Of a stretch of 64,000 bases of DNA, positions 1 to 64,000 are shown in pieces. The stretch comes from Fimbriimonadaceae bacterium (GTDB lineage Bacteria; Armatimonadota; Fimbriimonadia; Fimbriimonadales; Fimbriimonadaceae). Numbering within the stretch: the stretch's first letter is position 1; each line of letters opens with the position of its first letter. The notes below the pieces were generated by a model, which saw nothing but the letters and a program-made list of their open reading frames with translations, ran no database searches and had not been told where the DNA came from. Position numbers and translations under genes: made by a program. The DNA is taken from positions 310,001-374,000 of the forward strand of contig JAHCHO010000001.1 in NCBI GenBank assembly GCA_026129685.1, written 5' to 3'.

Positions 1-1479
1 CTTCCATCTTCGGTGAATCTGTTCGACGCGTTTCTGTATCGCTTCGCGCTCGGCTCGCGTCATGTCGGCGTTTTGGAGAGCAGGCTGGTCGGCGAACCGG
101 TACCAGAAGTAAGTGACTTCGCTGCCATCGCCCAGAACACGCTTGAAGGGTCCGGCGACGGGTCCGGGTTTCTTCCAGGATGAATCGGGTTCGTTAGGCG
201 TCACATAGGGATCCGTCGTCCGTTTCGGCACCGGAAACTTGGCATCGCGCAACCCAGTCTCGGCGGGAACCTCGCCTGGTGTCACAACCACCCAGCGTTC
301 TGGGCCGTTCGCGTTGGTGGTCAGTCGATAAAACTCGGGCAGGGTCACGAGCGAGGCTGATGCCCCGGAACGGCTGAGTAACCCGCGATTCCACCGAATC
401 CCATAGGTCGAGTCATTGAGGGCGACCGGCGTCGCGTAGGATGCCCAATCAACTTCGGGAGCCTTCGCTCGGTCTTCTCCTGGCAGGTAGATCTTCCATG
501 TCGAATAGCCGCCACCCTTGAACGTATGGACGCTCGAGGACGATTCCGAAACCAACCCCGATGCCGCCGGTCCACCACGGAACCACCGGTCGACGGAGTG
601 CCAGAGGGCGTCTTTCGAGTAAGCCGTGATTCGGTGGATGAGCGGAGCCTCCTTTCCGATCGCACCGGGGAATTGTGTCGGTGCGATGCGGGCGTAGGTT
701 ATCCCGGCTCGATCCTGGGCGACCATCGCCGGGATGTGCTGAGTCTCCATCTGCACGGCTTTGTTGGGCTCGGAAGGACGCGTATCCAGAAACTGACCGG
801 CTAGTTTCGGGTTCTCCGCCGACGCCTTCGCCCAGAAATGGGGCAGGAAGAACGCGACGGGACCCTTGAAGTTCGCCGAGTTCAAGAACAGAGTCCAGGA
901 GTGGTTGCCCGTCGGCACTTCTCTTCCGGCGGTCCTGGTCTTAGGATCGGTCAAAGGTAAGGGCAGGTATCCATAGCCAAAGAGTTCACCTTGGGTCCCT
1001 TGCTTAAGGTTTAGACCATCGGGTGGCCAAAGCACCCACGGGCTGAGTTGGGCCACACCGTAGAGTCCCGTCGGGTTTTTCCAATCTCTTCCCTTGCCCG
1101 CGCCGGGGCCGTTCGCCCACTCGCTAAAGTTGAGTGCGACGCCCCCCATGATGAACTTGGGCGTCTCCGTCGCGAAGCGCGTGTCTCGCCACCAGCCGAG
1201 ACCGCCTTCAATGTCGGTGTAATGATCCTTTGGGGCCTCTCCGTCGAACTGAGGGAACATCCAGGTTCCGAACAAGCCGCTTTGGAAATCCTGGCCCGGG
1301 TAGGACCTTAGCATCGGCCATGCCGCGACGTACATCGAGAATCCTCCGTTGTAGCTCCTGTCCACCCGTTCGTGCGGCACGATGAGGTAGCCCGCCATCT
1401 CGGTGAGTTGGGGAGTTTGCGCATGTGCGAACATCGTCGCCGCTAGAATCACGTGGGAAGAGAGGAGGAGGGAGGTCAT
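1..1479 (-). CDS. Exported protein of unknown function, C-terminus cut by window edge
   Basis: A continuous reading frame of 493 codons runs from an ATG at 1479 to the first base of the window with no stop, so the C-terminus lies outside. The N-terminus ([20 protein letters not shown], then QTPQ) looks like a signal peptide with cleavage after AHA, so the protein is probably secreted. The rest is rich in Trp, Gly and Pro and I recognise no catalytic motif or family. The start ATG overlaps the stop of the upstream esterase gene in the arrangement ATGA, which indicates translational coupling and a shared operon, and so hints at a role in polysaccharide or glycan use. Function is unknown. Confidence 0.8.
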   Translation of the reverse strand, partial: MTSLLLSSHVILAATMFAHAQTPQLTEMAGYLIVPHERVDRSYNGGFSMYVAAWPMLRSYPGQDFQSGLFGTWMFPQFDGEAPKDHYTDIEGGLGWWRDTRFATETPKFIMGGVALNFSEWANGPGAGKGRDWKNPTGLYGVAQLSPWVLWPPDGLNLKQGTQGELFGYGYLPLPLTDPKTRTAGREVPTGNHSWTLFLNSANFKGPVAFFLPHFWAKASAENPKLAGQFLDTRPSEPNKAVQMETQHIPAMVAQDRAGITYARIAPTQFPGAIGKEAPLIHRITAYSKDALWHSVDRWFRGGPAASGLVSESSSSVHTFKGGGYSTWKIYLPGEDRAKAPEVDWASYATPVALNDSTYGIRWNRGLLSRSGASASLVTLPEFYRLTTNANGPERWVVVTPGEVPAETGLRDAKFPVPKRTTDPYVTPNEPDSSWKKPGPVAGPFKRVLGDGSEVTYFWYRFADQPALQNADMTRAEREAIQKRVEQIHRRWK

Positions 1480-2411
1480 CTTGAAGCTCGCTTCAGAAGA
1501 CCCGCCATCGCACGCCCCATCCCGTCGCCGATGAGATAGTAGGTCTCGGCGTTGCTGTTCCAGTGGTAGCCCTGATCGCTGGGAGAGACTTCGGTAGGTC
1601 GCCAAAAGGCGCGGGTACCGACAAAGGCCACGTTCCCTTTGAACTCCTTGTACTGGGCAACGGCTGCCTGTGCCTTCATCAGTTGAAGCGCGAGCTCGTT
1701 CTCTTCGGCTTCGCCGCCCATACCGGTCTCAGCGATCACGAAGGGCAAGTTCGGCTTGCGCAGATCCTTCCTCACGTCTCGGATGAAGTTGGCCATGTTC
1801 TGCTCGTACTCCTGCACAAAAGCAGCGTTGATGCGGTCATTCCACCCCTGGTGCCAACCGAACCCGACCAGTTGAACGGGGCGTCCTCTCAACTCGGGGA
1901 AATGGGTGCCCAGGTTTGCCATGACGTCCTGAGCCTGTCGAACCACCTCCGTGTAGAAGGGGCCCACTTTCCCGCCCGAGCTTGGTGGTCGGAAGTCCTC
2001 GCCAAGGCTCTTTCCACCCCAAGCGAGCTTGATAAGAACAACCGGCTCACGAATCGAATCACCGACCACGGTGCCGAATCCTAGCTCGGGTCCGATGGTA
2101 TCGGTTCCAGCTCCGTACCCAACGGTGAGTCGCCCCTTGCGATCGAAAAAGTGGATCCAGACGTCGTCGCGAATCCGCCAGCTCCCGTCATTGTTAAGCA
2201 GTTGCTTGAACTTTCCATTGCTCTCGGGACTGAGGGCGATCTGCTCAAGGCTGCCCTTTCCCTCGTTACGATTGGGGTCGGCCGAGATGAAACCGTGTCC
2301 AACCATATTCGACTGTCCGGCTAGGATGAAAGCCTTGACCGGTGGATCCTGCGGCAAGGAGGTAACCCCAACACGGCAACCCAACACCGTGAGAACAAGG
2401 GAGTGCAGCAT
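1476..2411 (-). CDS. Carbohydrate acetyl esterase, CE6 / sialate O-acetylesterase (DUF303) type
   Basis: An SGNH-fold esterase expected to remove acetyl groups from sugars. Near the N-terminus is [13 protein letters not shown], the nucleophile-serine block of the CE6/DUF303 family (Q-S-N). A later [10 protein letters not shown] block matches the third conserved block, where the usual sequence is WxQGExD. The frame extends to a GTG at 2438, but I chose the ATG at 2411 because it begins a clean signal peptide ([19 protein letters not shown]) and because a perfect TATAAT lies at 2421-2426 on this strand, between the two candidate starts. The protein is then 311 residues, normal for the family. 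It is the first gene of a two-gene operon with the exported protein at 1-1479. The missing acidic residue in the QG block makes the exact activity uncertain. Confidence 0.85.
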
Positions 2412-2420
2412 TTCGGCCGA

Positions 2421-2426
2421 ATTATA
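2421..2426 (-). promoter_or_regulatory. TATAAT -10 box upstream of the CE6 esterase
   Basis: Read on the minus strand this is a perfect TATAAT. It ends nine bases before the ATG at 2411, so the transcript would have almost no 5' leader. No convincing -35 hexamer is visible. The box argues against the earlier GTG at 2438. Confidence 0.6.
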
Positions 2427-2655
2427 CTGGCGACTCACGGCGGTGAACTCATCGAGATCCCCCAGAATGCCCCGACCGTGGCGAGTCGCGCGCCCCTACG
2501 ACCCTCCGCCCTTCACTCGCCCTGGCGCGTCCACCGGAGGGAGGAACGTCCCACCGTCGCCCGCCCGCTTCGCCGCCCCGTCGGTACACTCGGAAGGGTC
2601 CAGCCTGCCGCGCGACGAGGCCCGGCGAACCCCGCGACCTGAACGGAACCGAACC

Positions 2656-3834
2656 ATGGGACTCAATAAGAAGACCGTCCGCGACCTCGACGTGACCGGT
2701 AAGCGCGTCCTCGTGCGCTGCGATTTCAACGTGCCTCTTGACGGAAGCACCATCACCGACGACCGCCGCATCACCGAAGCCCTCCCGACCATCCGGGACC
2801 TCGCCGCCCGCGGCGCCATCGTGATCCTTGCCAGCCACCTCGGTCGCCCCAAGGGCTGCCCCGAGCCCAAGTACTCCCTCGCCCCTGTCGCCGCCCGCCT
2901 CACCGAGTTGCTCGGCAAGAGGGTGCCCCTCCTCCCCGACTGCGTCGGCCCCGAGGTCGCTTCGGCCATCCAGGCCGCCAAGCCCGGCGACATCCTCCTG
3001 CTCGAGAACGTCCGGTTCTACAAGGAGGAGGAGGCGAACGACCCCGATTTCGCCAAGCAGCTCGCCGCGAACGCCGACCTGTACGTGAACGACGCCTTCG
3101 GCACCGCCCACCGCGCCCACGCCTCGACCGAAGGGGTCGCCCACCTGCTCCCCGGCGCGGCGGGCTACCTAATGGAGAAGGAGATCGAGTACCTGGGCCG
3201 CGCCGTCACCGACCCCGCCCGCCCCTTCGTGGCGATCCTCGGCGGCGCGAAGGTCAAGGACAAGATCGCCGTCATCGAGAACCTCCTCGCCAAAGTGGAC
3301 ACCCTCGTCATCGGCGGCGGCATGGCCTTCACCTTCCTCAAAGCCAAGGGCTACGAGATCGGCAAGTCGCTCCTCGACGAGACCAACCTGGAGTTCGCCA
3401 AGAAGACCCTCGCCGCCCATGGCACCAAAATCCTCCTGCCCGTGGACGCCGTCGTGGCTCCTGAACTGAGTCCCGACGCCCCGGCCGAGACCGTCGCGGC
3501 GGACAAGATTCCTGCCGGCGAGATCGGGGCGGACATCGGCCCCGCGACGATCGCCCTATTCACCGACGCGATCCGCTCCGCCAAGACGGTGGTCTGGAAC
3601 GGCCCGATGGGCGTGTTCGAGATGGCGAACTTCGCGGAAGGCACCCGCGCCGTCGCCGAAGCCCTCGCCGACTGCGCGGGCACCACCATCGTCGGCGGCG
3701 GCGACTCGGCGGCGGCGATCGAGAAGTTCGGCTACGCCAAGAAGGTCAGCCACGTCAGCACCGGCGGCGGAGCGAGCCTGGAGTTCCTCGAAGGCATCGA
3801 ACTGCCCGGCATCGCGGCGTTGCAGGACGCATAG
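2656..3834 (+). CDS. pgk: Phosphoglycerate kinase
   Basis: Cytosolic glycolytic enzyme that transfers phosphate from 1,3-bisphosphoglycerate to ADP. The 392-residue protein has the family N-terminal signature [14 protein letters not shown] near residue 18, the [10 protein letters not shown] substrate-binding block, [13 protein letters not shown], the GGAKVKDKI block at the start of the nucleotide lobe, and the C-terminal glycine-rich GGGDSAAA segment. The start is the ATG at 2656; the frame stays open far upstream, but that extension is Pro/Arg-rich and lies antisense to the divergent esterase gene. A TACACT at 2585-2590 could serve as its -10, leaving a leader of about 60 bases. No gap, tpi or eno gene is adjacent. 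Confidence 0.98.
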
Positions 3835-3951
3835 GCACCGGTTCGGCCCGTCTGTCCGGCCTCCGTCTGGCTCGCCGCTTCCCGGAGGGCCGGATGGTCC
3901 GGGGTACCACGAAGGCAGTTGGCGGGGCCTGGGTCTTCTGGATGGCACCCC

Positions 3952-3981
3952 TTGGCATCGCCCCCCCCCCCACGCTAGGCT
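3952..3981 (+). promoter_or_regulatory. Promoter with an 11-C homopolymer in the spacer
   Basis: TTGGCA at 3952-3957 (one mismatch to TTGACA) and TAGGCT at 3976-3981 are separated by 18 bases, of which eleven are consecutive C residues (3961-3971). TAGGCT ends six bases before the GTG start at 3988, so transcription would begin at or next to the start codon. A change in C-tract length would change promoter spacing, as in known phase-variable promoters. Confidence 0.55.
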
Positions 3982-3987
3982 ACGGAC

Positions 3988-5166
3988 GTGAGCAACCGAC
4001 TGGTTCGTTTCACGATGGGCGCGCTGGCATTCCTGATCCTGGCGGGAAGTGCGATGTGTCAGGAAGAGGATCCGCCCGAACCGCTTCCGCCTCCCGGCAC
4101 GATCTGGCGAGACTACGGCCAGGTGCGGGTGATCCTGTCCGTCTCGAATCCCGCCATCCAGGAACCCGATCTGGGGAAGGTGAGCGGCACGAACGTGCGC
4201 TTCGGTCTTCTCGCCGCCGTCACTCAGCGGCCCATGCCCTACACGATCGAAAACCCCGCCACCGCGCCCACCCGGGGGGCAGGTCGTCCACTTCTGGTGT
4301 ACGATCGGCAATGGGTTGATCTCGACCGCGCCCGTGTTACCGAGCGACGAGGTGTCGTTGGGCGTTCGGCTCGATTCGACCCGCTTCGCCCCGCGATCCG
4401 CGATCACGATCTATCTGGCGGCGGAGTTCCGGCTCGACACCCCCTCGGGACCCCAGTGGCGGACCGAGTACGTCCAAACCGGCGTGGAGGCCTACAACGT
4501 GGCGGCTTTGTTCGGCTTTGCCGAATTCGAGGCGGTCAAGGCCAGCAGGGCGCCCTGACCGCCAAGGAGTGGATGGCCGCCCTCCATCACGACGACTTCT
4601 GCTTCACCTATCCCACGTGGAACGCGAACACCGTGCTCCAGCACGTCGGGTCGGTCACCGTCTTCTACGAGAACTGCCACGGCGCGACGGGTCTGTTCCA
4701 CGACAATGGCTACCCGGAACCGGGATCGGAGATCGACGCGCTGGCCCTCGGCCCGCCGCGCCAATCGGGCGTCTCGGCGGGAATTCCGCCCATGCACTTC
4801 GCCTTCATGGACTCGTGCGAGTCGGTGGCGGACCACGGCTACCCACCGGAGTTCTTCGCCCAGTTCGGTCGAAGCCTGCTCTACCCCTACCTACCCGCCG
4901 AGGCGCTGGAGGGGCGCGCGCTCCTGGGCTGGGCCATCCAGGCCGACGTCAACAAGACCGCCGACATCGGCAACGTGCTCTGGGGCGCTCTGGCGGGAAA
5001 GGCAACGGTGAGTCAGGCGCGCACAGCCGCGTGCCTCCAGGTGTATCCAACGCTAGACCCCACCTTAACGATGTTCGTCGTCGGTGACCCAAACACGCGG
5101 TTGCACGGCGTCTACACGGGTCACCCATGGCTACCAACGATCGAGGACTGGTACACATGGCTCTAA
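3988..5166 (+). CDS. Exported protein, possible clan-CD (caspase-like) cysteine peptidase; carries two compensating frame disturbances
   Basis: The frame of 392 codons starts at GTG 3988 with a signal peptide (MSNRLVRFTMGALAFLILAG, cleavage near AMC-QEE). Between about 4274 and 4547 this frame reads as arginine-rich shadow sequence, while the +1 frame reads a normal protein (GQVVHFWCTIGNG onward to FGFAEFEAVKAS). The simplest reading is one extra G in the run GGGGGG at 4274-4279 and one missing base just after 4546, which cancel out. Downstream, VTVFYENCHGATG (His231) and MHFAFMDSCES (Cys277) resemble the strand-HG and strand-DxC blocks of clan-CD peptidases; this is my inference, not a family match. 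The start of the next gene overlaps its stop as TAATG. It could equally be a non-enzymatic exported protein. Confidence 0.65.
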   Translation: MSNRLVRFTMGALAFLILAGSAMCQEEDPPEPLPPPGTIWRDYGQVRVILSVSNPAIQEPDLGKVSGTNVRFGLLAAVTQRPMPYTIENPATAPTRGAGRPLLVYDRQWVDLDRARVTERRGVVGRSARFDPLRPAIRDHDLSGGGVPARHPLGTPVADRVRPNRRGGLQRGGFVRLCRIRGGQGQQGALTAKEWMAALHHDDFCFTYPTWNANTVLQHVGSVTVFYENCHGATGLFHDNGYPEPGSEIDALALGPPRQSGVSAGIPPMHFAFMDSCESVADHGYPPEFFAQFGRSLLYPYLPAEALEGRALLGWAIQADVNKTADIGNVLWGALAGKATVSQARTAACLQVYPTLDPTLTMFVVGDPNTRLHGVYTGHPWLPTIEDWYTWL

Positions 5167-5984
5167 TGAGTAAACGGCGTCTGGTTGCGTGCGGCCTTGG
5201 GGGCATCCTGGTGCTGGTAGCCGTTACTTGGCTGCAAGTGGCGGTGGCCGGACCTGCCAAACCGGCAGCGAAGGAGGTTGCGGTGGCGTTTCTGCGTCAG
5301 ATCGGAGCGTACAAGGCGGGCTTTGAGTGGACCGAGCGGGCAGGCGGAAGCTCCGGTCGTAGGGTGTATCAGCTAGTTCCCGGCTCCCGACATGCCGGAT
5401 CGGCGCCGATGATCGTGGTGGACCAGAACGAAGGCATAGTGGTCGGGTACGTCGCCCAACCCGACTACGATGGCCGGAGCCTTGCCGCCGCGCCAGAAGA
5501 CGCACAGCGATGGCGAACGCGCCTCGGCCTACCGAAGGACTGGCGACGCCTCGACGTCTCCGACGGCTATCGCCTAAGGGGCGGCAAATCCACTGCCTTT
5601 CGCCTCGCCGAGTTCCCCTACGGCTACGAGCCGTTCGAAGAAAGCGACGGCGCGTTGATCGGACTGGACTCCTCCACAAGACTGGTGGTCTACTCCCGCG
5701 CCGTCGGCTATCGCGCCCTGCCCCCTCCCGACAAGCTCCTTTCCGTCGCCGACGGCCTTCGGATCGTCGCCAAGAAGCGAACCGACCCGAAGCACGAGGT
5801 CCGCTTCCACAAAACGATGTACGTCGTTCCCAACGACCGTTTCGGCGGACAACGACGCAAGAACCCCAAGGAGTTGGTCCTCGCCCGCGTGTACAAGCTC
5901 TCCGACCGCAAATACCTGTTCCTCGACGCGGGCGACGGCAAGGTCCTCGGCGGGTTCGAGGTCAGTCGGCGGCGGAGTCCGTGA
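5166..5984 (+). CDS. Exported protein of unknown function
   Basis: 272 residues starting at the ATG that overlaps the upstream stop codon (TAATG at 5164-5168), so translation is probably coupled. MSKRRLVACGLGGILVLVAV and the following hydrophobic stretch form a signal peptide or N-terminal anchor. The body has two similar segments in which a strand ends in a D-x-G turn (IVVDQNEGIVVGYV and LFLDAGDGKVLGGF), a pattern seen in PepSY/YcdB-like domains that block or bind peptidases. Given the peptidase-like gene just upstream this is an attractive but unproven link. Two earlier in-frame ATGs at 5127 and 5157 exist but would overlap the upstream gene more heavily. Confidence 0.75.
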   Translation: MSKRRLVACGLGGILVLVAVTWLQVAVAGPAKPAAKEVAVAFLRQIGAYKAGFEWTERAGGSSGRRVYQLVPGSRHAGSAPMIVVDQNEGIVVGYVAQPDYDGRSLAAAPEDAQRWRTRLGLPKDWRRLDVSDGYRLRGGKSTAFRLAEFPYGYEPFEESDGALIGLDSSTRLVVYSRAVGYRALPPPDKLLSVADGLRIVAKKRTDPKHEVRFHKTMYVVPNDRFGGQRRKNPKELVLARVYKLSDRKYLFLDAGDGKVLGGFEVSRRRSP

Positions 5985-6162
5985 CCGCCGAACGCAACCG
6001 CGACCGGATCAGCCGCTCCCGGTGGTCGTTGAACAGGCAGATCGCCCGCACCCCCAGCACGTTCGCCACGTTCACCGCCTCCTCGTAGTGTTGCGGGTTC
6101 ACCTTCCGGTCCTTGCACCGGCGCTCGGTTTCGTCGTATCGGGGGCAGTCGCGGCAGTACAC
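5962..6162 (-). CDS. Small Cys-containing protein of unknown function
   Basis: 66 residues. The N-terminus MYCRDCPRYDETERRCKD has a CxxC plus a third Cys, suggesting a metal or redox site; the middle (YEEAVNVANVLGVRAICLF) looks like an ordinary helix-strand. The start is GTG at 6162, preceded at the right distance by GAGG on this strand. Its 3' end overlaps the convergent exported-protein gene by 23 bases. It has no signal peptide, so it is probably cytosolic. Composition looks like real protein rather than shadow. Confidence 0.65.
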   Translation of the reverse strand: MYCRDCPRYDETERRCKDRKVNPQHYEEAVNVANVLGVRAICLFNDHRERLIRSRLRSAVTDSAAD

Positions 6163-6182
6163 TAAGTCCTCAGAACGCCATC

Positions 6183-7184
6183 ATGACCCCGTTCCTCGTC
6201 GGCCTCGCGATGCTCGGCTCCTCCGGGGGCACGAATTCGGTCGTCACCAGTCTACACTTTGACGGCCAGAACTTCATCGTAGAGACGGCCCAAGGCGCGA
6301 TCAAGTCGCCGCTTTCGCAGGACGCCGCCAAAGTCGACATCGTCGAGAAGAACGGCACCGTGTTCGCCGTCTGGGACGCCCGCGGCCTGACCGTGCGCGA
6401 CGGCGACTGGAGCTTCTCGACCAAACTCGAGGACGCCGCCCTCTCCCCCCGGCTCTTCACCCCCGACGAGATCCGCGCCACCCGCGCCATGGTCGAGGTC
6501 GGTCAGCGCAAGCGCGAGGCCGCCGACCTTGCCGGAACCGTCCGCATCGGCGACCGCGTCTTCTGGCTTCCCCGTTGGCGCGACAGCGCGGGCAAGCCCT
6601 GGCTCGAGGCCCTCTTCGAGGTCAACCTCGCGGAACCGCGACCGAAGCCAAGGCTCGTCGGCCGCCTCCAGGGCTTCGCCGCCACCGGAAACACCAACGC
6701 CCTCGGCCGCTTCGGCGAGTCGGTCTTCGCCATTACGCGCGACGGCGGCGCCTGGGGTTTCGCCTTCTACACCCCCGTCACCGAGGGGTTCGGCTTCCTC
6801 GCCAAGGGCGACCGCCTCGTCTCCGCCGAACGGATCAGCGAAGAGGTCACTCTCGTGGCCGAAACGAGCCCCTACGACACCACCGTCGTGCGTCGCTTCC
6901 ACCTCCCTTCCGGCCAATCGAGAACCCTCGCCGAAATCCGTGGCAAGGTGGAGTTCGTCAACGCGCGGCCGCCCATCGTCGATATCGTCGCGCCGACCGG
7001 CCGCTTCCTGCGCAATCTCGAGTCCGGCGCCGAGAAGCGCCTCTCGCCGGGGACCCCCGTGCGCTGGGTGGAGGGCAACGTTCTCATCTGGTCGCCCGCC
7101 GACCGACCTTCGTCCGCCGTTCTGTGGGACCCGGAACGGTGGCGACCCATCGCCCAGTGGACCGCCGCCAAGCAATCGGGGTGA
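6183..7184 (+). CDS. Protein of unknown function with beta-propeller-like character
   Basis: 333 residues from ATG 6183. The N-terminus MTPFLVGLAMLGSSGGTNSV is only weakly hydrophobic and may be a short signal peptide. The rest consists of many short beta strands with repeated W-D or D-G turns (VWDARGLTVRDGDWSF, VFWLPRWRD), compatible with a propeller, but no named repeat is recognisable. A divergent gene starts at 6162, only 20 bases away; the bases 6158-6163 read TACACT and could be a -10 for this gene, giving a leader of about a dozen bases. Confidence 0.75.
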   Translation: MTPFLVGLAMLGSSGGTNSVVTSLHFDGQNFIVETAQGAIKSPLSQDAAKVDIVEKNGTVFAVWDARGLTVRDGDWSFSTKLEDAALSPRLFTPDEIRATRAMVEVGQRKREAADLAGTVRIGDRVFWLPRWRDSAGKPWLEALFEVNLAEPRPKPRLVGRLQGFAATGNTNALGRFGESVFAITRDGGAWGFAFYTPVTEGFGFLAKGDRLVSAERISEEVTLVAETSPYDTTVVRRFHLPSGQSRTLAEIRGKVEFVNARPPIVDIVAPTGRFLRNLESGAEKRLSPGTPVRWVEGNVLIWSPADRPSSAVLWDPERWRPIAQWTAAKQSG

Positions 7185-7246
7185 GCCCTTTGGATGCCGA
7201 CCCGGCCCGAAAGACGTCTAACCTTTCAATAAGGAGCCAACCGCAC

Positions 7247-7687
7247 ATGAGACGACTCTACAGAAACAAGCTCTTCCTCGCCCTGGTGGCGGCTCTGCCG
7301 ATGGGCGGACTCGCGTTCGGTCAGATCGACATTGGCGACGTGATCAAGGTCCTCGGCGTCGGCGCGGCGGTGAAGCAGTTCGGTCCTGAGATCAACCGGG
7401 CGATGAACAAGCTCTCCGGCCACAAGGACACGCCCGCGATCACCACCAAGGTCGTCCCGATCCTGAGCATCAAGATTCTGCGCGGCGACAACGCCATCGG
7501 CGCGGCGCAGGTCAGCGGCCCCAAAGCCCAAGTCGACAAGGTTCAGGCGGTCGCCCAGCCCGAGACAAACCTCCTCGGTACCGTGCGCGCCCGCGTGTTC
7601 ATCCCCGTCTCCAGCAAGGACGTCGTGAAGGACATCAAGAAGGTGGACGGCGTCGCCGTAACGGGCATCGTCGACCTCAAGCTCTGA
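7247..7687 (+). CDS. Exported protein of unknown function
   Basis: 146 residues beginning at ATG 7247, which has a strong ribosome binding site AAGGAG at 7231-7236. MRRLYRNKLFLALVAALPMG followed by GLAFGQ is a signal peptide. The mature part starts QIDIGDVIKVLGVGAAVKQF and contains an Ala/Val-rich region with the consecutive strands VRARVFIPVSS and VAVTGIVDLKL. No family is recognised. The clear Shine-Dalgarno contrasts with the SD-less starts of many neighbours. A pair of REP-like hairpins follows immediately. Confidence 0.75.
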   Translation: MRRLYRNKLFLALVAALPMGGLAFGQIDIGDVIKVLGVGAAVKQFGPEINRAMNKLSGHKDTPAITTKVVPILSIKILRGDNAIGAAQVSGPKAQVDKVQAVAQPETNLLGTVRARVFIPVSSKDVVKDIKKVDGVAVTGIVDLKL

Positions 7688-7693
7688 CCCCCT

Positions 7694-7766
7694 GTCATTC
7701 TGAGCGAAGCGAAGAATCCCGATCTCTTCGCCCGCCCACCGGGATTCCTCGTTCCTCGGGACGACA
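7694..7766. repeat. REP-like dispersed inverted repeat, copy 1
   Basis: The left arm contains TTCTGAGCGAAGCGAAGAA and the right arm (7741-7766) is its imperfect reverse complement, GGGATTCCTCGTTCCTCGG. The two arms can form a hairpin. Relatives occur at 7787, 14748 and 51381, always between gene ends. Confidence 0.8.
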
Positions 7767-7786
7767 ACCTGTGGACGACCGCCCCT

Positions 7787-7849
7787 GTCATTCTGGGCAA
7801 AGCGAAGACCAACCCCCACCGGGATCCTTCACTCCGTCCAGGATGACAA
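7787..7849. repeat. REP-like dispersed inverted repeat, copy 2
   Basis: A diverged tandem neighbour of copy 1: left arm GTCATTCTGGGCAAAGCGAA, right arm GGGATCCTTCACTCCGTCC and GGATGAC. Both lie in the 210-base gap between two convergent genes. Confidence 0.75.
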
Positions 7850-7897
7850 ACCCTTCCCCAAGGGTTCCTCGTCCGGGGCCACGATGACGGCCTGTGC

Positions 7898-8725
7898 TCA
7901 GAACTCCAGGTCCACCGGCGGCTTGGGACGGTCCGGTCGGCGTGGCTTGCGCGTCGGATCGCCCCGGCCCGCCAAGTCCGCCAGGCCGTACCCATAGATC
8001 GTCAGCGCCACGAGGATCGGCGCGCCGAACAACGCCTTGTCCAGCAGATTGGACGCTGGGCCGAGGGCCGCCTTGCTCGTCTGAAGGGCGATCGCCCAGC
8101 AGACCACCCAACCGGCGATCAGCCCGAGTCCCTTTGCCGTCTCCCCGAGCAACACCTGCCCGAACCCCGGCAGCACCAGACTGAATCGGAACGCCGACGA
8201 TGACGAGGCGACGGCCTCGCTCGTCATCGCCATGTAGCCCGACGCCATAAGTTCCGCTTCCGTCTCTCTTAGCACCAGTTCCGCCAGTTTGCGCTCGGCG
8301 GAGACGTTGTGCGGGTTCGCTTTCACCGCCCGCTGGTAGGTCTGCTTCGCCTCGATCGTCTTGCGCGTGGCGGCCAGCCGATCCGCGAGCGCTTCGAGCA
8401 CCTCCGAGCTGCCCGGAGCGACCGCCGCCGCTTCCCGAACCAGGGCCTCCGCCCGATCCGCCTGGTTGCGCATCTCCGCGACCCGCGCTTCGCGCAACAA
8501 CGCCTCGGCCCGCTCTTGCTGGTCCGGGGTCGGCGAAGACTCCCGTTCCGTTTCGGCCGGAGCCTGCACGGGAAGACTCGGCTCGGGCGCTGGACTCGCG
8601 TCCGGAACCTCGCCCCGAGCTTCCCGAAGCTCGCGGCGGAGCCGCTCGACCTCTTGCCGCAGGGCCTCGGCGTCTACGCGACCGGGGTCCCCAGCACGTC
8701 CGGGTTGGGCTTCATCGTTTTCCAA
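7898..8725 (-). CDS. Membrane protein with coiled coil and TPR-like helices
   Basis: About 275 residues. An N-terminal coiled coil (ALRQEVERLRRELREA) is followed by a Pro-rich linker, then TPR-like helical repeats (AEALLREARVAEMRNQADRA; TYQRAVKANPHNVSAERKLA) and a C-terminal membrane part with a LPGFGQVLLGE turn and two or three hydrophobic helices. The start is uncertain: no ATG, GTG or TTG lies close to the upstream stop, and the only reasonable canonical start is TTG at 8725, which has GGAG four bases before it but overlaps rsfS by about 50 bases. The gene ends the obgE-nadD-rsfS operon. A scaffolding role in the membrane is possible. Confidence 0.75.
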   Translation of the reverse strand: MENDEAQPGRAGDPGRVDAEALRQEVERLRRELREARGEVPDASPAPEPSLPVQAPAETERESSPTPDQQERAEALLREARVAEMRNQADRAEALVREAAAVAPGSSEVLEALADRLAATRKTIEAKQTYQRAVKANPHNVSAERKLAELVLRETEAELMASGYMAMTSEAVASSSSAFRFSLVLPGFGQVLLGETAKGLGLIAGWVVCWAIALQTSKAALGPASNLLDKALFGAPILVALTIYGYGLADLAGRGDPTRKPRRPDRPKPPVDLEF

Positions 8726-9030
8726 AGGGTCTCCAGGTCGTAAAACTGCCGCTGTTCCTCGCGCATCACGTGTACGATCACGTCGCCGTAGTCGAGGAGA
8801 ATCCAGCCGCTGCGGACGCCCTCCGATCGGAACGGCTTCTGCTTCTGTTCGCGCATCTTCTCGAGCACCTTGTCGGCGATCGAATCCGTGTGCCGATCGC
8901 TCGTGCCCGAACACACGATGAAGTAGTCGGCGAGGGAGGTCTTGTCGCGGACGTCGAGCGTTTCGATCGATTCGCTCTTGATGTCCTCGAGGATGGCGAT
9001 GATGGCTTGGACTTTCTGGATTGACGTCAT
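8674..9030 (-). CDS. rsfS: Ribosomal silencing factor RsfS
   Basis: 118 residues of the RsfS/Iojap family, which binds large-subunit protein L14 and blocks subunit joining during starvation. Visible family features are LDVRDKTSLADYFIVCSGTS, HTDSIADKVLEKMRE, the GWILLDYGDVIVHVM strand pair and the C-terminal YDLETLW. The ATG at 9030 overlaps the nadD stop as ATGA. The nadD-rsfS order is conserved in many bacteria, which supports the call. Confidence 0.97.
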   Translation of the reverse strand: MTSIQKVQAIIAILEDIKSESIETLDVRDKTSLADYFIVCSGTSDRHTDSIADKVLEKMREQKQKPFRSEGVRSGWILLDYGDVIVHVMREEQRQFYDLETLWKTMKPNPDVLGTPVA

Positions 9031-9641
9031 GCGTTCGTTCGGCGGTACAGCTTGTGCCGCTCGACATATTCTAGTACGACTCGGGCGACCGTCCCCAGCG
9101 TCGTCTGTCCTTTTGATAGGCGATCCCGTATCTCGGTCGAAGAAACGGTGTTCGGCGGCATCGAAATGAAGTCGGTCTTCGCGAGGATGTCGGGATGAAC
9201 CCGCGCCTCCAGTTGCTCCACCGTCGTCGGCGGCCGAAGCGCCACCCCGAGACGGCACAGACGCAACAGCCGCATCGGCTGGCGCCACTCGTGGAACGTC
9301 CGCAACGCGTCGCTTCCCATCAGCCACCAATACTCGGCCGGTCGGACTTCCGTGAAGTCCTGCATGGTGTCCAGCGCGTAGCTCGGCCCTCGGCGAGTCA
9401 CGTCGATGTCGCTCACCGCGAACTTCGGTTCGCCGGCGATCATGAGCCGCACCATTTCGAGGCGATGACGTCCGGCGGCCGGCGCGTGAGACTGCTTCAG
9501 CGGGTTCCGGTTGTTGGGCAAGAACACCACCTCGTCGAGCCCCAGTTGCGCCAAAGCCGCTTCCGCAAGGGCCAGATGACCGACGTGCGGCGGGTCGAAA
9601 GTGCCACCAAAGACCCCGATCTTCTTTGCGTCAGGACTCAT
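9027..9641 (-). CDS. nadD: Nicotinate-nucleotide adenylyltransferase
   Basis: 204 residues. It makes nicotinic acid adenine dinucleotide from NaMN and ATP in NAD synthesis. The nucleotidyltransferase motif GGTFDPPHVGHL with the HxGH element lies near residue 12, and the C-terminal VSSTEIRDRL matches the family ISSTxIR motif. Its ATG overlaps the obgE stop (ATGA at 9638-9641) and its own stop overlaps the rsfS start in the same way, so all three are translationally coupled. Confidence 0.97.
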   Translation of the reverse strand: MSPDAKKIGVFGGTFDPPHVGHLALAEAALAQLGLDEVVFLPNNRNPLKQSHAPAAGRHRLEMVRLMIAGEPKFAVSDIDVTRRGPSYALDTMQDFTEVRPAEYWWLMGSDALRTFHEWRQPMRLLRLCRLGVALRPPTTVEQLEARVHPDILAKTDFISMPPNTVSSTEIRDRLSKGQTTLGTVARVVLEYVERHKLYRRTNA

Positions 9642-10906
9642 AGTTCGTCGGTGTACGTGAACACGAAGGTACCCGCGAACACGGTGTCGCCTTCTTCGGC
9701 GCCCAACTCCCGCAACCGGTCGATAACCCCGATCCGCACAAGCCGGCGGTGAAGGTACATGACCGCCTCGTCGTTCTCTAGGTCCGTCATCGAGACCATC
9801 CGCAGGATTCGCTTCCCGTAGAGTTCGTATCCCTCCGAGGTCCGCACGACTTCCCAATCGTCGGCGGGCTGAACCGTTACCGGGCGCAGGATGGCCGCCG
9901 GCGGCAGGCCCCTCTCCTCGACCTCGACGAGCGTCGAAGCGAGCGCGTCGAGCAACGCCGGCAACCCGTAGCCCGTCACCGCCGAAATGCAGAACACCGG
10001 CAACCCGAACGTCTCGAACTCGCCGGCCATCAGTTCCCGCAGTTCGTCGTCGACCAATTCGACCTTGGTGAGCGCCACCAGCCTCGGCTTCGAGCATAGG
10101 TCCGCGTGGTAGCGCTCCAGCTCCTTCTCCACGATTTTGAAATTCGCCACCGGATCGGTCTGATCCATCGGTAGAACGTCCACCAGGTGGACCAACACCC
10201 GGGTTCGCTCGATGTGCTTGAGGAACTGGTGCCCCAGTCCGACGCCTTCGCTCGCCCCCTCGATCAGGCCGGGCATGTCCGCGACCACGAAGGTCTGGTC
10301 CCGATGGGCCACCACCCCCAGGTTGGGGACGATTGTGGTGAAGGGGTACGCCCCGATCTTCGGCTTCGCCGCGCTGATGGCCCCGATGAGGGTGCTCTTG
10401 CCCGCGTTCGGGAGCCCGACGAGGCCGACGTCCGCGAGGAGCTTAAGCTCTAGGCGCGCCCGCAGTGATTCCTCCGGAGCGCCCTTCTGCCCGAACTTGG
10501 GCACCTGCCGCACGCTGCTGACGTAGTGCAGATTGCCGAACCCGCCCTTGCCGCCCCGGCACACCGTCGCCGTCATCCCGTCGGCGCTGAGGTCGAAGAG
10601 GAGGTCGCCCGTCTCGTCGTCGTAGACCAGGGTCCCGATCGGAACCCGTATCTCCAGGTCCTTGCCGTCCTTCCCGTTCTTGTTGCCGACCGCTTTCTCA
10701 CCGTGCTCGGCCTGAAACCGCTTCTGGTAAGTGAACTCGTACAGGGTCCGCTTGTGGTGGTCGGCGATCAGGACCACGTCCCCGCCCCGCCCACCGTCCG
10801 CGCCGTTGGGTCCACCCCGGGGCACGTGCTTTTCGCGATGGAACGTGACCGCGCCATCGCCTCCCCTTCCGGACTCCAATTCGATTACGACTTCGTCGAG
10901 AAACAT
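9638..10906 (-). CDS. obgE: GTPase Obg/CgtA, ribosome assembly
   Basis: 422 residues with the three Obg domains in order: the glycine-rich Obg fold (residues 1-158, with GGPNGADGGRGGDV and the second Gly-rich loop CRGGKGGFGN), the G domain with P-loop GLPNAGKST at about 163-171, switch II DMPGLIEGASEG and an ALTKVEL segment in the place of the usual NKxD base-specificity motif, and the C-terminal OCT domain. Obg binds the 50S subunit and couples ribosome assembly to GTP/ppGpp levels. Substitution of the usual Asn by Thr in NKxD is common in Obg proteins. It heads the four-gene operon; no strong promoter is visible upstream. Confidence 0.97.
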   Translation of the reverse strand: MFLDEVVIELESGRGGDGAVTFHREKHVPRGGPNGADGGRGGDVVLIADHHKRTLYEFTYQKRFQAEHGEKAVGNKNGKDGKDLEIRVPIGTLVYDDETGDLLFDLSADGMTATVCRGGKGGFGNLHYVSSVRQVPKFGQKGAPEESLRARLELKLLADVGLVGLPNAGKSTLIGAISAAKPKIGAYPFTTIVPNLGVVAHRDQTFVVADMPGLIEGASEGVGLGHQFLKHIERTRVLVHLVDVLPMDQTDPVANFKIVEKELERYHADLCSKPRLVALTKVELVDDELRELMAGEFETFGLPVFCISAVTGYGLPALLDALASTLVEVEERGLPPAAILRPVTVQPADDWEVVRTSEGYELYGKRILRMVSMTDLENDEAVMYLHRRLVRIGVIDRLRELGAEEGDTVFAGTFVFTYTDEL

Positions 10907-11055
10907 ACGGACGAGGACACCGTACCCGAGTCCCGCTCCGCGACCCCGCCGCTTGCCGAACCCGGCGCCTTCTCGAACACCAACGCCAAATCGGCGGACA
11001 CCGGACGGTCGTTCCAGCGTCTATAGTGGGTGGGGCGCCCGCCCCGTAAAAGCCC

Positions 11056-11754
11056 ATGTTCGCACCCGTCCTTCTCCTTCTCGTTCCCGGATTGGGCCAA
11101 CCCAAACTCACTTTCGCCGACGTCGAACGGAGCAAGCACACCGCGTATCGAATGCTCGGCGACTTTCGAGACCGGTTAACCGTCTCGGTCCAGGACGGCG
11201 ACGATCCGGCCGAGAGCATGGAGATCGAGCAGCGCATTGCCAAGGCCAACCTCCGCGTGGTCGTGAGGATCGGAGGGAAAGTCGTTCTCGAGGGCGGCTA
11301 CGATGGCGCGTCCAACTGGCTCGTCGCCCACCTGGACAAGGCGTACCAAACCACCAAGGGACCCCATCAGTGGTTCCGCGAACCCTACCAGGCCGCCGCG
11401 TATGCCTCCAGCGAGCCCCAGTTCGACATGAGCTTCAAGAACGGCTACGGCGTCCGGTTCGACTGCAACCCGCCGCTCGTCGTGCAATCGGACCAATCGG
11501 TCAAGCTCGACGGCGCCGACGCCCGCCTGATCGTCGCCAAGACGAGCGTTCCTGGCTCCACCCGGTCGATGGAAGTCCGTCAGTGGTTCTTCCCGGACCG
11601 TTTCATCCTTCGCCGGTTCGAGGTCAACGGCGTCCGCAAGGACGGCAAGAAGCTCAAGATCGTTGGCGCCTTTACCGAGGCGAACTTCAAGGCAAACCTG
11701 ACCCCGAAGGACTTCGCCCTGCCCCCCGTTCCTGGCTACACCCAGCGCGGCTGA
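11056..11754 (+). CDS. Exported protein, LolA-like in general character
   Basis: 232 residues. MFAPVLLLLVPGLGQPK is a short signal peptide. The mature protein alternates amphipathic strands and ends with VRQWFFPDRFILRRFEVNG and KLKIVGAFTEANFKANLTP, resembling the curved beta-sheet of LolA/LolB-type or outer-membrane lipoprotein-sorting proteins; this is a resemblance, not a firm family match. A TATAGT at 11022-11027 is the likely -10, giving a leader of roughly 25 bases with no Shine-Dalgarno. A GC-rich hairpin could form in that leader (GGGGCGCCCGCCCC). Confidence 0.7.
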   Translation: MFAPVLLLLVPGLGQPKLTFADVERSKHTAYRMLGDFRDRLTVSVQDGDDPAESMEIEQRIAKANLRVVVRIGGKVVLEGGYDGASNWLVAHLDKAYQTTKGPHQWFREPYQAAAYASSEPQFDMSFKNGYGVRFDCNPPLVVQSDQSVKLDGADARLIVAKTSVPGSTRSMEVRQWFFPDRFILRRFEVNGVRKDGKKLKIVGAFTEANFKANLTPKDFALPPVPGYTQRG

Positions 11755-11867
11755 TCCCATCTCGAAAGCCGTCGAATAACGCAACCCGGCCGAATTGGGT
11801 GGCGGATTGCCCGGTCCTCTGCGCCAAACTGTGTCCCTGCCGCCGCGCGCGGTGGCCGAGGACTCCG

Positions 11868-14453
11868 TTGATCATCCGCCCCACCCGATTCCGCTCCATC
11901 GCCGGCCTCGCCTCTTTCCTGGCGCTCGCCCTGGCCCTCGCGACCGCTTCCGCCCAGGAGCCGCCCAAACAGGACCCCCCGAAGACCGAGACCAAGGCGG
12001 AACCGCCGAAACAAGAGCAAAAGCCCGAGCCCCCGAAGCGCAAGCCCGGCGATCCCAAGCCCTATGACGAGGTGATCACCAAGGAGGCGAAGTCCCAGAT
12101 CGGCGTCCTCAAAGTCCACGAGGTCGACGGCAAATGGTACTGGGAAATCCCGAAGGGCCTCCTTGGGCGCGACTTCTTCTGGTCCACCGAGATCGCCCAA
12201 CTGCCCGCCGGCATGGGTTACGGCGGAACCTTCGTGGGAGACCGCGTCGTGCGCTTCACGCGTCGTCAGAACAAGGTCTTTCTCAACATCCCGGACTACT
12301 CGATCCGGCCCTACGACTCGGCCGACCCCCTCTCCCGGGCCGTCGCCGACGCCAGCCGACCCGCCATCGTGAACTCGTTCAACGTCGAGGCGGAGAGCAA
12401 GGACGGGGACCCTGTCATCGACGTCTCCAGCTTCTTCACCAGCGACCCGACCGACTTCTCCGCCCGTGGCATCCTGGGTGCCGGCGGCGTCGACCCGGGC
12501 CGCAGTTGGGTCGAAACGATGAAGGTGTTCCCCACCAACGTCGAGACCCGCTCCACCGTCACCTTCATCGGCGGCGGACGCGCCGCGAATCCCTTGGCCG
12601 CGCTCTTGGGCATCGGAACTCCGTCCGCGAGCGCGATGACCACCCTCCTCCACTACAGCCTCATCTTGCTTCCTGAAAAGCCGATGCGGGGCCGCCTGAG
12701 CGATTCGCGCGTCGGCTACTTCACCCAGGGCTTCTCCGTCTACGGAAGCCCGAAGAACCGCGTCGACGAGCAGGAGTACGTCACGCGGTACCGGCTGGAG
12801 AAGAAAGACCCGAACGCGGCCGTCTCCGAGCCGGTCAAACCGATCGTCTACTACATCAGCCGCGAGGTCCCGGCGCAGTACCGGCCCTACATCAAGAAGG
12901 GAATCGAAGATTGGCAACCCGCCTTCGAGCAAGCCGGGTTCAAGAATGCGATTCTCGCCAAAGACGCCCCCACCGAGGAAGAGGACCCGAACTGGCACCC
13001 CGAGGACGCCCGCTACAGCGTCATCCGCTGGGCGCCCCAACCCGTCGAAAACGCGATGGGACCCCACGTCCACGACCCGCGCAGCGGCGAGATCATCAGC
13101 GCCCACGTGATTGTCTGGCATGACATCCTGAAGCTCCTCGAAACCTGGTACTTCACCCAGGCTTCAGCCATCGACCCCCGCGCGCGACGCATCCCGTTCC
13201 CGCCAGACCTCATGGGTGAGTTGGTTCGCTACGTCGTGGTCCACGAGGTCGGGCACACCCTGGGCCTCCAGCACAACTTCAAGGCAAGCTCGTCCTACCC
13301 CGTCGCCCGGCTGCGCGATAAAGCGTTCACCGAGAAGTACGGTCTTGCCGCCTCGATCATGGACTACGCCCGCTTCAACTATGTCGCCCAACCCGGTGAC
13401 GGCGCCGACACCATCGGCAAGCTCGGCCCCTACGACCGGTTCGCGATCGAGTGGGCCTACAAGCCGCTTCCCCAGGCGATGAGCCCCGAGGGCGAGAAGT
13501 TCTACCTCGACCAGATCGCCGCCCGTCAGGTCGCCGACCCGATGCTCCGCTTCGGGAACTTCCCGGGGATGGACCCCCTTGCCCTCACCGAGGACATCGG
13601 CGACGACGCGATCCAAGCCGCCACCCTCGGCCTCAAGAACATCGAGCGTGTGATGGGCTTCCTCGTCCCGGCGACCACCCGGTTCGGCGAGGACTATAGC
13701 CGCCTCTCCGAGATGTACGGCAACGTCCTCGGCCAGCGCTCGACCGAACTCGGCCATGTCGCCGCCCTCGTCGGGGGCGTCACCGAAACCGACTACCACG
13801 CCGGACGCGGCGACGCGGTGTTCAAGCCGGTCCCCAAGGCCAAACAGAAGGAAGCGGTCGCCTTCCTGATCCGTAACGGACTCCACATGCCTCCCGCCCT
13901 GGTCCCCGCCGCGCTCATCCAGCGCATCCAGCCCTTCGGCGTCCAAAGCCGTGTGTTGGGCACCCAACGCGGCCTTCTGAGCAGTCTGCTCGGCGAGGGC
14001 CGCGTGAGCCGGCTCTTCGATTACCAGGCCCTCCTCGGCGACCAAGCCTACTCGGTCAAGGAACTCGTGTCCGACGTCACCTATGGAACCTGGTCCGAGG
14101 TCTTCACCACCGCCCCCGTCATCGACATCTATCGCCGCAATCTTCAGCGCGCCTACCTGGACCTTGCCGACCAACGGCTGAACGGCACCGGCAAGACCAC
14201 CTCCGAACTCGGCCTGATCTGGCGCAACAGCCTCCGGGGGCTGCAGAGCCAACTCGCGGCGAGCGCCGCGAAGACCGCCGATCCGGCGACCAAGGGCCAC
14301 CTTCAGGAGGGCGTTCGCCGGATCCGGGACATTCTGGACCCCAAGACCGCGACCGCAGCGGGCGGGTCCTCCGCCCCGTCGCTCCCGTTCTTCGGGGACG
14401 ACGGGCAAGACGCGCGAACGCTGCACCGGTGCTTCGGCCCGATTCGAGGGTGA
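11868..14453 (+). CDS. Exported zinc-dependent metalloprotease (DUF5117/DUF5118 family)
   Basis: 861 residues from TTG 11868, which has GAGG six bases upstream; the open frame continues far upstream but only as shadow sequence. The N-terminus (IIRPTRFRSIAGLASFLALA and following) is a signal peptide ending near ASAQ, then a Pro/Glu/Lys-rich linker. The zinc site HEVGHTLGLQH is at residues 459-469 (His459, Glu460, His463, His469), and the DUF5117-like region with YYISREVPAQYRPYIKKG precedes it. The C-terminal third is helical. Such proteins are large secreted or periplasmic peptidases of the metzincin-like group. The next gene starts one base after its stop. Confidence 0.93.
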   Translation: MIIRPTRFRSIAGLASFLALALALATASAQEPPKQDPPKTETKAEPPKQEQKPEPPKRKPGDPKPYDEVITKEAKSQIGVLKVHEVDGKWYWEIPKGLLGRDFFWSTEIAQLPAGMGYGGTFVGDRVVRFTRRQNKVFLNIPDYSIRPYDSADPLSRAVADASRPAIVNSFNVEAESKDGDPVIDVSSFFTSDPTDFSARGILGAGGVDPGRSWVETMKVFPTNVETRSTVTFIGGGRAANPLAALLGIGTPSASAMTTLLHYSLILLPEKPMRGRLSDSRVGYFTQGFSVYGSPKNRVDEQEYVTRYRLEKKDPNAAVSEPVKPIVYYISREVPAQYRPYIKKGIEDWQPAFEQAGFKNAILAKDAPTEEEDPNWHPEDARYSVIRWAPQPVENAMGPHVHDPRSGEIISAHVIVWHDILKLLETWYFTQASAIDPRARRIPFPPDLMGELVRYVVVHEVGHTLGLQHNFKASSSYPVARLRDKAFTEKYGLAASIMDYARFNYVAQPGDGADTIGKLGPYDRFAIEWAYKPLPQAMSPEGEKFYLDQIAARQVADPMLRFGNFPGMDPLALTEDIGDDAIQAATLGLKNIERVMGFLVPATTRFGEDYSRLSEMYGNVLGQRSTELGHVAALVGGVTETDYHAGRGDAVFKPVPKAKQKEAVAFLIRNGLHMPPALVPAALIQRIQPFGVQSRVLGTQRGLLSSLLGEGRVSRLFDYQALLGDQAYSVKELVSDVTYGTWSEVFTTAPVIDIYRRNLQRAYLDLADQRLNGTGKTTSELGLIWRNSLRGLQSQLAASAAKTADPATKGHLQEGVRRIRDILDPKTATAAGGSSAPSLPFFGDDGQDARTLHRCFGPIRG

Positions 14454-14454
14454 G

Positions 14455-14733
14455 GTGAGCGGGTTTCGCGCCGTGGTGTTCGGCCGGGTGCAAGGCGTGG
14501 GCTTTCGGTCCTACGTTCGGCGCCTGGCCGAGCTTCACGGGATCACCGGGGCGGTCTGGAATCGGACCGACGGCGCCGTCGAGATTGAGGCATGCCACGA
14601 GGACCCGATCGCGCTGAGCGCGCTCTGCGATGGGCTCAAGAGCGGTCCCGGCCGGGTGGACCGGGTCGATCGGTACCCCGCGACGGTCGAGGCCGACGAG
14701 TTCCGCATCGCCGCCACGCGATCCCCGATCTGA
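14455..14733 (+). CDS. acyP: Acylphosphatase
   Basis: 92 residues, the usual size. It hydrolyses carboxyl-phosphate bonds such as acetyl phosphate or 1,3-bisphosphoglycerate. The catalytic arginine loop GRVQGVGFRSY (Arg18) and the catalytic asparagine segment WNRTDGAVEI (Asn36) are both intact. The GTG start lies one base after the metalloprotease stop, so the two are cotranscribed. Confidence 0.96.
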   Translation: MSGFRAVVFGRVQGVGFRSYVRRLAELHGITGAVWNRTDGAVEIEACHEDPIALSALCDGLKSGPGRVDRVDRYPATVEADEFRIAATRSPI

Positions 14734-14747
14734 CACCCTCACGCCCT

Positions 14748-14820
14748 GTCGTTCTGAGCTTGCGAGGAATCCCGAAAACGCGGTCCCGACCGCCGGGATC
14801 CTTCGTTCCTCAGGGTGACA
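14748..14820. repeat. REP-like dispersed inverted repeat, copy 3
   Basis: Left arm GTCGTTCTGAGCTTGCGAGG, right arm GGGATCCTTCGTTCCTCAGG and GTGAC, forming an imperfect hairpin. It sits between the convergent ends of acyP and the glycosidase gene. Confidence 0.8.
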
Positions 14821-14839
14821 CTAGACCTGTCGCCCTGAC

Positions 14840-16759
14840 CTAGGACGCGACCCGCCCGAAGTCCAACACCGTGATCGAGTACGCCGGAAACGCCAACCGA
14901 ATCGACCGCCCTCGCACCGCCAAGACCCCTGACGAGACGTCCGAAACCGCCGCATCCTCCGGTTGCCCGTAGCGGTACCAACGGGCGTACCCGACCGGCG
15001 TCGTTCCGGCCAAGCTGAGATCCGCCCGGATCGGGAGCGCGCGCGCCGTGTTCACCACGAGCAGCCGCAAAGTCCCGTCCGCCGCCCGTGCCCCGTACGC
15101 CCGCAACAACGGGTGCGACGAAGCAACCGGGAGCACACGGTCCCCCGGTCCCGCGAACCGCCGGATCAGTTTGTGCGAGTAGAACGTCGGGTACGGCGTG
15201 TTCACCGGGTCGCCCACCCCCTCGTTGCTCGGGCCCGCCGACAGCACCCCCCAGTCTCCCCAGTTGCGCCAGCCATAGAGGCTTGGGCTGAGATTCCCAG
15301 GTTCGCTCGCGTTGTGAAGGTCCCACCAGAGGTACGACCCGGCGCCCGCCCTCACCGCCTGCGCCCAGGCGTCCACATAGAACAGCCCGTTCACCAGGCT
15401 CACCATCTGCTTCCCGTTCCCGCCCCCGTTGTTCTCGCCGACGTAGATCGGAATCGTCGCGCCCGCCGTGCCGAAGTAGTCGATCAGCATCTGCCGCGTC
15501 TGCGGGAGGATCGTCGCCCAACGTGAAGCCGACTGCAACAGGTTCGCGTCGCTTTCACGATCGGGAACGATCGGGTAGTCGTGAATCTCGTAGAAATCGG
15601 GCACCACGCCGAGAGTCGCAAGCCGCTTGAGCAACACCGGCGACCACCCGTTCACCGACCGACCCGTCCTCGGATTCAGCACCGACGTGTCTTGCGGCCA
15701 GTCCGTCTCACGGTACGTACCGACCACCCCGATCTTGATGCGTCCGTCCTCCGGCTTCATGAGGGCGTAGCAACGCTGTACGAAACCGGCGTAGGTCACC
15801 GCGTCGTGCTTCTTCGGGTGAAGATCGTATTCCCAGCCACCGTAGCACTCGTTCCCCACGTTCCAGTAGAGCACGTTCCCGCCGAGCGTTCGGTTGGCGT
15901 ATACCAGCCAGTCGCGCGCTTCCTCCGGCGTACCCGAGCCGTAGTTGATCGTGAACATCTTCTCGACCCCAACTCCGTTCGCCACCTGCAGAAACGCGGC
16001 GGTGTCCGGCCCCCATTGCCAGAACGTCCCGTCGTTGCGGCTCGTGTGGGTCCGCCAATCGTAGGTGTCCGAAATCGCCCCGCCCGGATAGCGAAAGATG
16101 CCGTAGCCCGCCTCCAACAACCGGTCCTTCGTGGCCGCGAGGGCAAACGCCCCGTCCCAAATTGCGGTGTTCATCCCAAAGTGCCGCTTCGAGAGGGTCG
16201 GTCCCGACTTGCGGGCGTCGAGCAGAATCGTCGCCCCCTTTGTAGGGAGCGGCCGGATCAGCTTCATGTCGTCCATCCAGAAAGGTTGGTCGGCGACCCC
16301 ATCGTGGTCGAGCAGGGTGATGTCCGTCAGACGCTTGCCGACCGCGTTCAGGTCCGCCAACGGAACCCGAAACCGCTTCCACTGCCCGGCGACCACGGTG
16401 CTGTAACGATCCGAAAGAACGATGGGCTGCTCGACGCCGTCCGTCGCCACCCGAATCCCGAACCGCTGCCCGCTCCGCGTGCCGCCGTGCACCCAGAACT
16501 CGAGGTGCGTGAAACCGGTCGTGTCCTGTCCGTCAAGGTCGTTGTGGAAACTGAGCGCGGTCCAAGCCGCGAACTGGACCCGACACGATCGCGCGTACGA
16601 GCGAGCATAGGTGGTCGAACCGGTGTCGCGCGTGCACCATGACCAATCGCCCCATACCCCCGCCGGGTATTCCACGTAGATCTCGTGATCGGCGTTGTCG
16701 TCCGCCGCCGCGAACGCGGCGACCAAGGCAAGGAACGGCCAGACTTGGCGAAGGCGCAT
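14840..16759 (-). CDS. Exported clan GH-A glycosidase, arabinofuranosidase-like (GH51/GH44-like)
   Basis: 639 residues. A signal peptide (MRLRQVWPFLALVAAFAAA) is followed by an N-terminal carbohydrate-binding beta-sandwich (residues about 25-170, with THLEFWVHGG and QPFWMDDMKL) and a TIM barrel. The acid/base is probably Glu304 in WNVGNECYGG and the nucleophile Glu442 in YVGENNGGG, the two-glutamate pattern of clan GH-A. A C-terminal beta domain closes the protein (YSITVLDFG). Substrate cannot be fixed from sequence; arabinose- or glucan-containing plant polymers are likely. The ATG at 16759 has a good GGAGG site and TAGAAT lies upstream at 16772-16777. Confidence 0.85.
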   Translation of the reverse strand: MRLRQVWPFLALVAAFAAADDNADHEIYVEYPAGVWGDWSWCTRDTGSTTYARSYARSCRVQFAAWTALSFHNDLDGQDTTGFTHLEFWVHGGTRSGQRFGIRVATDGVEQPIVLSDRYSTVVAGQWKRFRVPLADLNAVGKRLTDITLLDHDGVADQPFWMDDMKLIRPLPTKGATILLDARKSGPTLSKRHFGMNTAIWDGAFALAATKDRLLEAGYGIFRYPGGAISDTYDWRTHTSRNDGTFWQWGPDTAAFLQVANGVGVEKMFTINYGSGTPEEARDWLVYANRTLGGNVLYWNVGNECYGGWEYDLHPKKHDAVTYAGFVQRCYALMKPEDGRIKIGVVGTYRETDWPQDTSVLNPRTGRSVNGWSPVLLKRLATLGVVPDFYEIHDYPIVPDRESDANLLQSASRWATILPQTRQMLIDYFGTAGATIPIYVGENNGGGNGKQMVSLVNGLFYVDAWAQAVRAGAGSYLWWDLHNASEPGNLSPSLYGWRNWGDWGVLSAGPSNEGVGDPVNTPYPTFYSHKLIRRFAGPGDRVLPVASSHPLLRAYGARAADGTLRLLVVNTARALPIRADLSLAGTTPVGYARWYRYGQPEDAAVSDVSSGVLAVRGRSIRLAFPAYSITVLDFGRVAS

Positions 16760-16862
16760 CGATCCTCCGACTATTCTACGACGGCCCGACCGTCCGAACA
16801 GCGGTCCCCCATCATATCCACCGGCCCTCTCCGGCGCCCGTCCCCCGGTCGCGGGACCCCGA

Positions 16863-17708
16863 TCAAGAGGACGGCGCTCGTTGCAGGGCGAGCATCGTCA
16901 CGTCGTCGTGCGCTGCGGCCTCCCCGACGAAGCGCCCCAACCTCGCCTCCACCATGTCGAGCGCGTCGCTCGCGCATGCCATCGCCTCGCCCAACGCCTC
17001 CGCCAGACGCGCGTCGCCAAAGAACTCGCCGTCGGCGTCCTTCGCCTCCGTCACCCCGTCGGTGTAGAGGTACAGCAGATCGCCGGGATCCAGTCGAACC
17101 GATCCGACCCCGTACTTGGCCTCCGCGAAAATGCCCACGACCGGCCCCGTCCGCCCAAGACGCTCGCGTACCGTGCCGCCGCCGAGGATCAGGGGAGGGT
17201 TGTGTCCGGCGTTGATGTACTGAAGCACGCCGGTCGAAGGATCGAGAACCCCGAAGAACACCGAAGCGAACATCCCCGAAAGGCCGTGGTTCTCCGCCAT
17301 GTACCGATTGGTGGATTCGATCGCTCCGCTCAGCGCCGTACTCCCTGCCGACGGCAACGAACCGCGCCGCCCTTCGCCGCTTCCGAGCCGGTCCATCCAG
17401 CCCATCGCGTGGTGCTGCTGCGCGAAAGCTCGCAACAGGCTTCGGCACAGGGCCATGAAGAGCGCCGCCCCCACTCCCTTGTCGCACACGTCGGCGATCA
17501 CCAGCCCGAGCCGACGGCCGTTCGACATCGGAAACGCGTCGTAGAAGTCCCCCGCCACCTCGCGCGCCGGCTGAAACCGAGCCGCGATCGAGTACCCCGG
17601 CGTCTGCGGCAACTCGCGGGGCAGGAAGCCCGCCTGAATCTCGCGGGCGACCGCGATCTCGTGCTCCATCCGGCTCAAGTCGCGAGCCCGCTTCTCCGCT
17701 TCGATCAC
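16863..17708 (-). CDS. PP2C-type serine phosphatase, RsbU/SpoIIE-like
   Basis: 281 residues. It begins with a short coiled coil (EAEKRARDLSRMEHEIAVAR) that includes the EIQAGFLP element typical of RsbU-like phosphatases. The PPM metal-binding motifs follow: GDFYDAF, DVCDKGVGAALFM, and DGVTEAKD near the C-terminus. Such enzymes dephosphorylate STAS-domain antagonists and so release a sigma factor or other target. The GTG start is two bases after the stop of the tandem-STAS gene, so the pair is cotranscribed and the substrate is probably that STAS protein. Confidence 0.93.
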   Translation of the reverse strand: MIEAEKRARDLSRMEHEIAVAREIQAGFLPRELPQTPGYSIAARFQPAREVAGDFYDAFPMSNGRRLGLVIADVCDKGVGAALFMALCRSLLRAFAQQHHAMGWMDRLGSGEGRRGSLPSAGSTALSGAIESTNRYMAENHGLSGMFASVFFGVLDPSTGVLQYINAGHNPPLILGGGTVRERLGRTGPVVGIFAEAKYGVGSVRLDPGDLLYLYTDGVTEAKDADGEFFGDARLAEALGEAMACASDALDMVEARLGRFVGEAAAHDDVTMLALQRAPSS

Positions 17709-17710
17709 GC

Positions 17711-18391
17711 CTAAGCCTTCTCGGCTTCCGCCTCCGCCTCGTGAAAACTCATGACGGCGGTCGGAAGGTCGGGATAAACACCGTACATCTGCATGAAGCC
17801 GAGCGAAGAGAACACCTCCTCCACCTTCGGCTGGAGGTTGGCGAAACGCACGTCGCCCCCCTTGCTCCGCGCCGCCATCCACGACGCCTGAAGCGCCCGG
17901 AAACCGGCGGAAGCGATGTACACCACCTTCGAGAAGTCGAGCACCACTTTGCCCGCGCCCCGGTTCAGTTTCTCGATCAGTTCTCGCTGCAGCGTCGGAG
18001 CCGACGAGGCGTCGAGTTCCCCCTCGATCGCCACAACGTCGATCGGCTCGTCCCCGTTCCGAAAACTCGCCAACCCCGCTTCGGCGGTTCCGTAGATCGC
18101 GAAGTCCGCACTGAAGCCGGTGAGGTCCAACAACTTGCCCACGCTCTCCGGGAGGCAGCAAAGCTTGAGGTCGCCGTTGTGCTTGCGGGCAAGGTTCTTC
18201 CCCACTTGCAGCGCCCGCAAGCCCGCCGAGGCGAGATACGTGACCCCCTGCAGGTCCACGAGCACCCGCGGGTTGCCGCCCTCGATCGCCTCGTGGAGCC
18301 GACGATCCAAAGCCGGCGACGTCGCCGCGTCCAAGCCGCCCACGACCCGCACGACCATGACCTCGTTCTCCAACGTCGTTTCGATGTTCAT
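17711..18391 (-). CDS. Tandem-STAS anti-sigma-factor antagonist
   Basis: 226 residues made of two STAS domains (about 1-105 and 115-220). Each has the phosphorylatable serine in the same context: YLASAGLRAL (Ser55) and YIASAGFRAL (Ser161). Single-domain SpoIIAA/RsbV proteins are the norm; a fused pair with both serines intact is unusual. In partner switching the unphosphorylated form binds the RsbW-like kinase. The start is ATG 18391, which overlaps the kinase stop as TGATG; a GTG three bases earlier is an alternative. Neighbours are a kinase upstream and a phosphatase downstream, giving a complete phosphorylation cycle. Confidence 0.92.
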   Translation of the reverse strand: MNIETTLENEVMVVRVVGGLDAATSPALDRRLHEAIEGGNPRVLVDLQGVTYLASAGLRALQVGKNLARKHNGDLKLCCLPESVGKLLDLTGFSADFAIYGTAEAGLASFRNGDEPIDVVAIEGELDASSAPTLQRELIEKLNRGAGKVVLDFSKVVYIASAGFRALQASWMAARSKGGDVRFANLQPKVEEVFSSLGFMQMYGVYPDLPTAVMSFHEAEAEAEKA

Positions 18392-18813
18392 CACGCGGTA
18401 GTTTGGCCGAAACAGCGCTTCCGAAGCGTCACTTCGTTGCCGGTTTGACCGAGGGCACGGTGATTCGCCTCGTCCGTGAGCGTTCGTACAAGGTGGATTC
18501 CCAGACCGCCCGGTACCCGGTCTTCGAGCGGGGACGTCAGATCGGGCTCGGGCGCGTCGAGCGGATCGTGAACCGGCGCTTGGTCCGCCACCTTCACCAC
18601 CAAGGAGTCCCGGTCGCGGTCCAGATCGATCGTCACGTCGCCCGGCCCATGCCGGTAACCATGCTCCACGACGTTCGTCACCAACTCGTCCACCGCCAGG
18701 ATCAGATGGCCGAGCGGTTCGGCCTCCGCGCCCATACGACGGCCCCCCTCCGCCAGAAAGGTGCGGACGGTGGCGAGATTCTCAAACTTGGCGGCCACGG
18801 TGAGACGTCTCAA
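18391..18813 (-). CDS. Anti-sigma-factor serine kinase, RsbW-like (HATPase)
   Basis: 140 residues of the GHKL ATPase fold. The N box AVDELVTNVVEHGYRHG and the G2 box PGGLGIHLVRTL are clear. The G1 region reads VADQAPVHDP, where most family members have DxGxP, so the first glycine is replaced and nucleotide binding might be altered. The start is uncertain: TTG 18813 gives RRLTVAAKFENLATVR, which matches the usual N-terminus of these kinases; a GTG lies 15 bases later and the frame also extends upstream to 18900 over the divergent gene. No sigma factor gene is nearby. Confidence 0.85.
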   Translation of the reverse strand: MRRLTVAAKFENLATVRTFLAEGGRRMGAEAEPLGHLILAVDELVTNVVEHGYRHGPGDVTIDLDRDRDSLVVKVADQAPVHDPLDAPEPDLTSPLEDRVPGGLGIHLVRTLTDEANHRALGQTGNEVTLRKRCFGQTTA

Positions 18814-18838
18814 CGAACCCGGCAAGCCTACCCTCCGG

Positions 18839-18844
18839 TACCCT
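18839..18844 (+). promoter_or_regulatory. TACCCT -10-like box, leaderless start of the methionine sulfoxide reductase gene
   Basis: TACCCT ends seven bases before the ATG at 18852, and no Shine-Dalgarno sequence is present. It belongs to the recurring TANNNT-N6/7-start pattern of this window. Confidence 0.45.
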
Positions 18845-18851
18845 TCCGTAC

Positions 18852-19286
18852 ATGAAGCCCTTGCTCGACGAGATCCGTTCCCTGCCTCTGAAGGGAACAA
18901 GCCTTCGTCGCGCGGCCATGGAGACGCTGGCCCGCCTGCCCGGGTACGACTGGTGCGGCGTCTATCGTCTGGAGGGCGACGCCCTGGTGCTGGACGAGTA
19001 CGTCGGCGCGAAGACCGACCACGTCCGTATCCCCGTCGGCGTGGGCGTCTGCGGAACCGCCGTCGCCGAGAACGCCAACCAAGTGATTGCCGACGTCCGC
19101 AAACTCACGAACTACCTGGCGTGTTCGACCCAGACCCGCTCGGAGATCGTGGTGCTTGTTCGACGCGGGAGCGAGGTGCTGGGCCAGATCGACGTGGACG
19201 GCCACGAAGTGGGCGCGTTCGGCCATCGCGACGAAATCATGTTGGAGGAACTCGCGTCCCTCCTTGCCGAGCGTTGGGAGGATTAA
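18852..19286 (+). CDS. Free methionine-(R)-sulfoxide reductase (GAF domain)
   Basis: 144 residues, a single GAF domain. The family signature is visible: GVCGTAVAENANQVIADV followed by LACSTQTRSEIVV. The conserved cysteines are Cys67 and Cys91, and an additional Cys35 is in DWCGVY; fRMsr uses such cysteines to reduce free Met-R-O. The alternative is a generic GAF sensor, but the GVCG-AC-RSEIV spacing favours the reductase. It is transcribed away from the partner-switching cluster and converges on rho. Confidence 0.8.
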   Translation: MKPLLDEIRSLPLKGTSLRRAAMETLARLPGYDWCGVYRLEGDALVLDEYVGAKTDHVRIPVGVGVCGTAVAENANQVIADVRKLTNYLACSTQTRSEIVVLVRRGSEVLGQIDVDGHEVGAFGHRDEIMLEELASLLAERWED

Positions 19287-19290
19287 CGGG

Positions 19291-20670
19291 TCAGACCGTG
19301 GCGCGCGTCTTCTGAATCACGCTCTCCAAGAACACCGCGTTGTTCGGAGTGCGCTTGAGAAGCTTGATCAGCGCTTCCGTCGCCTCGACGCTGTTGCTCT
19401 GGTTCGCCAGGAGACGGTGCAGTTGCACCACGCCCTCCAACTCGTCCTTCTTGAAAAGAAGCTCCTCGTGCCGTGTCGAGCTCCGGCGAACGTCGATCGC
19501 CGGCCAGATGCGTCGCTCGGCAAGGTCGCGGTCGAGCACCACTTCCATGTTGCCCGTGCCCTTGAACTCCTCGAAGATCGCATCGTCCATCCGGCTGCCC
19601 GTGTCGATGAGCGCCGTCGCGATGACCGTCATCGAACCGCCCTCCTCGATGTTGCGGGCCGCGCCGAAGAAGCGCCGGGGCCGATAGAGCGCCGAAGGAT
19701 CGAGGCCGCCCGACAAGGTCCTTCCCGAAGGGTTGATCGTGAGGTTCGAGGCCCGCGACAGTCGCGTCAGCGAGTCCAGCAGGATCACCACGTCCTTCCC
19801 CGCCTCCACCAGTCGCTTCGCCTGCTCGAGGCACAGATCGGCCACCCGCATGTGGTTTTCCGCCGGTTCGTCGAACGTCGAGGAGATCACTTGGCCCTTG
19901 ACGCTGCGGCGCATGTCGGTGACCTCTTCCGGTCGCTCGTCCACCAAAAGCACCATGAGGTAGACCTCGGGGTGATTCGTGGTGACGGCGTTCGCGATCG
20001 TCTTGAGCATCGTCGTCTTGCCCGCTTTCGGGGGCGACACGATGAGCCCGCGCTGGCCCTTGCCGATCGGCGAGATAAGGTCGAGGATGCGCGCCGCGAT
20101 TCGGTCCGGCGTCGTCTCCATCTGGATCCGCTCGTCCGGGTATAGCGGGGTTAGTTCGTCGAACGTCTTGCGGCCGGCGAGCACCAAAGCGGTGGCGCAC
20201 AGGCCGTTCACGCTCTCGACGCGCAACATGCCCTTGTACTTCTCGCCCTCTTTGGGCAACCGTACCAGCCCGTAGACGGTATCGCCCGGTCGCAACGCGA
20301 ACCGCTTGATCTGCGACTGCGAAACGTACACGTCCTCGTTCGAAGGCTGGTAGTTGTCGCGCCTTAGGAATCCCCAGCCGTCGTTCAGCATCTCGAGGAC
20401 GCCCTTGGCGTAGCTCGCCCCCGCCTCCGCGTTCGTGTGCTCGAGCAACCGCTCGATCGCGTCGGATCGGCTCGTGCCCAACGTGATCTTGGCCGCCTTG
20501 ATCGCCTTCGCGATCTCGGAGTCCTTCATCGCGTCGAAGTGCGCGTAGTCGATTTCGGGAAGTTGTTCGAGGTCCGACGGGTTGTCGGTCTTCGGCATGG
20601 GGTTGCCGCGCTTGCGGCGACGACCGCCACCGCCGCCGTCGGCGGACTTACGGGGTCTGAATTGATGCAT
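19291..20670 (-). CDS. rho: Transcription termination factor Rho
   Basis: 459 residues, an RNA-dependent hexameric ATPase/helicase. The N-terminus has a Gly/Arg/Lys-rich extension (GGGGGRRRKRGNP), then the helical and cold-shock-like RNA-binding domain (GWGFLRRDNYQPSNEDVYVS). The ATPase core shows Walker A PPKAGKTT, the Q-loop/R-loop region and DSLTRLSRASN. ATG 20670 is chosen because GGAG lies six bases upstream; a TTG 18 bases earlier is in frame. It is 46 bases downstream of hpt on the same strand. Confidence 0.98.
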   Translation of the reverse strand: MHQFRPRKSADGGGGGRRRKRGNPMPKTDNPSDLEQLPEIDYAHFDAMKDSEIAKAIKAAKITLGTSRSDAIERLLEHTNAEAGASYAKGVLEMLNDGWGFLRRDNYQPSNEDVYVSQSQIKRFALRPGDTVYGLVRLPKEGEKYKGMLRVESVNGLCATALVLAGRKTFDELTPLYPDERIQMETTPDRIAARILDLISPIGKGQRGLIVSPPKAGKTTMLKTIANAVTTNHPEVYLMVLLVDERPEEVTDMRRSVKGQVISSTFDEPAENHMRVADLCLEQAKRLVEAGKDVVILLDSLTRLSRASNLTINPSGRTLSGGLDPSALYRPRRFFGAARNIEEGGSMTVIATALIDTGSRMDDAIFEEFKGTGNMEVVLDRDLAERRIWPAIDVRRSSTRHEELLFKKDELEGVVQLHRLLANQSNSVEATEALIKLLKRTPNNAVFLESVIQKTRATV

Positions 20671-20716
20671 CGAGTGCTCCGAACCCAAAGAGAGAAACGA
20701 CTCTCAAGGGCAAAGG

Positions 20717-21247
20717 CTAGGGGGTGGGGGACTCGCGCAAGACGGCGACATACCGCAGATTCCGGTACCGCTCGGCGCTGTCCAACCCATATCCTACCAC
20801 ATATTCGTTGGGGATGTCGAATCCCACGTACTCGACCTCGACCGGAACCGCCCGGGCTTCCGGCTTCGAAAGGAGGGCGACGACGCGGAGGGACTTGGGC
20901 CGCCGGGTCCCGAACAACTCGCGCAGATGCGCCAGCGTCCGGCCCGTGTCCACAATATCCTCGACAAGAAGGACGTTCCGACCCTCGAAAGAAGTGTCGG
21001 CGTCTTTCTTGAACTTTACGACGCCCGAGGACCGGTGTTCGTCACCATAGCTGCTCACCTGAACGAAATCGACTTCGATGTCTTCGCCCAACCGGCGGCA
21101 CAGGTCCGCGACGAACACGAACGAGCCCTTCAGGATCGCCACGAGGAGGATGCTCTCCCCCGAGTAGTCGGCCCGCAGACGCGCCGCCAACTCGTCGATC
21201 TTCGCCTGAATCTGATCCTCGCTCAGCAACGCGTCCAAGGTCGGCAT
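20717..21247 (-). CDS. hpt: Hypoxanthine phosphoribosyltransferase
   Basis: 176 residues; salvages hypoxanthine and guanine with PRPP. The PRPP-binding motif VLLVEDIVDTGRTL is at residues 92-105, preceded by the flexible-loop region FVQVSSYGDEHRSSG. The start ATG 21247 has no good Shine-Dalgarno; TAACCT eleven bases upstream could be the -10, giving a very short leader. rho follows 46 bases after the stop. Confidence 0.96.
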   Translation of the reverse strand: MPTLDALLSEDQIQAKIDELAARLRADYSGESILLVAILKGSFVFVADLCRRLGEDIEVDFVQVSSYGDEHRSSGVVKFKKDADTSFEGRNVLLVEDIVDTGRTLAHLRELFGTRRPKSLRVVALLSKPEARAVPVEVEYVGFDIPNEYVVGYGLDSAERYRNLRYVAVLRESPTP

Positions 21248-21428
21248 GGGGTGTTTCAAGGTTAGCGGAATCGACCCCGCACCGTCAACCCGACCCCCCT
21301 CCGCGAACGAAGTTGGGCTCTTCGCGGTTACGGGCACCTCCCCGGCACCACGCGCGAGAGAGAGGGGAACCGGCCCCGCCCCGGGGTCCTTGTGCCGTGG
21401 CGCGGCGCCAAGCGCGCCGCGTCTGTGG

Positions 21429-21434
21429 TACAAT
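21429..21434 (+). promoter_or_regulatory. Candidate -10 box (TACAAT) for nusA-ylxR-infB
   Basis: TACAAT is a one-mismatch -10 hexamer. Transcription from it would start near 21441 and run through the hairpin at 21462-21485 before nusA. No convincing -35 at 16-18 bases is visible. Confidence 0.4.
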
Positions 21435-21461
21435 GTCCCCTAGGCGTATACGGTGATTCTG

Positions 21462-21485
21462 AGGTGGCCTGGCGCCGCCTTTTTT
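21462..21485 (+). terminator. Leader hairpin with T-tract upstream of nusA (attenuator candidate)
   Basis: AGGTGGC (21462-21468), a five-base loop and GCCGCCT (21474-21480) form a seven-pair stem with one G-U pair, followed directly by TTTTT. It lies 45 bases before the nusA ATG and downstream of the TACAAT box, so it is placed to terminate leader transcripts. NusA itself modulates hairpin termination, so autoregulation is plausible. Confidence 0.55.
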
Positions 21486-21530
21486 CATATGTAGGCGCGC
21501 CAAAACCTGGAGACGAGCGGCGGAAGGGCA

Positions 21531-22592
21531 ATGGACATCGCACAACAACTGCAACAAATCGCCCTCGAGAGGGACGTCCCCCTCGAGGAACTCCTCCACG
21601 ACCTGGGGGAGGCGCTTGCCGTTGCCTACAAGAAGTACGTCGGCGCGGAGAGCCGTGGCACCGGTCGGGACGACGGACTCATCACCATCCATCTCGCCGA
21701 GAAAGGAGTCACCGCCGAGGTCAACAAAGAGGTCGTCGGCATCGTCACCGACCACAACTTCCAGATCGCGATCGAGACCGCCCGTCTTCGCAGGCCGGAC
21801 GTCGAGATCGGGGACATGGTCCCCATGCCCATCGACCCCAACGTCTTCGGCCGCATCGCCGCCCAGACGTTCAAGCAGGTCCTGAACCAGAAGTTGCGCG
21901 AGGCCGAATCCCGCCACGTGCACGACGTGTTCTCCTCCCGCATCGGGGAACTGGTCAGCGGCACCGTCACCCGTCGCGAAGGATCCAGCGTCTACGTGCT
22001 CGTCAACAAGGTCGAGGCCGAACTGCCCAAGCGCGAACAGGTCCCCACCGAGCCCTACCGCATCAACGACCACGTCAAGGTCTACGTGCTCAAGGTCGAC
22101 GAACAGGGCAAGCGCCTGCGCGTCGTGGTGAGCCGAACCCACCCCAACCTGCTTCGCAAGCTCTTCGAACTGGAAATTCCTGAAATCGCCCAGGGAATCG
22201 TGCTCCTGCGCGGCATCGCCCGCGAACCGGGCCAACGCTCCAAGGTCGCCGTCATAAGCACCGACGAACGGGTGGACGCCGTTGGCTCCTGCGTCGGTCA
22301 GCGCGGTTCGCGCGTCCAGGCGATCGTCGACGAACTGTACGACGAGAAGATCGACATCGTGCCCTACAGCGACGATCCCCGCGCCTACATCACGAACGCC
22401 CTGAGTCCCGCCAAAGTGAACAAACTCACCCTCAACGAGGAAGAGCACAGCGCCCTCGCCATCGTGCCGGACACCCAGCTCTCCCTCGCCATCGGAAAGG
22501 GTGGCCAGAACGTCCGCCTGGCCGCGCGACTCACCGAGTGGAAAATCGATATCCGTAGCGAGGGGCAATCGGGGGAACCGCGCGGTCGGTAA
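21531..22592 (+). CDS. nusA: Transcription termination/antitermination protein NusA
   Basis: 353 residues. The N-terminal RNA-polymerase-binding domain (residues about 1-125) is followed by the S1 domain (SGTVTRREGSSVYVLVNKVE) and two KH domains (second: IGKGGQNVRLAARLTEWKI). It modulates pausing, termination and antitermination. ATG 21531 is preceded by GGAAGGG. The usual upstream gene rimP is absent here. The downstream order ylxR-infB is the conserved one. Confidence 0.97.
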   Translation: MDIAQQLQQIALERDVPLEELLHDLGEALAVAYKKYVGAESRGTGRDDGLITIHLAEKGVTAEVNKEVVGIVTDHNFQIAIETARLRRPDVEIGDMVPMPIDPNVFGRIAAQTFKQVLNQKLREAESRHVHDVFSSRIGELVSGTVTRREGSSVYVLVNKVEAELPKREQVPTEPYRINDHVKVYVLKVDEQGKRLRVVVSRTHPNLLRKLFELEIPEIAQGIVLLRGIAREPGQRSKVAVISTDERVDAVGSCVGQRGSRVQAIVDELYDEKIDIVPYSDDPRAYITNALSPAKVNKLTLNEEEHSALAIVPDTQLSLAIGKGGQNVRLAARLTEWKIDIRSEGQSGEPRGR

Positions 22593-22872
22593 GCCGGCGC
22601 GTGTTCCCGTACGGTCCTGTGCGGTCTGCCGAACCCGGCGGCCGCAGAACGAATTGCTTCGCGTGTGCTTCGTCGGCGAGGAACCGAGGGTCCTCGACGA
22701 TGCGACGATCAGACCCTCGAACTCGCGCGGCCGCTCGGCGTACGTCTGCCCGGAGCGCGAGTCCATCGAAAAGCTGTTTGAGAAAGGTCGAATCGAACGC
22801 GCCCTCCGGCGTCCCCTCGATCCCGACCGTCACGTGGCCCTGTGCCAAGCGCTGCTATGCAAACTGAGGTAA
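22501..22872 (+). CDS. YlxR-family RNA-binding protein (RnpM-like)
   Basis: The family core is clear: RSCAVCRTRRPQNELLRVC, then GRSAYVCPERES and a helical end (RIERALRRPL). Family members are about 90 residues and are always next to nusA and infB. The first 30 codons given here lie inside nusA in another frame and are unlikely to be translated; no ATG, GTG or TTG occurs between the GTG at 22501 and the core, so the true start is unclear (coupled translation from a non-canonical codon near 22590 is possible). The stop is twelve bases before the chosen infB start. Confidence 0.75.
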   Translation: MARTSAWPRDSPSGKSISVARGNRGNRAVGKPARVPVRSCAVCRTRRPQNELLRVCFVGEEPRVLDDATIRPSNSRGRSAYVCPERESIEKLFEKGRIERALRRPLDPDRHVALCQALLCKLR

Positions 22873-22883
22873 AGAACAAAGGT

Positions 22884-24800
22884 ATGTCGGTCAGCATCCC
22901 CGAAATCGCGAAGGAACATGGCCTCGTCCCGGGCCACGTCTACGGGGTCCTGGCCGAACTCGGCATCGAACACGAAGGCGACCGGTTCGAGGTCGACGCC
23001 GAAGTCCTCGAACTGATCCGCGTCAGCCTTGGCGAACTCGCCGGTTCGAAGGAGATTCGGCTTCCCCATGGTCGAACGCCTCGCGACGTCTCGCTCGCGC
23101 TCGGCGTCCCGCAACCCGAAATCCAGAAGTGTCTGATCCAAAAGCTGAAGACCATGGCCAGCGTCGCGACCGTCCTCAAGGACGACGTCGCCGAAAAGCT
23201 CGTCGCGAACTTCGGCTACACGGTCCACTGGGGAGAGGCGCCTAAGCCAAAGCCCAAGCCCGCCGCCGAGGCGGCGTCGGCCAAAGCCGCCCTCGCGCGT
23301 CCGCCCGTCGTCACCATCATGGGTCACGTCGACCACGGCAAGACCTCGCTCCTCGACTACATCCGAAAGACCAACGTGGTCGCCAAGGAGTTCGGCGGGA
23401 TCACCCAACATATCGGCGCCTACCAAGTTGACCTACCCGAGGGCCGAATCACCTTCCTCGATACCCCCGGCCACGCCGCGTTCACCGAAATGCGCGCCCG
23501 AGGTGCCCAGGTGACCGACATCGCCGTGCTCGTCGTCGCCTCCGACGACGGCGTCATGCCGCAGACCATCGAGGCGATCAACCACGCGAAGAACGCCAAG
23601 GTCCCCATCATCGTCGCCGTCAACAAAATCGACAAGCCCGGCGCCCGCCCGGATAAGGTCCTTCAGGAATTGACGCAGTACGAGGTCATCCCCGAGGCCT
23701 TCGGCGGCGACACCATCACCTGCAACGTGTCCGCCATCACCGGCGAGGGCGTCCCGCAACTCCTGGAGATGATCCTCCTCCAGGCCGAGGTGATGCAGCT
23801 GACCGCCGACCCCAAAGGGGCCACCCGCGGAGTGGTGGTGGAAGCCAAGCTCGAAAGGGGCCGTGGCCCCGTCGCCACCGTCCTGGTTCAGGAGGGCACC
23901 CTCCGTGTCGGCGACGCCGTCGCCGTCACCGCCGCGTACGGCAAGATCAAGGCGATGACCGACTACAAGGGCGAAAAGGTCGATGCCGCCGGACCCTCCG
24001 CACCGGTCGAGATTCTCGGCCTCAGCGAGGTCCCGATGGCGGGCGACACCGTCATCGTGGTCAAGTCCGAGCGCGACGCCCGCGAAATCGCCGAGCAACG
24101 CAAGGATGACGACCGACTCAAGGACATCCGACAAGCCCACAAGCCCCGCATGACCCTGCGCGGAATCCGCGAGAAACTCACCCAGGGCGAGAGCAAGGAA
24201 CTGCTTCTCGTTATCAAGGCCGACGTCCAGGGCTCGGTCGAGGCCGTTCGGGGCCTGATCGAGAAGATCGAGAACGAAGAGGTCGAGGTCAAGATCATCC
24301 ACTACGGGGTCGGCTCCGTCACGGAGAGCGACGTCCTCCTCGCCAGCGCGTCCGACGCGATCGTGGTCGGCTTCAACGTCAAGCCCGAGGGCAAGGCGAA
24401 GGCCGAAGCCGAGCGTCACAAGGTCGAGATTCGCACCTACAACATCATTTACGAACTCATCGACGACATCCACAAAGCCGTCAAGGGCATGCTCGAACCG
24501 AAGTTCGAGGAGATGTACCTGGGCACGGTGGACATCCGGGTCAAGTTCGACTTCTCCCGCAAGGGCGTCATCGCCGGCTGCTACGTCACCGACGGCAAGG
24601 TCACCCGAAACGCCAGGTGCCGGGTCAAGCGCGGCCGCGAGGTCGTGTTCGAAGGAGCCATCTCCAGCCTCAAGCACCTGAAAGACGACGTCCGAGAAGC
24701 CACCGTCGGCTTTGAGTGCGGAATCACCTTCGACGGTTGGCAGGACTTCCAGGTCGGGGACCAGATCGAGGCCTACGAGATGGTCCAGATCAACGACTGA
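22884..24800 (+). CDS. infB: Translation initiation factor IF-2
   Basis: 638 residues. It starts with an IF2_N module ([20 protein letters not shown]), a second such module, and a short Lys/Ala-rich linker. The G domain follows: GHVDHGKTS (G1), DTPGHAAF (G3), NKIDKPG (G4), then domains II, III and IV. It delivers initiator tRNA to the 30S subunit. ATG 22884 matches the usual IF2_N start; an ATG at 22857 would add nine residues and overlap ylxR. IF-2 proteins are often longer, so the linker is short here. rbfA, which often follows, is absent. Confidence 0.96.
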
Positions 24801-24826
24801 GAACGGGCTCCCGGCCTCCCGCCGAG

Positions 24827-26059
24827 CTAGCTCTTTCGCACGAGAAACGGCGCGTTGGCCGTCGCCGCACGACCCGTCCCGTCGGTCACATAGACGTAGA
24901 TTCGATAGGCGCCCGGCTCCGCCGGTGCCGGGAATTCGTAACTGGGCACCGCCGCACTAGAAAACTCCCGCACCACTTCGGGCCGCTTCTCGCCCTCGCC
25001 CGCGAACCGCGTGTCGGTCACTTCCCGCTTGAGAACCCAGCGATACTGGAGCGGGTCCCCGTTCGGGTCGGAAGCGAACGCTCGCGCCGCGAACGTCTCC
25101 CCTGGCGCCAACTCCCGACCGGCGGGCGCAACGTCGAAAGAGCGCAACCGAGGCGCCCGCTGCTCGGGCATCCGCCCGGACCAGACGAGGGCCATCGCGT
25201 CCACCGTCTCCAGCGCCTCGCCCGATTGCAGGAACATGCCGAACCAGGTCGGGGTGGTCTCCTGCTTCTCGCCCCAAAGGAAAGCGTACGACCCGAGGCA
25301 ACTCCCGAGACTCGGCTCGATCGCGGAGCGGTAGTTCTGCAGATAGAAGTCGGCCTTCTCGCTGCTCGTCTGCTCGATCGCCGCCCCCCACGGCGTCTTG
25401 GGCATCTCCCAAGGCCCCAGCGGACCGAACTCGGTCACGATCCAGGGCTTCGTCCAGCCGAAGGCGCGCAAGCGGTTGGGCAACGACGCAAGACCCCCAT
25501 AGCTGTTGATCCCCAAAATGTCGATGTTCGGGGCGTAGCGCTGGATGTTCCGGATCTTCTCCGCCGAAACCTCGGAGACCACCGTCATCGTCGGGTGGTT
25601 CGGGTCGAGCGATTTGGCCATCGCCGCCATGTCGTCCACCGCCTTCCAGAGTTCGGGAGTGTCGTTGTCCCGCTCCATTTCGTTGCCGAGTCCCCAAACG
25701 AGCAGGGCCGGATGATTGCGGTGGGCCTCGATGACCCGGCGCACGCCCTCCTGTTGGGCCTTCACCTTGGCGGCGTCGGAGTAGTCGAAGTACTCCTTGT
25801 GGCCCAGCCAAACCCCGGCCGCGACCGTCAGGCCGTGCTTCTCCGCGAGGTCCAGGTCGCGACCCAAGTTGTCGGCCCCCCAGGTGCGAAGCGAGTTCGC
25901 GCCACAGGTTCGGGCGAGGTCCGGCCGAAAGGTCCCGCCGACCCCCTTCACCAAATACGGCTTACCGTCCCGCAAAAGGGTCCAAAGGTCGCCCGCGCGA
26001 CGCAACTCGACCTTGATCGGGGCGGCGAGGGCGACGGCGACCGTGGCGGCCAACAGCAT
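24827..26059 (-). CDS. Exported glycosidase with GH2-like TIM barrel and Ig-like C-terminal domain
   Basis: 410 residues. MLLAATVAVALAAP is a short signal peptide. The barrel has DGKPYLVKGVGG and NSLRTWGADN near its start, the acid/base Glu127 in VWGLGNEMERD and the nucleophile Glu210 in KPWIVTEFGPLG, the arrangement of GH2-type clan GH-A enzymes. The C-terminal 110 residues form an Ig-like domain (SDPNGDPLQYRW, AYRIYVYVTDG). The N-terminal sandwich domains of true beta-galactosidases are missing, so it is closer to GH5/GH2-C-only enzymes. It follows the small lipoprotein gene by seven bases. Confidence 0.85.
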   Translation of the reverse strand: MLLAATVAVALAAPIKVELRRAGDLWTLLRDGKPYLVKGVGGTFRPDLARTCGANSLRTWGADNLGRDLDLAEKHGLTVAAGVWLGHKEYFDYSDAAKVKAQQEGVRRVIEAHRNHPALLVWGLGNEMERDNDTPELWKAVDDMAAMAKSLDPNHPTMTVVSEVSAEKIRNIQRYAPNIDILGINSYGGLASLPNRLRAFGWTKPWIVTEFGPLGPWEMPKTPWGAAIEQTSSEKADFYLQNYRSAIEPSLGSCLGSYAFLWGEKQETTPTWFGMFLQSGEALETVDAMALVWSGRMPEQRAPRLRSFDVAPAGRELAPGETFAARAFASDPNGDPLQYRWVLKREVTDTRFAGEGEKRPEVVREFSSAAVPSYEFPAPAEPGAYRIYVYVTDGTGRAATANAPFLVRKS

Positions 26060-26066
26060 CGCGGTC

Positions 26067-26282
26067 CTACTTGTTTCCGCCCAACAGCGCGTCCTTCGCG
26101 GCGGGAGGAAGGTTGGGGTTGTCGCCGACCGCCTGCTGAACGTTCTGAGGGGACTGGCCCGCCTCGGGCTTGGCGGCGTCGGTCTTCGTGATCTCCATCT
26201 TCTCGACCGGAGTTTCGCCCGCCCCGCAACCGAAGGCGAAGACCAGAGCGAGCGGCAACAGCGAAAGCGTCTTTCTAAACAT
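26067..26282 (-). CDS. Small lipoprotein of unknown function
   Basis: 71 residues. MFRKTLSLLPLALVFAFGC is a lipoprotein signal peptide with the lipid-modified Cys in FAFGCGAG. The mature chain is short, charged and probably disordered (EKMEITKTDAAKPEAGQSPQ). It sits between the pseudopilin and the glycosidase genes on the same strand. No function can be assigned. Confidence 0.75.
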   Translation of the reverse strand: MFRKTLSLLPLALVFAFGCGAGETPVEKMEITKTDAAKPEAGQSPQNVQQAVGDNPNLPPAAKDALLGGNK

Positions 26283-26343
26283 GGTGAATCGGAGTCTGGG
26301 GGAAGGGCGCGCGGCCGATGCGGATCGGCCGCGCGCGGAGCGG

Positions 26344-27186
26344 TTACTTGTACTCGGGCCAGGCGGTGTCCACGAAGCCCTGCCGATCGGCCTGGGTGTA
26401 GATCGCGCCCGTGCGCGGATTGATCGCGTACTGGGAACCCCAATCGTCGCGGGTCGCGTTCGAAGCGTCCAGCGTGGCCAGCGGAGACTTCGACTTGGCA
26501 TGGCCGTCCGCCCAGACGAAAGCGACGTTCTTGCCCACCGCGTGGACCGGACCGTTGCCGCCGCCAGGACAAACCGCCGAACCGCCGACCTCGATGCACC
26601 AGCCCGGCTTCTCCTCGATCGTGCTCAGGAAGCTCGGCTTAAGGTCGAGCCACCTCGCCCGGCTGGGCAGCATGAGCAGGGTGTTCGCCGGCTCGTCGAG
26701 TTGGCTGAGCGTGCTCAGACCCTCGGGAGTCCATTGACCGGCGCATCGCCCGTTGGCGAACCCGATCACGTTGTTGTTGACCGCGAAGTTCGTCGGATAG
26801 TTGTGCACCACGCCGTTGCGGTCGGTGTACGAGTCCACCCAGTAGTTCTCCGCCGCGAAGGGGTTGGTCGGGTCCTGCAGCAGCCCCTTGCTCTTGGCGA
26901 CGTACGGTTCGAACACGTAGCGCCAGCCGTAGTAGGCCCAACCGTCGCCCGGCCAGCTCGAGCAGTCTGCCGGGAAGCCGAAGAACTCCTTGATCAGGGC
27001 GTCGTCGTAATCGCTCATGTAAATCATGTTCGCGATCGCGATTTGCTTGGCGTTGCTAAGGGCGACCGTCTTCTTCGCGGCGATTTTGGCCTGGGCGAAG
27101 ACGGGGAAAAGGATCGCCGCCAAGATCGCGATGATCGCGATCACGACGAGCAACTCGATGAGCGTGAATGCCTTGTGCTTGGTCAT
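26344..27186 (-). CDS. Type II/IV pseudopilin-like protein (prepilin N-terminal methylation motif)
   Basis: 280 residues. The N-terminus MTKHKAFTLIELLVVIAIIA is a textbook prepilin leader (cleavage before F, with Glu5), followed by ILFPVFAQAK and SNAKQIAIANMIYMSDYDD. The C-terminal part contains FVWADGHAKS, the H-x-DGH-like box of DUF1559-type pseudopilins. Armatimonadota and Planctomycetes encode many such proteins. A GGAGG ribosome site lies 11 bases before the ATG, inside the end of the LacI gene, so the regulator and this gene are probably cotranscribed. Confidence 0.92.
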   Translation of the reverse strand: MTKHKAFTLIELLVVIAIIAILAAILFPVFAQAKIAAKKTVALSNAKQIAIANMIYMSDYDDALIKEFFGFPADCSSWPGDGWAYYGWRYVFEPYVAKSKGLLQDPTNPFAAENYWVDSYTDRNGVVHNYPTNFAVNNNVIGFANGRCAGQWTPEGLSTLSQLDEPANTLLMLPSRARWLDLKPSFLSTIEEKPGWCIEVGGSAVCPGGGNGPVHAVGKNVAFVWADGHAKSKSPLATLDASNATRDDWGSQYAINPRTGAIYTQADRQGFVDTAWPEYK

Positions 27187-27189
27187 GAA

Positions 27190-28212
27190 TCAGACGTCCT
27201 CCTGTGGACGAGATGTGCTCGAACGAACGACGAGCTCGGTGGGGAAAACTTTGTCGGGGGCGACCGGTCCCCCTTCGATCATCGCGAGGAGCGCGACCGT
27301 CGCCGCCTCCGCGATCTCCACGACCGGTTGGTAGACCGTCGTGATCGGAGTCGCGACCGCCGCTCCGATCGGCGTCATGTCGAACCCGGTCACGCTCAGT
27401 TGCTCGGGAACCGCGACGCCCAACTCGCTCGCCGCTCGCAACGCCCCGACCGCCATTTCGTCGTTGGCGCAGACCAGCGCCGTCGGACGATCCGAGCGCG
27501 CGAGCAGGTCGCGGGCGACCGTCTCGCCGCCGATCATCGTGAAATCCGACGCCTCGAAATCTCCCGCCTGGTCGGGCAGACCGACCGAACGCACGAACCG
27601 CTGGTACGCCTCCAGCCGCAACCGGGCGTCGTCCATGTCCAGCGGGCCCGCAAGGTGGAAGAAGCTTCGATGGCCGAGACCGTACAGGTAGCTCATCACC
27701 TGCTGGATGCCCATCGCGTTGTCCGTCGTGAAGGTCGGCATCCCTTCGTGGTGGACGCTGGAGACGCACACGCAAGGGATTCCCGTCGCACGCAGCTTTC
27801 CGAGCGAGTCGTCGTCGAGCCTTGGGGCGATCAGCACCGCGCCGTCCACTCGGCCGTCCGCCAAGTAACACGCCATCGCCTCCGCGTCCGACGCCGAGAA
27901 TCGGGTGAAGATGACGAGGTCCTGGTGCAGATCGTTCGCGCTGTTTGCGATGCCACTGAGCGCCTGCTGGAGGTAGGGGCTCAGGAAGACGTTGTGCGTC
28001 CCGCCCATCGGAACCACCCCGATGGCGTTCGCCCGCCGCGTGATCATCGAACGGGCCACCCGGTTCGGGCGGTAGTTCAACTCCCGAGCGACCTGCAGGA
28101 CCCGGTCGCGAACCGTCGGCGGAACCGGGCGCGGGCCACCGTTCAGCGCGTAGCTCACCGTGCTCACGCTGATGTTCAGTTCGCGCGCAATGTCCTTGAT
28201 CGTCGTCGCCAC
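27190..28212 (-). CDS. LacI-family transcriptional regulator
   Basis: 340 residues. The LacI helix-turn-helix is at residues 4-25 (IKDIARELNISVSTVSYALN), followed by the hinge helix (NYRPNRVARSMITRRA) and the periplasmic-binding-protein-like sensor domain. The ligand is unknown; the co-directional downstream genes include an exported glycosidase, so a sugar is likely. The GTG start at 28212 lies about 28 bases after the predicted transcription start. Two palindromes GAAACGTTTC cover that start site, so the gene probably represses itself and the genes after it. Confidence 0.96.
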   Translation of the reverse strand: MATTIKDIARELNISVSTVSYALNGGPRPVPPTVRDRVLQVARELNYRPNRVARSMITRRANAIGVVPMGGTHNVFLSPYLQQALSGIANSANDLHQDLVIFTRFSASDAEAMACYLADGRVDGAVLIAPRLDDDSLGKLRATGIPCVCVSSVHHEGMPTFTTDNAMGIQQVMSYLYGLGHRSFFHLAGPLDMDDARLRLEAYQRFVRSVGLPDQAGDFEASDFTMIGGETVARDLLARSDRPTALVCANDEMAVGALRAASELGVAVPEQLSVTGFDMTPIGAAVATPITTVYQPVVEIAEAATVALLAMIEGGPVAPDKVFPTELVVRSSTSRPQEDV

Positions 28213-28221
28213 GGGTAGTCC

Positions 28222-28243
28222 GAAACGTTTCGCGAAACGTTTC
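28222..28243. promoter_or_regulatory. Tandem LacI-type operators
   Basis: Two copies of the perfect palindrome GAAACGTTTC (28222-28231 and 28234-28243) are 12 bases apart, about one helical turn. The central CG with flanking A/T arms is the classic LacI-family half-site arrangement. They overlap the expected transcription start. Confidence 0.85.
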
Positions 28244-28245
28244 TT

Positions 28246-28251
28246 ACTATA
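28246..28251 (-). promoter_or_regulatory. -10 box (TATAGT) of the LacI regulator gene
   Basis: TATAGT on the minus strand abuts the operators; initiation would fall near 28239, inside the distal palindrome. A bound repressor would block RNA polymerase. Confidence 0.65.
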
Positions 28252-28392
28252 CTCCGAAATGCCGCAAAAGCAAGGGCCGCGCTCGAAAATCAGAGGCGTT
28301 CGCGAAACCCGAGGATTGTCCGGGCTCGCCCGAACATACGTTCTTGGCGATCACCGGGCGGACCAACCCGGACGACGATCCGACCCCGAGGT

Positions 28393-28839
28393 TTACGATT
28401 CGCCTAAGGCGTCAAGGTCGGCGAGATCTTTGGGACGACCCGCCGCCCGCTTGTTCGCGACGAAGTCCTCGAGCGAAAGGAAGTGGACCGGGACGCCGTC
28501 GAGCGCCCCCGACACGCGGCGTTGCCAAGCGTCTTTGAAATCCGTCCCATCGATCGCAGTCAAGATGTCGATGCGGTAAGGGAGCCGCCCGAGCATGAAC
28601 ACGCGCGGGGCCGCTGTCAACGCCGCCGCTGACTCGATCGTCGCCCCGAAACCGAACTCCCGCAGGACCGCGTAGAGCCTTTCGGCATTCGCCTCCGAGA
28701 TGCCGACGAAGAAGTCGATATCGCCGGTCAGCCTTGGATGGCCGTACCTTGCCAGGGCGTGGGCTCCGATGATCAGGTACTCAACGCCGTGGGAGTTCAA
28801 CAATCGTAAGAACTCTTTCCAATCGGGATGGAGGTCCAT
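28393..28839 (-). CDS. Nucleotidyltransferase-like protein (AbiEii/DUF6036-type), toxin-antitoxin candidate
   Basis: 148 residues. GAHALARYGHPRLTGDIDFFV carries the GxxAxxxxGxxRxTxDxD nucleotidyltransferase signature; a third acidic residue is in PYRIDILTAIDG, and VHFLSLEDFVANKRAAGRPK is the conserved C-terminal helix with a Lys. Such proteins are often partners in two-gene toxin-antitoxin or defence modules. Its start lies inside the 3' end of the small gene at 28781-28996, an overlap of 59 bases, so the pair must be coexpressed. Confidence 0.85.
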   Translation of the reverse strand: MDLHPDWKEFLRLLNSHGVEYLIIGAHALARYGHPRLTGDIDFFVGISEANAERLYAVLREFGFGATIESAAALTAAPRVFMLGRLPYRIDILTAIDGTDFKDAWQRRVSGALDGVPVHFLSLEDFVANKRAAGRPKDLADLDALGES

Positions 28840-28996
28840 AGTAACGCCGCATCAGGTCGGCTTGGATTTCCAGACGTTCCTCGGGGGTCAGCGACGCGTA
28901 GTAAGCTCGGTCCGCCGCGTCCGCCTCCGCGGGCGTGCTGACGGTCAGGACCCGTTCGAGTCGGGGAGCGTTTGCTCGGTGCGGTTTCGAACCCAT
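28781..28996 (-). CDS. Small partner protein of the nucleotidyltransferase (antitoxin-like)
   Basis: 71 residues with charged helical sequence: RLERVLTVSTPAEADAADRA, YYASLTPEERLEIQADLMRR and a C-terminal RLERVLTIVE. The TPEERL helix followed by a short tail is typical of small proteins encoded just before nucleotidyltransferase-like genes. The motif RLERVLT appears twice, at both ends. It starts at ATG 28996, 24 bases after sufB, and overlaps the next gene. Confidence 0.7.
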   Translation of the reverse strand: MGSKPHRANAPRLERVLTVSTPAEADAADRAYYASLTPEERLEIQADLMRRYYGPPSRLERVLTIVELPRR

Positions 28997-29020
28997 GTCT
29001 TGCAGGAGGCGGACCCGAGG

Positions 29021-30460
29021 CTACCCGACGCTCCCCTCCAAGCTCACGGCGAGCAACTTTTGCGCCTCGACCGCGAACTCCATCGGCAACTCGCGAAACA
29101 CCTCCTTGCAGAAGCCGCTCACGATCATGTTCACCGCGTCCTCCGTCGAAATGCCGCGCTGCTTGCAGTAGAAGATCTGGTCCTCGCCGATCTTGCTCGT
29201 CGAAGCCTCGTGCTCCACCGTCGCCGTCGGGTTCTTCACCTCGATGTACGGGAACGTGTGCGCCCCGCAACGGTCGCCCATCAGCATCGAGTCGCACTGC
29301 GAGTAGTTCCGCGCCCCGTCCGCCCCCGGGTTCACTCGCACCAGGCCCCGGTACGTGTTCTGCCCCAGCTGCGCCGAGATGCCTTTCGCCACGATCGTCG
29401 ACCGGGTCCGCTTTCCGATGTGGATCATCTTCGTCCCGGTGTCCGCCTGTTGCCGACCCGAGGTCAGCGCCACCGAGTAGAACTCGCCGATCGAGTCGTC
29501 CCCCTGCAGGATGACGCTCGGATACTTCCAAGTGATCGAAGAACCCGTCTCCACCTGCGTCCACGTGATCTTCGCTCGCGCCGCGCACCGGCCCCGCTTC
29601 GTCACGAAATTGTAGATGCCACCCTTCCCCTCCTTGTCGCCCGGGTACCAGTTCTGCACCGTCGAGTACTTGATCGTCGCGTCGTCCAGCGCGACGAGTT
29701 CGACGACCGCCGCGTGAAGCTGGTTCTCGTCGCGTTTGGGGGCCGTGCAACCCTCCAAGTAGGAGACGAACGCACCCTCCTCCGCCACGATCAGCGTCCG
29801 TTCGAACTGCCCGGTGTTCTGAGCGTTGATCCGGAAGTAGGTGCTCAGTTCCATCGGGCAACGCACCCCCTTCGGCACGAACACGAACGACCCGTCCGTG
29901 AACACCGCGCAGTTCAGCGTCGCGTAGAAGTTGTCGCTGTACGGCACGACCGACCCGAGGTACTTCCGAATCAGATCCGGGTGCTCACGGATCGCTTCGC
30001 TCATCGAGCAGAAGATCACCCCCGCCTCGCGCAACTTGTCCTTGAACGTCGTCGCCACCGAGACGCTGTCGAACACCGCGTCCACCGCCACCCCCGCCAG
30101 CAACTTCTGCTCCTCGAGCGGGATTCCTAGCTTTTCGTAAGTTCGCAGAAGCTCCGGGTCCACTTCGTCCAAGCTGCTCAGCTCGGGACGTTTCTTGGGG
30201 GCCGAATAGTACGAAATCGCCTGGAAGTCGATCGGCGCGTACTCGACGTTGTGCCAGGTCGGCTCGGTCATCGTCAGCCAATGACGATAGGCCTTGAGGC
30301 GCCATTCCGTCATCCAGTCCGGCTCGCCCTTGATCTTGCTGAGCGCGACCACCACCTCCTCACTCAGTCCGACCGGAAAGGTGTCGGCCTCGATGTCGGT
30401 GACGAAGCCCCATTTGTAGTCGCGTTCCGCGACGTGTTCCAGCAGTTGCGTGTCTTCCAT
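29021..30460 (-). CDS. sufB: Fe-S cluster assembly scaffold SufB
   Basis: 479 residues, full length for SufB. Family regions visible include [60 protein letters not shown] and the C-terminal [18 protein letters not shown]. It is the core of the SufBCD scaffold that builds Fe-S clusters. ATG 30460 is preceded by AAGGA. sufC, sufD and sufS, which normally accompany it, are not in this window; downstream comes the small-protein/nucleotidyltransferase pair. Confidence 0.97.
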
Positions 30461-30728
30461 GCGATCCTTCTCGGCGGACCCTCCCGGCGTCACCGGCTAC
30501 GTCCGACCGTGATTGGTTCTACGCCCCGAGCCTACCGCGAATCCGCACCGAATCGGCATGATTGAGGGACCGAACGGGTCAAAGCGAGGCTTCGCCCATC
30601 GTCGCCTCGACCCCAACGGCAACCCCTCGCGCGACCCCCGAGTCTGGCCGTCTCGCCTCGCCCGCTCGCGTCCCAAGGAAGGACTCCCCGGTCCGACGAA
30701 GAACACCCCGGACGTAAGGGTTTTTGAG

Positions 30729-31268
30729 ATGTTCTACGTGATCGGACCCGATGGGGCGCGCTATGGACCTGCCGACACGGCCACGCTGAGGCGGTGGTGT
30801 TCGGAGGGGCGTGTCCGGCACGCCACGCTCCTAGAAGACCCCCTGACCCAATCGCGTTTCGGGGCCGGAACCCTCCCCGAGTTGGCCGACCTCCTCGCGA
30901 GCGTTCCGCCGCCCGTGCCCCCGCCGACCGCAATCTCGACGACCTTCGTTCCTCCCCAGGCTCCGTCGGGCGGCCAGCAGATTCACATCCACAACTACGT
31001 GACCCCCGCCCAGCCCGCGAACCTTCTCGCCGCGACCCCGGGCCGGCGAAACCGTTGGGTGGCGGCCCTGCTCGCATTCTTCCTGGGCGGATTCGGCGCC
31101 CACCGCTTCTATCTGGGTCACATTGGTTCCGGGATCGCGATGGTCTGCCTCGTCGTGCTCACGTGCGGCTACGGCGCGGTCATGACGGGCATCTGGGCGA
31201 TCATTGACCTTGTCTTGATCCTAACCGGGTCTTTGCGAGACGTGAACGGCAACCCACTCGAAGGCTAG
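30729..31268 (+). CDS. Membrane protein with GYF-like and TM2 domains
   Basis: 179 residues. The first 50 residues (MFYVIGPDGARYGPADTATL) match the bacterial GYF_2 domain, which binds proline-rich peptides. A Pro-rich linker follows, then a TM2 domain: a basic residue patch (GRRNRW), WVAALLAFFLGGFGAHRFYL, and a second helix ending in GIWAIIDLVLIL. TM2 proteins are small two-helix membrane proteins of poorly known function. AAGGG eight bases before the ATG supports the start. Confidence 0.9.
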   Translation: MFYVIGPDGARYGPADTATLRRWCSEGRVRHATLLEDPLTQSRFGAGTLPELADLLASVPPPVPPPTAISTTFVPPQAPSGGQQIHIHNYVTPAQPANLLAATPGRRNRWVAALLAFFLGGFGAHRFYLGHIGSGIAMVCLVVLTCGYGAVMTGIWAIIDLVLILTGSLRDVNGNPLEG

Positions 31269-31305
31269 ACCCGTCGGGACGCGTGCCACTTTCCGTCTCG
31301 TGCGG

Positions 31306-31396
31306 TTCCCCTCCCCTGGAGGGGTGGCCGAACGAGTTCCCCTCCAATGGCGGGTTGCCGAACGAGTTCCCCTCCCCTGGAGGGGTGGCCGAAGGC
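31306..31396. repeat. Three tandem ~30-base repeats
   Basis: Units begin at 31306, 31337 and 31367 with TTCCCCTCC and end with GCCGAACGAG or GCCGAAGGCC. Units 1 and 3 contain the palindromic core CCCCTCCCCTGGAGGGG; unit 2 has diverged (CCAATGGCGGG). They lie between the TM2 gene and the carbonic anhydrase remnant. Confidence 0.8.
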
Positions 31397-31429
31397 CGGG
31401 GTGGTCCCCTACACCTGCCCCCACCCCGG

Positions 31430-31745
31430 TCAATCCAAGTCCGACCGCCGTGCCGTCACCGTCGGCAACCACGTGACCGAACCCGAAGCCAGATCGTAGA
31501 TCGCCCCCGCCATCGCCAGCCCGTGCGAGGGCGAAAACTCCTGCAGCACCTTGCTCTGCGCACCCATCCGAGCCATCTGCAGACCCACGTTGTGCCGAAC
31601 CGCCGAGGCCACCAGCCCCGCCTTGTTCCTTGGGCCCTCCATCTTCGCGCGCCACCGCCGGCGAAATCAGGTCCACCAACTTGCCGAGGTTCCCGTCGCG
31701 GCGCCTGGCCTCGCAGGCGGCCGAAACCGCCTCGCATTGATTCGG
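31430..31745 (-). pseudogene. Beta-carbonic anhydrase remnant (C-terminal part, frameshifted)
   Basis: On the minus strand, from about 31745 to 31640, one frame reads QCEAVSAACEARRRDGNLGK then LVDLISPAVAREDGGPK, matching the CGAV...GNL..LV..I.PAV region of beta-carbonic anhydrases. The match then continues in another frame (NKAGLVASAVRHNVGLQMAR, then GLAMAGAIYDLASGSVTWLP to the stop at 31430), which fits the family C-terminus. The conserved CGAV has become CEAV and the N-terminal zinc ligands are not found upstream. The gene is therefore truncated at its 5' end and frameshifted. I see no intact copy in this window. Confidence 0.75.
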
Positions 31746-31889
31746 CGAGATGCGTTCATGGCTGCTTCCTGGACTCCGAATGCCATTGCCCGCTGAATGG
31801 CCGGACGCGCGGACAACTCCCGCCCGAGCCCGAAGCCTCCGGCGGGCCAGACGCTACCCCATGACGAATCCGACAATTTTCGACGAACC

Positions 31890-31920
31890 TTCACACGGGG
31901 CGGACGGAAAGCCCTATGAT
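31890..31920 (+). promoter_or_regulatory. Promoter of the FHA-phosphatase-kinase operon
   Basis: TATGAT at 31915-31920 is a good -10; TTCACA at 31890-31895 is a possible -35 with a long 19-base spacer. The predicted start leaves a short leader containing AAGGA six bases before ATG 31945. Confidence 0.45.
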
Positions 31921-31944
31921 AAGCTTCGACACGAAGGACGCGTC

Positions 31945-32508
31945 ATGAAACAACCTCTCCTCAGGTCAACTCCGACCGCCCTGATTCTTCTCGCCCCTGT
32001 CCTCGCGCGCGCCCAGGACGCCAACGAAGGCGGCGGCTCCAGTCTCCTCGTCCCGATCCTCGGCGGACTCCTGGTCGTCGCCATCGCCGTGATCGCGTAC
32101 CTTGCCATGCGGTCCAAGGGCGCCTCCCCGTCGTCGTCTGTACCCGCCCCCCGGCCGACGTCGGCCCCGGCTTCGGGCGAAGAAGAGGGCACCCAGGTGC
32201 GCGTCGTCGGCCACCGCCTCGTCCGTCTCCACGGCGGCGTCAAGGTCGGCGCCGAGTACCCGGTCATCAACACCGTCACCGTCGGCCGGGACAAGACCTG
32301 CACCATCTCGCTCGCCGACCCCGAGATGTCGGGCGTCCACGCCGAAATCCAGGTTGTGCACGGCAAGGCCTACGTCACCGACAAGGCGAGCACCAACGGC
32401 ACCTTCGTGAACGACGGCCGCATCGACCCCGACGTCCCCGTTTCGCTCGTGGAAGGCGACAAGATCAAGTTGGGCGGTACGATCCTCCTGTACCAAGCCG
32501 GTCGCTAG
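31945..32508 (+). CDS. Membrane-anchored FHA-domain protein
   Basis: 187 residues. A signal/anchor segment (MKQPLLRSTPTALILLAPVL) and a second hydrophobic helix (LVPILGGLLVVAIAVIAYLA) are followed by a Pro/Ser-rich linker and a C-terminal FHA domain: VTVGRDKTCTISLADPEMSG, HAEIQV, and TDKASTNGTFVNDGR, with the phosphothreonine-binding R, S and N residues in place. FHA domains bind proteins phosphorylated on Thr. The next two genes are a PP2C phosphatase and a Ser/Thr kinase, so this is probably a reader of the kinase. The first hydrophobic segment ends in ARAQ, so it may be cleaved. Confidence 0.92.
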   Translation: MKQPLLRSTPTALILLAPVLARAQDANEGGGSSLLVPILGGLLVVAIAVIAYLAMRSKGASPSSSVPAPRPTSAPASGEEEGTQVRVVGHRLVRLHGGVKVGAEYPVINTVTVGRDKTCTISLADPEMSGVHAEIQVVHGKAYVTDKASTNGTFVNDGRIDPDVPVSLVEGDKIKLGGTILLYQAGR

Positions 32509-32515
32509 GTCGCCG

Positions 32516-33298
32516 ATGATCGTCGATGTCGCGGGCGCGAGCCACGTCGGATACAAGCGCAAGGAAAACCAGGACGGCTTCCTTGCCGAAACGGTGCGCC
32601 GGGCCGAGGGATCGCCCCTCGTTTGCCTGGCCATTGCCGACGGCATGGGGGGCCACCACGCCGGCAAGGAAGCCAGCGACCGCGCCATCGAGGCCGTCCG
32701 CCACAACTTCCCCGCCTTCGCCGACCTTGAGACCCTCCCTGAAGGGTGTGTGCGCCAGATTCACGACGACGCCCACGCCCGCGTCGCCGCCATCGGAAAC
32801 GAAGGCGAAACCGTCGGCACCACCCTGACCGTCGTCCTTCTTCGCGACGGCGAGGCGGCGATCGGCCACGTCGGGGACTCGCGCGCCTACCTCCTCCGTG
32901 GCGGCCGGCTCCAGCGCCTCACCGAAGACCACACCTGGGACGAGTACGCCCACAAACACGGCATCGAGAACCCCTACGGCACCGAACTCCGCCAGGCCGT
33001 GGGCGTCGGCGTCTCCGTCGAAACCGAAACCCACCACCGGCCGGTCCTGAACGGCGACCGACTCCTCCTTTGTTCGGATGGGCTCTTCAAGGTCGTCGAC
33101 GACGACGCGATCCGAACCGTCCTGAGACGCGCCGCGAACGCCAAGGCCGCGTGCGACGAGTGCGTCGACCGAGCCCTGAAAGCCGGCGGCCCGGACAACA
33201 TCGCGGTAGTGGCCGCGTTCATCGGAAGACCCCGGCGCTTCGGGTGTCTGCCCGGGGCTCGCCTCTTCGGGGCCCTGACCCAGGGGGTTCGCGGATGA
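32516..33298 (+). CDS. PP2C-family serine/threonine phosphatase (Stp/PrpC-like)
   Basis: 260 residues. The metal-binding motifs of the PPM family are present: KRKENQDGFL, IADGMGGHHAGKEAS, GHVGDSRAYLLR, LLLCSDGLFKVV and GGPDNIAVV. It reverses phosphorylation by a Hanks-type kinase. The start is eight bases after the FHA stop and its own stop overlaps the kinase start (ATGA at 33295-33298), so the three proteins form one operon. The last 25 residues beyond the catalytic core are basic and of unknown role. Confidence 0.95.
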   Translation: MIVDVAGASHVGYKRKENQDGFLAETVRRAEGSPLVCLAIADGMGGHHAGKEASDRAIEAVRHNFPAFADLETLPEGCVRQIHDDAHARVAAIGNEGETVGTTLTVVLLRDGEAAIGHVGDSRAYLLRGGRLQRLTEDHTWDEYAHKHGIENPYGTELRQAVGVGVSVETETHHRPVLNGDRLLLCSDGLFKVVDDDAIRTVLRRAANAKAACDECVDRALKAGGPDNIAVVAAFIGRPRRFGCLPGARLFGALTQGVRG

Positions 33299-35172
33299 GC
33301 GAGGAGAAAGACCCGACCGCCAACTACGCGTTCGACCCCCTGACCGGCGACCCGAGCTCGCGCTGGGGCCGCCGCGGATCGGAAGGTCGCGAACCCGTCC
33401 CTGAAATTGCCGGGTACGCGTTTCGCGACAAACTCGGCGAAGGCGGGATGGCCTCCGTGTGGACCGCGATGTACGTCCCCCTCAACCAACTGCGCGCGGT
33501 CAAGGTCCTCACCCCCGAACTCGCTCAAGACCGCGACTTCGTCACCCGTTTCTCCCAGGAGGCTAAGGCCCTCGGCCGCCTCGAACACCCCGCCATCGTC
33601 AAGGTCTACGACGCGAACGCCGAACACGTGCCTCCGTACATCGCCATGCAGTGGGTCGAGGGCAAAACCCTCGCCGAGCGACTCAAAGCGGGTCCCCTCG
33701 CCCCGAACGAAGCAATCCCCCTCTTCGAGCAACTCGCCGCCGGACTCGACTACGCGCACAAGCTCGGCTTCACCCACCGCGATATCAAACCGTCCAACGT
33801 GATGATCACCCCGGCGGGCAAGGCGCTCCTCATCGACTTCGGTGTCGCCAGCATGCTCGGCAACGACCACGGCGACGGACACACGCTTACCGGCACCACC
33901 CGCTACCTGTCGCCGGAAGTCGTCTCCGGGCGGATGGCCACCGCCGCCAGCGATCTCTGGTCCTTCGCCGTCATGATCTACCGATCGCTGGCGGGACACC
34001 TCCCGTTCGACGATCCCAACCCCGACTCGGTCCTTCGCAAAATCGCGCACGACGCCCCCGCCGCCCCGCGCAACGTCTCACCGCGGGTTCGCGCGTTCCT
34101 CCTCAAAGCGCTCGACAAGGACCCCAAGCAGCGCTTCGCCAGTGCGACCGAAATGGTCTCCGAGCTTCGCCGGGCCGCCGTTCCCATCAGCCTTCCCATC
34201 GGGAAGGAGGGCTTCCGGCTCGGTCTGGCGGCGACCCTCTTCGCGGTGGTCGTGGTCGTGGCGGGTGGATTGGGCGCGTACCTGGTCGTCGCCGGCCAGA
34301 ACAAGGCCGCTCCCGTCTTCGTGGCGAACCCCACCCCCGCCGAATCGCCCGCGCCCGTCGCGCTGGCCCCGCGCACGGCGGCCCCGCCGCCAACCGAGGC
34401 GATCGACCCGCGGGTCACCGAGGCCAAGGGCGTCTGGTACGGCGCCTGCGGCGACGACAAGTACCTCGAGGGGTTTCTCGATCCCCTGGGCGGTCCGCGC
34501 TTTCGCTTCGTCGCCAACGTCCGTAGCACCGGCGGCTTGATCCCGGTCGAAGCCGAGGGGGAGTTCATCGACGCCGGCCGAACCTTCAGCGTCAAGGGGC
34601 CGGATGGGTTCGCCTTCAACGGAGACCTGAGCGAGGACGGCTCCCGGTTGTCCGGCGATCTCGCGCTCGGCCAAAACCCGAACCGCGCCCTCTTCACGCG
34701 GGGTGAGGACCTCCCGACCACCCCGTACGACAACGCCGAACGCGGCTACGGCTTCGACGTCCCCAAGGGATGGACGTTCACCGAGTCTCTCGACGGCGAC
34801 GCGAGTCGTCTGCTGGTCGCCCCCGTCGGCTACCCCGGGGTCCAGGTCCTCGTGCTCGTCGCCCCCGACCCCCAGGGATCGACGGTGGCGTCCGTCCTGG
34901 AAGCTCGCGCTGCCGCTCTCAGCGAGCACGGCCGGTACGACCGCCAAGCCACGAACCCGAACGCCGCCCTCGGCGACCGCAAAGCCGTCCAGTGGGACTT
35001 CCTCTACCGACCGACCGAGGGCCGGACCGTTCAAGGCTCCGCCGTCGCCCTGTTGCGCGGCACGACGAGTCTTCTCTTCGAGGTCACGATGCCGGTGGGC
35101 GAGGAACGCGTATGGGCCGCCCCCGTGGAGCGCCTCCGCCGCAGTTTCCGCTACAAGGACGCTCTGGACTAA
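33295..35172 (+). CDS. Transmembrane serine/threonine protein kinase (Hanks type)
   Basis: 625 residues. The kinase domain covers residues about 40-295: glycine loop KLGEGGMASVW, Lys70, Glu89, catalytic HRDIKPSN (Asp163), DFG at 181-183 and activation loop TGTTRYLSPE. A single transmembrane helix spans about 309-334 (AATLFAVVVVVAGGLGAYLV), followed by a Pro/Ala-rich linker and an extracytoplasmic region of about 260 residues. That region contains a small beta domain (GVWYGACGDDKYLEGFLDPL) and a PsbP-like segment (YGFDVPKGWTFTESLDG). The ligand of the outer domain is unknown. Kinase, phosphatase and FHA genes form a complete phospho-signalling cassette. Confidence 0.96.
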   Translation: MSEEKDPTANYAFDPLTGDPSSRWGRRGSEGREPVPEIAGYAFRDKLGEGGMASVWTAMYVPLNQLRAVKVLTPELAQDRDFVTRFSQEAKALGRLEHPAIVKVYDANAEHVPPYIAMQWVEGKTLAERLKAGPLAPNEAIPLFEQLAAGLDYAHKLGFTHRDIKPSNVMITPAGKALLIDFGVASMLGNDHGDGHTLTGTTRYLSPEVVSGRMATAASDLWSFAVMIYRSLAGHLPFDDPNPDSVLRKIAHDAPAAPRNVSPRVRAFLLKALDKDPKQRFASATEMVSELRRAAVPISLPIGKEGFRLGLAATLFAVVVVVAGGLGAYLVVAGQNKAAPVFVANPTPAESPAPVALAPRTAAPPPTEAIDPRVTEAKGVWYGACGDDKYLEGFLDPLGGPRFRFVANVRSTGGLIPVEAEGEFIDAGRTFSVKGPDGFAFNGDLSEDGSRLSGDLALGQNPNRALFTRGEDLPTTPYDNAERGYGFDVPKGWTFTESLDGDASRLLVAPVGYPGVQVLVLVAPDPQGSTVASVLEARAAALSEHGRYDRQATNPNAALGDRKAVQWDFLYRPTEGRTVQGSAVALLRGTTSLLFEVTMPVGEERVWAAPVERLRRSFRYKDALD

Positions 35173-35705
35173 AAGCGGCTGATGGTGATCGTGCCCACGT
35201 TCTGGTAGGTCCCGCCCCCCGCCCCCGGCGGCACCGTCACCCGTCGCGTCAGATTCAGGTAGAGCGTTCCGCCCGTCTCCTCCGGAGCGATCGGACGCCC
35301 GCCGAACGTCCCGTTCACGTGGTTCGCGGGCACCAGGCTGGTGTCAATAAGGGTCGCCCCCGACGCCACCGCCGTGAGTTGGAGCCACAGGGGCAAGGAC
35401 TGCGCGCCCGAAGCCGAGCCGCTCGTCTTCTGAAGGTCGCCAAAACCATCGAGTTGGACCAGCACCGGTTGGTTGTGCAGCACCGTGAGCGTCTCCGTCC
35501 GCGTGTCCTCGCCCGCCCCAAAGCCGTCCACGCTCCATTGCACTCCCAGATTGCCGCGCACATAGAGGAACGGCGCCTCGTACTTTGGGGGCGGCCCGCC
35601 GGGCGAACCTTTCGCCGCTTTGGGGAGGGACTGCGCCGACGCCGAGCCGACCATGACCCCAAGGGCAAGGCTGGCGATCAGGCCTCGGACCGTGCGCGTG
35701 TTCAT
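35169..35705 (-). CDS. Exported protein of unknown function
   Basis: 178 residues from ATG 35705, convergent with the kinase and overlapping its stop by four bases. MNTRTVRGLIASLALGVMVG then SASAQ is a signal peptide. The mature protein is beta-rich with GNLGVQWSVDGFG and TLYLNLTRRVTVPPG; no family is recognised. GATACT six bases before the ATG is a weak match to the leaderless -10 pattern. A longer frame to 35738 exists but adds only unsupported residues. Confidence 0.75.
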   Translation of the reverse strand: MNTRTVRGLIASLALGVMVGSASAQSLPKAAKGSPGGPPPKYEAPFLYVRGNLGVQWSVDGFGAGEDTRTETLTVLHNQPVLVQLDGFGDLQKTSGSASGAQSLPLWLQLTAVASGATLIDTSLVPANHVNGTFGGRPIAPEETGGTLYLNLTRRVTVPPGAGGGTYQNVGTITISRF

Positions 35706-35784
35706 GGCGTTAGTATCGCCGTTAGGCTCCTCCCTCAAAGTCCCACCTTACGGGCACGTGTATGTACCGGCCCACCCAATGCAA

Positions 35785-35814
35785 GGCGGGGCGTCCCGAA
35801 AGGGACGCCCCGCC
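35785..35814 (-). terminator. Perfect 13-bp hairpin with GAAA tetraloop after the polysaccharide-export gene
   Basis: GGCGGGGCGTCCC (35785-35797), loop GAAA and GGGACGCCCCGCC (35802-35814) form an uninterrupted 13-pair stem. It lies 22 bases after the stop at 35836 on the minus strand. The T-tract beyond it is weak, so it may act with Rho or as an mRNA 3' stabiliser rather than as a classical intrinsic terminator. Confidence 0.7.
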
Positions 35815-35835
35815 AAAGACAACCCTAAGGGCCGC

Positions 35836-36774
35836 CTAGCCGCCGAGCAACCGCAGGAAGCTCTGCTCCTGGAAGAAACGATCGAGGAAGAACAGGGTGC
35901 TGGCGATCGTGCCGACGCGCTGGATGTCCGGCGTGGCCGTCTCCGGCACGAAGATCATGTCGTTCGCCTGGAGGACCAGGTTCTGCGTGCTGTCGCCCTT
36001 GTTGATGAAGTTGACCAGGTTGCAGCGAATCCGCATGTACTGGCCCGGCATCCCCGGCAGTTCGCGGATCACGAACACGTCGCTCAACTTCGTGATGTAG
36101 CGGACCGAACCCCCGCCCAGCGTCACCGCGTCCATGAGCGTCATCGGCTCTCGGAACGGGAACGCCCCCGGTCGGTTCACCGCGCCCAGAACGACGATCC
36201 GGTTCTTCACGTCCTCCGGCACGACGAGTTCGTCGCCGTCCTGAAGCTCGTAATTCTGCGACGTGTCGCCAAGGCGCAACATCGCATAGAGGTCGATCGG
36301 GATCAACTCGGGAGAGGACGACCGTCGGAGGTACGCGTGGCGCAGGTCCGAACGATCCGGCACCGGACCGCCGCCCGCCGCGAGGAGCGTGAGCACGGAG
36401 TCCCCGGCGCGGAAGTTCTCGACCACGTTCGGGCGAGAAACGAATCCGGTGACCGAGGCACGGATCAGCCGGTACTGGATGATCGTGACGGACACCACCG
36501 GGTCGCGCAAGTTCAACTTGACGCGGTACAGGTCGGTGAGCTCTTCCTCGAGCTCCTTCGTCGTTTTTCCGGCGGCGCGCACCGTGCCCACATAGGGGGC
36601 GCTGATGTTGCCGTCGGGGCCGACTGGGATCTGGATGTTCGCGGGCGTCTCGCCGTAAACGAGAATGAGCACGACATCGTCGGTGCGCAGTCGGTAGCTG
36701 CCTTCCTTGGACTGGGCAAAGCTCGCGACGCTGAGGAGAAGTGCGAGCAAAGCCGCTAGGATTCCTTTGACCAT
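35836..36774 (-). CDS. Polysaccharide export protein, Wza-like (Poly_export and SLBB domains)
   Basis: 312 residues. The signal peptide MVKGILAALLALLLSVASFA is followed by the Poly_export domain (YRLRTDDVVLILVYGE; VGPDGNISAPYVGTVRAAG), then SLBB-type repeats (ASVTGFVSRPNVVENFRAGD and VVLGAVNRPGAFPFREPMTL). The short hydrophobic C-terminus (IASTLFFLDRFF) is not an obvious Wza amphipathic helix. It would form the outer-membrane channel for capsule or exopolysaccharide. No cysteine lipobox is present, unlike Wza. No polymerase or flippase gene is adjacent. The start has GGAAG close upstream and a TATAAT about 56 bases upstream. Confidence 0.9.
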   Translation of the reverse strand: MVKGILAALLALLLSVASFAQSKEGSYRLRTDDVVLILVYGETPANIQIPVGPDGNISAPYVGTVRAAGKTTKELEEELTDLYRVKLNLRDPVVSVTIIQYRLIRASVTGFVSRPNVVENFRAGDSVLTLLAAGGGPVPDRSDLRHAYLRRSSSPELIPIDLYAMLRLGDTSQNYELQDGDELVVPEDVKNRIVVLGAVNRPGAFPFREPMTLMDAVTLGGGSVRYITKLSDVFVIRELPGMPGQYMRIRCNLVNFINKGDSTQNLVLQANDMIFVPETATPDIQRVGTIASTLFFLDRFFQEQSFLRLLGG

Positions 36775-36829
36775 AGCTTCCAACCCGATTTTAGCGACTC
36801 GGAGAGTCGAATCGAAAGAGACCGCCGCG

Positions 36830-36835
36830 ATTATA
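36830..36835 (-). promoter_or_regulatory. TATAAT -10 box of the polysaccharide-export gene
   Basis: A perfect TATAAT on the minus strand overlaps the rsmI stop codon. Transcription would begin near 36823 and give a leader of about 50 bases before ATG 36774. No good -35 is visible. Confidence 0.6.
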
Positions 36836-37556
36836 CATGAGAATCGGCGGCCCACCCCGCCGATTCCTCGCGATCGCCGCGCCGAAGCCCCTCGAAAACC
36901 ACCGTCAGTTCACCCTTCCGGGGCACCACCCCCGCCGAAGGCACCATCGGCAACCGATCGCGGTACACCTGCTGATGCGCTTTCGTCATCTCTCGGCACA
37001 GGGCGTAGCGCCGCTCGCCCAGGCAACGACCCGCTTCCACGAGCAACCGGTCCAGACGAAACGGCGACTCGAACAGCACCAGCGTGAGCGGCGACTCGGC
37101 GAACGTCGTCAGTTGCTCCCGAATCGCCCCCGGCTTTCGGCCAAGAAACCCCAGGAACGCGAACCTCTGGGCGTAAAAACCGCTCAGCGCGAGCGCCGTC
37201 GTGACCGCGCTCGCGCCGGGGATCGCATCGACCTCAAGGTCGGCCTCGCGGCACAGATCCACCAGCCGAGAACCGGGGTCGCTGATCGAAGGCATTCCCG
37301 CGTCCGTCAGGGCGGCCAAGATCTGCCCCTGCCGGATGTCCTCCACGAACGACGCGATCTTGGCATCGACCGTATGTTCGTTGAGGACGCGCATCGGCTT
37401 GTGAATCGCCAGCACGCTCTGGAGTTTGCCGCTGACGCGCGTGTCCTCCACCAGCCAACCGTCCGCCTCGCCAAGCGCCGCACGCGCCCGGTCGGTCAAG
37501 TCGCCCAGATTCCCGATCGGGGTCCCGACGACGATGAGACGACCCGCGTCCGACAT
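36831..37556 (-). CDS. rsmI: 16S rRNA 2'-O-ribose methyltransferase RsmI (C1402)
   Basis: 241 residues of the tetrapyrrole-methylase fold. Family landmarks are VVGTPIGNLGDLTDRA at the N-terminus, EDTRVSGKL, AALTDAGMPSISDPG and IPGASAVTTALALSG. It 2'-O-methylates C1402 of 16S rRNA with SAM. It is somewhat shorter than the usual 270-290 residues because the C-terminal helical extension is reduced. The ATG has TAATCT ending six bases upstream, indicating a leaderless transcript separate from fabH. Confidence 0.95.
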   Translation of the reverse strand: MSDAGRLIVVGTPIGNLGDLTDRARAALGEADGWLVEDTRVSGKLQSVLAIHKPMRVLNEHTVDAKIASFVEDIRQGQILAALTDAGMPSISDPGSRLVDLCREADLEVDAIPGASAVTTALALSGFYAQRFAFLGFLGRKPGAIREQLTTFAESPLTLVLFESPFRLDRLLVEAGRCLGERRYALCREMTKAHQQVYRDRLPMVPSAGVVPRKGELTVVFEGLRRGDREESAGWAADSHV

Positions 37557-37562
37557 TCGCTC

Positions 37563-37568
37563 AGATTA
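37563..37568 (-). promoter_or_regulatory. TAATCT -10-like box, leaderless start of rsmI
   Basis: TAATCT on the minus strand ends six bases before the rsmI ATG at 37556. No Shine-Dalgarno sequence is present. Confidence 0.5.
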
Positions 37569-37581
37569 CCGGCCCGCGGGG

Positions 37582-38565
37582 CTACCAGCGGATCACGTTC
37601 GCGCCCCACACAAGTCCCGCGCCGAATCCGACCGTCAGTACCGCCATGCCCTTCTGCAGGCGACCCTGTTGCTCCGCTTCGTACAGGCCGAGGGGAATGG
37701 AGCCGGCGCTTGTGTTGCCGTAGCGGTCCACGTTCACGAACACCTTGTCGTCCGGCAGCGCCAATCGCTTGGCCGCCGACTCGATGATGCGCAGGTTCGC
37801 CTGATGCGGGACGAACAGGTCGATGTCCGTCGTTTTCAGACCCGCCTCCTCGAGCACGCGCAGGCACGCGTCCCCCATCGCGGTGACCGCGAATCGGTAG
37901 ACCTCGCGCCCGTTCATATAGATGTATGGGTTGTACTTGACGGAATCGGGGTGGCCGACCGGATGGAACGAACCTCCGACCTCGAGCCGGATGTGTTCGG
38001 CGCCCCCACCGTCCGAACGCAACACCGTCTTGATCACGCCACGCTCCGACTCCTCGCCCTTAAGGACGACCGCCCCCGCCCCGTCGCCGAACAAGATGCA
38101 CGTCGAGCGGTCCGTCCAGTCGCAGAACTTGCTGAGCACGTCCACCCCGATAACCAACGCGGTGTCGATCGCCCCGTTCTCGACCATCGCCGCCGCGTTC
38201 GCCAGCGAGTAAATGAAGCCCGCGCAGGCCGCGCCCAGATCGTACGCCCCCGCGTACTTGGCCCCGATCGCCTTCTGGACGATCGACGCCGTCGAGGGAA
38301 AGTGCATGTCGCCCGTCACCGTTCCCACGACGACCAACTCGATCTCCTCGGCCGAAACACCGGCCCGCTCCAGCGCCTCCACCGAAGCACGGGCCGCCAA
38401 GGTGCTCGCCACTTCGTCCGGCCCACAGATCCGGCGTTCCCGAATTCCAGTCCGTTGGACGATCCACTCGTCGTTCGTGTCCACCATGGTGGAAATCTCG
38501 TCGTTGGTCAGGATGCGGTCGGGGACCGCATGGCCGATGGCTTGGATGACGGCGCGTCGTTTCAT
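37582..38565 (-). CDS. fabH: 3-oxoacyl-ACP synthase III (KASIII)
   Basis: 327 residues. It starts fatty-acid elongation by condensing an acyl-CoA with malonyl-ACP. The catalytic triad is visible as Cys114 in DLGAACAGFIYS, His254 in FVPHQANLRI and Asn284 in RYGNTSAGS. ATG 38565 overlaps the plsX stop (ATGA at 38562-38565). The plsX-fabH order is conserved in bacteria. Confidence 0.97.
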   Translation of the reverse strand: MKRRAVIQAIGHAVPDRILTNDEISTMVDTNDEWIVQRTGIRERRICGPDEVASTLAARASVEALERAGVSAEEIELVVVGTVTGDMHFPSTASIVQKAIGAKYAGAYDLGAACAGFIYSLANAAAMVENGAIDTALVIGVDVLSKFCDWTDRSTCILFGDGAGAVVLKGEESERGVIKTVLRSDGGGAEHIRLEVGGSFHPVGHPDSVKYNPYIYMNGREVYRFAVTAMGDACLRVLEEAGLKTTDIDLFVPHQANLRIIESAAKRLALPDDKVFVNVDRYGNTSAGSIPLGLYEAEQQGRLQKGMAVLTVGFGAGLVWGANVIRW

Positions 38566-39554
38566 GGGGCGGGCTCGGAGGCTTGGAAGCTCTCACGGAT
38601 GGACTCGACCAGTCGGTTCTCGGTCGCGCGATGCGCGATCCGAATCGCGTTGCGAATCGCCTTCGCGTTGCTGCGCCCGTGGCCGATCACGCACAGCCCG
38701 TTGAGGCCCAGCAAGGGCGACCCGCCGGTCTCGGCGTAATCGAGCTTCCTGCGGAGGGGGGCCATCACTCGCTTCATCGGATAGAAAAACGCGCGCAGAA
38801 ACGGATTCACGGGAATCTGGGCGCGGATGGTGTCGATGATGAACTCGCCCACGCCTTCGCTGGTCTTCAGGACGATGTTCCCGACGAACGCGTCGCATAC
38901 GATGACGTCGCACTCCGTCCGAAACATGTCCTTCCCTTCGATATTGCCCGCAAACCACGAATGGGCGCTGAGCAGCTTGTAGGCCTGTTTGGCGAACGCG
39001 TTGCCTTTTCCGGGCTCCTCGCCGATGTTCAGTAGGTGCACCTTGGGATGGGGCCGGTCCATGACCTTCTGCGCGTAGCGCCTCCCCATAATCGCAAACT
39101 CCACCAGATGCTCGGGGTCCACGTCCGGACTCGCCCCCGCGTCGAGCAGCACGAACCCGCCGTGGTGGCTGGGGAACACGCTCCCGATCGCCGGCCGATG
39201 AACCCCCGCCACCTGACGCCAGCTGAGCAGGCTCGCCGCGCTCGCCGCCCCCGTGTTCCCCGCCGAAACGAGACTCGACGCCCTGCCCTGCTTGACGAGT
39301 TCGGCCGCCACGACCAGCGACGAGTCGCGCTTCTTCCGAATTCCCTCGGTGGGCGACTCGTGCATCGCGATCACCTCGGAGGCGTGATGGAGGTCAAGAT
39401 TGGCGGGAAGCCGTTTCGGAAGGTACGGCTCCATCTGGGCAAGGTCGCCGACCAAGATGATCCGTCCCGTGATCATCGCCGCCGCTTCGACCGCCCCATG
39501 GACGATTTCCCGGGGAGCGTGGTCTCCCCCCATCCCGTCCACCGCCACGATCAC
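38562..39554 (-). CDS. plsX: Phosphate acyltransferase PlsX
   Basis: 330 residues. It makes acyl-phosphate from acyl-ACP for phospholipid synthesis. VAVDGMGGDHAP at the N-terminus, LVSAGNTGAASAASLL, the LLDAGASPDVDPEHL block and DAFVGNIVLKTSEG are family signatures. The frame is open far upstream, but the GTG at 39554 is chosen because it overlaps the stop of the DUF177 gene (GTGA), directly preceding VIVAVDGMGG. Confidence 0.96.
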   Translation of the reverse strand: MIVAVDGMGGDHAPREIVHGAVEAAAMITGRIILVGDLAQMEPYLPKRLPANLDLHHASEVIAMHESPTEGIRKKRDSSLVVAAELVKQGRASSLVSAGNTGAASAASLLSWRQVAGVHRPAIGSVFPSHHGGFVLLDAGASPDVDPEHLVEFAIMGRRYAQKVMDRPHPKVHLLNIGEEPGKGNAFAKQAYKLLSAHSWFAGNIEGKDMFRTECDVIVCDAFVGNIVLKTSEGVGEFIIDTIRAQIPVNPFLRAFFYPMKRVMAPLRRKLDYAETGGSPLLGLNGLCVIGHGRSNAKAIRNAIRIAHRATENRLVESIRESFQASEPAP

Positions 39555-40081
39555 GCCGAGTCGTCCTCCAGCAGGTTCTTCAGTTTCTGAAACTCGTCGC
39601 GTCCGTGCGCCTCCGAAGCGTCCGCCCGCCTCTTGAGGGCAACCGGGCAGTCTCCGTCCCACCCGAACTTGCAGATCGGTTGCATGGGCAGGCTCACGAT
39701 CAGCGCTTGGCGCAACAAAGCGTCGACGATCAGCGAGTTGCCCTCGAACAATTGGTACGGTTCGTCGGGCACGACCCGGGCGAAGTCGGACAGGCCATAG
39801 GAACTGGGAACGCCTTCTACCGGGAATTGCTCGCTGAAGTCGAACGAGACGTCCAGTTCCAGCGGCCCGCCGCACCGCGCGCACTCCACGACCGCCCGCG
39901 TCTTGAACTCGCCCTTGATGAGCAACAGGTTTCCCGTGCTGACCGCCTCCAGGCTCCCGTCCAAGGGCTCGAGCAGGTCGAGGTCCTCTTCCTGGTTCAG
40001 TTCGGTCGACAACTCGAAAACGAGCGTCCGACCGGGGTGCTGAAGCGCCTCGTTCAGGTCAAGGAGGCCGTCGCGCTTCAT
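39551..40081 (-). CDS. DUF177 / YceD-family protein
   Basis: 176 residues. The family is linked to 23S rRNA accumulation and sits before rpmF-plsX-fabH in most bacteria. The CARCGGPLELDV segment and the later CKFGWDGDCPV match the two cysteine-containing elements of the family. ATG 40081 (MKRDGLLDLNEAL) fits the family start; TATTCT at 40094-40099 could be its -10. A GTG at 40111 is an alternative. rpmF (ribosomal protein L32), normally next, is absent between this gene and plsX. Confidence 0.88.
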   Translation of the reverse strand: MKRDGLLDLNEALQHPGRTLVFELSTELNQEEDLDLLEPLDGSLEAVSTGNLLLIKGEFKTRAVVECARCGGPLELDVSFDFSEQFPVEGVPSSYGLSDFARVVPDEPYQLFEGNSLIVDALLRQALIVSLPMQPICKFGWDGDCPVALKRRADASEAHGRDEFQKLKNLLEDDSA

Positions 40082-40115
40082 GGGTGGCTGAAAAGAATAC
40101 CCATTGGCCACTCCG

Positions 40116-41366
40116 TCATCGAGTCAGTTTCGCCAGCCTCACGACGGTGTTCGTGCCGTAGGGATAGCCCGTCGCCTCGACCACCACCGCTTCCCCCTCG
40201 CGCCTGACCGCCAGCGCTTCCCCGGAGTCCAACCAACGCGCCTCACGGTATCCCCCCGGAACCCCGGTGAACCGGCGCGGCCCCGGTCCCTGGCACCTCG
40301 GACCTCCCGAGGCGTACGTCGCCGCCGTCGCCGTAAGGTCGTGCACAAAGAGCAGAATCTCTTCGCCGAGCCTCAAGCCAAAGTCGGAACCCTCGCCCTG
40401 GACGCCGCACGGCTTCGCCTCGAAGAACGCCTCTCCTCCGTGAACCTCCAGCCAGTCGCCCACCTTGCGCAGCAACGCGCCCTCGTATTCGGGAATCCCG
40501 CCCTGCGCCAGCGGCCCGACGTTGAGCAAGAAGTTGGCTCCCGCCCGCCGACAGGCGCACAACTCCTCGATGACGTGCGCCGGCGATAGGTAGTTAAGGT
40601 CGCGCGCCGCCGTTCCCCAATGGTAGTTCAGGGTATGGCACATCTCCGCCGCCACGTACCGAGGGTGCCCGGTACGGTCCATCGGTTCCGGCCGGCCGCG
40701 CTCGAACGTCACCGCGTCGATCTCCGGATTCCCGAGCCTCCCCGGCTCTTCGATCCCGGTGTTGTTCACGATGATCGCGTTCGGCTGGTGTTTCCGAATC
40801 ACCGCGTACAGCGCGTCCTCTTCCCAGTCCGCGTCCTTCTTGGACCAGTTGCCGTCGAACCAAAACCCGCCGACCTCACCGTAATGCCGACACAGAACCT
40901 CGACCGACTCTCGAAGGTAAGCCAAGTAGGCCGGAAAGTCGCTCTTGAAACGGGGCTCGTTCCAGTCGAGCGTGGTGTGATAGAAGTGAGGACGAATCCC
41001 CTCCGCGCGACAACCGTCCACGAATTCCGCGATCAGGTCCCTCCCGCACGGCGTGTGCGTGACGTCCCATCGCGACAACCCGCGCGTATCGTAGAGGCTG
41101 AACCCCTCGTGGTGGCGGGTCGTCAGCGTGATGTAGCGCATCCCCGCCCGCCGCGCCAGCTTCGCCCAGGCCCGTGCGTCGAAGTCCTCCGCCGTGAAGG
41201 TCGCCATCAGCGACGGCAGGTAATCCTCCGTCGCGATCTTCTCCGCGTGCTGAACCCACTCGCCCCGACCCAACTGGGAATAGAGCCCGAAGTGAAGGAA
41301 CAGACCGTAAGACAGGCGCTCGAACGCGGCGACGCGAGGGGTGGGAGTCGGAACCGAAGGCATCAC
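40116..41366 (-). CDS. Alpha-L-fucosidase, GH29
   Basis: 416 residues. YGLFLHFGLYSQLGRGEWVQ, YITLTTRHHEGFSLYDT and DLIAEFVDGCRAEGIRPHFY are GH29 blocks; the nucleophile should be Asp171 in GGFWFDGNW. There is no signal peptide, so it probably acts on imported oligosaccharides. It carries a C-terminal beta domain. The start is GTG 41366, because TAACCT ends six bases upstream; an ATG follows as the second codon. It stops 34 bases before the DUF177 gene on the same strand. Confidence 0.94.
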   Translation of the reverse strand: MMPSVPTPTPRVAAFERLSYGLFLHFGLYSQLGRGEWVQHAEKIATEDYLPSLMATFTAEDFDARAWAKLARRAGMRYITLTTRHHEGFSLYDTRGLSRWDVTHTPCGRDLIAEFVDGCRAEGIRPHFYHTTLDWNEPRFKSDFPAYLAYLRESVEVLCRHYGEVGGFWFDGNWSKKDADWEEDALYAVIRKHQPNAIIVNNTGIEEPGRLGNPEIDAVTFERGRPEPMDRTGHPRYVAAEMCHTLNYHWGTAARDLNYLSPAHVIEELCACRRAGANFLLNVGPLAQGGIPEYEGALLRKVGDWLEVHGGEAFFEAKPCGVQGEGSDFGLRLGEEILLFVHDLTATAATYASGGPRCQGPGPRRFTGVPGGYREARWLDSGEALAVRREGEAVVVEATGYPYGTNTVVRLAKLTR

Positions 41367-41372
41367 CGCCGG

Positions 41373-41378
41373 AGGTTA
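41373..41378 (-). promoter_or_regulatory. TAACCT -10-like box, leaderless start of the fucosidase gene
   Basis: TAACCT on the minus strand ends six bases before GTG 41366, with no Shine-Dalgarno. Confidence 0.45.
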
Positions 41379-41452
41379 CACCGACGCCGCCGAACGCGAC
41401 CGGTACCGCGAAGTTCCCCGTTGTTCCCTAGCGCCGAAAGCGCCGGTTGGCC

Positions 41453-41458
41453 TATCAT
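41453..41458 (+). promoter_or_regulatory. TATCAT -10-like box, leaderless start of the lipoprotein gene
   Basis: TATCAT ends seven bases before ATG 41466. It overlaps the alternative ATG at 41457, which argues for the later start. Confidence 0.5.
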
Positions 41459-41465
41459 GGAGTCC

Positions 41466-42224
41466 ATGCGCCGATGCCTCGCGTGGACCGCGCTCGCCGT
41501 CTTCCTTCTCACCGCCGGTTGCGGCGGCGGCGAGGAGTTCAACCAAACGCTCCTGACGGGCAACGTCGTTTCCGTGGGGAACGGCGCGGTTCGATCGTGG
41601 GGACTCCTCGACACCAAAGAGAAACCCGCGCAACTGAACGTCAGCTTCTCGACGGGCGCCGTCTTGGATCTCCCCACCGAGATCAACACGTGGGCGCTCG
41701 CGGTTCCGAGCGGCCTCAATTGCGGCTACACGCACCTCGTCCTCCAGTGGCTTCCCGCCGGTCGGAAAGGCGGCACCGCCTACGCCGCCCCGATGTTCGC
41801 CCTTCACGGCTTCACCATCCCCAACGCCGACCGTCTGCTGATCGACGCCGACGATCCCGAGATGTACGTCGCGCCCCCCGCCGACCGTATGCCCGCCGGC
41901 TTCAGCATGACCGCCGGGTCCGGCACCGACGACATCGGCGCCTACTGGGACCACGACGTGCCAGCGGCACCCGCTGGCGAGGGCCCCTTCGGCCACGACT
42001 TCACGTTCGGGTCCTACGACGGCAAGGCCGCTTTCACCGGCTTCTTGGTCGGGCCCGATTTCCTCGCCTCCCGCACCCCGATCGACGTCCAGATTCCTCT
42101 CCCCGCGCAAGTTTCGCGAACCGGCTGGTATCCAACCCGCCTCCAGATCGTCGTCGAGGAGGGTCGGGTCGAGTACACCCTGACCTTCTCCGACTTCGTC
42201 TTCCGCACCGCTCCCACCGGCTAG
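41466..42224 (+). CDS. Lipoprotein of unknown function
   Basis: 252 residues. MRRCLAWTALAVFLLTAGC is a lipoprotein signal with lipobox LTAGC. The mature part is beta-rich; YTHLVLQWLPAGRKGG and TRLQIVVEEGRVEYTLTFSD are typical of carbohydrate-binding or DUF4382-like lipoproteins, but no family is certain. I chose ATG 41466 over 41457 because the -10-like TATCAT overlaps the earlier codon and the signal peptide is cleaner. ubiX starts 36 bases downstream. Confidence 0.8.
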   Translation: MRRCLAWTALAVFLLTAGCGGGEEFNQTLLTGNVVSVGNGAVRSWGLLDTKEKPAQLNVSFSTGAVLDLPTEINTWALAVPSGLNCGYTHLVLQWLPAGRKGGTAYAAPMFALHGFTIPNADRLLIDADDPEMYVAPPADRMPAGFSMTAGSGTDDIGAYWDHDVPAAPAGEGPFGHDFTFGSYDGKAAFTGFLVGPDFLASRTPIDVQIPLPAQVSRTGWYPTRLQIVVEEGRVEYTLTFSDFVFRTAPTG

Positions 42225-42260
42225 CGCCGCCGAAGCGGGAGCCTGCGCGTAGAGAATGCG

Positions 42261-42866
42261 ATGCCCACCGGAAAGCTCGTCGTCGGAGTCACCGGAGCCA
42301 GTGGCGCGATCTACGCCCAACGGTTCCTGCGCCAGGCGATCCGCTACTACTCGGAGGTCCTCGTGACCCTCAGTCCGCAGGCGATCCAGGTCGCGGGCAC
42401 CGAACTGGGGCTCTCCCTCAAAGCCCGGCCCCTCGACGTCGAGGCGTGGCTGGGCGCCCCCGCGCCCGGTGTCCGCCTCCTGGACGAGTCCGACTTCTAC
42501 ACGCCTCCCGCCTCCGGCTCGTTTCGGCACGACGGCATGGTGATCGTCCCCTGCTCGATGGGCACCGCCGGCCGCATCGCCAACGGCATCAGCAACGACC
42601 TCGCCACCCGCGCCGCCGATGTCTGCCTGAAGGAAGGACGCAAGCTGATCGTCGTTCCCCGGGAAATGCCGTGGAACCTCATCATGTTGCGGAACATGAC
42701 GACCTTGGCCGAAGCGGGCGCGACGGTGTTGCCCGCTTGCCCCGCATGGTACGGCCGACCGACGAGCCTCGAGGACTTGGCCGATACCGTCGTCGCCCGC
42801 ATCCTCCAGAATCTGGGAATCGAACAGGACCTGCAAACGCAATGGATGACCACGGAACGGAACTAG
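42261..42866 (+). CDS. ubiX: Flavin prenyltransferase UbiX
   Basis: 201 residues. The N-terminal VVGVTGASGAIYAQRFL nucleotide/FMN loop, PASGSFRHDGMVIVPCSMGT, LIVVPREMPWNLIMLRNM and a C-terminal helix are all typical. It makes prenylated FMN for UbiD-type decarboxylases, in quinone or aromatic-acid metabolism. No ubiD gene is in the window. It overlaps the following epimerase gene by 25 bases. Confidence 0.95.
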   Translation: MPTGKLVVGVTGASGAIYAQRFLRQAIRYYSEVLVTLSPQAIQVAGTELGLSLKARPLDVEAWLGAPAPGVRLLDESDFYTPPASGSFRHDGMVIVPCSMGTAGRIANGISNDLATRAADVCLKEGRKLIVVPREMPWNLIMLRNMTTLAEAGATVLPACPAWYGRPTSLEDLADTVVARILQNLGIEQDLQTQWMTTERN

Positions 42867-43771
42867 GGCGCGTCGTCGTCGGCGGCGGGTCGGGCTTTAT
42901 CGGTCGCGCGCTCGTCGCCGAACTGGCGAACGCGGGTTACGAGGTCGTCGTCCTCTCCCGAACCGGCAAGCCCGTCCCCCGCGCCCGGGTCGCCGTCTGG
43001 GACGCCGGGTCCGTCGCCGACTGGGCCAAGGAACTCGACGGAGCCAAGTCCATCGTCAACCTGACCGGCGAAACCATCACTGGACTCTGGACCGAAGACC
43101 GCAAGCGATCGATCGTCGCCTCCCGCATCGAGAGCGCCCGCGCCATCGGCGAAGCGATCAAGGGATGCGTCAAACCGCCCGAGAGCTGGGTCAACGCCAG
43201 CGCCGTCGGCTACTACGGCGGAGACACCGGGGACCGCCCCCTGAGCGAAGCCTCCCCTCCCGGCGACGATTTCCTGGCCCGCGTCGCCCGCCTTTGGGAG
43301 GGCGCGGTGGACGCCTTCGACCTCCCCGCCACCCGAACCGTCAAGGTGCGCGTCGGCTTCGTGCTCGACCATCAAGGCGGCGCCCTCCCGCCGCTCGCCC
43401 TCGTGACCAAGATGTTCCTCGGCGGGCCCGTCGGGTCGGGAAAGCAGTACGTAAGCTGGGTTCACCTGCGCGACGTGGTGCGCCTCTTGCGCTTCGCCAT
43501 CGAGAAACCGGTCAGCGGACCCCTCAACGCGACCGCCCCGAACCCCGTGACGAACGCCAAGCTGATGGCCGAACTCCGCCATGTCTTGGCGCGGCCGCCC
43601 GTCCCCGCCGCCCCCGAATGGCTTTTCTCGCCCGTCGCCAACCTTCTGAGGATCGAGCCGGACCTGATTCTCGGCGGACAGCGCGCCCTGCCCGTGATGA
43701 CCCGGTTCCACGGCTTCGAGTTCGAATACCCGGACCTCCGCCGCGCCCTGGAGAACGCCCTGAAGTCCTAA
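42842..43771 (+). CDS. SDR39U1-type NAD-dependent epimerase (TIGR01777 family)
   Basis: 309 residues. The Rossmann motif GGGSGFIGRALV is followed by IVNLTGETI, the SRIESAR helix and NASAVGYYG, where the catalytic Tyr-Tyr region lies, then YVSWVHLRDVVRLL. The C-terminal DUF1731-like end (ALPVMTRFHGFEFEYPDL) is characteristic of the family. Substrate is unknown. The ATG at 42842 is inside the end of ubiX; no later start precedes the Rossmann motif. Confidence 0.93.
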   Translation: MDDHGTELGRVVVGGGSGFIGRALVAELANAGYEVVVLSRTGKPVPRARVAVWDAGSVADWAKELDGAKSIVNLTGETITGLWTEDRKRSIVASRIESARAIGEAIKGCVKPPESWVNASAVGYYGGDTGDRPLSEASPPGDDFLARVARLWEGAVDAFDLPATRTVKVRVGFVLDHQGGALPPLALVTKMFLGGPVGSGKQYVSWVHLRDVVRLLRFAIEKPVSGPLNATAPNPVTNAKLMAELRHVLARPPVPAAPEWLFSPVANLLRIEPDLILGGQRALPVMTRFHGFEFEYPDLRRALENALKS

Positions 43772-43772
43772 G

Positions 43773-44444
43773 CTACTCCAGTATCGTCCCGTTTACCTTG
43801 ATCGAGAACCGGTAACCAAGGAAGTCAGCCGCCTTGCGGCACATCACCATGCGGCTCAAAAACGTCTCGAAGTACTCCATCACCGAGGCGAAACCCGTGT
43901 CGATCTCCAGTCGCAGTTCCAAGACGCGCGGATTCTCCGACGTGTGCAGCTTGCTTGAACGCGTCGCATAGTTCACGCGGTCGTGGATGTCGAAGGTCTC
44001 CAACGTGGGATTCTGCACCCGCGTATAGTGAACGTCGCTCTTGTCCGCCAAGATCAGCGCCGCTGAGATCGCGCTCACCACCGACCCCACCGACTCCTCG
44101 TGGTTGCCGATCGCCCCCAGAATCGCCGCCGTCTCCACCGGATCCATCCCCTTCCGATCCAGAATCGAGAACATGATCGACGCCCCGATCTGCGCGTGCT
44201 CGACCCGATTCACCGCGTTTCCGATGTCGTGCGTGTACGCCGCGATCATCCCGAGTTCGACTTCGCGCAGGGAGGCGTTCGTCGCCCGCAGTACGTCGCC
44301 CGTGCGCTTCGATACCACCCCGGCGTGGCGGTGACCGTGCTCGGTGTAGCCCATCGCGCTCATCACCGAATTGGCCCCATCGATCAGGGCGCTGACCGTC
44401 GGATCGGTCTTGATCGCGTCAAAGGTGACGAAGGCGTCGGCCAC
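43773..44444 (-). CDS. HD-domain phosphohydrolase
   Basis: 223 residues. A metal site is formed by HGHRHAGVV (His36-His40), the HD pair in AAYTHDIGNAVN (His72, Asp73), GNHEE and ALILADKSDV, the order of HD-superfamily phosphohydrolases. Substrate may be a nucleotide or second messenger. The GTG start is preceded by TAAGCT at six bases. It faces ubiX/epimerase and is divergent from purB. Confidence 0.9.
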   Translation of the reverse strand: MADAFVTFDAIKTDPTVSALIDGANSVMSAMGYTEHGHRHAGVVSKRTGDVLRATNASLREVELGMIAAYTHDIGNAVNRVEHAQIGASIMFSILDRKGMDPVETAAILGAIGNHEESVGSVVSAISAALILADKSDVHYTRVQNPTLETFDIHDRVNYATRSSKLHTSENPRVLELRLEIDTGFASVMEYFETFLSRMVMCRKAADFLGYRFSIKVNGTILE

Positions 44445-44450
44445 ACCCCA

Positions 44451-44456
44451 AGCTTA
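44451..44456 (-). promoter_or_regulatory. TAAGCT -10-like box, leaderless start of the HD protein gene
   Basis: TAAGCT on the minus strand ends six bases before GTG 44444, which is followed directly by the coding sequence. Confidence 0.45.
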
Positions 44457-44500
44457 CTCCCAAGCTCCGCGACCCGTGACAGGTACCCTCCAGACCGCCG

Positions 44501-45790
44501 ATGATCGACCGCTACTGCACCCCTGCGATGGAAGCCGTCTGGAGCCGACGAGCCAAATACGCCCGCTGGCGCGAGGTCGAAATCGCCATCTGCCAAGCCC
44601 ACGCCGAGGCCGGAACGATCCCCCAGGCCGATCTGCGCGCCATCCAAACCCGCGCCGCCTTCGACCTGAACCGTTGCGACGAGATCGAGAAGGAAACCCG
44701 CCACGACCTCATGGCCTTCGTCCGAAACCTCTCCGAAACGGTGGGCGAACCCGGACGGTGGATTCACTACGGCGTCACCAGCTACGACGTGATCGACACC
44801 GCCCTCGGCATGATGCTGCGCGACTCGTGCGACGTCCTCATCGAAAGCGCCGAGGCTCTGGCCGCCGAGATCGCCCGCCTCGCCCAAGCCCACATCGGCA
44901 CCCCGGAGATTGGGCGCACCCACGGCATCCACGCCGAACCGATCACCTTCGGCTTCAAGGCCGCCAATTGGTACGCCGAACTGCAGCGGAACCTCACCCG
45001 CCTCCGCGTCTGTCGGATCGATGTCGCCGTCGGCAAAGTGAGCGGCGCCGTCGGCATCCACGGCGTGGCCGACCCCGATCTGGAGGCCCGCGTCTGCGAA
45101 ATCCTTGGCCTCCGTCCCGACGAGGCGAGCACCCAGATCGTCAACCGTGACCGTCACGCCGCCTTCCTCAATGCCCTCTCCCTTCTGGGCGCCGGCCTTG
45201 AACGCGTCGCCACCGAGCTCCGCAACCTCCAGCGCACCGAAATCCTCGAGGTTCAGGAGGCTTTCGCCAGCGGCCAGACCGGTTCCAGCGCGATGCCCCA
45301 CAAGCGCAACCCCTGGAACAGCGAGACGGTCTGCGGCCTCGCCCGCCTCCTCCGCGCCAATGCCCACGCGATGCTCGAAAGCGTGGCCACCTGGCACGAA
45401 CGGGATCTCACGAACTCTTCCTTGGAGCGCGTCGTCTTCCCCGACTCCTGCCACCTCGCCGACTTCATGCTGAACCGGATGACCCGTATCCTCTCCGGCC
45501 TGGGCGTGTTCCCGGAAACGATGGCTGCGAACCTCCGCAAGATGGGCGACCTCGTCTTCAGCGAGCACGTCATGATCGCCCTCATTGGCAAGGGGATGTC
45601 CCGCGAGGCCGCCTACAAGGTCGCCCAGCGCAACGCCGCCAAGGCCTGGAACGGCGAGGACTTCAAGACCTGCGTCGCCGAAGACGAGGACGTGCGCGCC
45701 CGACTGAGTCCCGAGGAGATCGACCGCGCCTTCAGTCTCGACCACCACCTCCGTAACGCCGAGCACACCCTCCGCGCCGTCGGTCTCTAG
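44501..45790 (+). CDS. purB: Adenylosuccinate lyase
   Basis: 429 residues of the fumarase/aspartase superfamily, catalysing two steps of purine synthesis (SAICAR and adenylosuccinate cleavage). The signature SGQTGSSAMPHKRNP carries the catalytic serine loop, and HYGVTSYDVIDTALGMML and EIGRTHGIHAEPITFG are the other two conserved regions. ATG 44501; TACCCT at 44484-44489 could be its -10, with a leader of only a few bases. Confidence 0.97.
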   Translation: MIDRYCTPAMEAVWSRRAKYARWREVEIAICQAHAEAGTIPQADLRAIQTRAAFDLNRCDEIEKETRHDLMAFVRNLSETVGEPGRWIHYGVTSYDVIDTALGMMLRDSCDVLIESAEALAAEIARLAQAHIGTPEIGRTHGIHAEPITFGFKAANWYAELQRNLTRLRVCRIDVAVGKVSGAVGIHGVADPDLEARVCEILGLRPDEASTQIVNRDRHAAFLNALSLLGAGLERVATELRNLQRTEILEVQEAFASGQTGSSAMPHKRNPWNSETVCGLARLLRANAHAMLESVATWHERDLTNSSLERVVFPDSCHLADFMLNRMTRILSGLGVFPETMAANLRKMGDLVFSEHVMIALIGKGMSREAAYKVAQRNAAKAWNGEDFKTCVAEDEDVRARLSPEEIDRAFSLDHHLRNAEHTLRAVGL

Positions 45791-45903
45791 AGCCATATCG
45801 CTCCACCCAAACCCCGCGGTCGAGACATCGCGTTTCCAAGGTGCAAGCGCGTCGCGACGTCCGGAGTTGTTAACGGGTCCTTTTCACTTCGTTCCGGCGA
45901 AGG

Positions 45904-46452
45904 CTAACGAGCGACTGCCCTGACATCCTGCCGCTTAAGTCGCATCTCGAACACCTTCTTCAGCGTGCCGTCCGCCTGCTTGACCTCGCCCGTTTCGACC
46001 CACTCTCCGTCAACGAGCCGCATCGCGTAGTGCATTTTGCCGAGCATCGGGTGGAGAACCTCCCACGTATAACTCAAGTCGCTTACCGTGAGCGAGAAGT
46101 CGCCCTTCAGCCCGTTCGCCAGGTGAGACTCGATGCGGTAACCCCCCTTCGGATCCCACGACACAATGCCGAACGCGCTGTGCACGGTAACTTCCTTGCC
46201 CTGGATGCTCGCCGCGTGCGTCCCCTCGACCGCCAAGATCGTGCCGTCGCACTTGAACCGCACTTCCTCGCGGCTCTTGAACTCGGACCGGCGTCCGCCG
46301 AACTCTATCCATCCCGAACCGCGTCATTCGCCTTCGAGGAACGCGAGCTTCTTCATCGCGTCCCTCTTCTTGGCCGCCCCGAAATCGGGCGCTTGGGCGA
46401 AACACGCCGTGGCGGCGACGATGGCGATGGCGAAGAAGGCACGCTTCAACAT
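45904..46452 (-). pseudogene. Exported lipocalin-like (DUF1579-type) protein interrupted by an in-frame TGA
   Basis: Read through, the frame encodes 182 residues. MLKRAFFAIAIVAATACFAQ is a signal peptide. After FLEGE comes TGA at 46324-46326 (codon 43), then RGSGWIEFGGRRSEFKSREE and the rest of a beta-barrel-like domain to the stop at 45904. Families with the pattern LxGxWxGxGW have Trp at this position, so TGG to TGA is the simplest explanation. It may be a true nonsense mutation or a base-calling error. The downstream part has its own GTG at 46263, but no signal peptide. TAGGAT seven bases before ATG 46452 supports the 5' end. Confidence 0.75.
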
Positions 46453-46459
46453 GGGCTAC

Positions 46460-46465
46460 ATCCTA
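46460..46465 (-). promoter_or_regulatory. TAGGAT -10-like box, leaderless start of the interrupted gene
   Basis: TAGGAT on the minus strand ends seven bases before ATG 46452. Confidence 0.45.
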
Positions 46466-46586
46466 CGGCGGCTTCCCGGCGACCCGTGCCCTTCGGCCCA
46501 CCGCGCGCTATTCCGAGGCGTCGGATCTCGGCCTTTGCGCAGCCAAAGCGTGACGCGATATATTCATTCTATATTCATGCTAGACC

Positions 46587-46615
46587 TTGACAAGCCCTGC
46601 CACCTACCGTAGAAT
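46587..46615 (+). promoter_or_regulatory. Near-consensus sigma-70 promoter of the Cys-rich operon
   Basis: A perfect TTGACA at 46587-46592, a 17-base spacer and TAGAAT at 46610-46615. The hexamer ends six bases before ATG 46622, so the expected transcription start is the A of the start codon. It is the strongest promoter I see in the window. Confidence 0.85.
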
Positions 46616-46621
46616 CAAGCC

Positions 46622-46894
46622 ATGTGGAGCCGGAATCGCCCCTTCCGAGAGTGGGCTGTAGCCCTGCTCGTTTTCATCGCCACGTTCTGCGTTGCCTCGC
46701 TCGCCCTTGCCGTCGAGTGGCCTCCCTGCTCCAAGAATTGCCGGCAGTACGGTCCCGGAGGGGGTTCGCCCAATCCTACGATGTGCCAGGCCTGCTGTCT
46801 GCAGGACTGCAGCACTCCGATCGCCCATCGGACGCAGTGCCTCAACTGTTGCGTGACCGCTCCGCCCGAGCCGGACTGCACGATAGACGGATGA
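46622..46894 (+). CDS. Small secreted cysteine-rich protein
   Basis: 90 residues. An N-terminal hydrophobic segment (WAVALLVFIATFCVASLALA) is a signal peptide; the mature part of about 57 residues has ten cysteines, several paired (CSKNC, CQACCLQDC, CLNCC). No known fold is recognised. Such spacing suggests disulfides or metal binding outside the cell. It is the first gene of a four-gene operon behind a near-consensus promoter and is predicted to be translated from a leaderless mRNA. Its stop overlaps the next start (ATGA). Confidence 0.8.
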   Translation: MWSRNRPFREWAVALLVFIATFCVASLALAVEWPPCSKNCRQYGPGGGSPNPTMCQACCLQDCSTPIAHRTQCLNCCVTAPPEPDCTIDG

Positions 46895-47352
46895 ACCGGA
46901 CCTATCAGATCGCACTGGCTTCCGGCTTGACGGGGGTGATGGCGGCGGGTCTGTGGTTCGCCTTTCGCCCCTCACCTCCCTTGCTCGCGACGCCGGAAGC
47001 CGCCCAGAAGGCCGGCTTCTCCAGTGCCGAAAGCTATAGCCGCTCCCTCGCCCTTATTGACGAGATGCACAAGCATGGTCGTCTCTCACCTTCGAGTCTG
47101 GAAGCCTACCGGCACATGGCTGAGAACGAAGGCGAGAACGGCGAACTGCTTTCCCTGACCATCATGCTCGACTGTAAGGACCGAGAGCAGCGAAAGGCGC
47201 TACTTGCCATCGCCACCAAGGCCTTGCTCAACTCGGACTACCAGCCCTTGCCCGCCCGTGTTTTCGCCAACTACCGAATAGACACTCCGGACCTGGTCGA
47301 TGGGTTCATCGCTCGGCACCCCGAAGGGCGTCAACGAGCGGAGGGAAAGTAG
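46891..47352 (+). CDS. Membrane-anchored protein of unknown function
   Basis: 153 residues. One N-terminal membrane helix (YQIALASGLTGVMAAGLWFA) is followed by a helical domain: FSSAESYSRSLALIDEMHKH, LSLTIMLDCKDREQRKALLA and FANYRIDTPDLVDGFIARHP. No family is recognised. The start overlaps the Cys-rich gene stop as ATGA and the next gene starts three bases after its stop, so it is part of the same operon. Confidence 0.8.
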   Translation: MNRTYQIALASGLTGVMAAGLWFAFRPSPPLLATPEAAQKAGFSSAESYSRSLALIDEMHKHGRLSPSSLEAYRHMAENEGENGELLSLTIMLDCKDREQRKALLAIATKALLNSDYQPLPARVFANYRIDTPDLVDGFIARHPEGRQRAEGK

Positions 47353-47355
47353 AAA

Positions 47356-47928
47356 GTGCAAAAGCGTACCGGCTGGTCCCTCGTCGAGCTTCTTGTGGTG
47401 ATGGCGATTTTCGCTCTGTTGGCAGGGCTGCTTTTCCCGGTGATGCATTCCGCCGAGAAGTCCGCAAAGAGTGCCGCCTGTCTCAACAACCTGTCTCAGA
47501 TCGCCCGGGCAACGAGCCTCTACGTCGCCGATTACGACGACTGGTACCCGGCTTCCCTAGACGCTTGGGACAAGGCACGCACGACCGTCGGCGAGCGCTA
47601 CCCCAACGTTCCCGCCTTTCAGGACGCCGTCGAACCCTACCTAGGGCACAGGCTGGCGTTTCGCTGCCCGGACGACCATGGGACGGTGGACCAGGACGGA
47701 CGGCCCGTCGCCACCCCCACCATGTTCGAGGCCGTCGGCTCTAGCTACACCTCCCATAGTCTGCCCCGGGGGTTCCCCCTGTCGAGCGCGCTTCATTGGA
47801 ATTCGACCTTGGTCTGGCAGGCCACGGGCCAGGTTCATCGCGAGGCGCCAACCTACTCGCACGTCCTGTACTACCAGGTCCATGCAGATTGGCACGTGAG
47901 CGTTTCCAAGACCGTGAGGTTGCGATGA
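47356..47928 (+). CDS. Pseudopilin-like protein (prepilin N-terminal motif)
   Basis: 190 residues from GTG 47356. VQKRTGWSLVELLVVMAIFA is a prepilin leader in which Trp replaces the usual Phe before the SLVELL helix (W-S-L-V-E). A SAACLNNLSQIARATSLYVA region and YDDWYP follow as in DUF1559-like pseudopilins, and the C-terminal part contains FRCPDDHG. It probably enters a type II secretion or type IV pilus-like apparatus. The next gene overlaps its stop as ATGA. Confidence 0.88.
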   Translation: MQKRTGWSLVELLVVMAIFALLAGLLFPVMHSAEKSAKSAACLNNLSQIARATSLYVADYDDWYPASLDAWDKARTTVGERYPNVPAFQDAVEPYLGHRLAFRCPDDHGTVDQDGRPVATPTMFEAVGSSYTSHSLPRGFPLSSALHWNSTLVWQATGQVHREAPTYSHVLYYQVHADWHVSVSKTVRLR

Positions 47929-48089
47929 GTCGCGCGCGGTTCCTGCTCTGGATGCTCCTCGGGCTCGCGGCCCTCGGATCGGTCGGTCTCGCTCTTCAAC
48001 GCGCCGAGCGTGAGCGGAAGCCCTGTTGCGCCGTTGCCGGCGACCCCGTGCCGCCGGCGATGCCTTCTCGAGCAAACGCCCAGGGTTGA
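47925..48089 (+). CDS. Small membrane or secreted protein with a CC motif
   Basis: 54 residues: one hydrophobic N-terminal segment (FLLWMLLGLAALGSVGLALQ), then a short tail containing KPCCAVAGDPVPPAMP. The start overlaps the pseudopilin stop (ATGA). The vicinal Cys pair echoes the CC pairs of the first protein in the operon. Function unknown. Confidence 0.65.
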   Translation: MSRARFLLWMLLGLAALGSVGLALQRAERERKPCCAVAGDPVPPAMPSRANAQG

Positions 48090-48293
48090 CGAACCCCCGC
48101 GCCGCCCTCCCTAGAGACGGGATCGCGCCAACTCGCCGGTCCGGCGGGAATCCCACCCGGAAATCCGCGCGCCCTCCAAGGATCATTCGATGATGAAGAG
48201 CGTCTATGACCCAACCTGGCCTCCCAAACCCGGGAATCCGACCACGCACGAGTCAACGCACCTCCGACTCGTCTTGCCTCGTCTGGACGAGTG

Positions 48294-48982
48294 ATGCTCC
48301 CGTTGATTCTCGCCACCATGACCGAAGCCCCCCAGATCGCCGACGTCGCCGAATTCCGTGCCCCCATCGTGAGGCGACTCGAGGCCGAGTGGCCCAACAA
48401 CCGCACCTTCACCATCGTCTGCCACGGCCACAGCGTCCCCGCCGGCTACTTCAAGACCCCCGAGGTCCGGCCGTTCGACAGCTACCCCCACCTCCTCCAC
48501 CGCGCCCTGAGCGCCAAGTATCCGCACGCCGTGATCAACGTGATCGTCACCGCCATCGGGGGCGAGGAAAGCGATCGGGGCGCCGCCCGCTTCGAGGACG
48601 ACGTGCTGTCCTCAAACCCGACGTCGTCACCCTGGACTACGGCCTCAACGACCGTCGCATCGGCCTCGACCGGGCCAAGCTCGCCTGGGAGGCGATGATC
48701 GAGCAAGCCAAGGCGAAGGGCGTCGCCGTCATCCTCCTCACCCCTTCCTGGGACCTCGGCGTGAATATGGCCTCCTCGTCCGACCCCCTTCCCCAGCACG
48801 CCGACCAGATCCGCCAACTCGCCCGCAAGCACCGTGTCGCCCTCGCCGACTCCCTCGAGGCCTTCGTCCAGGCGTTCGCCGACGGCACGAAACTCGAATC
48901 CCTGATGTCCCAGGTCAACCACCCGAACCGTGCGGGCCACGAGCTGATCCTCAAGGGCCTCCTTCCATGGTTCGGCGCGTAG
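48294..48982 (+). pseudogene. SGNH/GDSL-type hydrolase, broken by a single frameshift near 48605
   Basis: The first frame (from ATG 48294) reads a normal N-terminal half: FTIVCHGHSVPAGYF with the nucleophile-serine block and NVIVTAIGGEESDRG. After RFEDDVL the sense continues in another frame: VLKPDVVTLDYGLNDRRIG, then VAVILLTPSWDLGVN and VNHPNRAGHELI, which hold the Asn of block III and the catalytic His of block V. A single missing base between about 48600 and 48612 restores one 229-residue protein. This could be an assembly error or a recent mutation. An ATG at 48318 is an alternative start. It would be a cytosolic or exported acyl esterase. Confidence 0.8.
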
Positions 48983-49011
48983 AAAAGGGCGGAATAGGCC
49001 CGTGAATCGGC

Positions 49012-49017
49012 TAAGAT
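49012..49017 (+). promoter_or_regulatory. TAAGAT -10-like box, leaderless start of the TlpA-like gene
   Basis: TAAGAT ends six bases before ATG 49024; no Shine-Dalgarno is present. Confidence 0.5.
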
Positions 49018-49023
49018 TCGCGC

Positions 49024-50166
49024 ATGACGACCCTTCTTGCCGTCTCGATCCTCGCCGCCTCCGGCTTCGATCTCACCTTCGTGCCCAAAGGCATGACCGC
49101 CAAGATGGGCGGCTACTCCCCTGTTCGCGCCGAAATGACCGTGGAAGCCGCCGGCGTCAAGACCAAGCCGGCCGGCCTTACCGCCGCTCAGTTCGGCACC
49201 ATGACTTTCGGCAACGCCAAGTTCGCTTTCGCCCTTGACGAGCCCGAGGGTGGCCAAGCCCGTCTCTTCCTCGACTCGAACGGCAACGGCGACCTCACCG
49301 ACGATCCCGCCGCCACCTGGGAGTCTCGCAAGCAGGGCGACTTCACCATGTGGTCCGGTTCCGGAGTCGTCACGCTCAACGGCAAGGAAGCGACCGTGAA
49401 CGCCTACCGATTCGACAAGAACGATCCCCAGCGCGCCGCCCTCAAGAACACCCTGCTCTACTACGGCGACTTCGGTTACGAGGGCACCGGCACCATCGGC
49501 GGACAAACCTACAAGATCGCCTTCGTCGGCGGCCTCAGCGCCAACGCCCGCGTCTGGGTGGACCGCAACGGCAACGGCAAGAACGACGGTCGGAGCGAAT
49601 CGGTCAGCGGTCCCTTCAACTTCGGCGGCACCACCTACGAGTTCAAGGTCGTCGGCCAGTCGCTCGAGGCGGTCGTCTCCGAAAAGTCGGTGGACGAGAT
49701 TCCGCTCCCGCCCGACCTCAGCGTGGGCAAGCCCGCCCCCTCGTTCAACGCGACCGACCTCGACGGCGAAAAGCTCGCCTTTCCGGGCGCCTACAAGGGC
49801 AAGGTCGTGATGCTCGACTTCTGGGCGACGTGGTGCGGCCCGTGCATCGCCGAGCTCCCGAACGTCGTCAAGGCCTACGAGAAGTACCACGACCGCGGTT
49901 TCGACATCCTGGGCATCAGCTTCGACCAACCCAACAAGGCCGAGGACGTCGCCAAGTTCCTCAAGGAGCACAAGATGCCCTGGCGGCAGGTCTACGAGGG
50001 CAAGTTCTGGTCCACGACGATCGGCATGCAGTACGGCGTCGAGGCCATTCCCTTCGTTCTCCTGGTCGACGGCTCCACCGGCAACATCCTTGCCACCGTC
50101 CGGGACCTGCGCGGCGCGAACCTCGACAAGACGCTCGAACAGGTCTTTTCTTCCCGCGCGAAGTAG
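49024..50166 (+). CDS. Exported TlpA/ResA-like thioredoxin with N-terminal beta domain
   Basis: 380 residues. MTTLLAVSILAASGF is a short signal peptide. An N-terminal domain of about 215 residues contains two calcium-loop-like segments, DSNGNGDLTDD and DRNGNGKNDG. The C-terminal thioredoxin-fold domain has the redox motif WCGPC (Cys271, Cys274) in DFWATWCGPCIAELPNVV and the cis-Pro region AIPFVLLVDG. It is likely to reduce or isomerise disulfides outside the cytoplasm; the nearby Cys-rich protein at 46622 is a possible client. A hairpin terminator follows. Confidence 0.93.
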   Translation: MTTLLAVSILAASGFDLTFVPKGMTAKMGGYSPVRAEMTVEAAGVKTKPAGLTAAQFGTMTFGNAKFAFALDEPEGGQARLFLDSNGNGDLTDDPAATWESRKQGDFTMWSGSGVVTLNGKEATVNAYRFDKNDPQRAALKNTLLYYGDFGYEGTGTIGGQTYKIAFVGGLSANARVWVDRNGNGKNDGRSESVSGPFNFGGTTYEFKVVGQSLEAVVSEKSVDEIPLPPDLSVGKPAPSFNATDLDGEKLAFPGAYKGKVVMLDFWATWCGPCIAELPNVVKAYEKYHDRGFDILGISFDQPNKAEDVAKFLKEHKMPWRQVYEGKFWSTTIGMQYGVEAIPFVLLVDGSTGNILATVRDLRGANLDKTLEQVFSSRAK

Positions 50167-50187
50167 GCTTCGGCGGGCAGGAACTGG

Positions 50188-50214
50188 AAGGCGGCGCCCG
50201 GTTCGCGCCGCCTT
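50188..50214 (+). terminator. Intrinsic-terminator-like hairpin after the TlpA-like gene
   Basis: AAGGCGGCGC (50188-50197), a seven-base loop and GCGCCGCCTT (50205-50214) form a ten-pair stem, 21 bases after the stop. The T-tract is short. Confidence 0.6.
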
Positions 50215-50227
50215 TCGCCGTTCTAGG

Positions 50228-50233
50228 TAGAAT
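50228..50233 (+). promoter_or_regulatory. TAGAAT -10 box for the NIL-esterase pair
   Basis: TAGAAT lies just after the hairpin and about 20 bases before the TTG start, which has GAGG at 50245-50248. Confidence 0.45.
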
Positions 50234-50254
50234 GAACCCTCGAAGAGGCACCCT

Positions 50255-50494
50255 TTGGCAAGCGTGGACATCAACCTAACCGCCGGGAAATCGCACGTCG
50301 GCGAACCTTGGATTTGGCGGCTTTCGCGCGAGTTCAACGTCAAACTCACGATCAAGAAGGCCAACATCGACGGCGACTTCGGCTGGATGCAGATCGAACT
50401 CGACGGCCCCGTCGAGGAAGTCCAGCGCGCGACCGCCTGGCTGATGACGACCGGACTTCACGTCGAGGCCCTTTCGCGCGCCGTCGGCGCATGA
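50255..50494 (+). CDS. NIL-domain protein
   Basis: 79 residues. The compact ferredoxin-like NIL fold is visible as EPWIWRLSREFNVKLTIKKA, GDFGWMQIELDGPVEEVQRA and a C-terminal helix. NIL domains are ligand-sensing modules, known from methionine ABC ATPases, but stand-alone copies are common. TTG 50255 is chosen because GAGG precedes it by six bases; GTG 50264 is an alternative. Its stop overlaps the next start (ATGA), so it is cotranslated with the esterase. Confidence 0.85.
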   Translation: MASVDINLTAGKSHVGEPWIWRLSREFNVKLTIKKANIDGDFGWMQIELDGPVEEVQRATAWLMTTGLHVEALSRAVGA

Positions 50495-51390
50495 GTCTCT
50501 TCGATCCCTACGTCCCCGAGGACTTCGACGCGTTCTGGCGCGAAGCGTGCGACGAGGCCGCCCGTGCCCCGCTCGACTTCCACCGCTCGATCCAAGACGA
50601 GCAAGTCCTCCCCCGCCACTTGGTCGAGCGACTGACCTTCCGTGGACCCGGCGGCGAGAAGCTCCACGGTTGGTTCGCTTACCCCGAGGACGCCCGGCGC
50701 GAGCCCGCTTTCCTCTGGATTCCGCCGTACGGGCGCGAGTCGCTCCTGCCCAACGCTTACGGGACCCGCGAGGGCATGGCCTCCCTGAGTTTCAACCTTC
50801 ACGGCCTCGACGCCTTCTACCAGGAGAAGTACGTCCCCTCGCGCGGATACTTCGCCGAAGGCGCGCTCGAACCCGAAACCTGGGTCTTCCGAACCCTCGC
50901 CCAACGGTGCCTCGTCGCCTTGCGCGTCCTTCAAGCCCAGATCGAGGCCGACGAAGACCGGATCGGCTGCATGGGGATGAGCCAGGGCGCCGGCCTATCC
51001 ATCTGGATGGGCGCCTTGAGCCCCATCGTCCGCGCCGTCTGCGCCGACATGCCCTTCCTCTGCGCCATGCGCGAAACCCTCTCCAACGACCTGTACCGAT
51101 ACCCGCTGAAGGAGCTACAGGACCTCTACGAGGGCATCCCGTTGGGGCGAGAGCGCGTCCTGAACACGATCGCCTACTACGACACCGTCAACTTCGCGAC
51201 GCGATGCCGAAAGCCGACCCACGTCTCGCTCGGACTGAAGGACCCCTCCGCCCGACCGGCGCACGTCCGCGCCGCCTACGAGGCGTTAGGCGGCGAGCGC
51301 ACGCTGGTCGAATACGATTTCGGCCACGACTGGCACCCCGGCATGGTGGACGCCAACCGCCGCTGGCTCCTATCCCACCTGTCATTCTGA
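50491..51390 (+). CDS. Acetyl xylan esterase / cephalosporin-C deacetylase family hydrolase (AXE1-type)
   Basis: 299 residues, alpha/beta hydrolase fold. The nucleophile is Ser164 in CMGMSQGAGLS; GLKDPSARPAHV carries the acid and DFGHDWHPG the histidine. The N-terminus FDPYVPEDFDAFWREACDEA is typical of the AXE1 family, which deacetylates xylo-oligosaccharides. There is no signal peptide. The last codons and the stop TGA lie within a REP-like repeat (GTCATTCTGAGC), so the repeat has supplied the end of the gene. Confidence 0.9.
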   Translation: MSLFDPYVPEDFDAFWREACDEAARAPLDFHRSIQDEQVLPRHLVERLTFRGPGGEKLHGWFAYPEDARREPAFLWIPPYGRESLLPNAYGTREGMASLSFNLHGLDAFYQEKYVPSRGYFAEGALEPETWVFRTLAQRCLVALRVLQAQIEADEDRIGCMGMSQGAGLSIWMGALSPIVRAVCADMPFLCAMRETLSNDLYRYPLKELQDLYEGIPLGRERVLNTIAYYDTVNFATRCRKPTHVSLGLKDPSARPAHVRAAYEALGGERTLVEYDFGHDWHPGMVDANRRWLLSHLSF

Positions 51391-51453
51391 GCGAAGCGAA
51401 GAATCCCGGCTACGCCCTCTTTCATTGTCTTTCTGAGCGAAGCGAAGAACCCC
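51381..51453. repeat. REP-like dispersed repeat, copy 4 (two direct half-copies)
   Basis: Two copies of the left arm, each containing TTCTGAGCGAAGCGAAGAA, begin at 51381 and 51427 in the same orientation. There is no right arm here, unlike copies 1-3. The element covers the end of the esterase gene. Confidence 0.8.
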
Positions 51454-51469
51454 TCAAGAACATCGCTCC

Positions 51470-53575
51470 CTACTTCGTGATCCCCCATAGAGTCAGCAAG
51501 AACGCGTAATCGAACGCCGTTTCCTTGATCGCGTCGTACCGCCCGCTCGCGCCTCCGTGCCCGGCGTCCATGTTCGTCCTCAGCAACAGAACGCGGTCTC
51601 CCCTCTTACGGTCGCGCAGCCTTGCCGTCCACTTCGCCGGCTCGAAGTACATGACCTGGGAGTCGTTCAGCGACGTGTCGATCAGAAGGTTCGGGTACTC
51701 GTGGGCGCCGACGTTGGTGTACGGGCAATAGCGGCGCATGGTCGCGTATTCGGCCGGCTTGTTCGGGTTGCCCCACTCCAGCCACTCGCCGGTCGTAAGG
51801 GGAAGGGAATCGTCCAACATCGTATTGAGAAGATCGACGAACGGCACCTGGGCGATCGCCGCTCCGCAGAGGTCCGGGCGGAGGTTCAGCACCGCCCCGA
51901 TCAGCAGTCCTCCCGCACTCCCGCCCTCGATGGCAAGTCTTTCGCGCGAGGTTGCTCCCTCGCCGACCAAGGCGTCCGCGCACGCGATGAAGTCGGTGAA
52001 GGTGTTCATCTTCTTCATCATCTTGCCGTCGTCGTGCCACCGGGTGCCCATCTCGCCGCCCCCGCGCACGTGCGCCGTCGCGTAGACCACTCCCCGGTTC
52101 AACAGACTGAGCCGCGAGGTGCTGAAGTACGGGAAGGAAGGAGCCCCGTACGCCCCGTAGCCGGTCAGCAAAAGGGGCGTCGTCGGCGAAAGGCGAGTGT
52201 TCCGGTGACGGACAAGACTGATCGGCACCTTGGTTCCGTCGCTCGCCACCGCATAGCGAAGTTCCGAAACATAGTCCTCCGGCCGGAAGCCGCCCAGCAC
52301 GGGCTGCCGTTTCAGCAACTTGGACGATCCGGTGGCCGGATCGTAGTCGTACACCGAGTTCGGCGTCTGGTACGACGTGTAAGCGTATCGAACCGATTTT
52401 GGATCGTAGCTCGGGTTCGCTCCTAGGTCAATGGAGTAAACTTTCTCGGGAGTCGCGATCTTCTTGGTCGAGAACGTGGTCAGATCCGTTACCAGCAGCA
52501 CCGGAAACCCACCCCGCCTCTCCGAGACCACCATGTACCTCTTGAAGAGGTCCACCCCCGCCAGCATCTGATCGTCGCGATGCGCGATAACCTGCTTCCA
52601 GTTCCTTTCCGAAGGGTCGCTCGCGGGCGCCACCACCAACCGGAAGTTCCGCCCTTTGTCGTTGGTTCGGATGTAGAACAACCCTTCGCGATGGTCCACG
52701 CTGTACTCGTGCTTGTCGCGTCGCTTCACCACTAGTCGTGGCGAGGCGGCCGGCGAGGCGCACGGGATCGTTCGCACCTCGCTCGTTTCTGCCGAACTCG
52801 ACGTCAGAAACAGGTATTGCTTGTCGCGAGACCGGCCAATGTAGAACCAGTACAGGCGATCCTTCTCCTCGTACACCGGGGTGCCCTTGGCCCGGGATCC
52901 GACGCGGTAACGCCAAACCTTGTTCCAGCGTTTCGCGTCGTCTTCCGTCACGTACCAGAGCGTCTTGTTGTCGGCGGCCCACTCGACCTGGCTCACCTTG
53001 CCGACCCGGTCGGGGAGCAGGCGACCCGTCCGCAAGTCCTTGATGTAGAGTTGGTACTCGCGGAAACCGGTGGTGTCGATCGTGTAGGCCAACAGGTTGC
53101 CGTCGTCGCTGACTGCCGTTGTGCCAAGGTCGATGAACTTCCTGCCCTTGCCAAGCTCGTTCAGGTCGACCAGCACCTGCTCCTTCGCGGTCATCGCTCC
53201 TTTCCTTCGGCAGTAGATCGGGTAGGACTGGCCCTTCACCGTTCGCGAGTAGTAGTAGAAGCCGTTGTCGAACACGGGCACGTCGAGGTCGGTCTCCTTG
53301 ATGCGACCGACGATCTCGTCGTACAGTCGCTTCTGGAGGGCCTCCGTCGGCTTCATCACCGCTTTGGTGTACGCGTTTTCGGCATTGAGGTAGTCGTTGA
53401 CCTCCTTCGTACCTTTCTTCCGGAGCCACCCGTATTCGTCGACTCGCGTGTCGCCGTGAAGCGTGGTGGCCACGGGTTCCTTGCGAGCCTTGGGCGGCAC
53501 GGCGACCCCGGGGTCGAGTTGGGCGAGGATCGGAACGGGGAGCAACCAGAGGGCAAGGAGGGACGACGCGCGCAT
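51470..53575 (-). CDS. Exported prolyl oligopeptidase / oligopeptidase B (S9A)
   Basis: 701 residues. A signal peptide (MRASSLLALWLLPVPILAQL) is followed by the S9 N-terminal seven-bladed propeller and the C-terminal alpha/beta hydrolase domain. The catalytic triad is Ser553 in IEGGSAGGLL, Asp638 in TSLNDSQVMY and His673 in DAGHGGASG. It cleaves short peptides after Pro or basic residues. The start ATG 53575 has CATAAT at seven bases. Its 3' end runs up to the REP repeat. Confidence 0.95.
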   Translation of the reverse strand: MRASSLLALWLLPVPILAQLDPGVAVPPKARKEPVATTLHGDTRVDEYGWLRKKGTKEVNDYLNAENAYTKAVMKPTEALQKRLYDEIVGRIKETDLDVPVFDNGFYYYSRTVKGQSYPIYCRRKGAMTAKEQVLVDLNELGKGRKFIDLGTTAVSDDGNLLAYTIDTTGFREYQLYIKDLRTGRLLPDRVGKVSQVEWAADNKTLWYVTEDDAKRWNKVWRYRVGSRAKGTPVYEEKDRLYWFYIGRSRDKQYLFLTSSSAETSEVRTIPCASPAASPRLVVKRRDKHEYSVDHREGLFYIRTNDKGRNFRLVVAPASDPSERNWKQVIAHRDDQMLAGVDLFKRYMVVSERRGGFPVLLVTDLTTFSTKKIATPEKVYSIDLGANPSYDPKSVRYAYTSYQTPNSVYDYDPATGSSKLLKRQPVLGGFRPEDYVSELRYAVASDGTKVPISLVRHRNTRLSPTTPLLLTGYGAYGAPSFPYFSTSRLSLLNRGVVYATAHVRGGGEMGTRWHDDGKMMKKMNTFTDFIACADALVGEGATSRERLAIEGGSAGGLLIGAVLNLRPDLCGAAIAQVPFVDLLNTMLDDSLPLTTGEWLEWGNPNKPAEYATMRRYCPYTNVGAHEYPNLLIDTSLNDSQVMYFEPAKWTARLRDRKRGDRVLLLRTNMDAGHGGASGRYDAIKETAFDYAFLLTLWGITK

Positions 53576-53582
53576 CGGGAGG

Positions 53583-53588
53583 ATTATG
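53583..53588 (-). promoter_or_regulatory. CATAAT -10-like box, leaderless start of the oligopeptidase gene
   Basis: CATAAT on the minus strand ends seven bases before ATG 53575. The first base departs from the TANNNT pattern. Confidence 0.4.
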
Positions 53589-53652
53589 GCGGAACCTCGT
53601 TTCTCGAAAGCCGCTCGGGTTTGCCGAACTCGCCGACGACCAAGGCCAAAGG

Positions 53653-53658
53653 TACGAT
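53653..53658 (+). promoter_or_regulatory. TACGAT -10-like box, leaderless start of the Rieske oxygenase gene
   Basis: TACGAT ends six bases before GTG 53665, with no Shine-Dalgarno. Confidence 0.5.
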
Positions 53659-53664
53659 TCGAAC

Positions 53665-54756
53665 GTGAACCCGCCCCCCTTCGAGATTCACGAGAACGTC
53701 CGACGGGCTTCGACCCCGCCCGCCCGCTTCTACCGAGACCCTGCTTACTTCGAGTGGAGCCGCGACGCGGTCTTCGCCCGGTCTTGGCAGTGGATCGGCG
53801 ACGCCGACATGGCCAAGGTGCCGGGGCAGGTCCATCCGTTCACCCTTCTGGAAGGGTGCCTGAACGAGCCGCTCGTCCTGACCCGCGACACCGGCGACCA
53901 AGTCCACCTGCTCTCGAACGTCTGCACCCATCGCGGCATGACGGTCTGCGAGGGCGGCGGCAACGAGCGGTTCCTAAGATGCCGCTACCACGGGCGCCGG
54001 TTCGGACTGGACGGCAAGTTCCAGTTCATGCCCGAGTTCGAGGATGTCGAAGGCTTCCCCTCCGAAGCCGACCATCTCCGAGCCCTGCCTCTCCACCGGT
54101 GGGGCCGCAACCTGTTCACATCCCTCAACCCGTTGGTGGGCGCCGAGAATGTGCTGGGTGACATGGAGCGACGCCTCGCTTGGCTCCCTCTCGACGAGTT
54201 TGTCCACGATCCCGCCGCGAGCCGCGAGTACCTCGTGCGCGGCCACTGGGCGCTGTACGTGGACAACTACTTGGAGGGGTTCCACATCCCGTTCATCCAC
54301 GCGGCCCTCAACGAGGTGATCGACTACGCCCAGTACGCGACCGAGCTGTACCCGTACTCGAACCTTCAGTTGGCGGTCGGCGGCGGTGCGGACGACGTGT
54401 TCGACCTGCCGACCTCGTCTCCCGACTACGGGCGGCCGATCTCCGCCTACTACTGGTGGGTCTTCCCGAACCTGATGTTCAACTTCTATCCTTGGGGCCT
54501 CTCGGTGAACGTGGTGCGTCCACTCGCCCCCGACCTCACCAAGGTGTCCTTCATTCGGTACGTTTGGGATCGGAGCCGCCTCGGCCGAGGCGCGGGCGGC
54601 GACGTGGACCGCGTCGAGCGTGAGGACGAGGCGGTAGTGGAACTCGTCCAGAAGGGAGTCCAGTCCCGCTTCTACGACCGAGGCCGCTACTCACCGACCC
54701 GAGAGACCGGGACCCACCACTTCCACCGCCTGCTCGCCTCCTCGTTCGGGTCGTAA
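53665..54756 (+). CDS. Rieske [2Fe-2S] ring-hydroxylating oxygenase, alpha subunit
   Basis: 363 residues. The Rieske ligands are Cys87 and His89 in VCTHRG, Cys106 and His109 in CRYHGRRF, with normal spacing. The mononuclear iron site uses His206 and His211 in GFHIPFIHAAL with an Asp or Glu later in the chain. The substrate cannot be named; choline, carnitine and aromatic acids are typical for this group. The gene stands alone: no reductase, ferredoxin or beta-subunit gene is adjacent, so the electron donor is encoded elsewhere. Confidence 0.94.
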   Translation: MNPPPFEIHENVRRASTPPARFYRDPAYFEWSRDAVFARSWQWIGDADMAKVPGQVHPFTLLEGCLNEPLVLTRDTGDQVHLLSNVCTHRGMTVCEGGGNERFLRCRYHGRRFGLDGKFQFMPEFEDVEGFPSEADHLRALPLHRWGRNLFTSLNPLVGAENVLGDMERRLAWLPLDEFVHDPAASREYLVRGHWALYVDNYLEGFHIPFIHAALNEVIDYAQYATELYPYSNLQLAVGGGADDVFDLPTSSPDYGRPISAYYWWVFPNLMFNFYPWGLSVNVVRPLAPDLTKVSFIRYVWDRSRLGRGAGGDVDRVEREDEAVVELVQKGVQSRFYDRGRYSPTRETGTHHFHRLLASSFGS

Positions 54757-54981
54757 CCGAGGTACGGAACGGTCCGATCCTCTCTTTGATCACGACCCGT
54801 GACGAAAACCACGGGCGATGTGTGCATGTTCTGGGCGCCTCACCGGCAAAGGTCACGACAATGATCGTTGGGGCTTGCGCGCGTTTCAACCGTGATCTTG
54901 CGCGACCGGCCGTCCCTCTTTTCATGGCCCCAGGGGGACGGACGTCAGCCGGCATGCGACCGACGCCGAACGCCTCGGAAC

Positions 54982-57906
54982 CTAGCCGGTGACCGTCCAC
55001 TTCTCATCGACCGTACGGTCGCCGAGAGTGACGGTCACGCGGTAGTCCCCGGCGGCGATGTACACGCCGCGCCGCGCCGCGTAGGGGTCCCGCAACGCTT
55101 CTTCGACCGTCTTGGGCAACACGGTCGGCACCTCCCCGATGGGCGTCCCCGCTTCGAGCAAAAGGTCGAGCGAGAAAGCGTTGTAACCTCGGCGAAGCGG
55201 GACCCTTTTCTCGACCGCCGCCTTGCCGTCCTTGTCCACGATCCGAACCGTCGCCTCGCCCGCTTCAAGCGACCAGAGCCGGCCGCTCAGCGTCGGGCTT
55301 GGCGGAAGCGAGGTATCGAACGGCGCCCGACGCCCGAATCCCCAGTTCGTGCGACGCGCGGATTCGAGGGGCCAGAGCTTGAGGGGCGTCTCACGGAGAG
55401 ACTCGTTCGCCTCCAGCATCGGCTTGAGATCGAACTTCCAGACGCTCCGCGCGTGCGAGCCGATCACCATCTCCATCTCGCGGGCTTGGATCGCAATGTC
55501 GTGGACGGGCGTACGCGGCAGTCCGCCCGCCAACGGCTCCCACGTCGACCCGCCATCGAAGGTGACCCAGACGCCAAGGTCGGTACCAACGTACAGAATC
55601 CGAGGGTTCTTCGGGTCCTCGCGCACGACGTTGATCGTCTCGTTCGGCAGGTTGCCGATGATCGAGGTCCAAGTCGCGCCGTAGTCGGTGGACTTCCAGA
55701 GGTAGGGCGCGAAATCGTCCTCCCGGTATCCGCTTTGGGCAACGTACACGGTCGCGGGATCGTGCTTGCTCGCGACGACTCGGCTGACCCACTTGTCCGG
55801 GGTGGGTGTCGAAACGTCCTCCCAGGTGAAGCCGTGGTTCTTGGTGACCTTCACCGTCCCGTCGTCCGCCCCGGCGTAGATCAGCCCGAACTTGAATGGG
55901 CTCTCGCTTAGGTCCTTGAGGGTGCTAAAGGGCACGTCTCCGTTCGGCCGGTCCTTCGTGATGTCGTCGCTGATGGCTTCCCACGTGCGGCCCTGGTTCA
56001 ACGAGCGGAACACCTTCTGCGCGCCGAGGTACACGATGTCCGGATGGTGCGGCGACACGATGAGCGGCGAGATCCAGTTGTAACGCAGTTCGGGCTCGCC
56101 CCTTCCCGCGTTCGCCCGGGCGTTCCATCGCCTCCCCGTGGACTGCTCGAGCGCCGAGTGCGAGCCGAACTGGGACGCCACGTAAACCACGTCGCCCCCG
56201 TTGCGCGGGTCCACCGCGACGGCGCTCCCGTCGCCGCCCCCGATGGAAGTCCACAGGCTCGGCGCGCTCCGGCCCGGAACGTAGTTGCTCGGCCCGCGCA
56301 TCGTTCCGTTGTCCTGCAACCCGCCGTAGATGTTGTACGGGACCTTGTCGTCCACCGCGATCGTGGTGAACTGCCCGACGGCGAGGTTGTTCCAGTGCCG
56401 GTAGTTCTGCCCTCCGTCGCCGCTCACGTAAAGGCCGCCGTCGTTACCCACGGCGACGCGTCGAGGATCGCGCGGATCGAAGAACACCGCATGGTAGTCC
56501 GAGTGCATGCGCTCCGCCGCGCGCTTCCACGTCTTCCCGCCGTCAAGGGAACGGATCATGAGGACGCCCGTCACCCAAACCTCGTCGGCGTTGTGGGGCG
56601 ACACTTCGATGCGCCCGCAGTAGTAGCCGAGAATCTCGCCCAGGTTGCCCGGATGCGGCTTCGTCCAGCTCTTGCCGCCGTCGTCGCTCCGCCAGACCTG
56701 AGAGTTCACGATGTCGTACTCGAAGGCGCGCGGATTGCGCTCCATCAGCGTCCGCTTGAGGTCGGCGAAGCTCGACTTCCCTTCGTCCACGTCTTTTTTG
56801 ACCTGCTCGGCGTCGAGCCTCGGCGAGCCGAAACTGCTCAAGAAGTCTTGCAGCACGCCGGTGTCCAGCGCTTTGAGGAGATCGTCGTTCAGCATGGCGA
56901 AGCGCGACGGCGTCAGGACGCCGCCCGGCCGTCCCTCGTCCCGCCAGGGCGTCGCCAGGTCGTCGCCCTGGTTGTCCACCAGCAGGTACACGCGGTTCGG
57001 GTTCTGGGGGCTGATCGTGATGCCCGCGCGACCCATCGCGTCGCCTTGGGGCAGAACGCCGGCCCCCAGTTTGGTCCAAGTCATGCCTCCGTCCGTCGTC
57101 TTGTACAGGGCGCTTCCTGGGCCGCTTTCGCGGAAGTTCCACGCGCGCCGATCCCGATCCCAAGCGACGGCATAGAGCGTCTTCGGGTTCTTGGGATCCA
57201 CCTTCAGGTCGATCACTCCGGTGTGCTCGTCGAGTTTCAGGACGTGCCGCCAGGTCTTGCCGCCGTCCGTCGTCTTGTACACGCCGCGTGCCGGGTTCTG
57301 GGAATAGAGGGACCCCAGGGCCCCCACGTAGACCACGTTCTCGTCGTGAGGGTCGATCTGGATGCGCCCGATGCGGTGCGTTTCGGCAAGGCCGGTGTTC
57401 GCCCACGTTTTGCCTCCGTCCGTGCTCTTGAACAGCCCGGTCCCGGAGTAGCTCGTCCGTTGGCTGTTGTTCTCCCCCGTGCCGACCCAGACCGTCTTGC
57501 CGTCACGACTCACCGCCACGTCGCCGATCGCGAAGGCGCTCTCCGTGTCGAACAGCGAGGTCCAGGTCGTCCCCTCGTCCTCGGTCACGTGAAGACCGCC
57601 GGTGGCGAACGCCACAAACAGCCTTTTGGGGTCGCCCGCCGGGCTCTCGATGTCCACCACGCGCCCGCTCTGGATCTCGGGGCCTACGCTGACCCAGTTG
57701 AGGCCTCCCCAAAGCGACTTTGCCTCCAGGTCCAAGCGTTTCGCGTAGGCCTCGAGCCGCTCTTCGGCCGACATTCCCCGCACATCGGGTCGGTGGAACT
57801 TCCGCGCCTCCTCCGCCTTCGACATCGGGCGCGCGAAGATCTCGGGTTGGGCGAGCAAGGCCGGGGCGGCGAGCGCGAGCAGAGCGACGAAGAGGGCGCG
57901 CGGCAT
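54982..57906 (-). CDS. Large exported VPS10/sortilin-type beta-propeller (BNR repeats) protein
   Basis: 974 residues. The signal peptide MPRALFVALLALAAPALLAQ is followed by many BNR/Asp-box turns of the form SxDxGxTW: KSTDGGKTW, KTTDGGKTW, KTTDGGMTW, RSDDGGKSW, RSLDGGKTWK, KSTDYGATW and TFDGGSTW. These form one or two large propellers like VPS10, or xyloglucan-active GH74-type domains. A C-terminal Ig-like domain (YRVTVTLGDRTVDEKWTV) follows. No catalytic Asp pair could be assigned, so binding or enzymatic activity is open. It is upstream of nothing on its strand and separate from the GH9 gene by 77 bases. Confidence 0.93.
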   Translation of the reverse strand: MPRALFVALLALAAPALLAQPEIFARPMSKAEEARKFHRPDVRGMSAEERLEAYAKRLDLEAKSLWGGLNWVSVGPEIQSGRVVDIESPAGDPKRLFVAFATGGLHVTEDEGTTWTSLFDTESAFAIGDVAVSRDGKTVWVGTGENNSQRTSYSGTGLFKSTDGGKTWANTGLAETHRIGRIQIDPHDENVVYVGALGSLYSQNPARGVYKTTDGGKTWRHVLKLDEHTGVIDLKVDPKNPKTLYAVAWDRDRRAWNFRESGPGSALYKTTDGGMTWTKLGAGVLPQGDAMGRAGITISPQNPNRVYLLVDNQGDDLATPWRDEGRPGGVLTPSRFAMLNDDLLKALDTGVLQDFLSSFGSPRLDAEQVKKDVDEGKSSFADLKRTLMERNPRAFEYDIVNSQVWRSDDGGKSWTKPHPGNLGEILGYYCGRIEVSPHNADEVWVTGVLMIRSLDGGKTWKRAAERMHSDYHAVFFDPRDPRRVAVGNDGGLYVSGDGGQNYRHWNNLAVGQFTTIAVDDKVPYNIYGGLQDNGTMRGPSNYVPGRSAPSLWTSIGGGDGSAVAVDPRNGGDVVYVASQFGSHSALEQSTGRRWNARANAGRGEPELRYNWISPLIVSPHHPDIVYLGAQKVFRSLNQGRTWEAISDDITKDRPNGDVPFSTLKDLSESPFKFGLIYAGADDGTVKVTKNHGFTWEDVSTPTPDKWVSRVVASKHDPATVYVAQSGYREDDFAPYLWKSTDYGATWTSIIGNLPNETINVVREDPKNPRILYVGTDLGVWVTFDGGSTWEPLAGGLPRTPVHDIAIQAREMEMVIGSHARSVWKFDLKPMLEANESLRETPLKLWPLESARRTNWGFGRRAPFDTSLPPSPTLSGRLWSLEAGEATVRIVDKDGKAAVEKRVPLRRGYNAFSLDLLLEAGTPIGEVPTVLPKTVEEALRDPYAARRGVYIAAGDYRVTVTLGDRTVDEKWTVTG

Positions 57907-57913
57907 GGGCGCT

Positions 57914-57919
57914 ACGATA
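57914..57919 (-). promoter_or_regulatory. TATCGT -10-like box, leaderless start of the propeller gene
   Basis: TATCGT on the minus strand ends seven bases before ATG 57906. Confidence 0.5.
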
Positions 57920-57983
57920 CTGGGCGAACGCGCCGAATTGCACGGCCCGAACGGAGCCTCGTACGCCGCACGACCGGTACGAT

Positions 57984-59861
57984 TCAGCGAGCCTTCATGA
58001 CGCCCGCGAGAAGTCGAACGTAGGCCGCTTGGTAGTAGATCGCGTTCTCGGTGAGCTCCCAGCTGTTCATCGGCCAAGGCTCGTTGAAGTCCGCGTACGC
58101 CTTGGCGCGCGGTTGTGTCCTGATCCAGTCCACCTCGCCCGCCCGGTTCCCCTTTGATCCGCCGTAGCTCTGGTTCGCACCGCCGACCACGTAACCAGGG
58201 GGCGGGTTCGCGGCGAAGGGGGTGTCGTAGTTGAACCGCTCGTGCCAGATGCGCTTCATCGAGAGGGCCGCGCCGTAGCGCTCCATGTTGGTCAGGAGCA
58301 CCGCGCTGAAGGGGTTCACGCCGTGGAACGAGTGCAACAGGTCGCTCGCCCGCGTTCGAAGACGTTCACGATCTTCCGGCGCCACGCCCCCGTGTTGCGC
58401 CGCGAGCAACGCTCCGAAACCGAAAGACGCGCGCACCGTGTTGCTTCCCCAGTGGTAAGCCTCCGGGTTCATCCACGCTCGATAGAGGTCGGCCTCGGCG
58501 GAGGGGGAGAAACGGTCGTTACGGGCCGAATCGCGGAGCTGTCTGCGAATCCGGCCGCAGAGGGCGGGGTCGGCGTTCGGCAAGGACAGGTAGTCGGTCA
58601 GGGCCTCGGTCATTCCCGTCTCGTACGGGCTCCAAATTCCCTCCGACAGCTGGCGCGTCTTGCCCGCTTGCTTGAGAACCGCATCGTGGTACTCCTTCTT
58701 TCCCGTCAAGGCGAACAGGTGAATCCCGGCCATGCCCTCGAGCCGATCCTGGTCCTCGGCGCTCCGGCTGGCGTTGCCCGCCCGGATCTCGCCGGTGTCG
58801 GATCGGACCGTCTGGGGATGGGAGTGGTAGTATCGCCAGCCCTTCTCCGCCCTTGCCCGCAGGCCGTCCGCGAACGCCTTCCACTTGGGAAACCTGGAGT
58901 ACACGCGGGCAGCGTGGGCGAAATTCATGACGGTGGTGATCGTCGCGCCGGTGCACTTGGGGCCGTAGTAGCGCGGTCGGGTCGGGCCGCTGTTGTCGAC
59001 GTCGCCCATCTTGACGAACACGCCGCCGTCGGCGTCCTGCATCTTGACGAGCCAGTCGTACTGGTACTTGACCTCGTCCAAGAGGTCGGGGAGGCCGTTC
59101 CCGCTCTCCGGGATGCCGAAGTCGTCGGTGAACGCCTTCGGGTTGTCGCGGTAGGCGTAGAGGAGCGAACTCAGGACGTCCGCGTTGAAAGGCGGGTACT
59201 TGTTGGTGTCGCCCGCGTCCATCCAGCCGCCAGAGAGGTCGCGCTCGGTGCTCGGATCGTTCTTCGCCCAGAGGGCCCGAGCCTTCCGATCCTGGTCCAT
59301 GTACGAAGGAAGCAACCAGGGCTTTTCCGCCGAAGGGGCCTCGAAGCGCCAAGAGAGACGCTGGTAGAAGTAAGTCTTGACCGCCGCCCGGAGAACGTCG
59401 CGGTAGACGTCGTCCCCGATTCGGAAGAGCGGCGACCGCCGCTTGGTCGAGGGGTCGAACACGTAGAACTCGCCCTTCTCCTTGAGCGGGCTGAAGTCGA
59501 ACCACCAGCCCCGGTCGCCGGAGTCTTCGTGCACGGCGCCCGCTTTCCATGCCTTTGCCGGCCCCCGGAGGACGGTCTTCCCGTCTTTGCGCCGCTTGAC
59601 TTCAAGCACGTTCCCGGGTGTGTAGGCGTCCCCCGCGTTGTAGCCGGTTACAGGATCGGTGATCACCGCGACCTTGCTCTGCCCTGGGAGGTAGCCGAAC
59701 TGGTCGACGTGGATGCGGCCGGTCACCGCCGGGAGCCCGGCGATGGTCACTCCGTCGAGTCTCGGAACGGCAAAACTCGGATAGCTCGTGGTCTGGGGCG
59801 CACAGGCGGAAACGCTCGCCAAAGCGCACGCGGCGGTCAGCGCGAAAAGAGGAGCCACCAT
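57984..59861 (-). CDS. Exported GH9 cellulase-like glycosidase with N-terminal Ig-like domain
   Basis: 625 residues. MVAPLFALTAACALASVSAC could be a lipoprotein or secretion signal (SACAPQ). The N-terminal CelD_N-like Ig domain (RIHVDQFGYLPGQSKVAVI) precedes an (alpha/alpha)6 barrel. GGWMDAGDTNKY provides the catalytic Asp pair and SWELTENAIYYQAAYV the acid Glu; these are the GH9 signatures. It is expected to cut beta-1,4-glucans. The chosen ATG 59861 has TAAGAC at seven bases; the frame extends to 59897. It ends 77 bases before the propeller gene's start. Confidence 0.93.
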   Translation of the reverse strand: MVAPLFALTAACALASVSACAPQTTSYPSFAVPRLDGVTIAGLPAVTGRIHVDQFGYLPGQSKVAVITDPVTGYNAGDAYTPGNVLEVKRRKDGKTVLRGPAKAWKAGAVHEDSGDRGWWFDFSPLKEKGEFYVFDPSTKRRSPLFRIGDDVYRDVLRAAVKTYFYQRLSWRFEAPSAEKPWLLPSYMDQDRKARALWAKNDPSTERDLSGGWMDAGDTNKYPPFNADVLSSLLYAYRDNPKAFTDDFGIPESGNGLPDLLDEVKYQYDWLVKMQDADGGVFVKMGDVDNSGPTRPRYYGPKCTGATITTVMNFAHAARVYSRFPKWKAFADGLRARAEKGWRYYHSHPQTVRSDTGEIRAGNASRSAEDQDRLEGMAGIHLFALTGKKEYHDAVLKQAGKTRQLSEGIWSPYETGMTEALTDYLSLPNADPALCGRIRRQLRDSARNDRFSPSAEADLYRAWMNPEAYHWGSNTVRASFGFGALLAAQHGGVAPEDRERLRTRASDLLHSFHGVNPFSAVLLTNMERYGAALSMKRIWHERFNYDTPFAANPPPGYVVGGANQSYGGSKGNRAGEVDWIRTQPRAKAYADFNEPWPMNSWELTENAIYYQAAYVRLLAGVMKAR

Positions 59862-59909
59862 ACGGTGGGTCTTACCTCTTCCCGGAAGGACCGGCAAGGG
59901 TCCGCCCGC

Positions 59910-60929
59910 CTAGAAGTCGTACTGTCCGATGTTCTCCTTGGTGAACGCGATCGTTCCGCCCAGCATCACGTTGTCGCCGACGACCGCCTTCTCGCCCAGG
60001 CGGCCCGCCATGAGCGTGGTGGCTCCGGCCTTGAGGTCGCCGTCCACCAGCGCCCGCGCGGCGAACACGGTGAGATAGCCGAGGTCCTTCGTGTTCCAGA
60101 GGATGACCGACTTGACGACCCCCTGCTCGACGTACGACCGCATGTCGTTCGGGGTCGAGAGGCCGGTGACGACCACCTCGCCCGTCTTGCCCGCTTGTTT
60201 GATCGCTTCCGCCGCGCCGGGAAACGCGACGCTGCTGATCGCGAACACACCTTTGAGGCCAGGGTAGGCCTTCATCAGGTCCTGGGTCACCGAGAATGCC
60301 AGCTTCTGGTCCTCGTTCGAGGGCTTGGTCGCGACTAGGTTGAGTCCCGGGTACTTCGGCAACCGGGCTTTCATGAACTTGATCCACTCGTTCTGATTGG
60401 CGGCGGTGAGTGAAGCGGTGACGATCGCGACCTCGCCTTTGGCGGCGTCTCCACCTAGGTCCTTGGCCATCGCGTCGACGAGGGAGTTCCCGATCTCCTC
60501 AGGGGTCGCCTGGTTCACGAGGAACTCGCGCGTATCGGGGGCGGCGTCGGCGTCCCAGGTGATGACCTTGATCCCGGCTTCTCGGGCGCGCTTCATCGCC
60601 GGGGCGAGCACGTCCGGGTCGTTGGGCGAAACCGCGATAACGTCCACCCCTTGCGCGGTCCACTGGTCGATGAGCTTGACGGCGTCGGCGGCGTCCCCGC
60701 TGGTGGGGCCGTCGTAGATCAACTCGACGTTTCCGAGCTCCTTCGCCGCCTCCATCGCCCCCTCCGAGCAGCTGGTGAAATAGGGGACGCCCTTCTTCTT
60801 GGGCAAAAGGCAGACGACGATCTTCTTGGCGGCGCCTTCCTTGGCCCCGGGCGCGGCGGCCTTCTCGCCACAACCGACCAACGACAAGACGGCGAGCCCA
60901 ACGGCGAGTGCGAACGGTGCGGTCTTCAT
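59910..60929 (-). CDS. Sugar ABC transporter substrate-binding lipoprotein (rhamnose/AI-2-type)
   Basis: 339 residues. MKTAPFALAVGLAVLSLVGC is a lipoprotein signal. The mature protein is a PBP1 fold with PYFTSCSEGAMEAAKELGNV, ELIYDGPTSGDAADAVKLID, DVIAVSPNDPDVLAPAMKRA and GIKVITWDADA, which closely resemble rhamnose (RhaS) or autoinducer-2 (LsrB) binding proteins. The ligand is inferred. It lies 50 bases after the permease gene on the same strand, so it is probably cotranscribed. Confidence 0.92.
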   Translation of the reverse strand: MKTAPFALAVGLAVLSLVGCGEKAAAPGAKEGAAKKIVVCLLPKKKGVPYFTSCSEGAMEAAKELGNVELIYDGPTSGDAADAVKLIDQWTAQGVDVIAVSPNDPDVLAPAMKRAREAGIKVITWDADAAPDTREFLVNQATPEEIGNSLVDAMAKDLGGDAAKGEVAIVTASLTAANQNEWIKFMKARLPKYPGLNLVATKPSNEDQKLAFSVTQDLMKAYPGLKGVFAISSVAFPGAAEAIKQAGKTGEVVVTGLSTPNDMRSYVEQGVVKSVILWNTKDLGYLTVFAARALVDGDLKAGATTLMAGRLGEKAVVGDNVMLGGTIAFTKENIGQYDF

Positions 60930-60979
60930 AGCCTCGATGGAACCGGATTCGGCGCCGGGCGCGCGCCTCCTGTCCAACC

Positions 60980-62002
60980 TTAGCCGGACGCGGCGACGGG
61001 TTCGGGTCTCGGTCGGCGCGTTCGTCCGATGAGACGTTCCAGAAGCACCGTTCCGACCAGCAGGGCTCCGATCACGATCAAGTTCAGCTCGTTCTGCTTC
61101 CAGTGCCAGCCGACGAACTCCCGGGTTTCGTGGATCAGGGCCAGGCCGAGCACCAGCCCGAGCACGTTGCCTCGACCGCCCTCGATGCTCGCCCCGCCGA
61201 GCACGACGGCGGTGATGGCCTCCAATTCGAGGCCCGTGCCAAGGTCCGCCTTGGCGGTGTTGTTGCGCGCCACCAATAGCACCGCCGCCAGGCCGCAGCA
61301 CGCCCCACAAGCCGCGTACAGCCCCTGCTTGACGCGAGCGACCGGAATGCCGGAGAAGCGGGCGGCGGTCTCCTCGGTGCCGATGGCGACGAGCCACAAT
61401 CCCACCAAGGTTCGGCGCAGCACGAAGGCCGTCGCGACCGCGAGTCCGGCGAACACCAATCCCGGGACGGGGACTCCTAGGATCGTGCCCTGGCTCCACC
61501 AGAGCAGCGAGTCCGGGTAGCCCGAAATGGGTCGCGCGAGGCTGACGCCTTCCGCGACTCCCCGGAACGCCGCCATCGTCGCGAGGGTCACGATGAGCGG
61601 ATGGACCTTCAGCCGCGCGACGAACCAGCCGTTCGTCGCGCCGAGTGCTCCGCCGACCCCGACCGCGAGCGCGGCCGCCAATGCGGGCGGCGCACCCCGT
61701 TCGTGCGACAAACCGAGGACGACGGCGCTCAACGCCAGGGTGGAGCCCACGGAGAGGTCGATGCCGCCCGTCACCACGATGAGCAGCATGGGCAGGGCAA
61801 CGATCGCGAGTTCCCAGGCATGGCCGGCCAGGAGCCACTGCGCCTTGGGTGCGACGAAACGTGGCTCCAGAACGCCTGCGACCAGGACCAACCCGGCGAG
61901 CAGAATGGCGAGCACGAACTCGCGCGACCGCAACGCGGGGTGCGGCCAAGGGGTCGAAGAGCGCCGATCCGTCGGAGCGACTTTCAAGCCGTCGGGGGCC
62001 AC
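60980..62002 (-). CDS. Sugar ABC transporter permease (RbsC/RhaP-like)
   Basis: 340 residues with about eight to ten membrane helices (FVLAILLAGLVLVAGVLE; AIVALPMLLIVVTGGIDLSV). GGIDLSVGSTLALSAVV and VVLGGASIEGGRGNVLGLVL are the two conserved loops of BPD_transp_2 permeases. The GTG at 62002 is chosen because CATAAT ends six bases upstream; the frame continues to 62161. It pairs with the fused ATPase-permease at 62339 and the binding protein at 59910. Confidence 0.93.
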   Translation of the reverse strand: MAPDGLKVAPTDRRSSTPWPHPALRSREFVLAILLAGLVLVAGVLEPRFVAPKAQWLLAGHAWELAIVALPMLLIVVTGGIDLSVGSTLALSAVVLGLSHERGAPPALAAALAVGVGGALGATNGWFVARLKVHPLIVTLATMAAFRGVAEGVSLARPISGYPDSLLWWSQGTILGVPVPGLVFAGLAVATAFVLRRTLVGLWLVAIGTEETAARFSGIPVARVKQGLYAACGACCGLAAVLLVARNNTAKADLGTGLELEAITAVVLGGASIEGGRGNVLGLVLGLALIHETREFVGWHWKQNELNLIVIGALLVGTVLLERLIGRTRRPRPEPVAASG

Positions 62003-62338
62003 CCGTGCATTATGCCGGGGTTGCCGCGCGTGTTCGACTTGTGCATACTGGTTCTTTCTGGCGCGCCGGGTTGGGTTCCGATCCGCCAATGATCGGTCGC
62101 TCCGTGCGGGGCCTCCGGCCTCTCCCGTCGTGCCGACGGAGAACTCGATGAACGGTCCCACCTCGTCTGCCTGGCGATCGCGGCGTTCAGCCCGGTCGTT
62201 CCCCGCCTAGCAGCGAACAATCGGAAGCACGTCGGGAAGCGCCAGCTGGAATCCGCTCGCCGACCTTGACAGGAGCGGAACGGTCAATGTGGTCGACTTC
62301 CTTCGGTTGCGCGGCACGCTCGGAACGTCTGGAGACGC
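62003..62338. other. Intergenic region between the two transporter genes
   Basis: 336 bases. It holds the CATAAT box of the permease gene at its left end and, at its right end on the plus strand, the dockerin-like remnant listed separately. No intact gene of support is seen in the rest. Confidence 0.6.
62009..62014 (-). promoter_or_regulatory. CATAAT -10-like box, leaderless start of the permease gene
   Basis: CATAAT on the minus strand ends six bases before GTG 62002. It is inside the frame extension and supports the shorter start. Confidence 0.45.
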
Positions 62339-62342
62339 CTAG
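62211..62342 (+). pseudogene. Dockerin-like C-terminal remnant
   Basis: The plus-strand frame between the stop at 62208-62210 and the stop at 62340-62342 reads 43 codons ending NPLADLDRSGTVNVVDFLRL then RGTLGTSGDA. DLDRSGTVNVVDFLRL matches the calcium-binding F-hand of dockerin type I repeats (DxDxSGxVNxxDF). There is no start codon of value and only one repeat, so this looks like the tail of a lost cell-surface enzyme gene. It ends inside the 3' end of the convergent transporter gene. Confidence 0.55.
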
Positions 62343-64000
62343 GCGGAAACTCCTCGGCCACGACGGGACAGGTGGTCGCCCAAGACCGCCAGCAGGATGA
62401 GCCCTCCTTGGATCGCGCGCTCCCAGTAGGTTGCGGACTCGCCGAGCCGCAGGAAGATGAGCACGGTCGCCACGATCCCAAGGAGGGTCGCGCCAAGGAC
62501 GGTGCCCAGCACGGTCCCGCGACCACCTCGGATCGACGTGCCTCCCACGATCACCGACGCGACGACGACCAGCTCAAAGCCGTTGCCGAAGCCGGACTCG
62601 ATCACCTGAAGCTGGGTCGCTGCGAACAGCGCCGCCACCCCTGAGCCCAGCCCGGTCAGCGCGAACACCGCCATCTGAACGCGGTGGACGGGCACCCCCA
62701 CCAACTCGGCCGAACGAGGATCGCTGCCGAGAGCGACCACCCGCCGCCCGAACGGCGTCCTCAAGGAGAGCCATGCGGCGATCAGCACGACGGTGCCGGC
62801 CGTGAGGACGCCATAGGGTACGCCAACGAACGCGCCCGTGCCGAACGCGCGCAGCCCGTCCGGTAGGTTCTCGATCCATCGGCCCGCCATCAGCCGCTCG
62901 GTCGCGCCTCGATAGACGGTCAGGGTGCCCAAGGTGACGATGATCGAGGGCACCCGCCCATAGGAGACGAGAACACCGTTCAGCAGCCCTCCGACCAATC
63001 CGATCCCGAGGCACACCGCCACCCCCGCGTAGACCGGCAGGGCCAAACGGTCCTCCGAGCACGCGATCCCCAATCCGGCCGCGCAGAGGCCCATCAGCGA
63101 ACCGACCGAGATGTCGATCTCGCGCGCCAACACGACCAGCGTCATCATCGAGCCCACGATCAGCGCCGGGGCGACCTTGACCGCCATGTCGCGCAGATTG
63201 TCGAGTCCGACGAAGCCCGGGTTCACCACCGCCGCTGCGACCAGAGTCAGCGCGAGCAAAGAACCGACGGACAACTCGCGGCGAAGCCTTCGGCGGGGCG
63301 GGGCGGAGACGGCCGGATCGGTCTCGCGAGGTAGTGCCAGTTCCAGGATGCGCTCTTGGGAGGCCTCGCCGCGCGCCAACTCGCCCGCCACCCGACCCTG
63401 CCGCATCACGACCACCCGATCCGCCAGGCGCAGAACCTCCGGCAGGTCGGACGAGACGACGAGGATGGCGACGCCGCGCTTCGCCAGGTCGCCGATCAGC
63501 CGGTGAATCTGCTCCTTGGCGCCCACGTCCACCCCGCGCGTTGGCTCGTCCAGAAGAAGGACGCGGGGATCGGTCGCCAGCCACTTGCCGAGCAGCACCT
63601 TCTGCTGGTTACCGCCCGAAAGCGACGCGACCTCCGCCAGGTCGGAAGCGCATTTGATGGAGAGGGCGCCGATCGTGTCGCTCGAAAGGGCGGCTTCCGC
63701 GCGGCGATCCCGAACCCCCAAGCGCGCGGGACGCTCGACCATCGCGAGGTTGTCGCGGACGGTCATCGGAAGGTGGAGCCCTTCGTGCTGGCGATCCTCC
63801 GGCACGAGGCCGAGGCCCTGCCGAACGGCCCCCGGCGCGTCCGCCGGAACGGCGACCCCGTCGATCGTGATCTCGCCGGCGTCGTAGGCGTCGAGTCCCA
63901 GTATCGCCCGCGCGACCTCGGACCGACCCGCCCCTACCAATCCGGCGAGAACGACCACCTCGCCCCGGCTCACCTCGAGGGAGACCTCGTCGAAAGCGCC
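62339..64000 (-). CDS. Sugar ABC transporter ATPase fused to permease, N-terminus beyond the window
   Basis: The window holds the last 553 codons. The first part is the second nucleotide-binding domain of an RbsA/RhaT-type ATPase: VVVLAGLVGAGRSEVARAIL (degenerate Walker A), VASLSGGNQQKVLLGKWL and VLLLDEPTRGVDVGAKEQ. It continues without a stop, through an Arg-rich linker (PPRRRLRRELSV), into a permease with REIDISVGSLMGLC and VVGGTSIRGGRG loops and about eight membrane helices. ATPase and permease are normally separate proteins. The first nucleotide-binding domain is expected past 64000. The neighbouring permease and binding protein complete the importer. Confidence 0.92.
   Translation of the reverse strand, partial: GAFDEVSLEVSRGEVVVLAGLVGAGRSEVARAILGLDAYDAGEITIDGVAVPADAPGAVRQGLGLVPEDRQHEGLHLPMTVRDNLAMVERPARLGVRDRRAEAALSSDTIGALSIKCASDLAEVASLSGGNQQKVLLGKWLATDPRVLLLDEPTRGVDVGAKEQIHRLIGDLAKRGVAILVVSSDLPEVLRLADRVVVMRQGRVAGELARGEASQERILELALPRETDPAVSAPPRRRLRRELSVGSLLALTLVAAAVVNPGFVGLDNLRDMAVKVAPALIVGSMMTLVVLAREIDISVGSLMGLCAAGLGIACSEDRLALPVYAGVAVCLGIGLVGGLLNGVLVSYGRVPSIIVTLGTLTVYRGATERLMAGRWIENLPDGLRAFGTGAFVGVPYGVLTAGTVVLIAAWLSLRTPFGRRVVALGSDPRSAELVGVPVHRVQMAVFALTGLGSGVAALFAATQLQVIESGFGNGFELVVVASVIVGGTSIRGGRGTVLGTVLGATLLGIVATVLIFLRLGESATYWERAIQGGLILLAVLGDHLSRRGRGVSA

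Follow-up and report, generated by a model that had tools for sequence, protein, structure and literature searches.

We found that a run of eleven C residues (C11), located between -35-like and -10-like hexamers just upstream of a gene for a predicted exported protein, is probably the slippage switch of a phase-variable sigma-70-type promoter in a Fimbriimonadaceae bacterium. From sequence comparison, we base this reading on the promoter architecture, the excess of long runs in the host genome, the class of leaderless -10 elements to which the promoter belongs, a promoter copy on contig C3 with nine C residues (C9) and 18-nt spacing, the enrichment of repeats in the gene's family, and the differing repeats across genera. 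With slightly less confidence, we consider it likely that this His/Cys family of exported proteins, together with a PepSY-like partner, has been under lasting selection for phase variation across the order, with unrelated repeat switches gained. Under such selection, the switches would comprise C, G, A and T runs as well as tetra-, penta-, hepta- and octamers, located within the spacer of the promoter, on the upstream side of the -35 or among the codons of the signal peptide.

Promoter architecture

The window, by which we mean the whole 64,000-nucleotide stretch of DNA analysed, contains C11 as its sole C/G run of at least 8, and no known RNA elements were found within it. The candidate promoter lies between pgk (2656–3834, with a match to Pfam PGK) and a 392-codon open frame, and reads in full order TTGGCA-TCG-C11-ACGC-TAGGCT-ACGGAC-GTG. 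When we re-read the sequence, the positions that the initial annotation had given for the -35, C11, -10 and GTG, as well as its 18-base spacer, were all correct. The promoter features are:

3952–3957, + strand: putative -35 hexamer TTGGCA, a 5/6 match to TTGACA; CTGACA stands at the homologous site of the C3 copy, and perfect TTGACA is likewise placed in other family members
3961–3971, + strand: C11 tract in the 18-nt spacer, the proposed slippage switch
3976–3981, + strand: -10 hexamer TAGGCT; TAGRCT is enriched 12–13 nt before start codons genome-wide
3988–3990, + strand: GTG start codon, 6 nt past the -10, and leaderless transcription start predicted from sequence

The exported His/Cys protein family

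We found the family by protein search, first using the C-terminal part of the window protein and afterwards a profile built from 13 relatives; members were detected in 27 of the order's 113 genomes, and two species of the same genus gave weak matches only. Family proteins combine a signal peptide with an N-terminal part bearing SGTN and FDSTHF motifs and a C-terminal part in which alignment of 13 sequences revealed an invariant His, mostly as His-Gly, and a downstream invariant Cys. Export is predicted from the hydrophobic signal sequences of the window protein and its paralogs; these and the invariant residues agree with the earlier description of the product as exported and carrying peptidase-like residues. 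The His/Cys pattern fits that of clan CD cysteine peptidases (legumain, caspase, gingipain type), which likewise combine an invariant His with a downstream invariant Cys; the window family differs in that its sequence matches none of the known families significantly, and "peptidase-like" is thus offered as a lead rather than as membership. Searches of Pfam and NCBIfam gave no match to the window protein family, nor did defence-system models, and the best match of the profile to the PDB was legumain, at a weak E value of 0.046. Single-sequence structure prediction of the C-terminal part was unusable (pLDDT 31).

Repeats at the starts of family members

Homopolymers mark the starts of all family members scanned in the host genome: C11 in the window, C9 at C1:410k, G7 at C3:43k, G12 at C1:213k, C9 at C12:202k and G7 at C16:133k. 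Elsewhere in the genus we found C9, C9 and G7 in one genome (G001) and G9 in another (G002). Other genera carried G/C runs (G9, G9 and G7 in G009; G12 in G025; G8, G9 and G8 in G065; G11 in G111; C15 in G016), A9 and T9 (G034) or T9 (G079), G13 along with octamer and heptamer repeats (G027), and short tandem repeats, namely (TCGGT)x6 with G8 (G078), (TCAGGGC)x6 (G106) and (CTTT)x7 (G013). In many members, mono- to octanucleotide repeats fall within the codons of the signal peptide, and a slip there disrupts the reading frame. The initial annotation had named a single tract length in all relatives as evidence against switching; what we found instead, in a comparison that reaches to distant members, were homopolymers of 7 to 15 and repeats that differed in kind.

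In tests run after the pattern had been noticed, with heuristic gene starts, relatives that are not independent and controls from the same genome, the effect was very large. A C/G run of at least 7 occurred at the start of 6 of 6 scanned members in the host genome, compared with 24 of 1085 control genes (P 2.6e-10), where the six include the C16:133k member (L307), whose G7 is just beyond the extrapolated interval and ∼12 nt before its GTG, and exclude a 56-residue fragment on C15 that is without a repeat. Across all 49 scored members, 29 repeats fell in the 10.8 kb near starts versus 7 in the other 76 kb (P 3e-32); by eye, several of these seven are close to the real start. A repeat was present within -120 to +100 of the profile-extrapolated start in 28 of the 49, and the 21 members without one by the criteria used count against the model.

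The placement of the tracts is also informative. Of the family homopolymers, 14 of 29 lay between TTGACA-like and TANNNT-like hexamers, compared with 4 of 232 other C/G runs (P 3.4e-12); several of the 14 were accompanied by perfect TTGACA, and spacers ranged from 14 to 19, plus one poor case at 23. These 14 tracts, together with the 5' repeats in most family members, support the original reading of the window tract as a poly-C promoter spacer. In L050 (about 1501, - strand) of the host genome and in L340:254 of another species of the genus, the order is instead C9-TTGACT-N17-TANNNT, and the tract abuts the -35 on its upstream side.

Leaderless promoters and the role of the -35

It is well supported that leaderless promoters are common in the host genome and that TAGGCT-ACGGAC-GTG is a typical example. 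The motif TANNNT peaks 12 and 13 nt before start codons, with 64 and 49 occurrences versus ∼13 per offset elsewhere, and TAGRCT was counted 15 times at offsets 12–13 and 0–3 times at any other offset. We saw no -35 consensus upstream of the 113 leaderless -10 sites of the host genome, which favor a G two bases before the -10. Spacing may consequently matter less here than in E. coli, a point against the switch model. Given this lack of a general -35 consensus, TTGGCA alone would be weak, and spacer length would make no difference to a promoter that lacks a -35, which, taken alone, weakens the case made by the initial annotation.

These same features would be in keeping with an extended -10 promoter that ignores the -35, in which the tract would be hypermutable without switching the window gene, spacer length being of little effect. 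We regard this as unlikely, even though it is the best placed of the alternatives: it would not account for the perfect TTGACA that directly precedes the tract in several members of the family, nor for the -35-like hexamer and spacing kept by the C3 copy. It is this copy, with CTGACA at the same 18-nt spacing, and the likewise placed TTGACA of relatives that rescue TTGGCA as a probable -35.

We also considered a genome-wide regulon with one fixed poly-C architecture and rejected it, as the combination of poly-C, TAGRCT and leaderless start occurred only at the window locus and the C3 remnant among the 113 genomes of the order.

The window gene, its partner and their copies

The genes downstream of the promoter comprise the following features:

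3988–5166, + strand: exported protein gene, with a signal peptide, an N-terminal SGTN / FDSTHF-type part and a C-terminal His/Cys part
4678–4680 and 4816–4818, + strand: His codon and Cys codon, respectively, within the exported protein gene
4274–4550, + strand: stretch out of the ancestral frame between two compensating frameshifts, seen as a GC3 frame switch; its frame-2 translation matches relatives
5127–5984, + strand: partner gene, exported, PepSY-like; the true start is perhaps 5157
3953–6150, + strand: two-gene unit; contigs C3 and C10 of the host genome hold decayed copies of it with internal deletions

A similar partner gene follows several relatives of the window gene, one of them with a PepSY match below Pfam's cut-off. 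The copies of the unit are at C3:29659-30163 and C10:5985-6181 (L037, L040). By DNA search, the promoter of the C3 copy reads CTGACA-ACG-C9-ACGAGC-TAGACT-6 nt-GTG; it aligns without gaps to that of the window across the tract, C9 versus C11, with a spacer of 18 in both. That two homologous promoters differ in tract yet keep their spacing, as if it were held constant, argues against the model. Neither a search with the N-terminal part nor one of public genome contigs found close orthologs, and gene order downstream of pgk is not conserved in G002.

The window gene carries two frameshifts, which also weigh against the model: one at ∼4274, at or near a G6 run, and a second at ∼4535–4555. They may have damaged the product of this copy, and may reflect decay, a change that is tolerated or an error of assembly. 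The C16:133k paralog likewise breaks frame. The family switch could thus be real while the window copy is a decaying pseudogene with a remnant tract, a scenario compatible with the promoter-switch reading, and one for which the C16 frame break, the two frameshifts, the decayed C3 and C10 copies and the weak profile matches in the two same-genus species could all be cited. Yet the frameshifts compensate each other and leave no stop, so that only the middle part is garbled, the His/Cys part stays in frame with high GC3, and the promoter parts are intact; it is improbable that the switch is without effect for this reason.

Long C/G runs in the host genome

The host genome (3.94 Mb, 18 contigs, 99% complete), which its closest pgk relatives place in Armatimonadota, was surveyed for C/G runs using 1.66 Mb of its stretches and whole-genome pattern counts. 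Since a plain dinucleotide shuffle over-predicts long C/G runs, the run lengths themselves served as the chance baseline. In the 1.66 Mb there were 663 runs of six, 94 of seven, 13 of eight, 5 of nine, 3 of ten, 2 of eleven and 1 of thirteen, so that counts dropped ∼sevenfold per extra base from 6 to 8 and then more slowly. Genome-wide, 38 runs of at least 9 were found versus ∼5 expected, an over-representation of about eight times in a list that omits one 25-base run at the extreme end of a contig, and 21 of at least 11 versus ∼0.1 expected by geometric extrapolation. Long runs were also closer to gene starts (19 of 30 runs of at least 9 with full flanks versus 59 of 247 six-base runs; P 2e-5), partly since they avoid gene interiors. 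Contigs C5, C10, C11 and C14 start or finish in or near poly-C/G runs, and the assembly may break at long runs, some of which could be sequencing artefacts.

A chance or neutral intergenic homopolymer, or one of misassembled length, would be in keeping with the location of long C/G runs mostly outside gene interiors and with the contigs that end in poly-C/G, but is very improbable given the long-run excess and the family-specific enrichment over same-genome controls. Lost mismatch repair was ruled out as the source of the tract excess, as MutS and MutL are both encoded in the genome; slippage therefore need not be fast, a point against the model.

Other repeat-bearing genes in the host genome

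Tracts were also observed at genes outside the family. Two exported-protein starts, L065 (1454–2686) and L038 (about 1500, - strand), share 94% identity across the 181 bases that surround the start. In both, a G run directly follows the signal peptide: G12, in frame, in L065 and G10, out of frame, in L038. Distant L065 homologs in another species (L136, L153; 35–37% identity) have G10 at the matching place, and L138, a homolog in another genus, has C11 after a lipoprotein-like signal. In L033, L049 and L056 (each about 1501), C11, C10 and C9, respectively, part a start or signal-like N-terminus from the downstream open frame, like off-state genes. Finally, C/G runs of 9–13 lie near upstream of genes for signal-sequence proteins in L045, L046, L057, L062 and L066. 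This group thus likely has a set of exported proteins subject to phase variation.

Proposed mechanism and comparison with known systems

In the phase-variation model, replication slippage would add or remove C residues in C11 and thereby shift the distance between TTGGCA and TAGGCT from the present 18, and a leaderless mRNA starting at ∼3988 would be transcribed more or less. This mRNA would encode the exported peptidase-like protein, presumably located at the cell surface, and probably its PepSY-like partner. The assembled state of 18 nt is predicted to be on or intermediate, while 17 nt (C10) would be strongest and tracts of C8 or shorter, or of C13 or longer, would be weak or off. Switching of this kind might be selected as, for example, an escape from phage, predators or competitors.

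The mechanism itself is known from other bacteria, and what is new to it here would be the gene family and the phylum. In the promoter of opc (opcA) in Neisseria meningitidis, as summarized in PMC3447861, which cites Sarkari (1994), the poly-C count sets expression, and C11 and C12 differ. Like the window locus, opc has about 11 C residues in a row within a promoter that serves a surface protein gene, surface location being our prediction for the window product; the two differ in phylum and in their unrelated products, and in the leaderless mRNA of the window gene, for which the effect of tract length is predicted. In Bordetella pertussis, the length of the promoter C-stretch of fim2, fim3 and fimX alters transcription of surface protein genes (PMC1891110). 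In the fim promoters the run sets the distance between an activator site and the -10, whereas that of the window is flanked by -35- and -10-like hexamers; the C9 tracts just upstream of TTGACT in L050 and L340 are nearer to the fim layout. Contingency loci with coding repeats, such as the poly-G genes of Campylobacter and those of Neisseria and Haemophilus, are matched by the family members with frame-breaking signal-peptide repeats, in contrast to the window gene, whose repeat sits in the promoter.

Implications

Repeat-driven phase variation has been studied almost entirely in host-associated pathogens. Armatimonadota are mostly known from uncultured genomes, and it is there that repeats mark this exported family; in the literature searched, we found no paper joining Armatimonadetes or Armatimonadota with phase variation. 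The natural promoters of the family, whose spacers range from 14 to 19 and whose -35 is often identical, offer a ready series for tests of spacing versus output. If lasting selection has indeed acted as proposed, the family would form the core of a phase-variable gene set in a phylum for which that literature describes none. Cells seemingly gain from switching this family at random, a hint, perhaps, of pressure from phages, predators or competitors.

Follow-up and report, generated by a model that had tools for sequence, protein, structure and literature searches.

Comparison of gene content across Armatimonadota genomes indicates that three adjoining genes in a 64,000-nucleotide stretch of DNA from a Fimbriimonadaceae bacterium (the whole stretch analysed, hereafter the window) form a conserved, fast-evolving cassette. 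The first gene (g1) encodes a cysteine-rich, putatively secreted protein, the second (g2) a membrane protein with a single N-terminal transmembrane helix and the third (g3) a pseudopilin, and in the window they are followed by a small membrane protein with a CC tail (g4). Most likely, each cassette would load its own mini-protein onto a shared pseudopilus machine via its own pseudopilin.

Recurrence of the Cassette

The original prediction would have been refuted by a failure of the four genes to co-occur in other genomes, which is not what was seen: the cysteine-rich, one-helix and pseudopilin genes do recur together. The CC-tail gene turned out to be a rare variant. Searched with a g2 profile of 21 rows, 66 of 291 Armatimonadota genomes had matches at E up to 1e-3 (at most 12 candidates per genome were scored), many of the matches being weak and of HEAT type. 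Forty-one g2 loci were then scored by one rule. They comprise the G104 locus and, with G174 left out, 40 of the 41 matches at E up to 1.1e-12. A pseudopilin lies directly downstream at 34 of these loci, a Cys-rich secreted ORF directly upstream at 28 and both at 26, the last being spread over 20 genomes with family codes f1, f12 and f13. By the same automated rule g3 is absent from seven loci and g1 from 13, although the rule misses the g1 of G160 (the first, with an in-frame TAA) and that of G157b (which has no clear signal segment). A DsbA-like gene is found downstream at 19 of the 41 loci. G131 and G043 were read and stand outside this count.

Since 21 of the loci had served to build the g2 model, the fair test lies in the 19 others (without G104), where a pseudopilin was found at 14, a Cys-rich ORF at 10 and a DsbA-like gene at none; this set includes near relatives (G010, G100 and G101; G161 and G163; G058 and G045). 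The DsbA-like gene is thus optional. As a control, 28 of the best other pseudopilins of the relatives (L047-L074) were inspected with 1.5 kb per side, which is enough for the upstream test and short for the downstream one. A Cys-rich ORF was upstream of one of the 28, unconvincingly, and a DsbA-like gene was downstream of none. HEAT matches in G146, G148, G022, G078 and G180 had no pilin by the rule.

The window's genome itself holds a second cassette on another contig (Table 1), which has neither a DsbA-like nor a CC-tail gene. The congeners G001 and G002 gave no cassette in g1 and g2 profile searches and the cassette is therefore dispensable.

Table 1. Coordinates of the putative operon in the window and of the second cassette in the same genome.
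Feature	Position	Strand	Details
Promoter, sigma-70-type, leaderless spacing	46587-46615	+	-35 TTGACA 46587-46592, spacer 17, -10 TAGAAT 46610-46615
g1, Sec-type secreted protein with WPxC, CxxCCxxxC and CxxCC	46622-46894	+	90 aa, ten mature Cys; helical hairpin predicted at low confidence
g2, N-terminal TM helix and all-helical domain, HEAT-like in relatives	46891-47352	+	153 aa
g3, pseudopilin, GTG start, prepilin motif G^WSLVE	47356-47928	+	190 aa; Pfam/NCBIfam matches
g4, TM protein with CC tail	47925-48089	+	54 aa; same kind of gene in G014
Second cassette, contig C4 (L385)	17736-19084	minus	g2 18346-18861, pseudopilin 17736-18383, Cys-rich ORF upstream

The Putative Operon and Its Promoter

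The promoter matches the sigma-70 consensus at 11 of 12 positions and its -10 element ends six bases upstream of the g1 ATG (46622), exactly as predicted. The exact pattern occurs three times in the 3.94 Mb genome, compared with zero for a reversed control pattern. At up to two mismatches it is the single match within the 64 kb window, but at least one match arose in 62 of 100 shuffles. This spacing had been regarded as special. However, when ORFs chosen by GC3 were used, 18 of the 454 ATGs considered had TANNNT starting exactly 12 nt upstream, whereas distances of 25-60 averaged 2.0; an earlier version of this statistic with crude gene calls had been uninformative. The peak points to widespread leaderless starts in the genome. 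The promoter of the putative operon, though strong, is nothing out of the ordinary here.

The tight coupling of the four genes was also borne out, with ATGA overlaps at g1/g2 and g3/g4 and a 3-base gap at g2/g3. GC content is highest at the third codon position in g1, g2 and g3; g4 differs (0.78/0.59/0.74 for the three positions). When searched against Pfam and NCBIfam, g3 alone had family matches (prepilin-type), and g1, g2 and g4 had none.

Both genes that flank the window cassette look broken when their translations are read. Just upstream, on the minus strand (45904-46452), a gene for a small secreted-type protein has an in-frame TGA (EGE-stop-RGSGWIEF), perhaps a former W site altered by mutation or by assembly error. 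Just 3′ of the cassette, on the plus strand (48291-48982), a GDSL-type esterase-like gene, so assigned by reading its translation without a family search, is frameshifted near 48610. This second gene separates the cassette from the TlpA-like gene 1 kb away that had been proposed as part of the system, and a TlpA-like gene is not a regular neighbor in the cassettes read; the proposal that it belongs to the system is not supported. A second promoter-like site (TTGTCA-16-TAGAAT, 46566-46593) overlaps the operon promoter on the minus strand and points in the opposite direction; the intergenic region 5′ of g1 may be able to fire both ways.

The Cysteine-Rich Protein g1

The original prediction of a ten-cysteine protein of secreted type holds up, g1 having 11 cysteines of which 10 follow the signal segment. 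WPxC, CxxCCxxxC and CxxCC are common to all ten g1 sequences of alignment A4, and across ten close cassettes the Cys columns are 0.92 identical compared with 0.17 for the other mature columns. CxxxCxxxC is present in 24 of 28 g1 sequences, where shuffling gave 4.8 on average and at most 10; a two-helix Cys pattern is present in 22 of the 28, against a shuffled average of 1.8. Both patterns were picked after the sequences had been seen. An AlphaFold2 model built from four sequences places two helices across the Cys motifs, weakly (pLDDT 65), and the only PDB matches of the g1 profile are vicilin alpha-hairpinins at a non-significant E of 0.5. Two g1 groups align profile-to-profile over the first Cys motif with a probability of 92.5. 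The helical spacing of the cysteines and the divergence of the loops suggest that g1 is a disulfide-stapled helical hairpin.

In a g1 search with the single window sequence, the true relative among the matches listed was L010 in G003, which has g2 and a pseudopilin behind it; the rest were mostly chance, as judged from translations for 29 of the 31 listed (the window's own match excluded). Searching by Cys spacing brought in G104 and two loci of G068, and a g1 profile of five rows added G029, G076 (three loci), G139 and G160. Four of the 12 genomes returned by that profile, at E 0.005-0.009, were taken as chance, and of these G273 was read. Searching genome contigs for the Cys pattern gave at least 118 stretches; among those listed, L137, L175 and L192 are real, all from Armatimonadota, and other phyla may have the pattern too. 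In viral DNA none of 34 stretches was judged real. The g1 of G160 (L118, 5329-5664) resembles window g1 in the loop after WPxC. It is interrupted by an in-frame TAA, yet the rest of its cassette has open reading frames throughout.

The Membrane Protein g2

A single-sequence g2 search returned one clear relative, in G014 (E 1.3e-21). The order-wide search returned the window's genome (G000) and G014, while G087 was rejected after its ORFs had been read. Scanning named genomes with a g2 profile gave no match. The window protein has no Pfam family of its own. Among seven relatives tested, PF13646 (HEAT_2) reached its cut-off of 27.7 in two (L341, 28.9; L346, 27.7), scored below it in four and was absent from one. 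Profile comparison joins the window/G014 pair to this HEAT group (E 5.4e-6, probability 86) and joins the remaining g2 group likewise. The AlphaFold2 model of window g2 is weak (pLDDT 49).

The Pseudopilin g3 and the Assembly Machinery

The pseudopilin assignment of g3 stands, with PF07963 at 24.8 bits (cut-off 21.2) and TIGR02532 at 21.5 (cut-off 16.3). The leader that had been called unusual is an ordinary prepilin motif in which W replaces F at +1. PF07596 (DUF1559/SBP_bac_10, pilin-like) scored 15.5 bits, below its cut-off of 23.3. Window g3 has two cysteines, and extra cysteines occur in some cassette pseudopilins.

A first-pass pilin tree split cassette and control pseudopilins cleanly; a more careful tree did not fully do so. 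In the careful tree the cassette pseudopilins cluster (3 changes needed vs. 20.9 when shuffled) without forming one clade, and window g3 is a very long branch within a supported set (99/99) that contains 27 ordinary pseudopilins. Both trees are without L058 and L071, from which no pilin was obtained. PilB/GspE-family ATPases were found in all 12 carrier genomes tested, with 10 matches in the window's genome, and no secretion-machine genes were seen adjoining the cassettes read. Pseudopilins themselves are numerous, with 44 matches in the window's genome and from 1 to at least 53 per genome across 61 relatives' genomes. The related Fimbriimonas ginsengisoli is described as fimbriate and as having 79 PulG-like genes, with its pili assigned to attachment (PMC4072686).

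The Fourth Gene

The CC-tail gene is present at two loci, the window and G014; 13 cassettes lacking a DsbA-like gene were read for it. In G014 the gene encodes a membrane protein of 44 aa with GGCCSK at its end and lies behind g2 and g3, and g1 is missing. Window g4 is not DsbA-like, having 54 aa, the CC pair only and no Pfam or NCBIfam family.

A membrane-anchored DsbA-like protein is instead the last gene in nine of the first 11 g1 loci, the exceptions being the window and G003, where none adjoins. CxPC and the cis-Pro TP are invariant in the nine aligned proteins, whose PDB matches are DsbA relatives (E 1.2e-17). Thioredoxin_4 was above cut-off in four of five tested, and the fifth (L120) has LCPPC and no Thioredoxin match. 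Searching with the DsbA-like proteins yielded ten further cassettes with g2, a pseudopilin and the DsbA-like gene, nine of which have a Cys-rich g1, often with a different Cys pattern. These came from 18 regions read, out of 20 taken for the strongest matches outside the first nine (L345 and L347 were dropped for their short length), and are a selection and not a complete survey. In one of them, G157b, the pseudopilin frame is split. The cassette proteins scored E 1e-54 to 1e-85 and others 2e-35 and weaker with a search model built from the cassette proteins themselves; they would seem to be a sub-lineage tied to the cassette. By the motif rule, no pseudopilin lies near a number of DsbA-like matches from genus g92 and elsewhere (L313, L316, L317, L319-L325).

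At L343, L344, L352, L336 and L337, DsbA-like genes adjoin larger Cys-rich secreted proteins, and at some of these a 351-367-aa protein is nearby instead of g2.

Comparison With Known Systems

One close parallel is the type II secretion system (T2SS), whose substrates fold, often with disulfide bonds, before export. g3 shares the prepilin motif with the minor pseudopilins GspG/H/I/J and weakly resembles their models. However, it falls far below every equivalog cut-off (gspG 26.2 against 88.85, gspJ 17.4 against 64.85, gspH 16.2 against 80, gspI 13.9 against 44.35), and in the present cassettes a single pseudopilin accompanies a single small cargo together with a HEAT-like protein. The Verru_Chthon cassette (TIGR02596 and sister models) belongs to another phylum and likewise contains uncharacterized pilin-like genes, and we know of no Cys-rich cargo in it; g3 scored 16.4 bits with TIGR02596, against a cut-off of 70. 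The name Verru_Chthon was not found in our literature search. DsbA and BdbD thiol oxidases have their counterpart in the fourth gene of most close cassettes, a gene that the window cassette lacks. The vicilin-derived alpha-hairpinins of plants consist of two helices with CxxxC spacing. The spacing in g1 is similar, a likeness only, whereas g1 has CC pairs and more cysteines and comes from a different kingdom.

No description of the cassette was found in the literature searched, with subscription papers and preprints outside its scope. Neither the g1 family nor a link of g2 to g1 is in any family library searched, Pfam, NCBIfam and PADLOC among them. The parts are of known kinds and what appears to be new is their combination, the g1 family and the link of g2 to g1.

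Possible Function of the Cassette

The reading that we favor, at somewhat less than even confidence, is that the cassette serves a type IV filament or type II secretion machine as a cargo module. The recurring gene order, the spacing of the cysteines, the DsbA-like neighbor, the prepilin motif, the assembly ATPases and the abundance of pseudopilins speak for it. Against it stand the loci without g3 or g1, the optional nature of the DsbA-like gene, the position of g3 in the careful tree, the weak AlphaFold2 models and the congeners without a cassette. Judging from its signal segment, g1 would be exported by Sec and its cysteines oxidized in the periplasm, giving the stapled hairpin. The oxidant would be the membrane-anchored DsbA-like protein of the cassette, where present. 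In the window other oxidases of the cell may serve, and the CC dithiol of g4 could be a small relay in the membrane. g2, whose membrane-anchored HEAT-like domain is thought to face the periplasm, could hold g1 or hand it over. g3 would be processed by prepilin peptidase and join the pseudopilus, and as a dedicated pseudopilin it could cause its one cargo to be pushed out or displayed on the surface. The earlier suggestion that a disulfide-rich peptide is at the center of the system gains support from the DsbA-like gene that comes next at 19 of the 41 loci.

The same genes can be read differently. g1 might be a structural piece of the g3 pilus, such as a tip cap or adhesin, and not a released product, as would fit a pseudopilin of its own traveling with each g1, extra cysteines in some cassette pseudopilins that could bond to g1, and the attachment role proposed for F. 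ginsengisoli pili. With only two cysteines in window g3, and one G076 copy that has g1, g2 and the DsbA-like gene but no adjoining g3, we consider this rather improbable. A little less probable still is that g1 acts as a stapled peptide of bacteriocin type, with g2 conferring immunity to it from the membrane in which it is anchored and the pseudopilin and oxidase used for export. g2 does stand directly behind g1, overlapping it in the window; the g1 loops vary while the Cys scaffold stays fixed; several different copies can occur in a genome (three in G068, three in G076, four g2 loci in G155); the distribution is patchy; and there is the weak, non-significant likeness to plant alpha-hairpinins. 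Yet g2 is common to cassettes with completely different g1 proteins and no g1 was found at eight of the 34 loci with g2 and g3, both of which suit a pure immunity role poorly, and PADLOC gives no match for the cassette save a weak HEAT match.

Metal binding by g1, in a metallothionein-like or iron-sulfur manner and without disulfides, could explain its many CC and CxxC motifs, but we regard it as very unlikely, because the signal segment and the frequent DsbA-like neighbor point to oxidation and g1 matches no Pfam or NCBIfam family. That unrelated small ORFs merely stand behind a good promoter might be argued from the lack of family matches for window g1, g2 and g4. Given that the gene order recurs in other genomes, with a control, and that the same genome carries a second cassette, we exclude such a chance neighborhood, leaving it next to no credence.

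If the cassette is indeed a cargo module, it hints at an undescribed way to secrete or display disulfide-stapled mini-proteins in one little-studied phylum. Pseudopilin genes are present there in tens per genome with little explanation so far beyond attachment. A cassette linking single pseudopilins to single small cargoes, often with a private oxidase, offers a testable reason for this expansion. A bolder proposal, which we find possible though doubtful, is that a diversifying family of secreted, disulfide-stapled helical hairpins extends throughout Armatimonadota, each with its own pseudopilin, HEAT-like membrane adaptor and often thiol oxidase, so that the dozens of pseudopilins per genome would in part be cargo-specific delivery pistons and not attachment pili. 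The g1 proteins could be natural stapled mini-protein scaffolds, with cysteines fixed and loops free, and the cassette might provide a genetically compact export route for disulfide-rich peptides.

In family f2 (L401, L402 and L404), a HEAT protein gene and a pseudopilin stand behind what reads as a small sigma-factor-like gene, with no clear Cys-rich gene. This arrangement is possibly a second kind of cassette.
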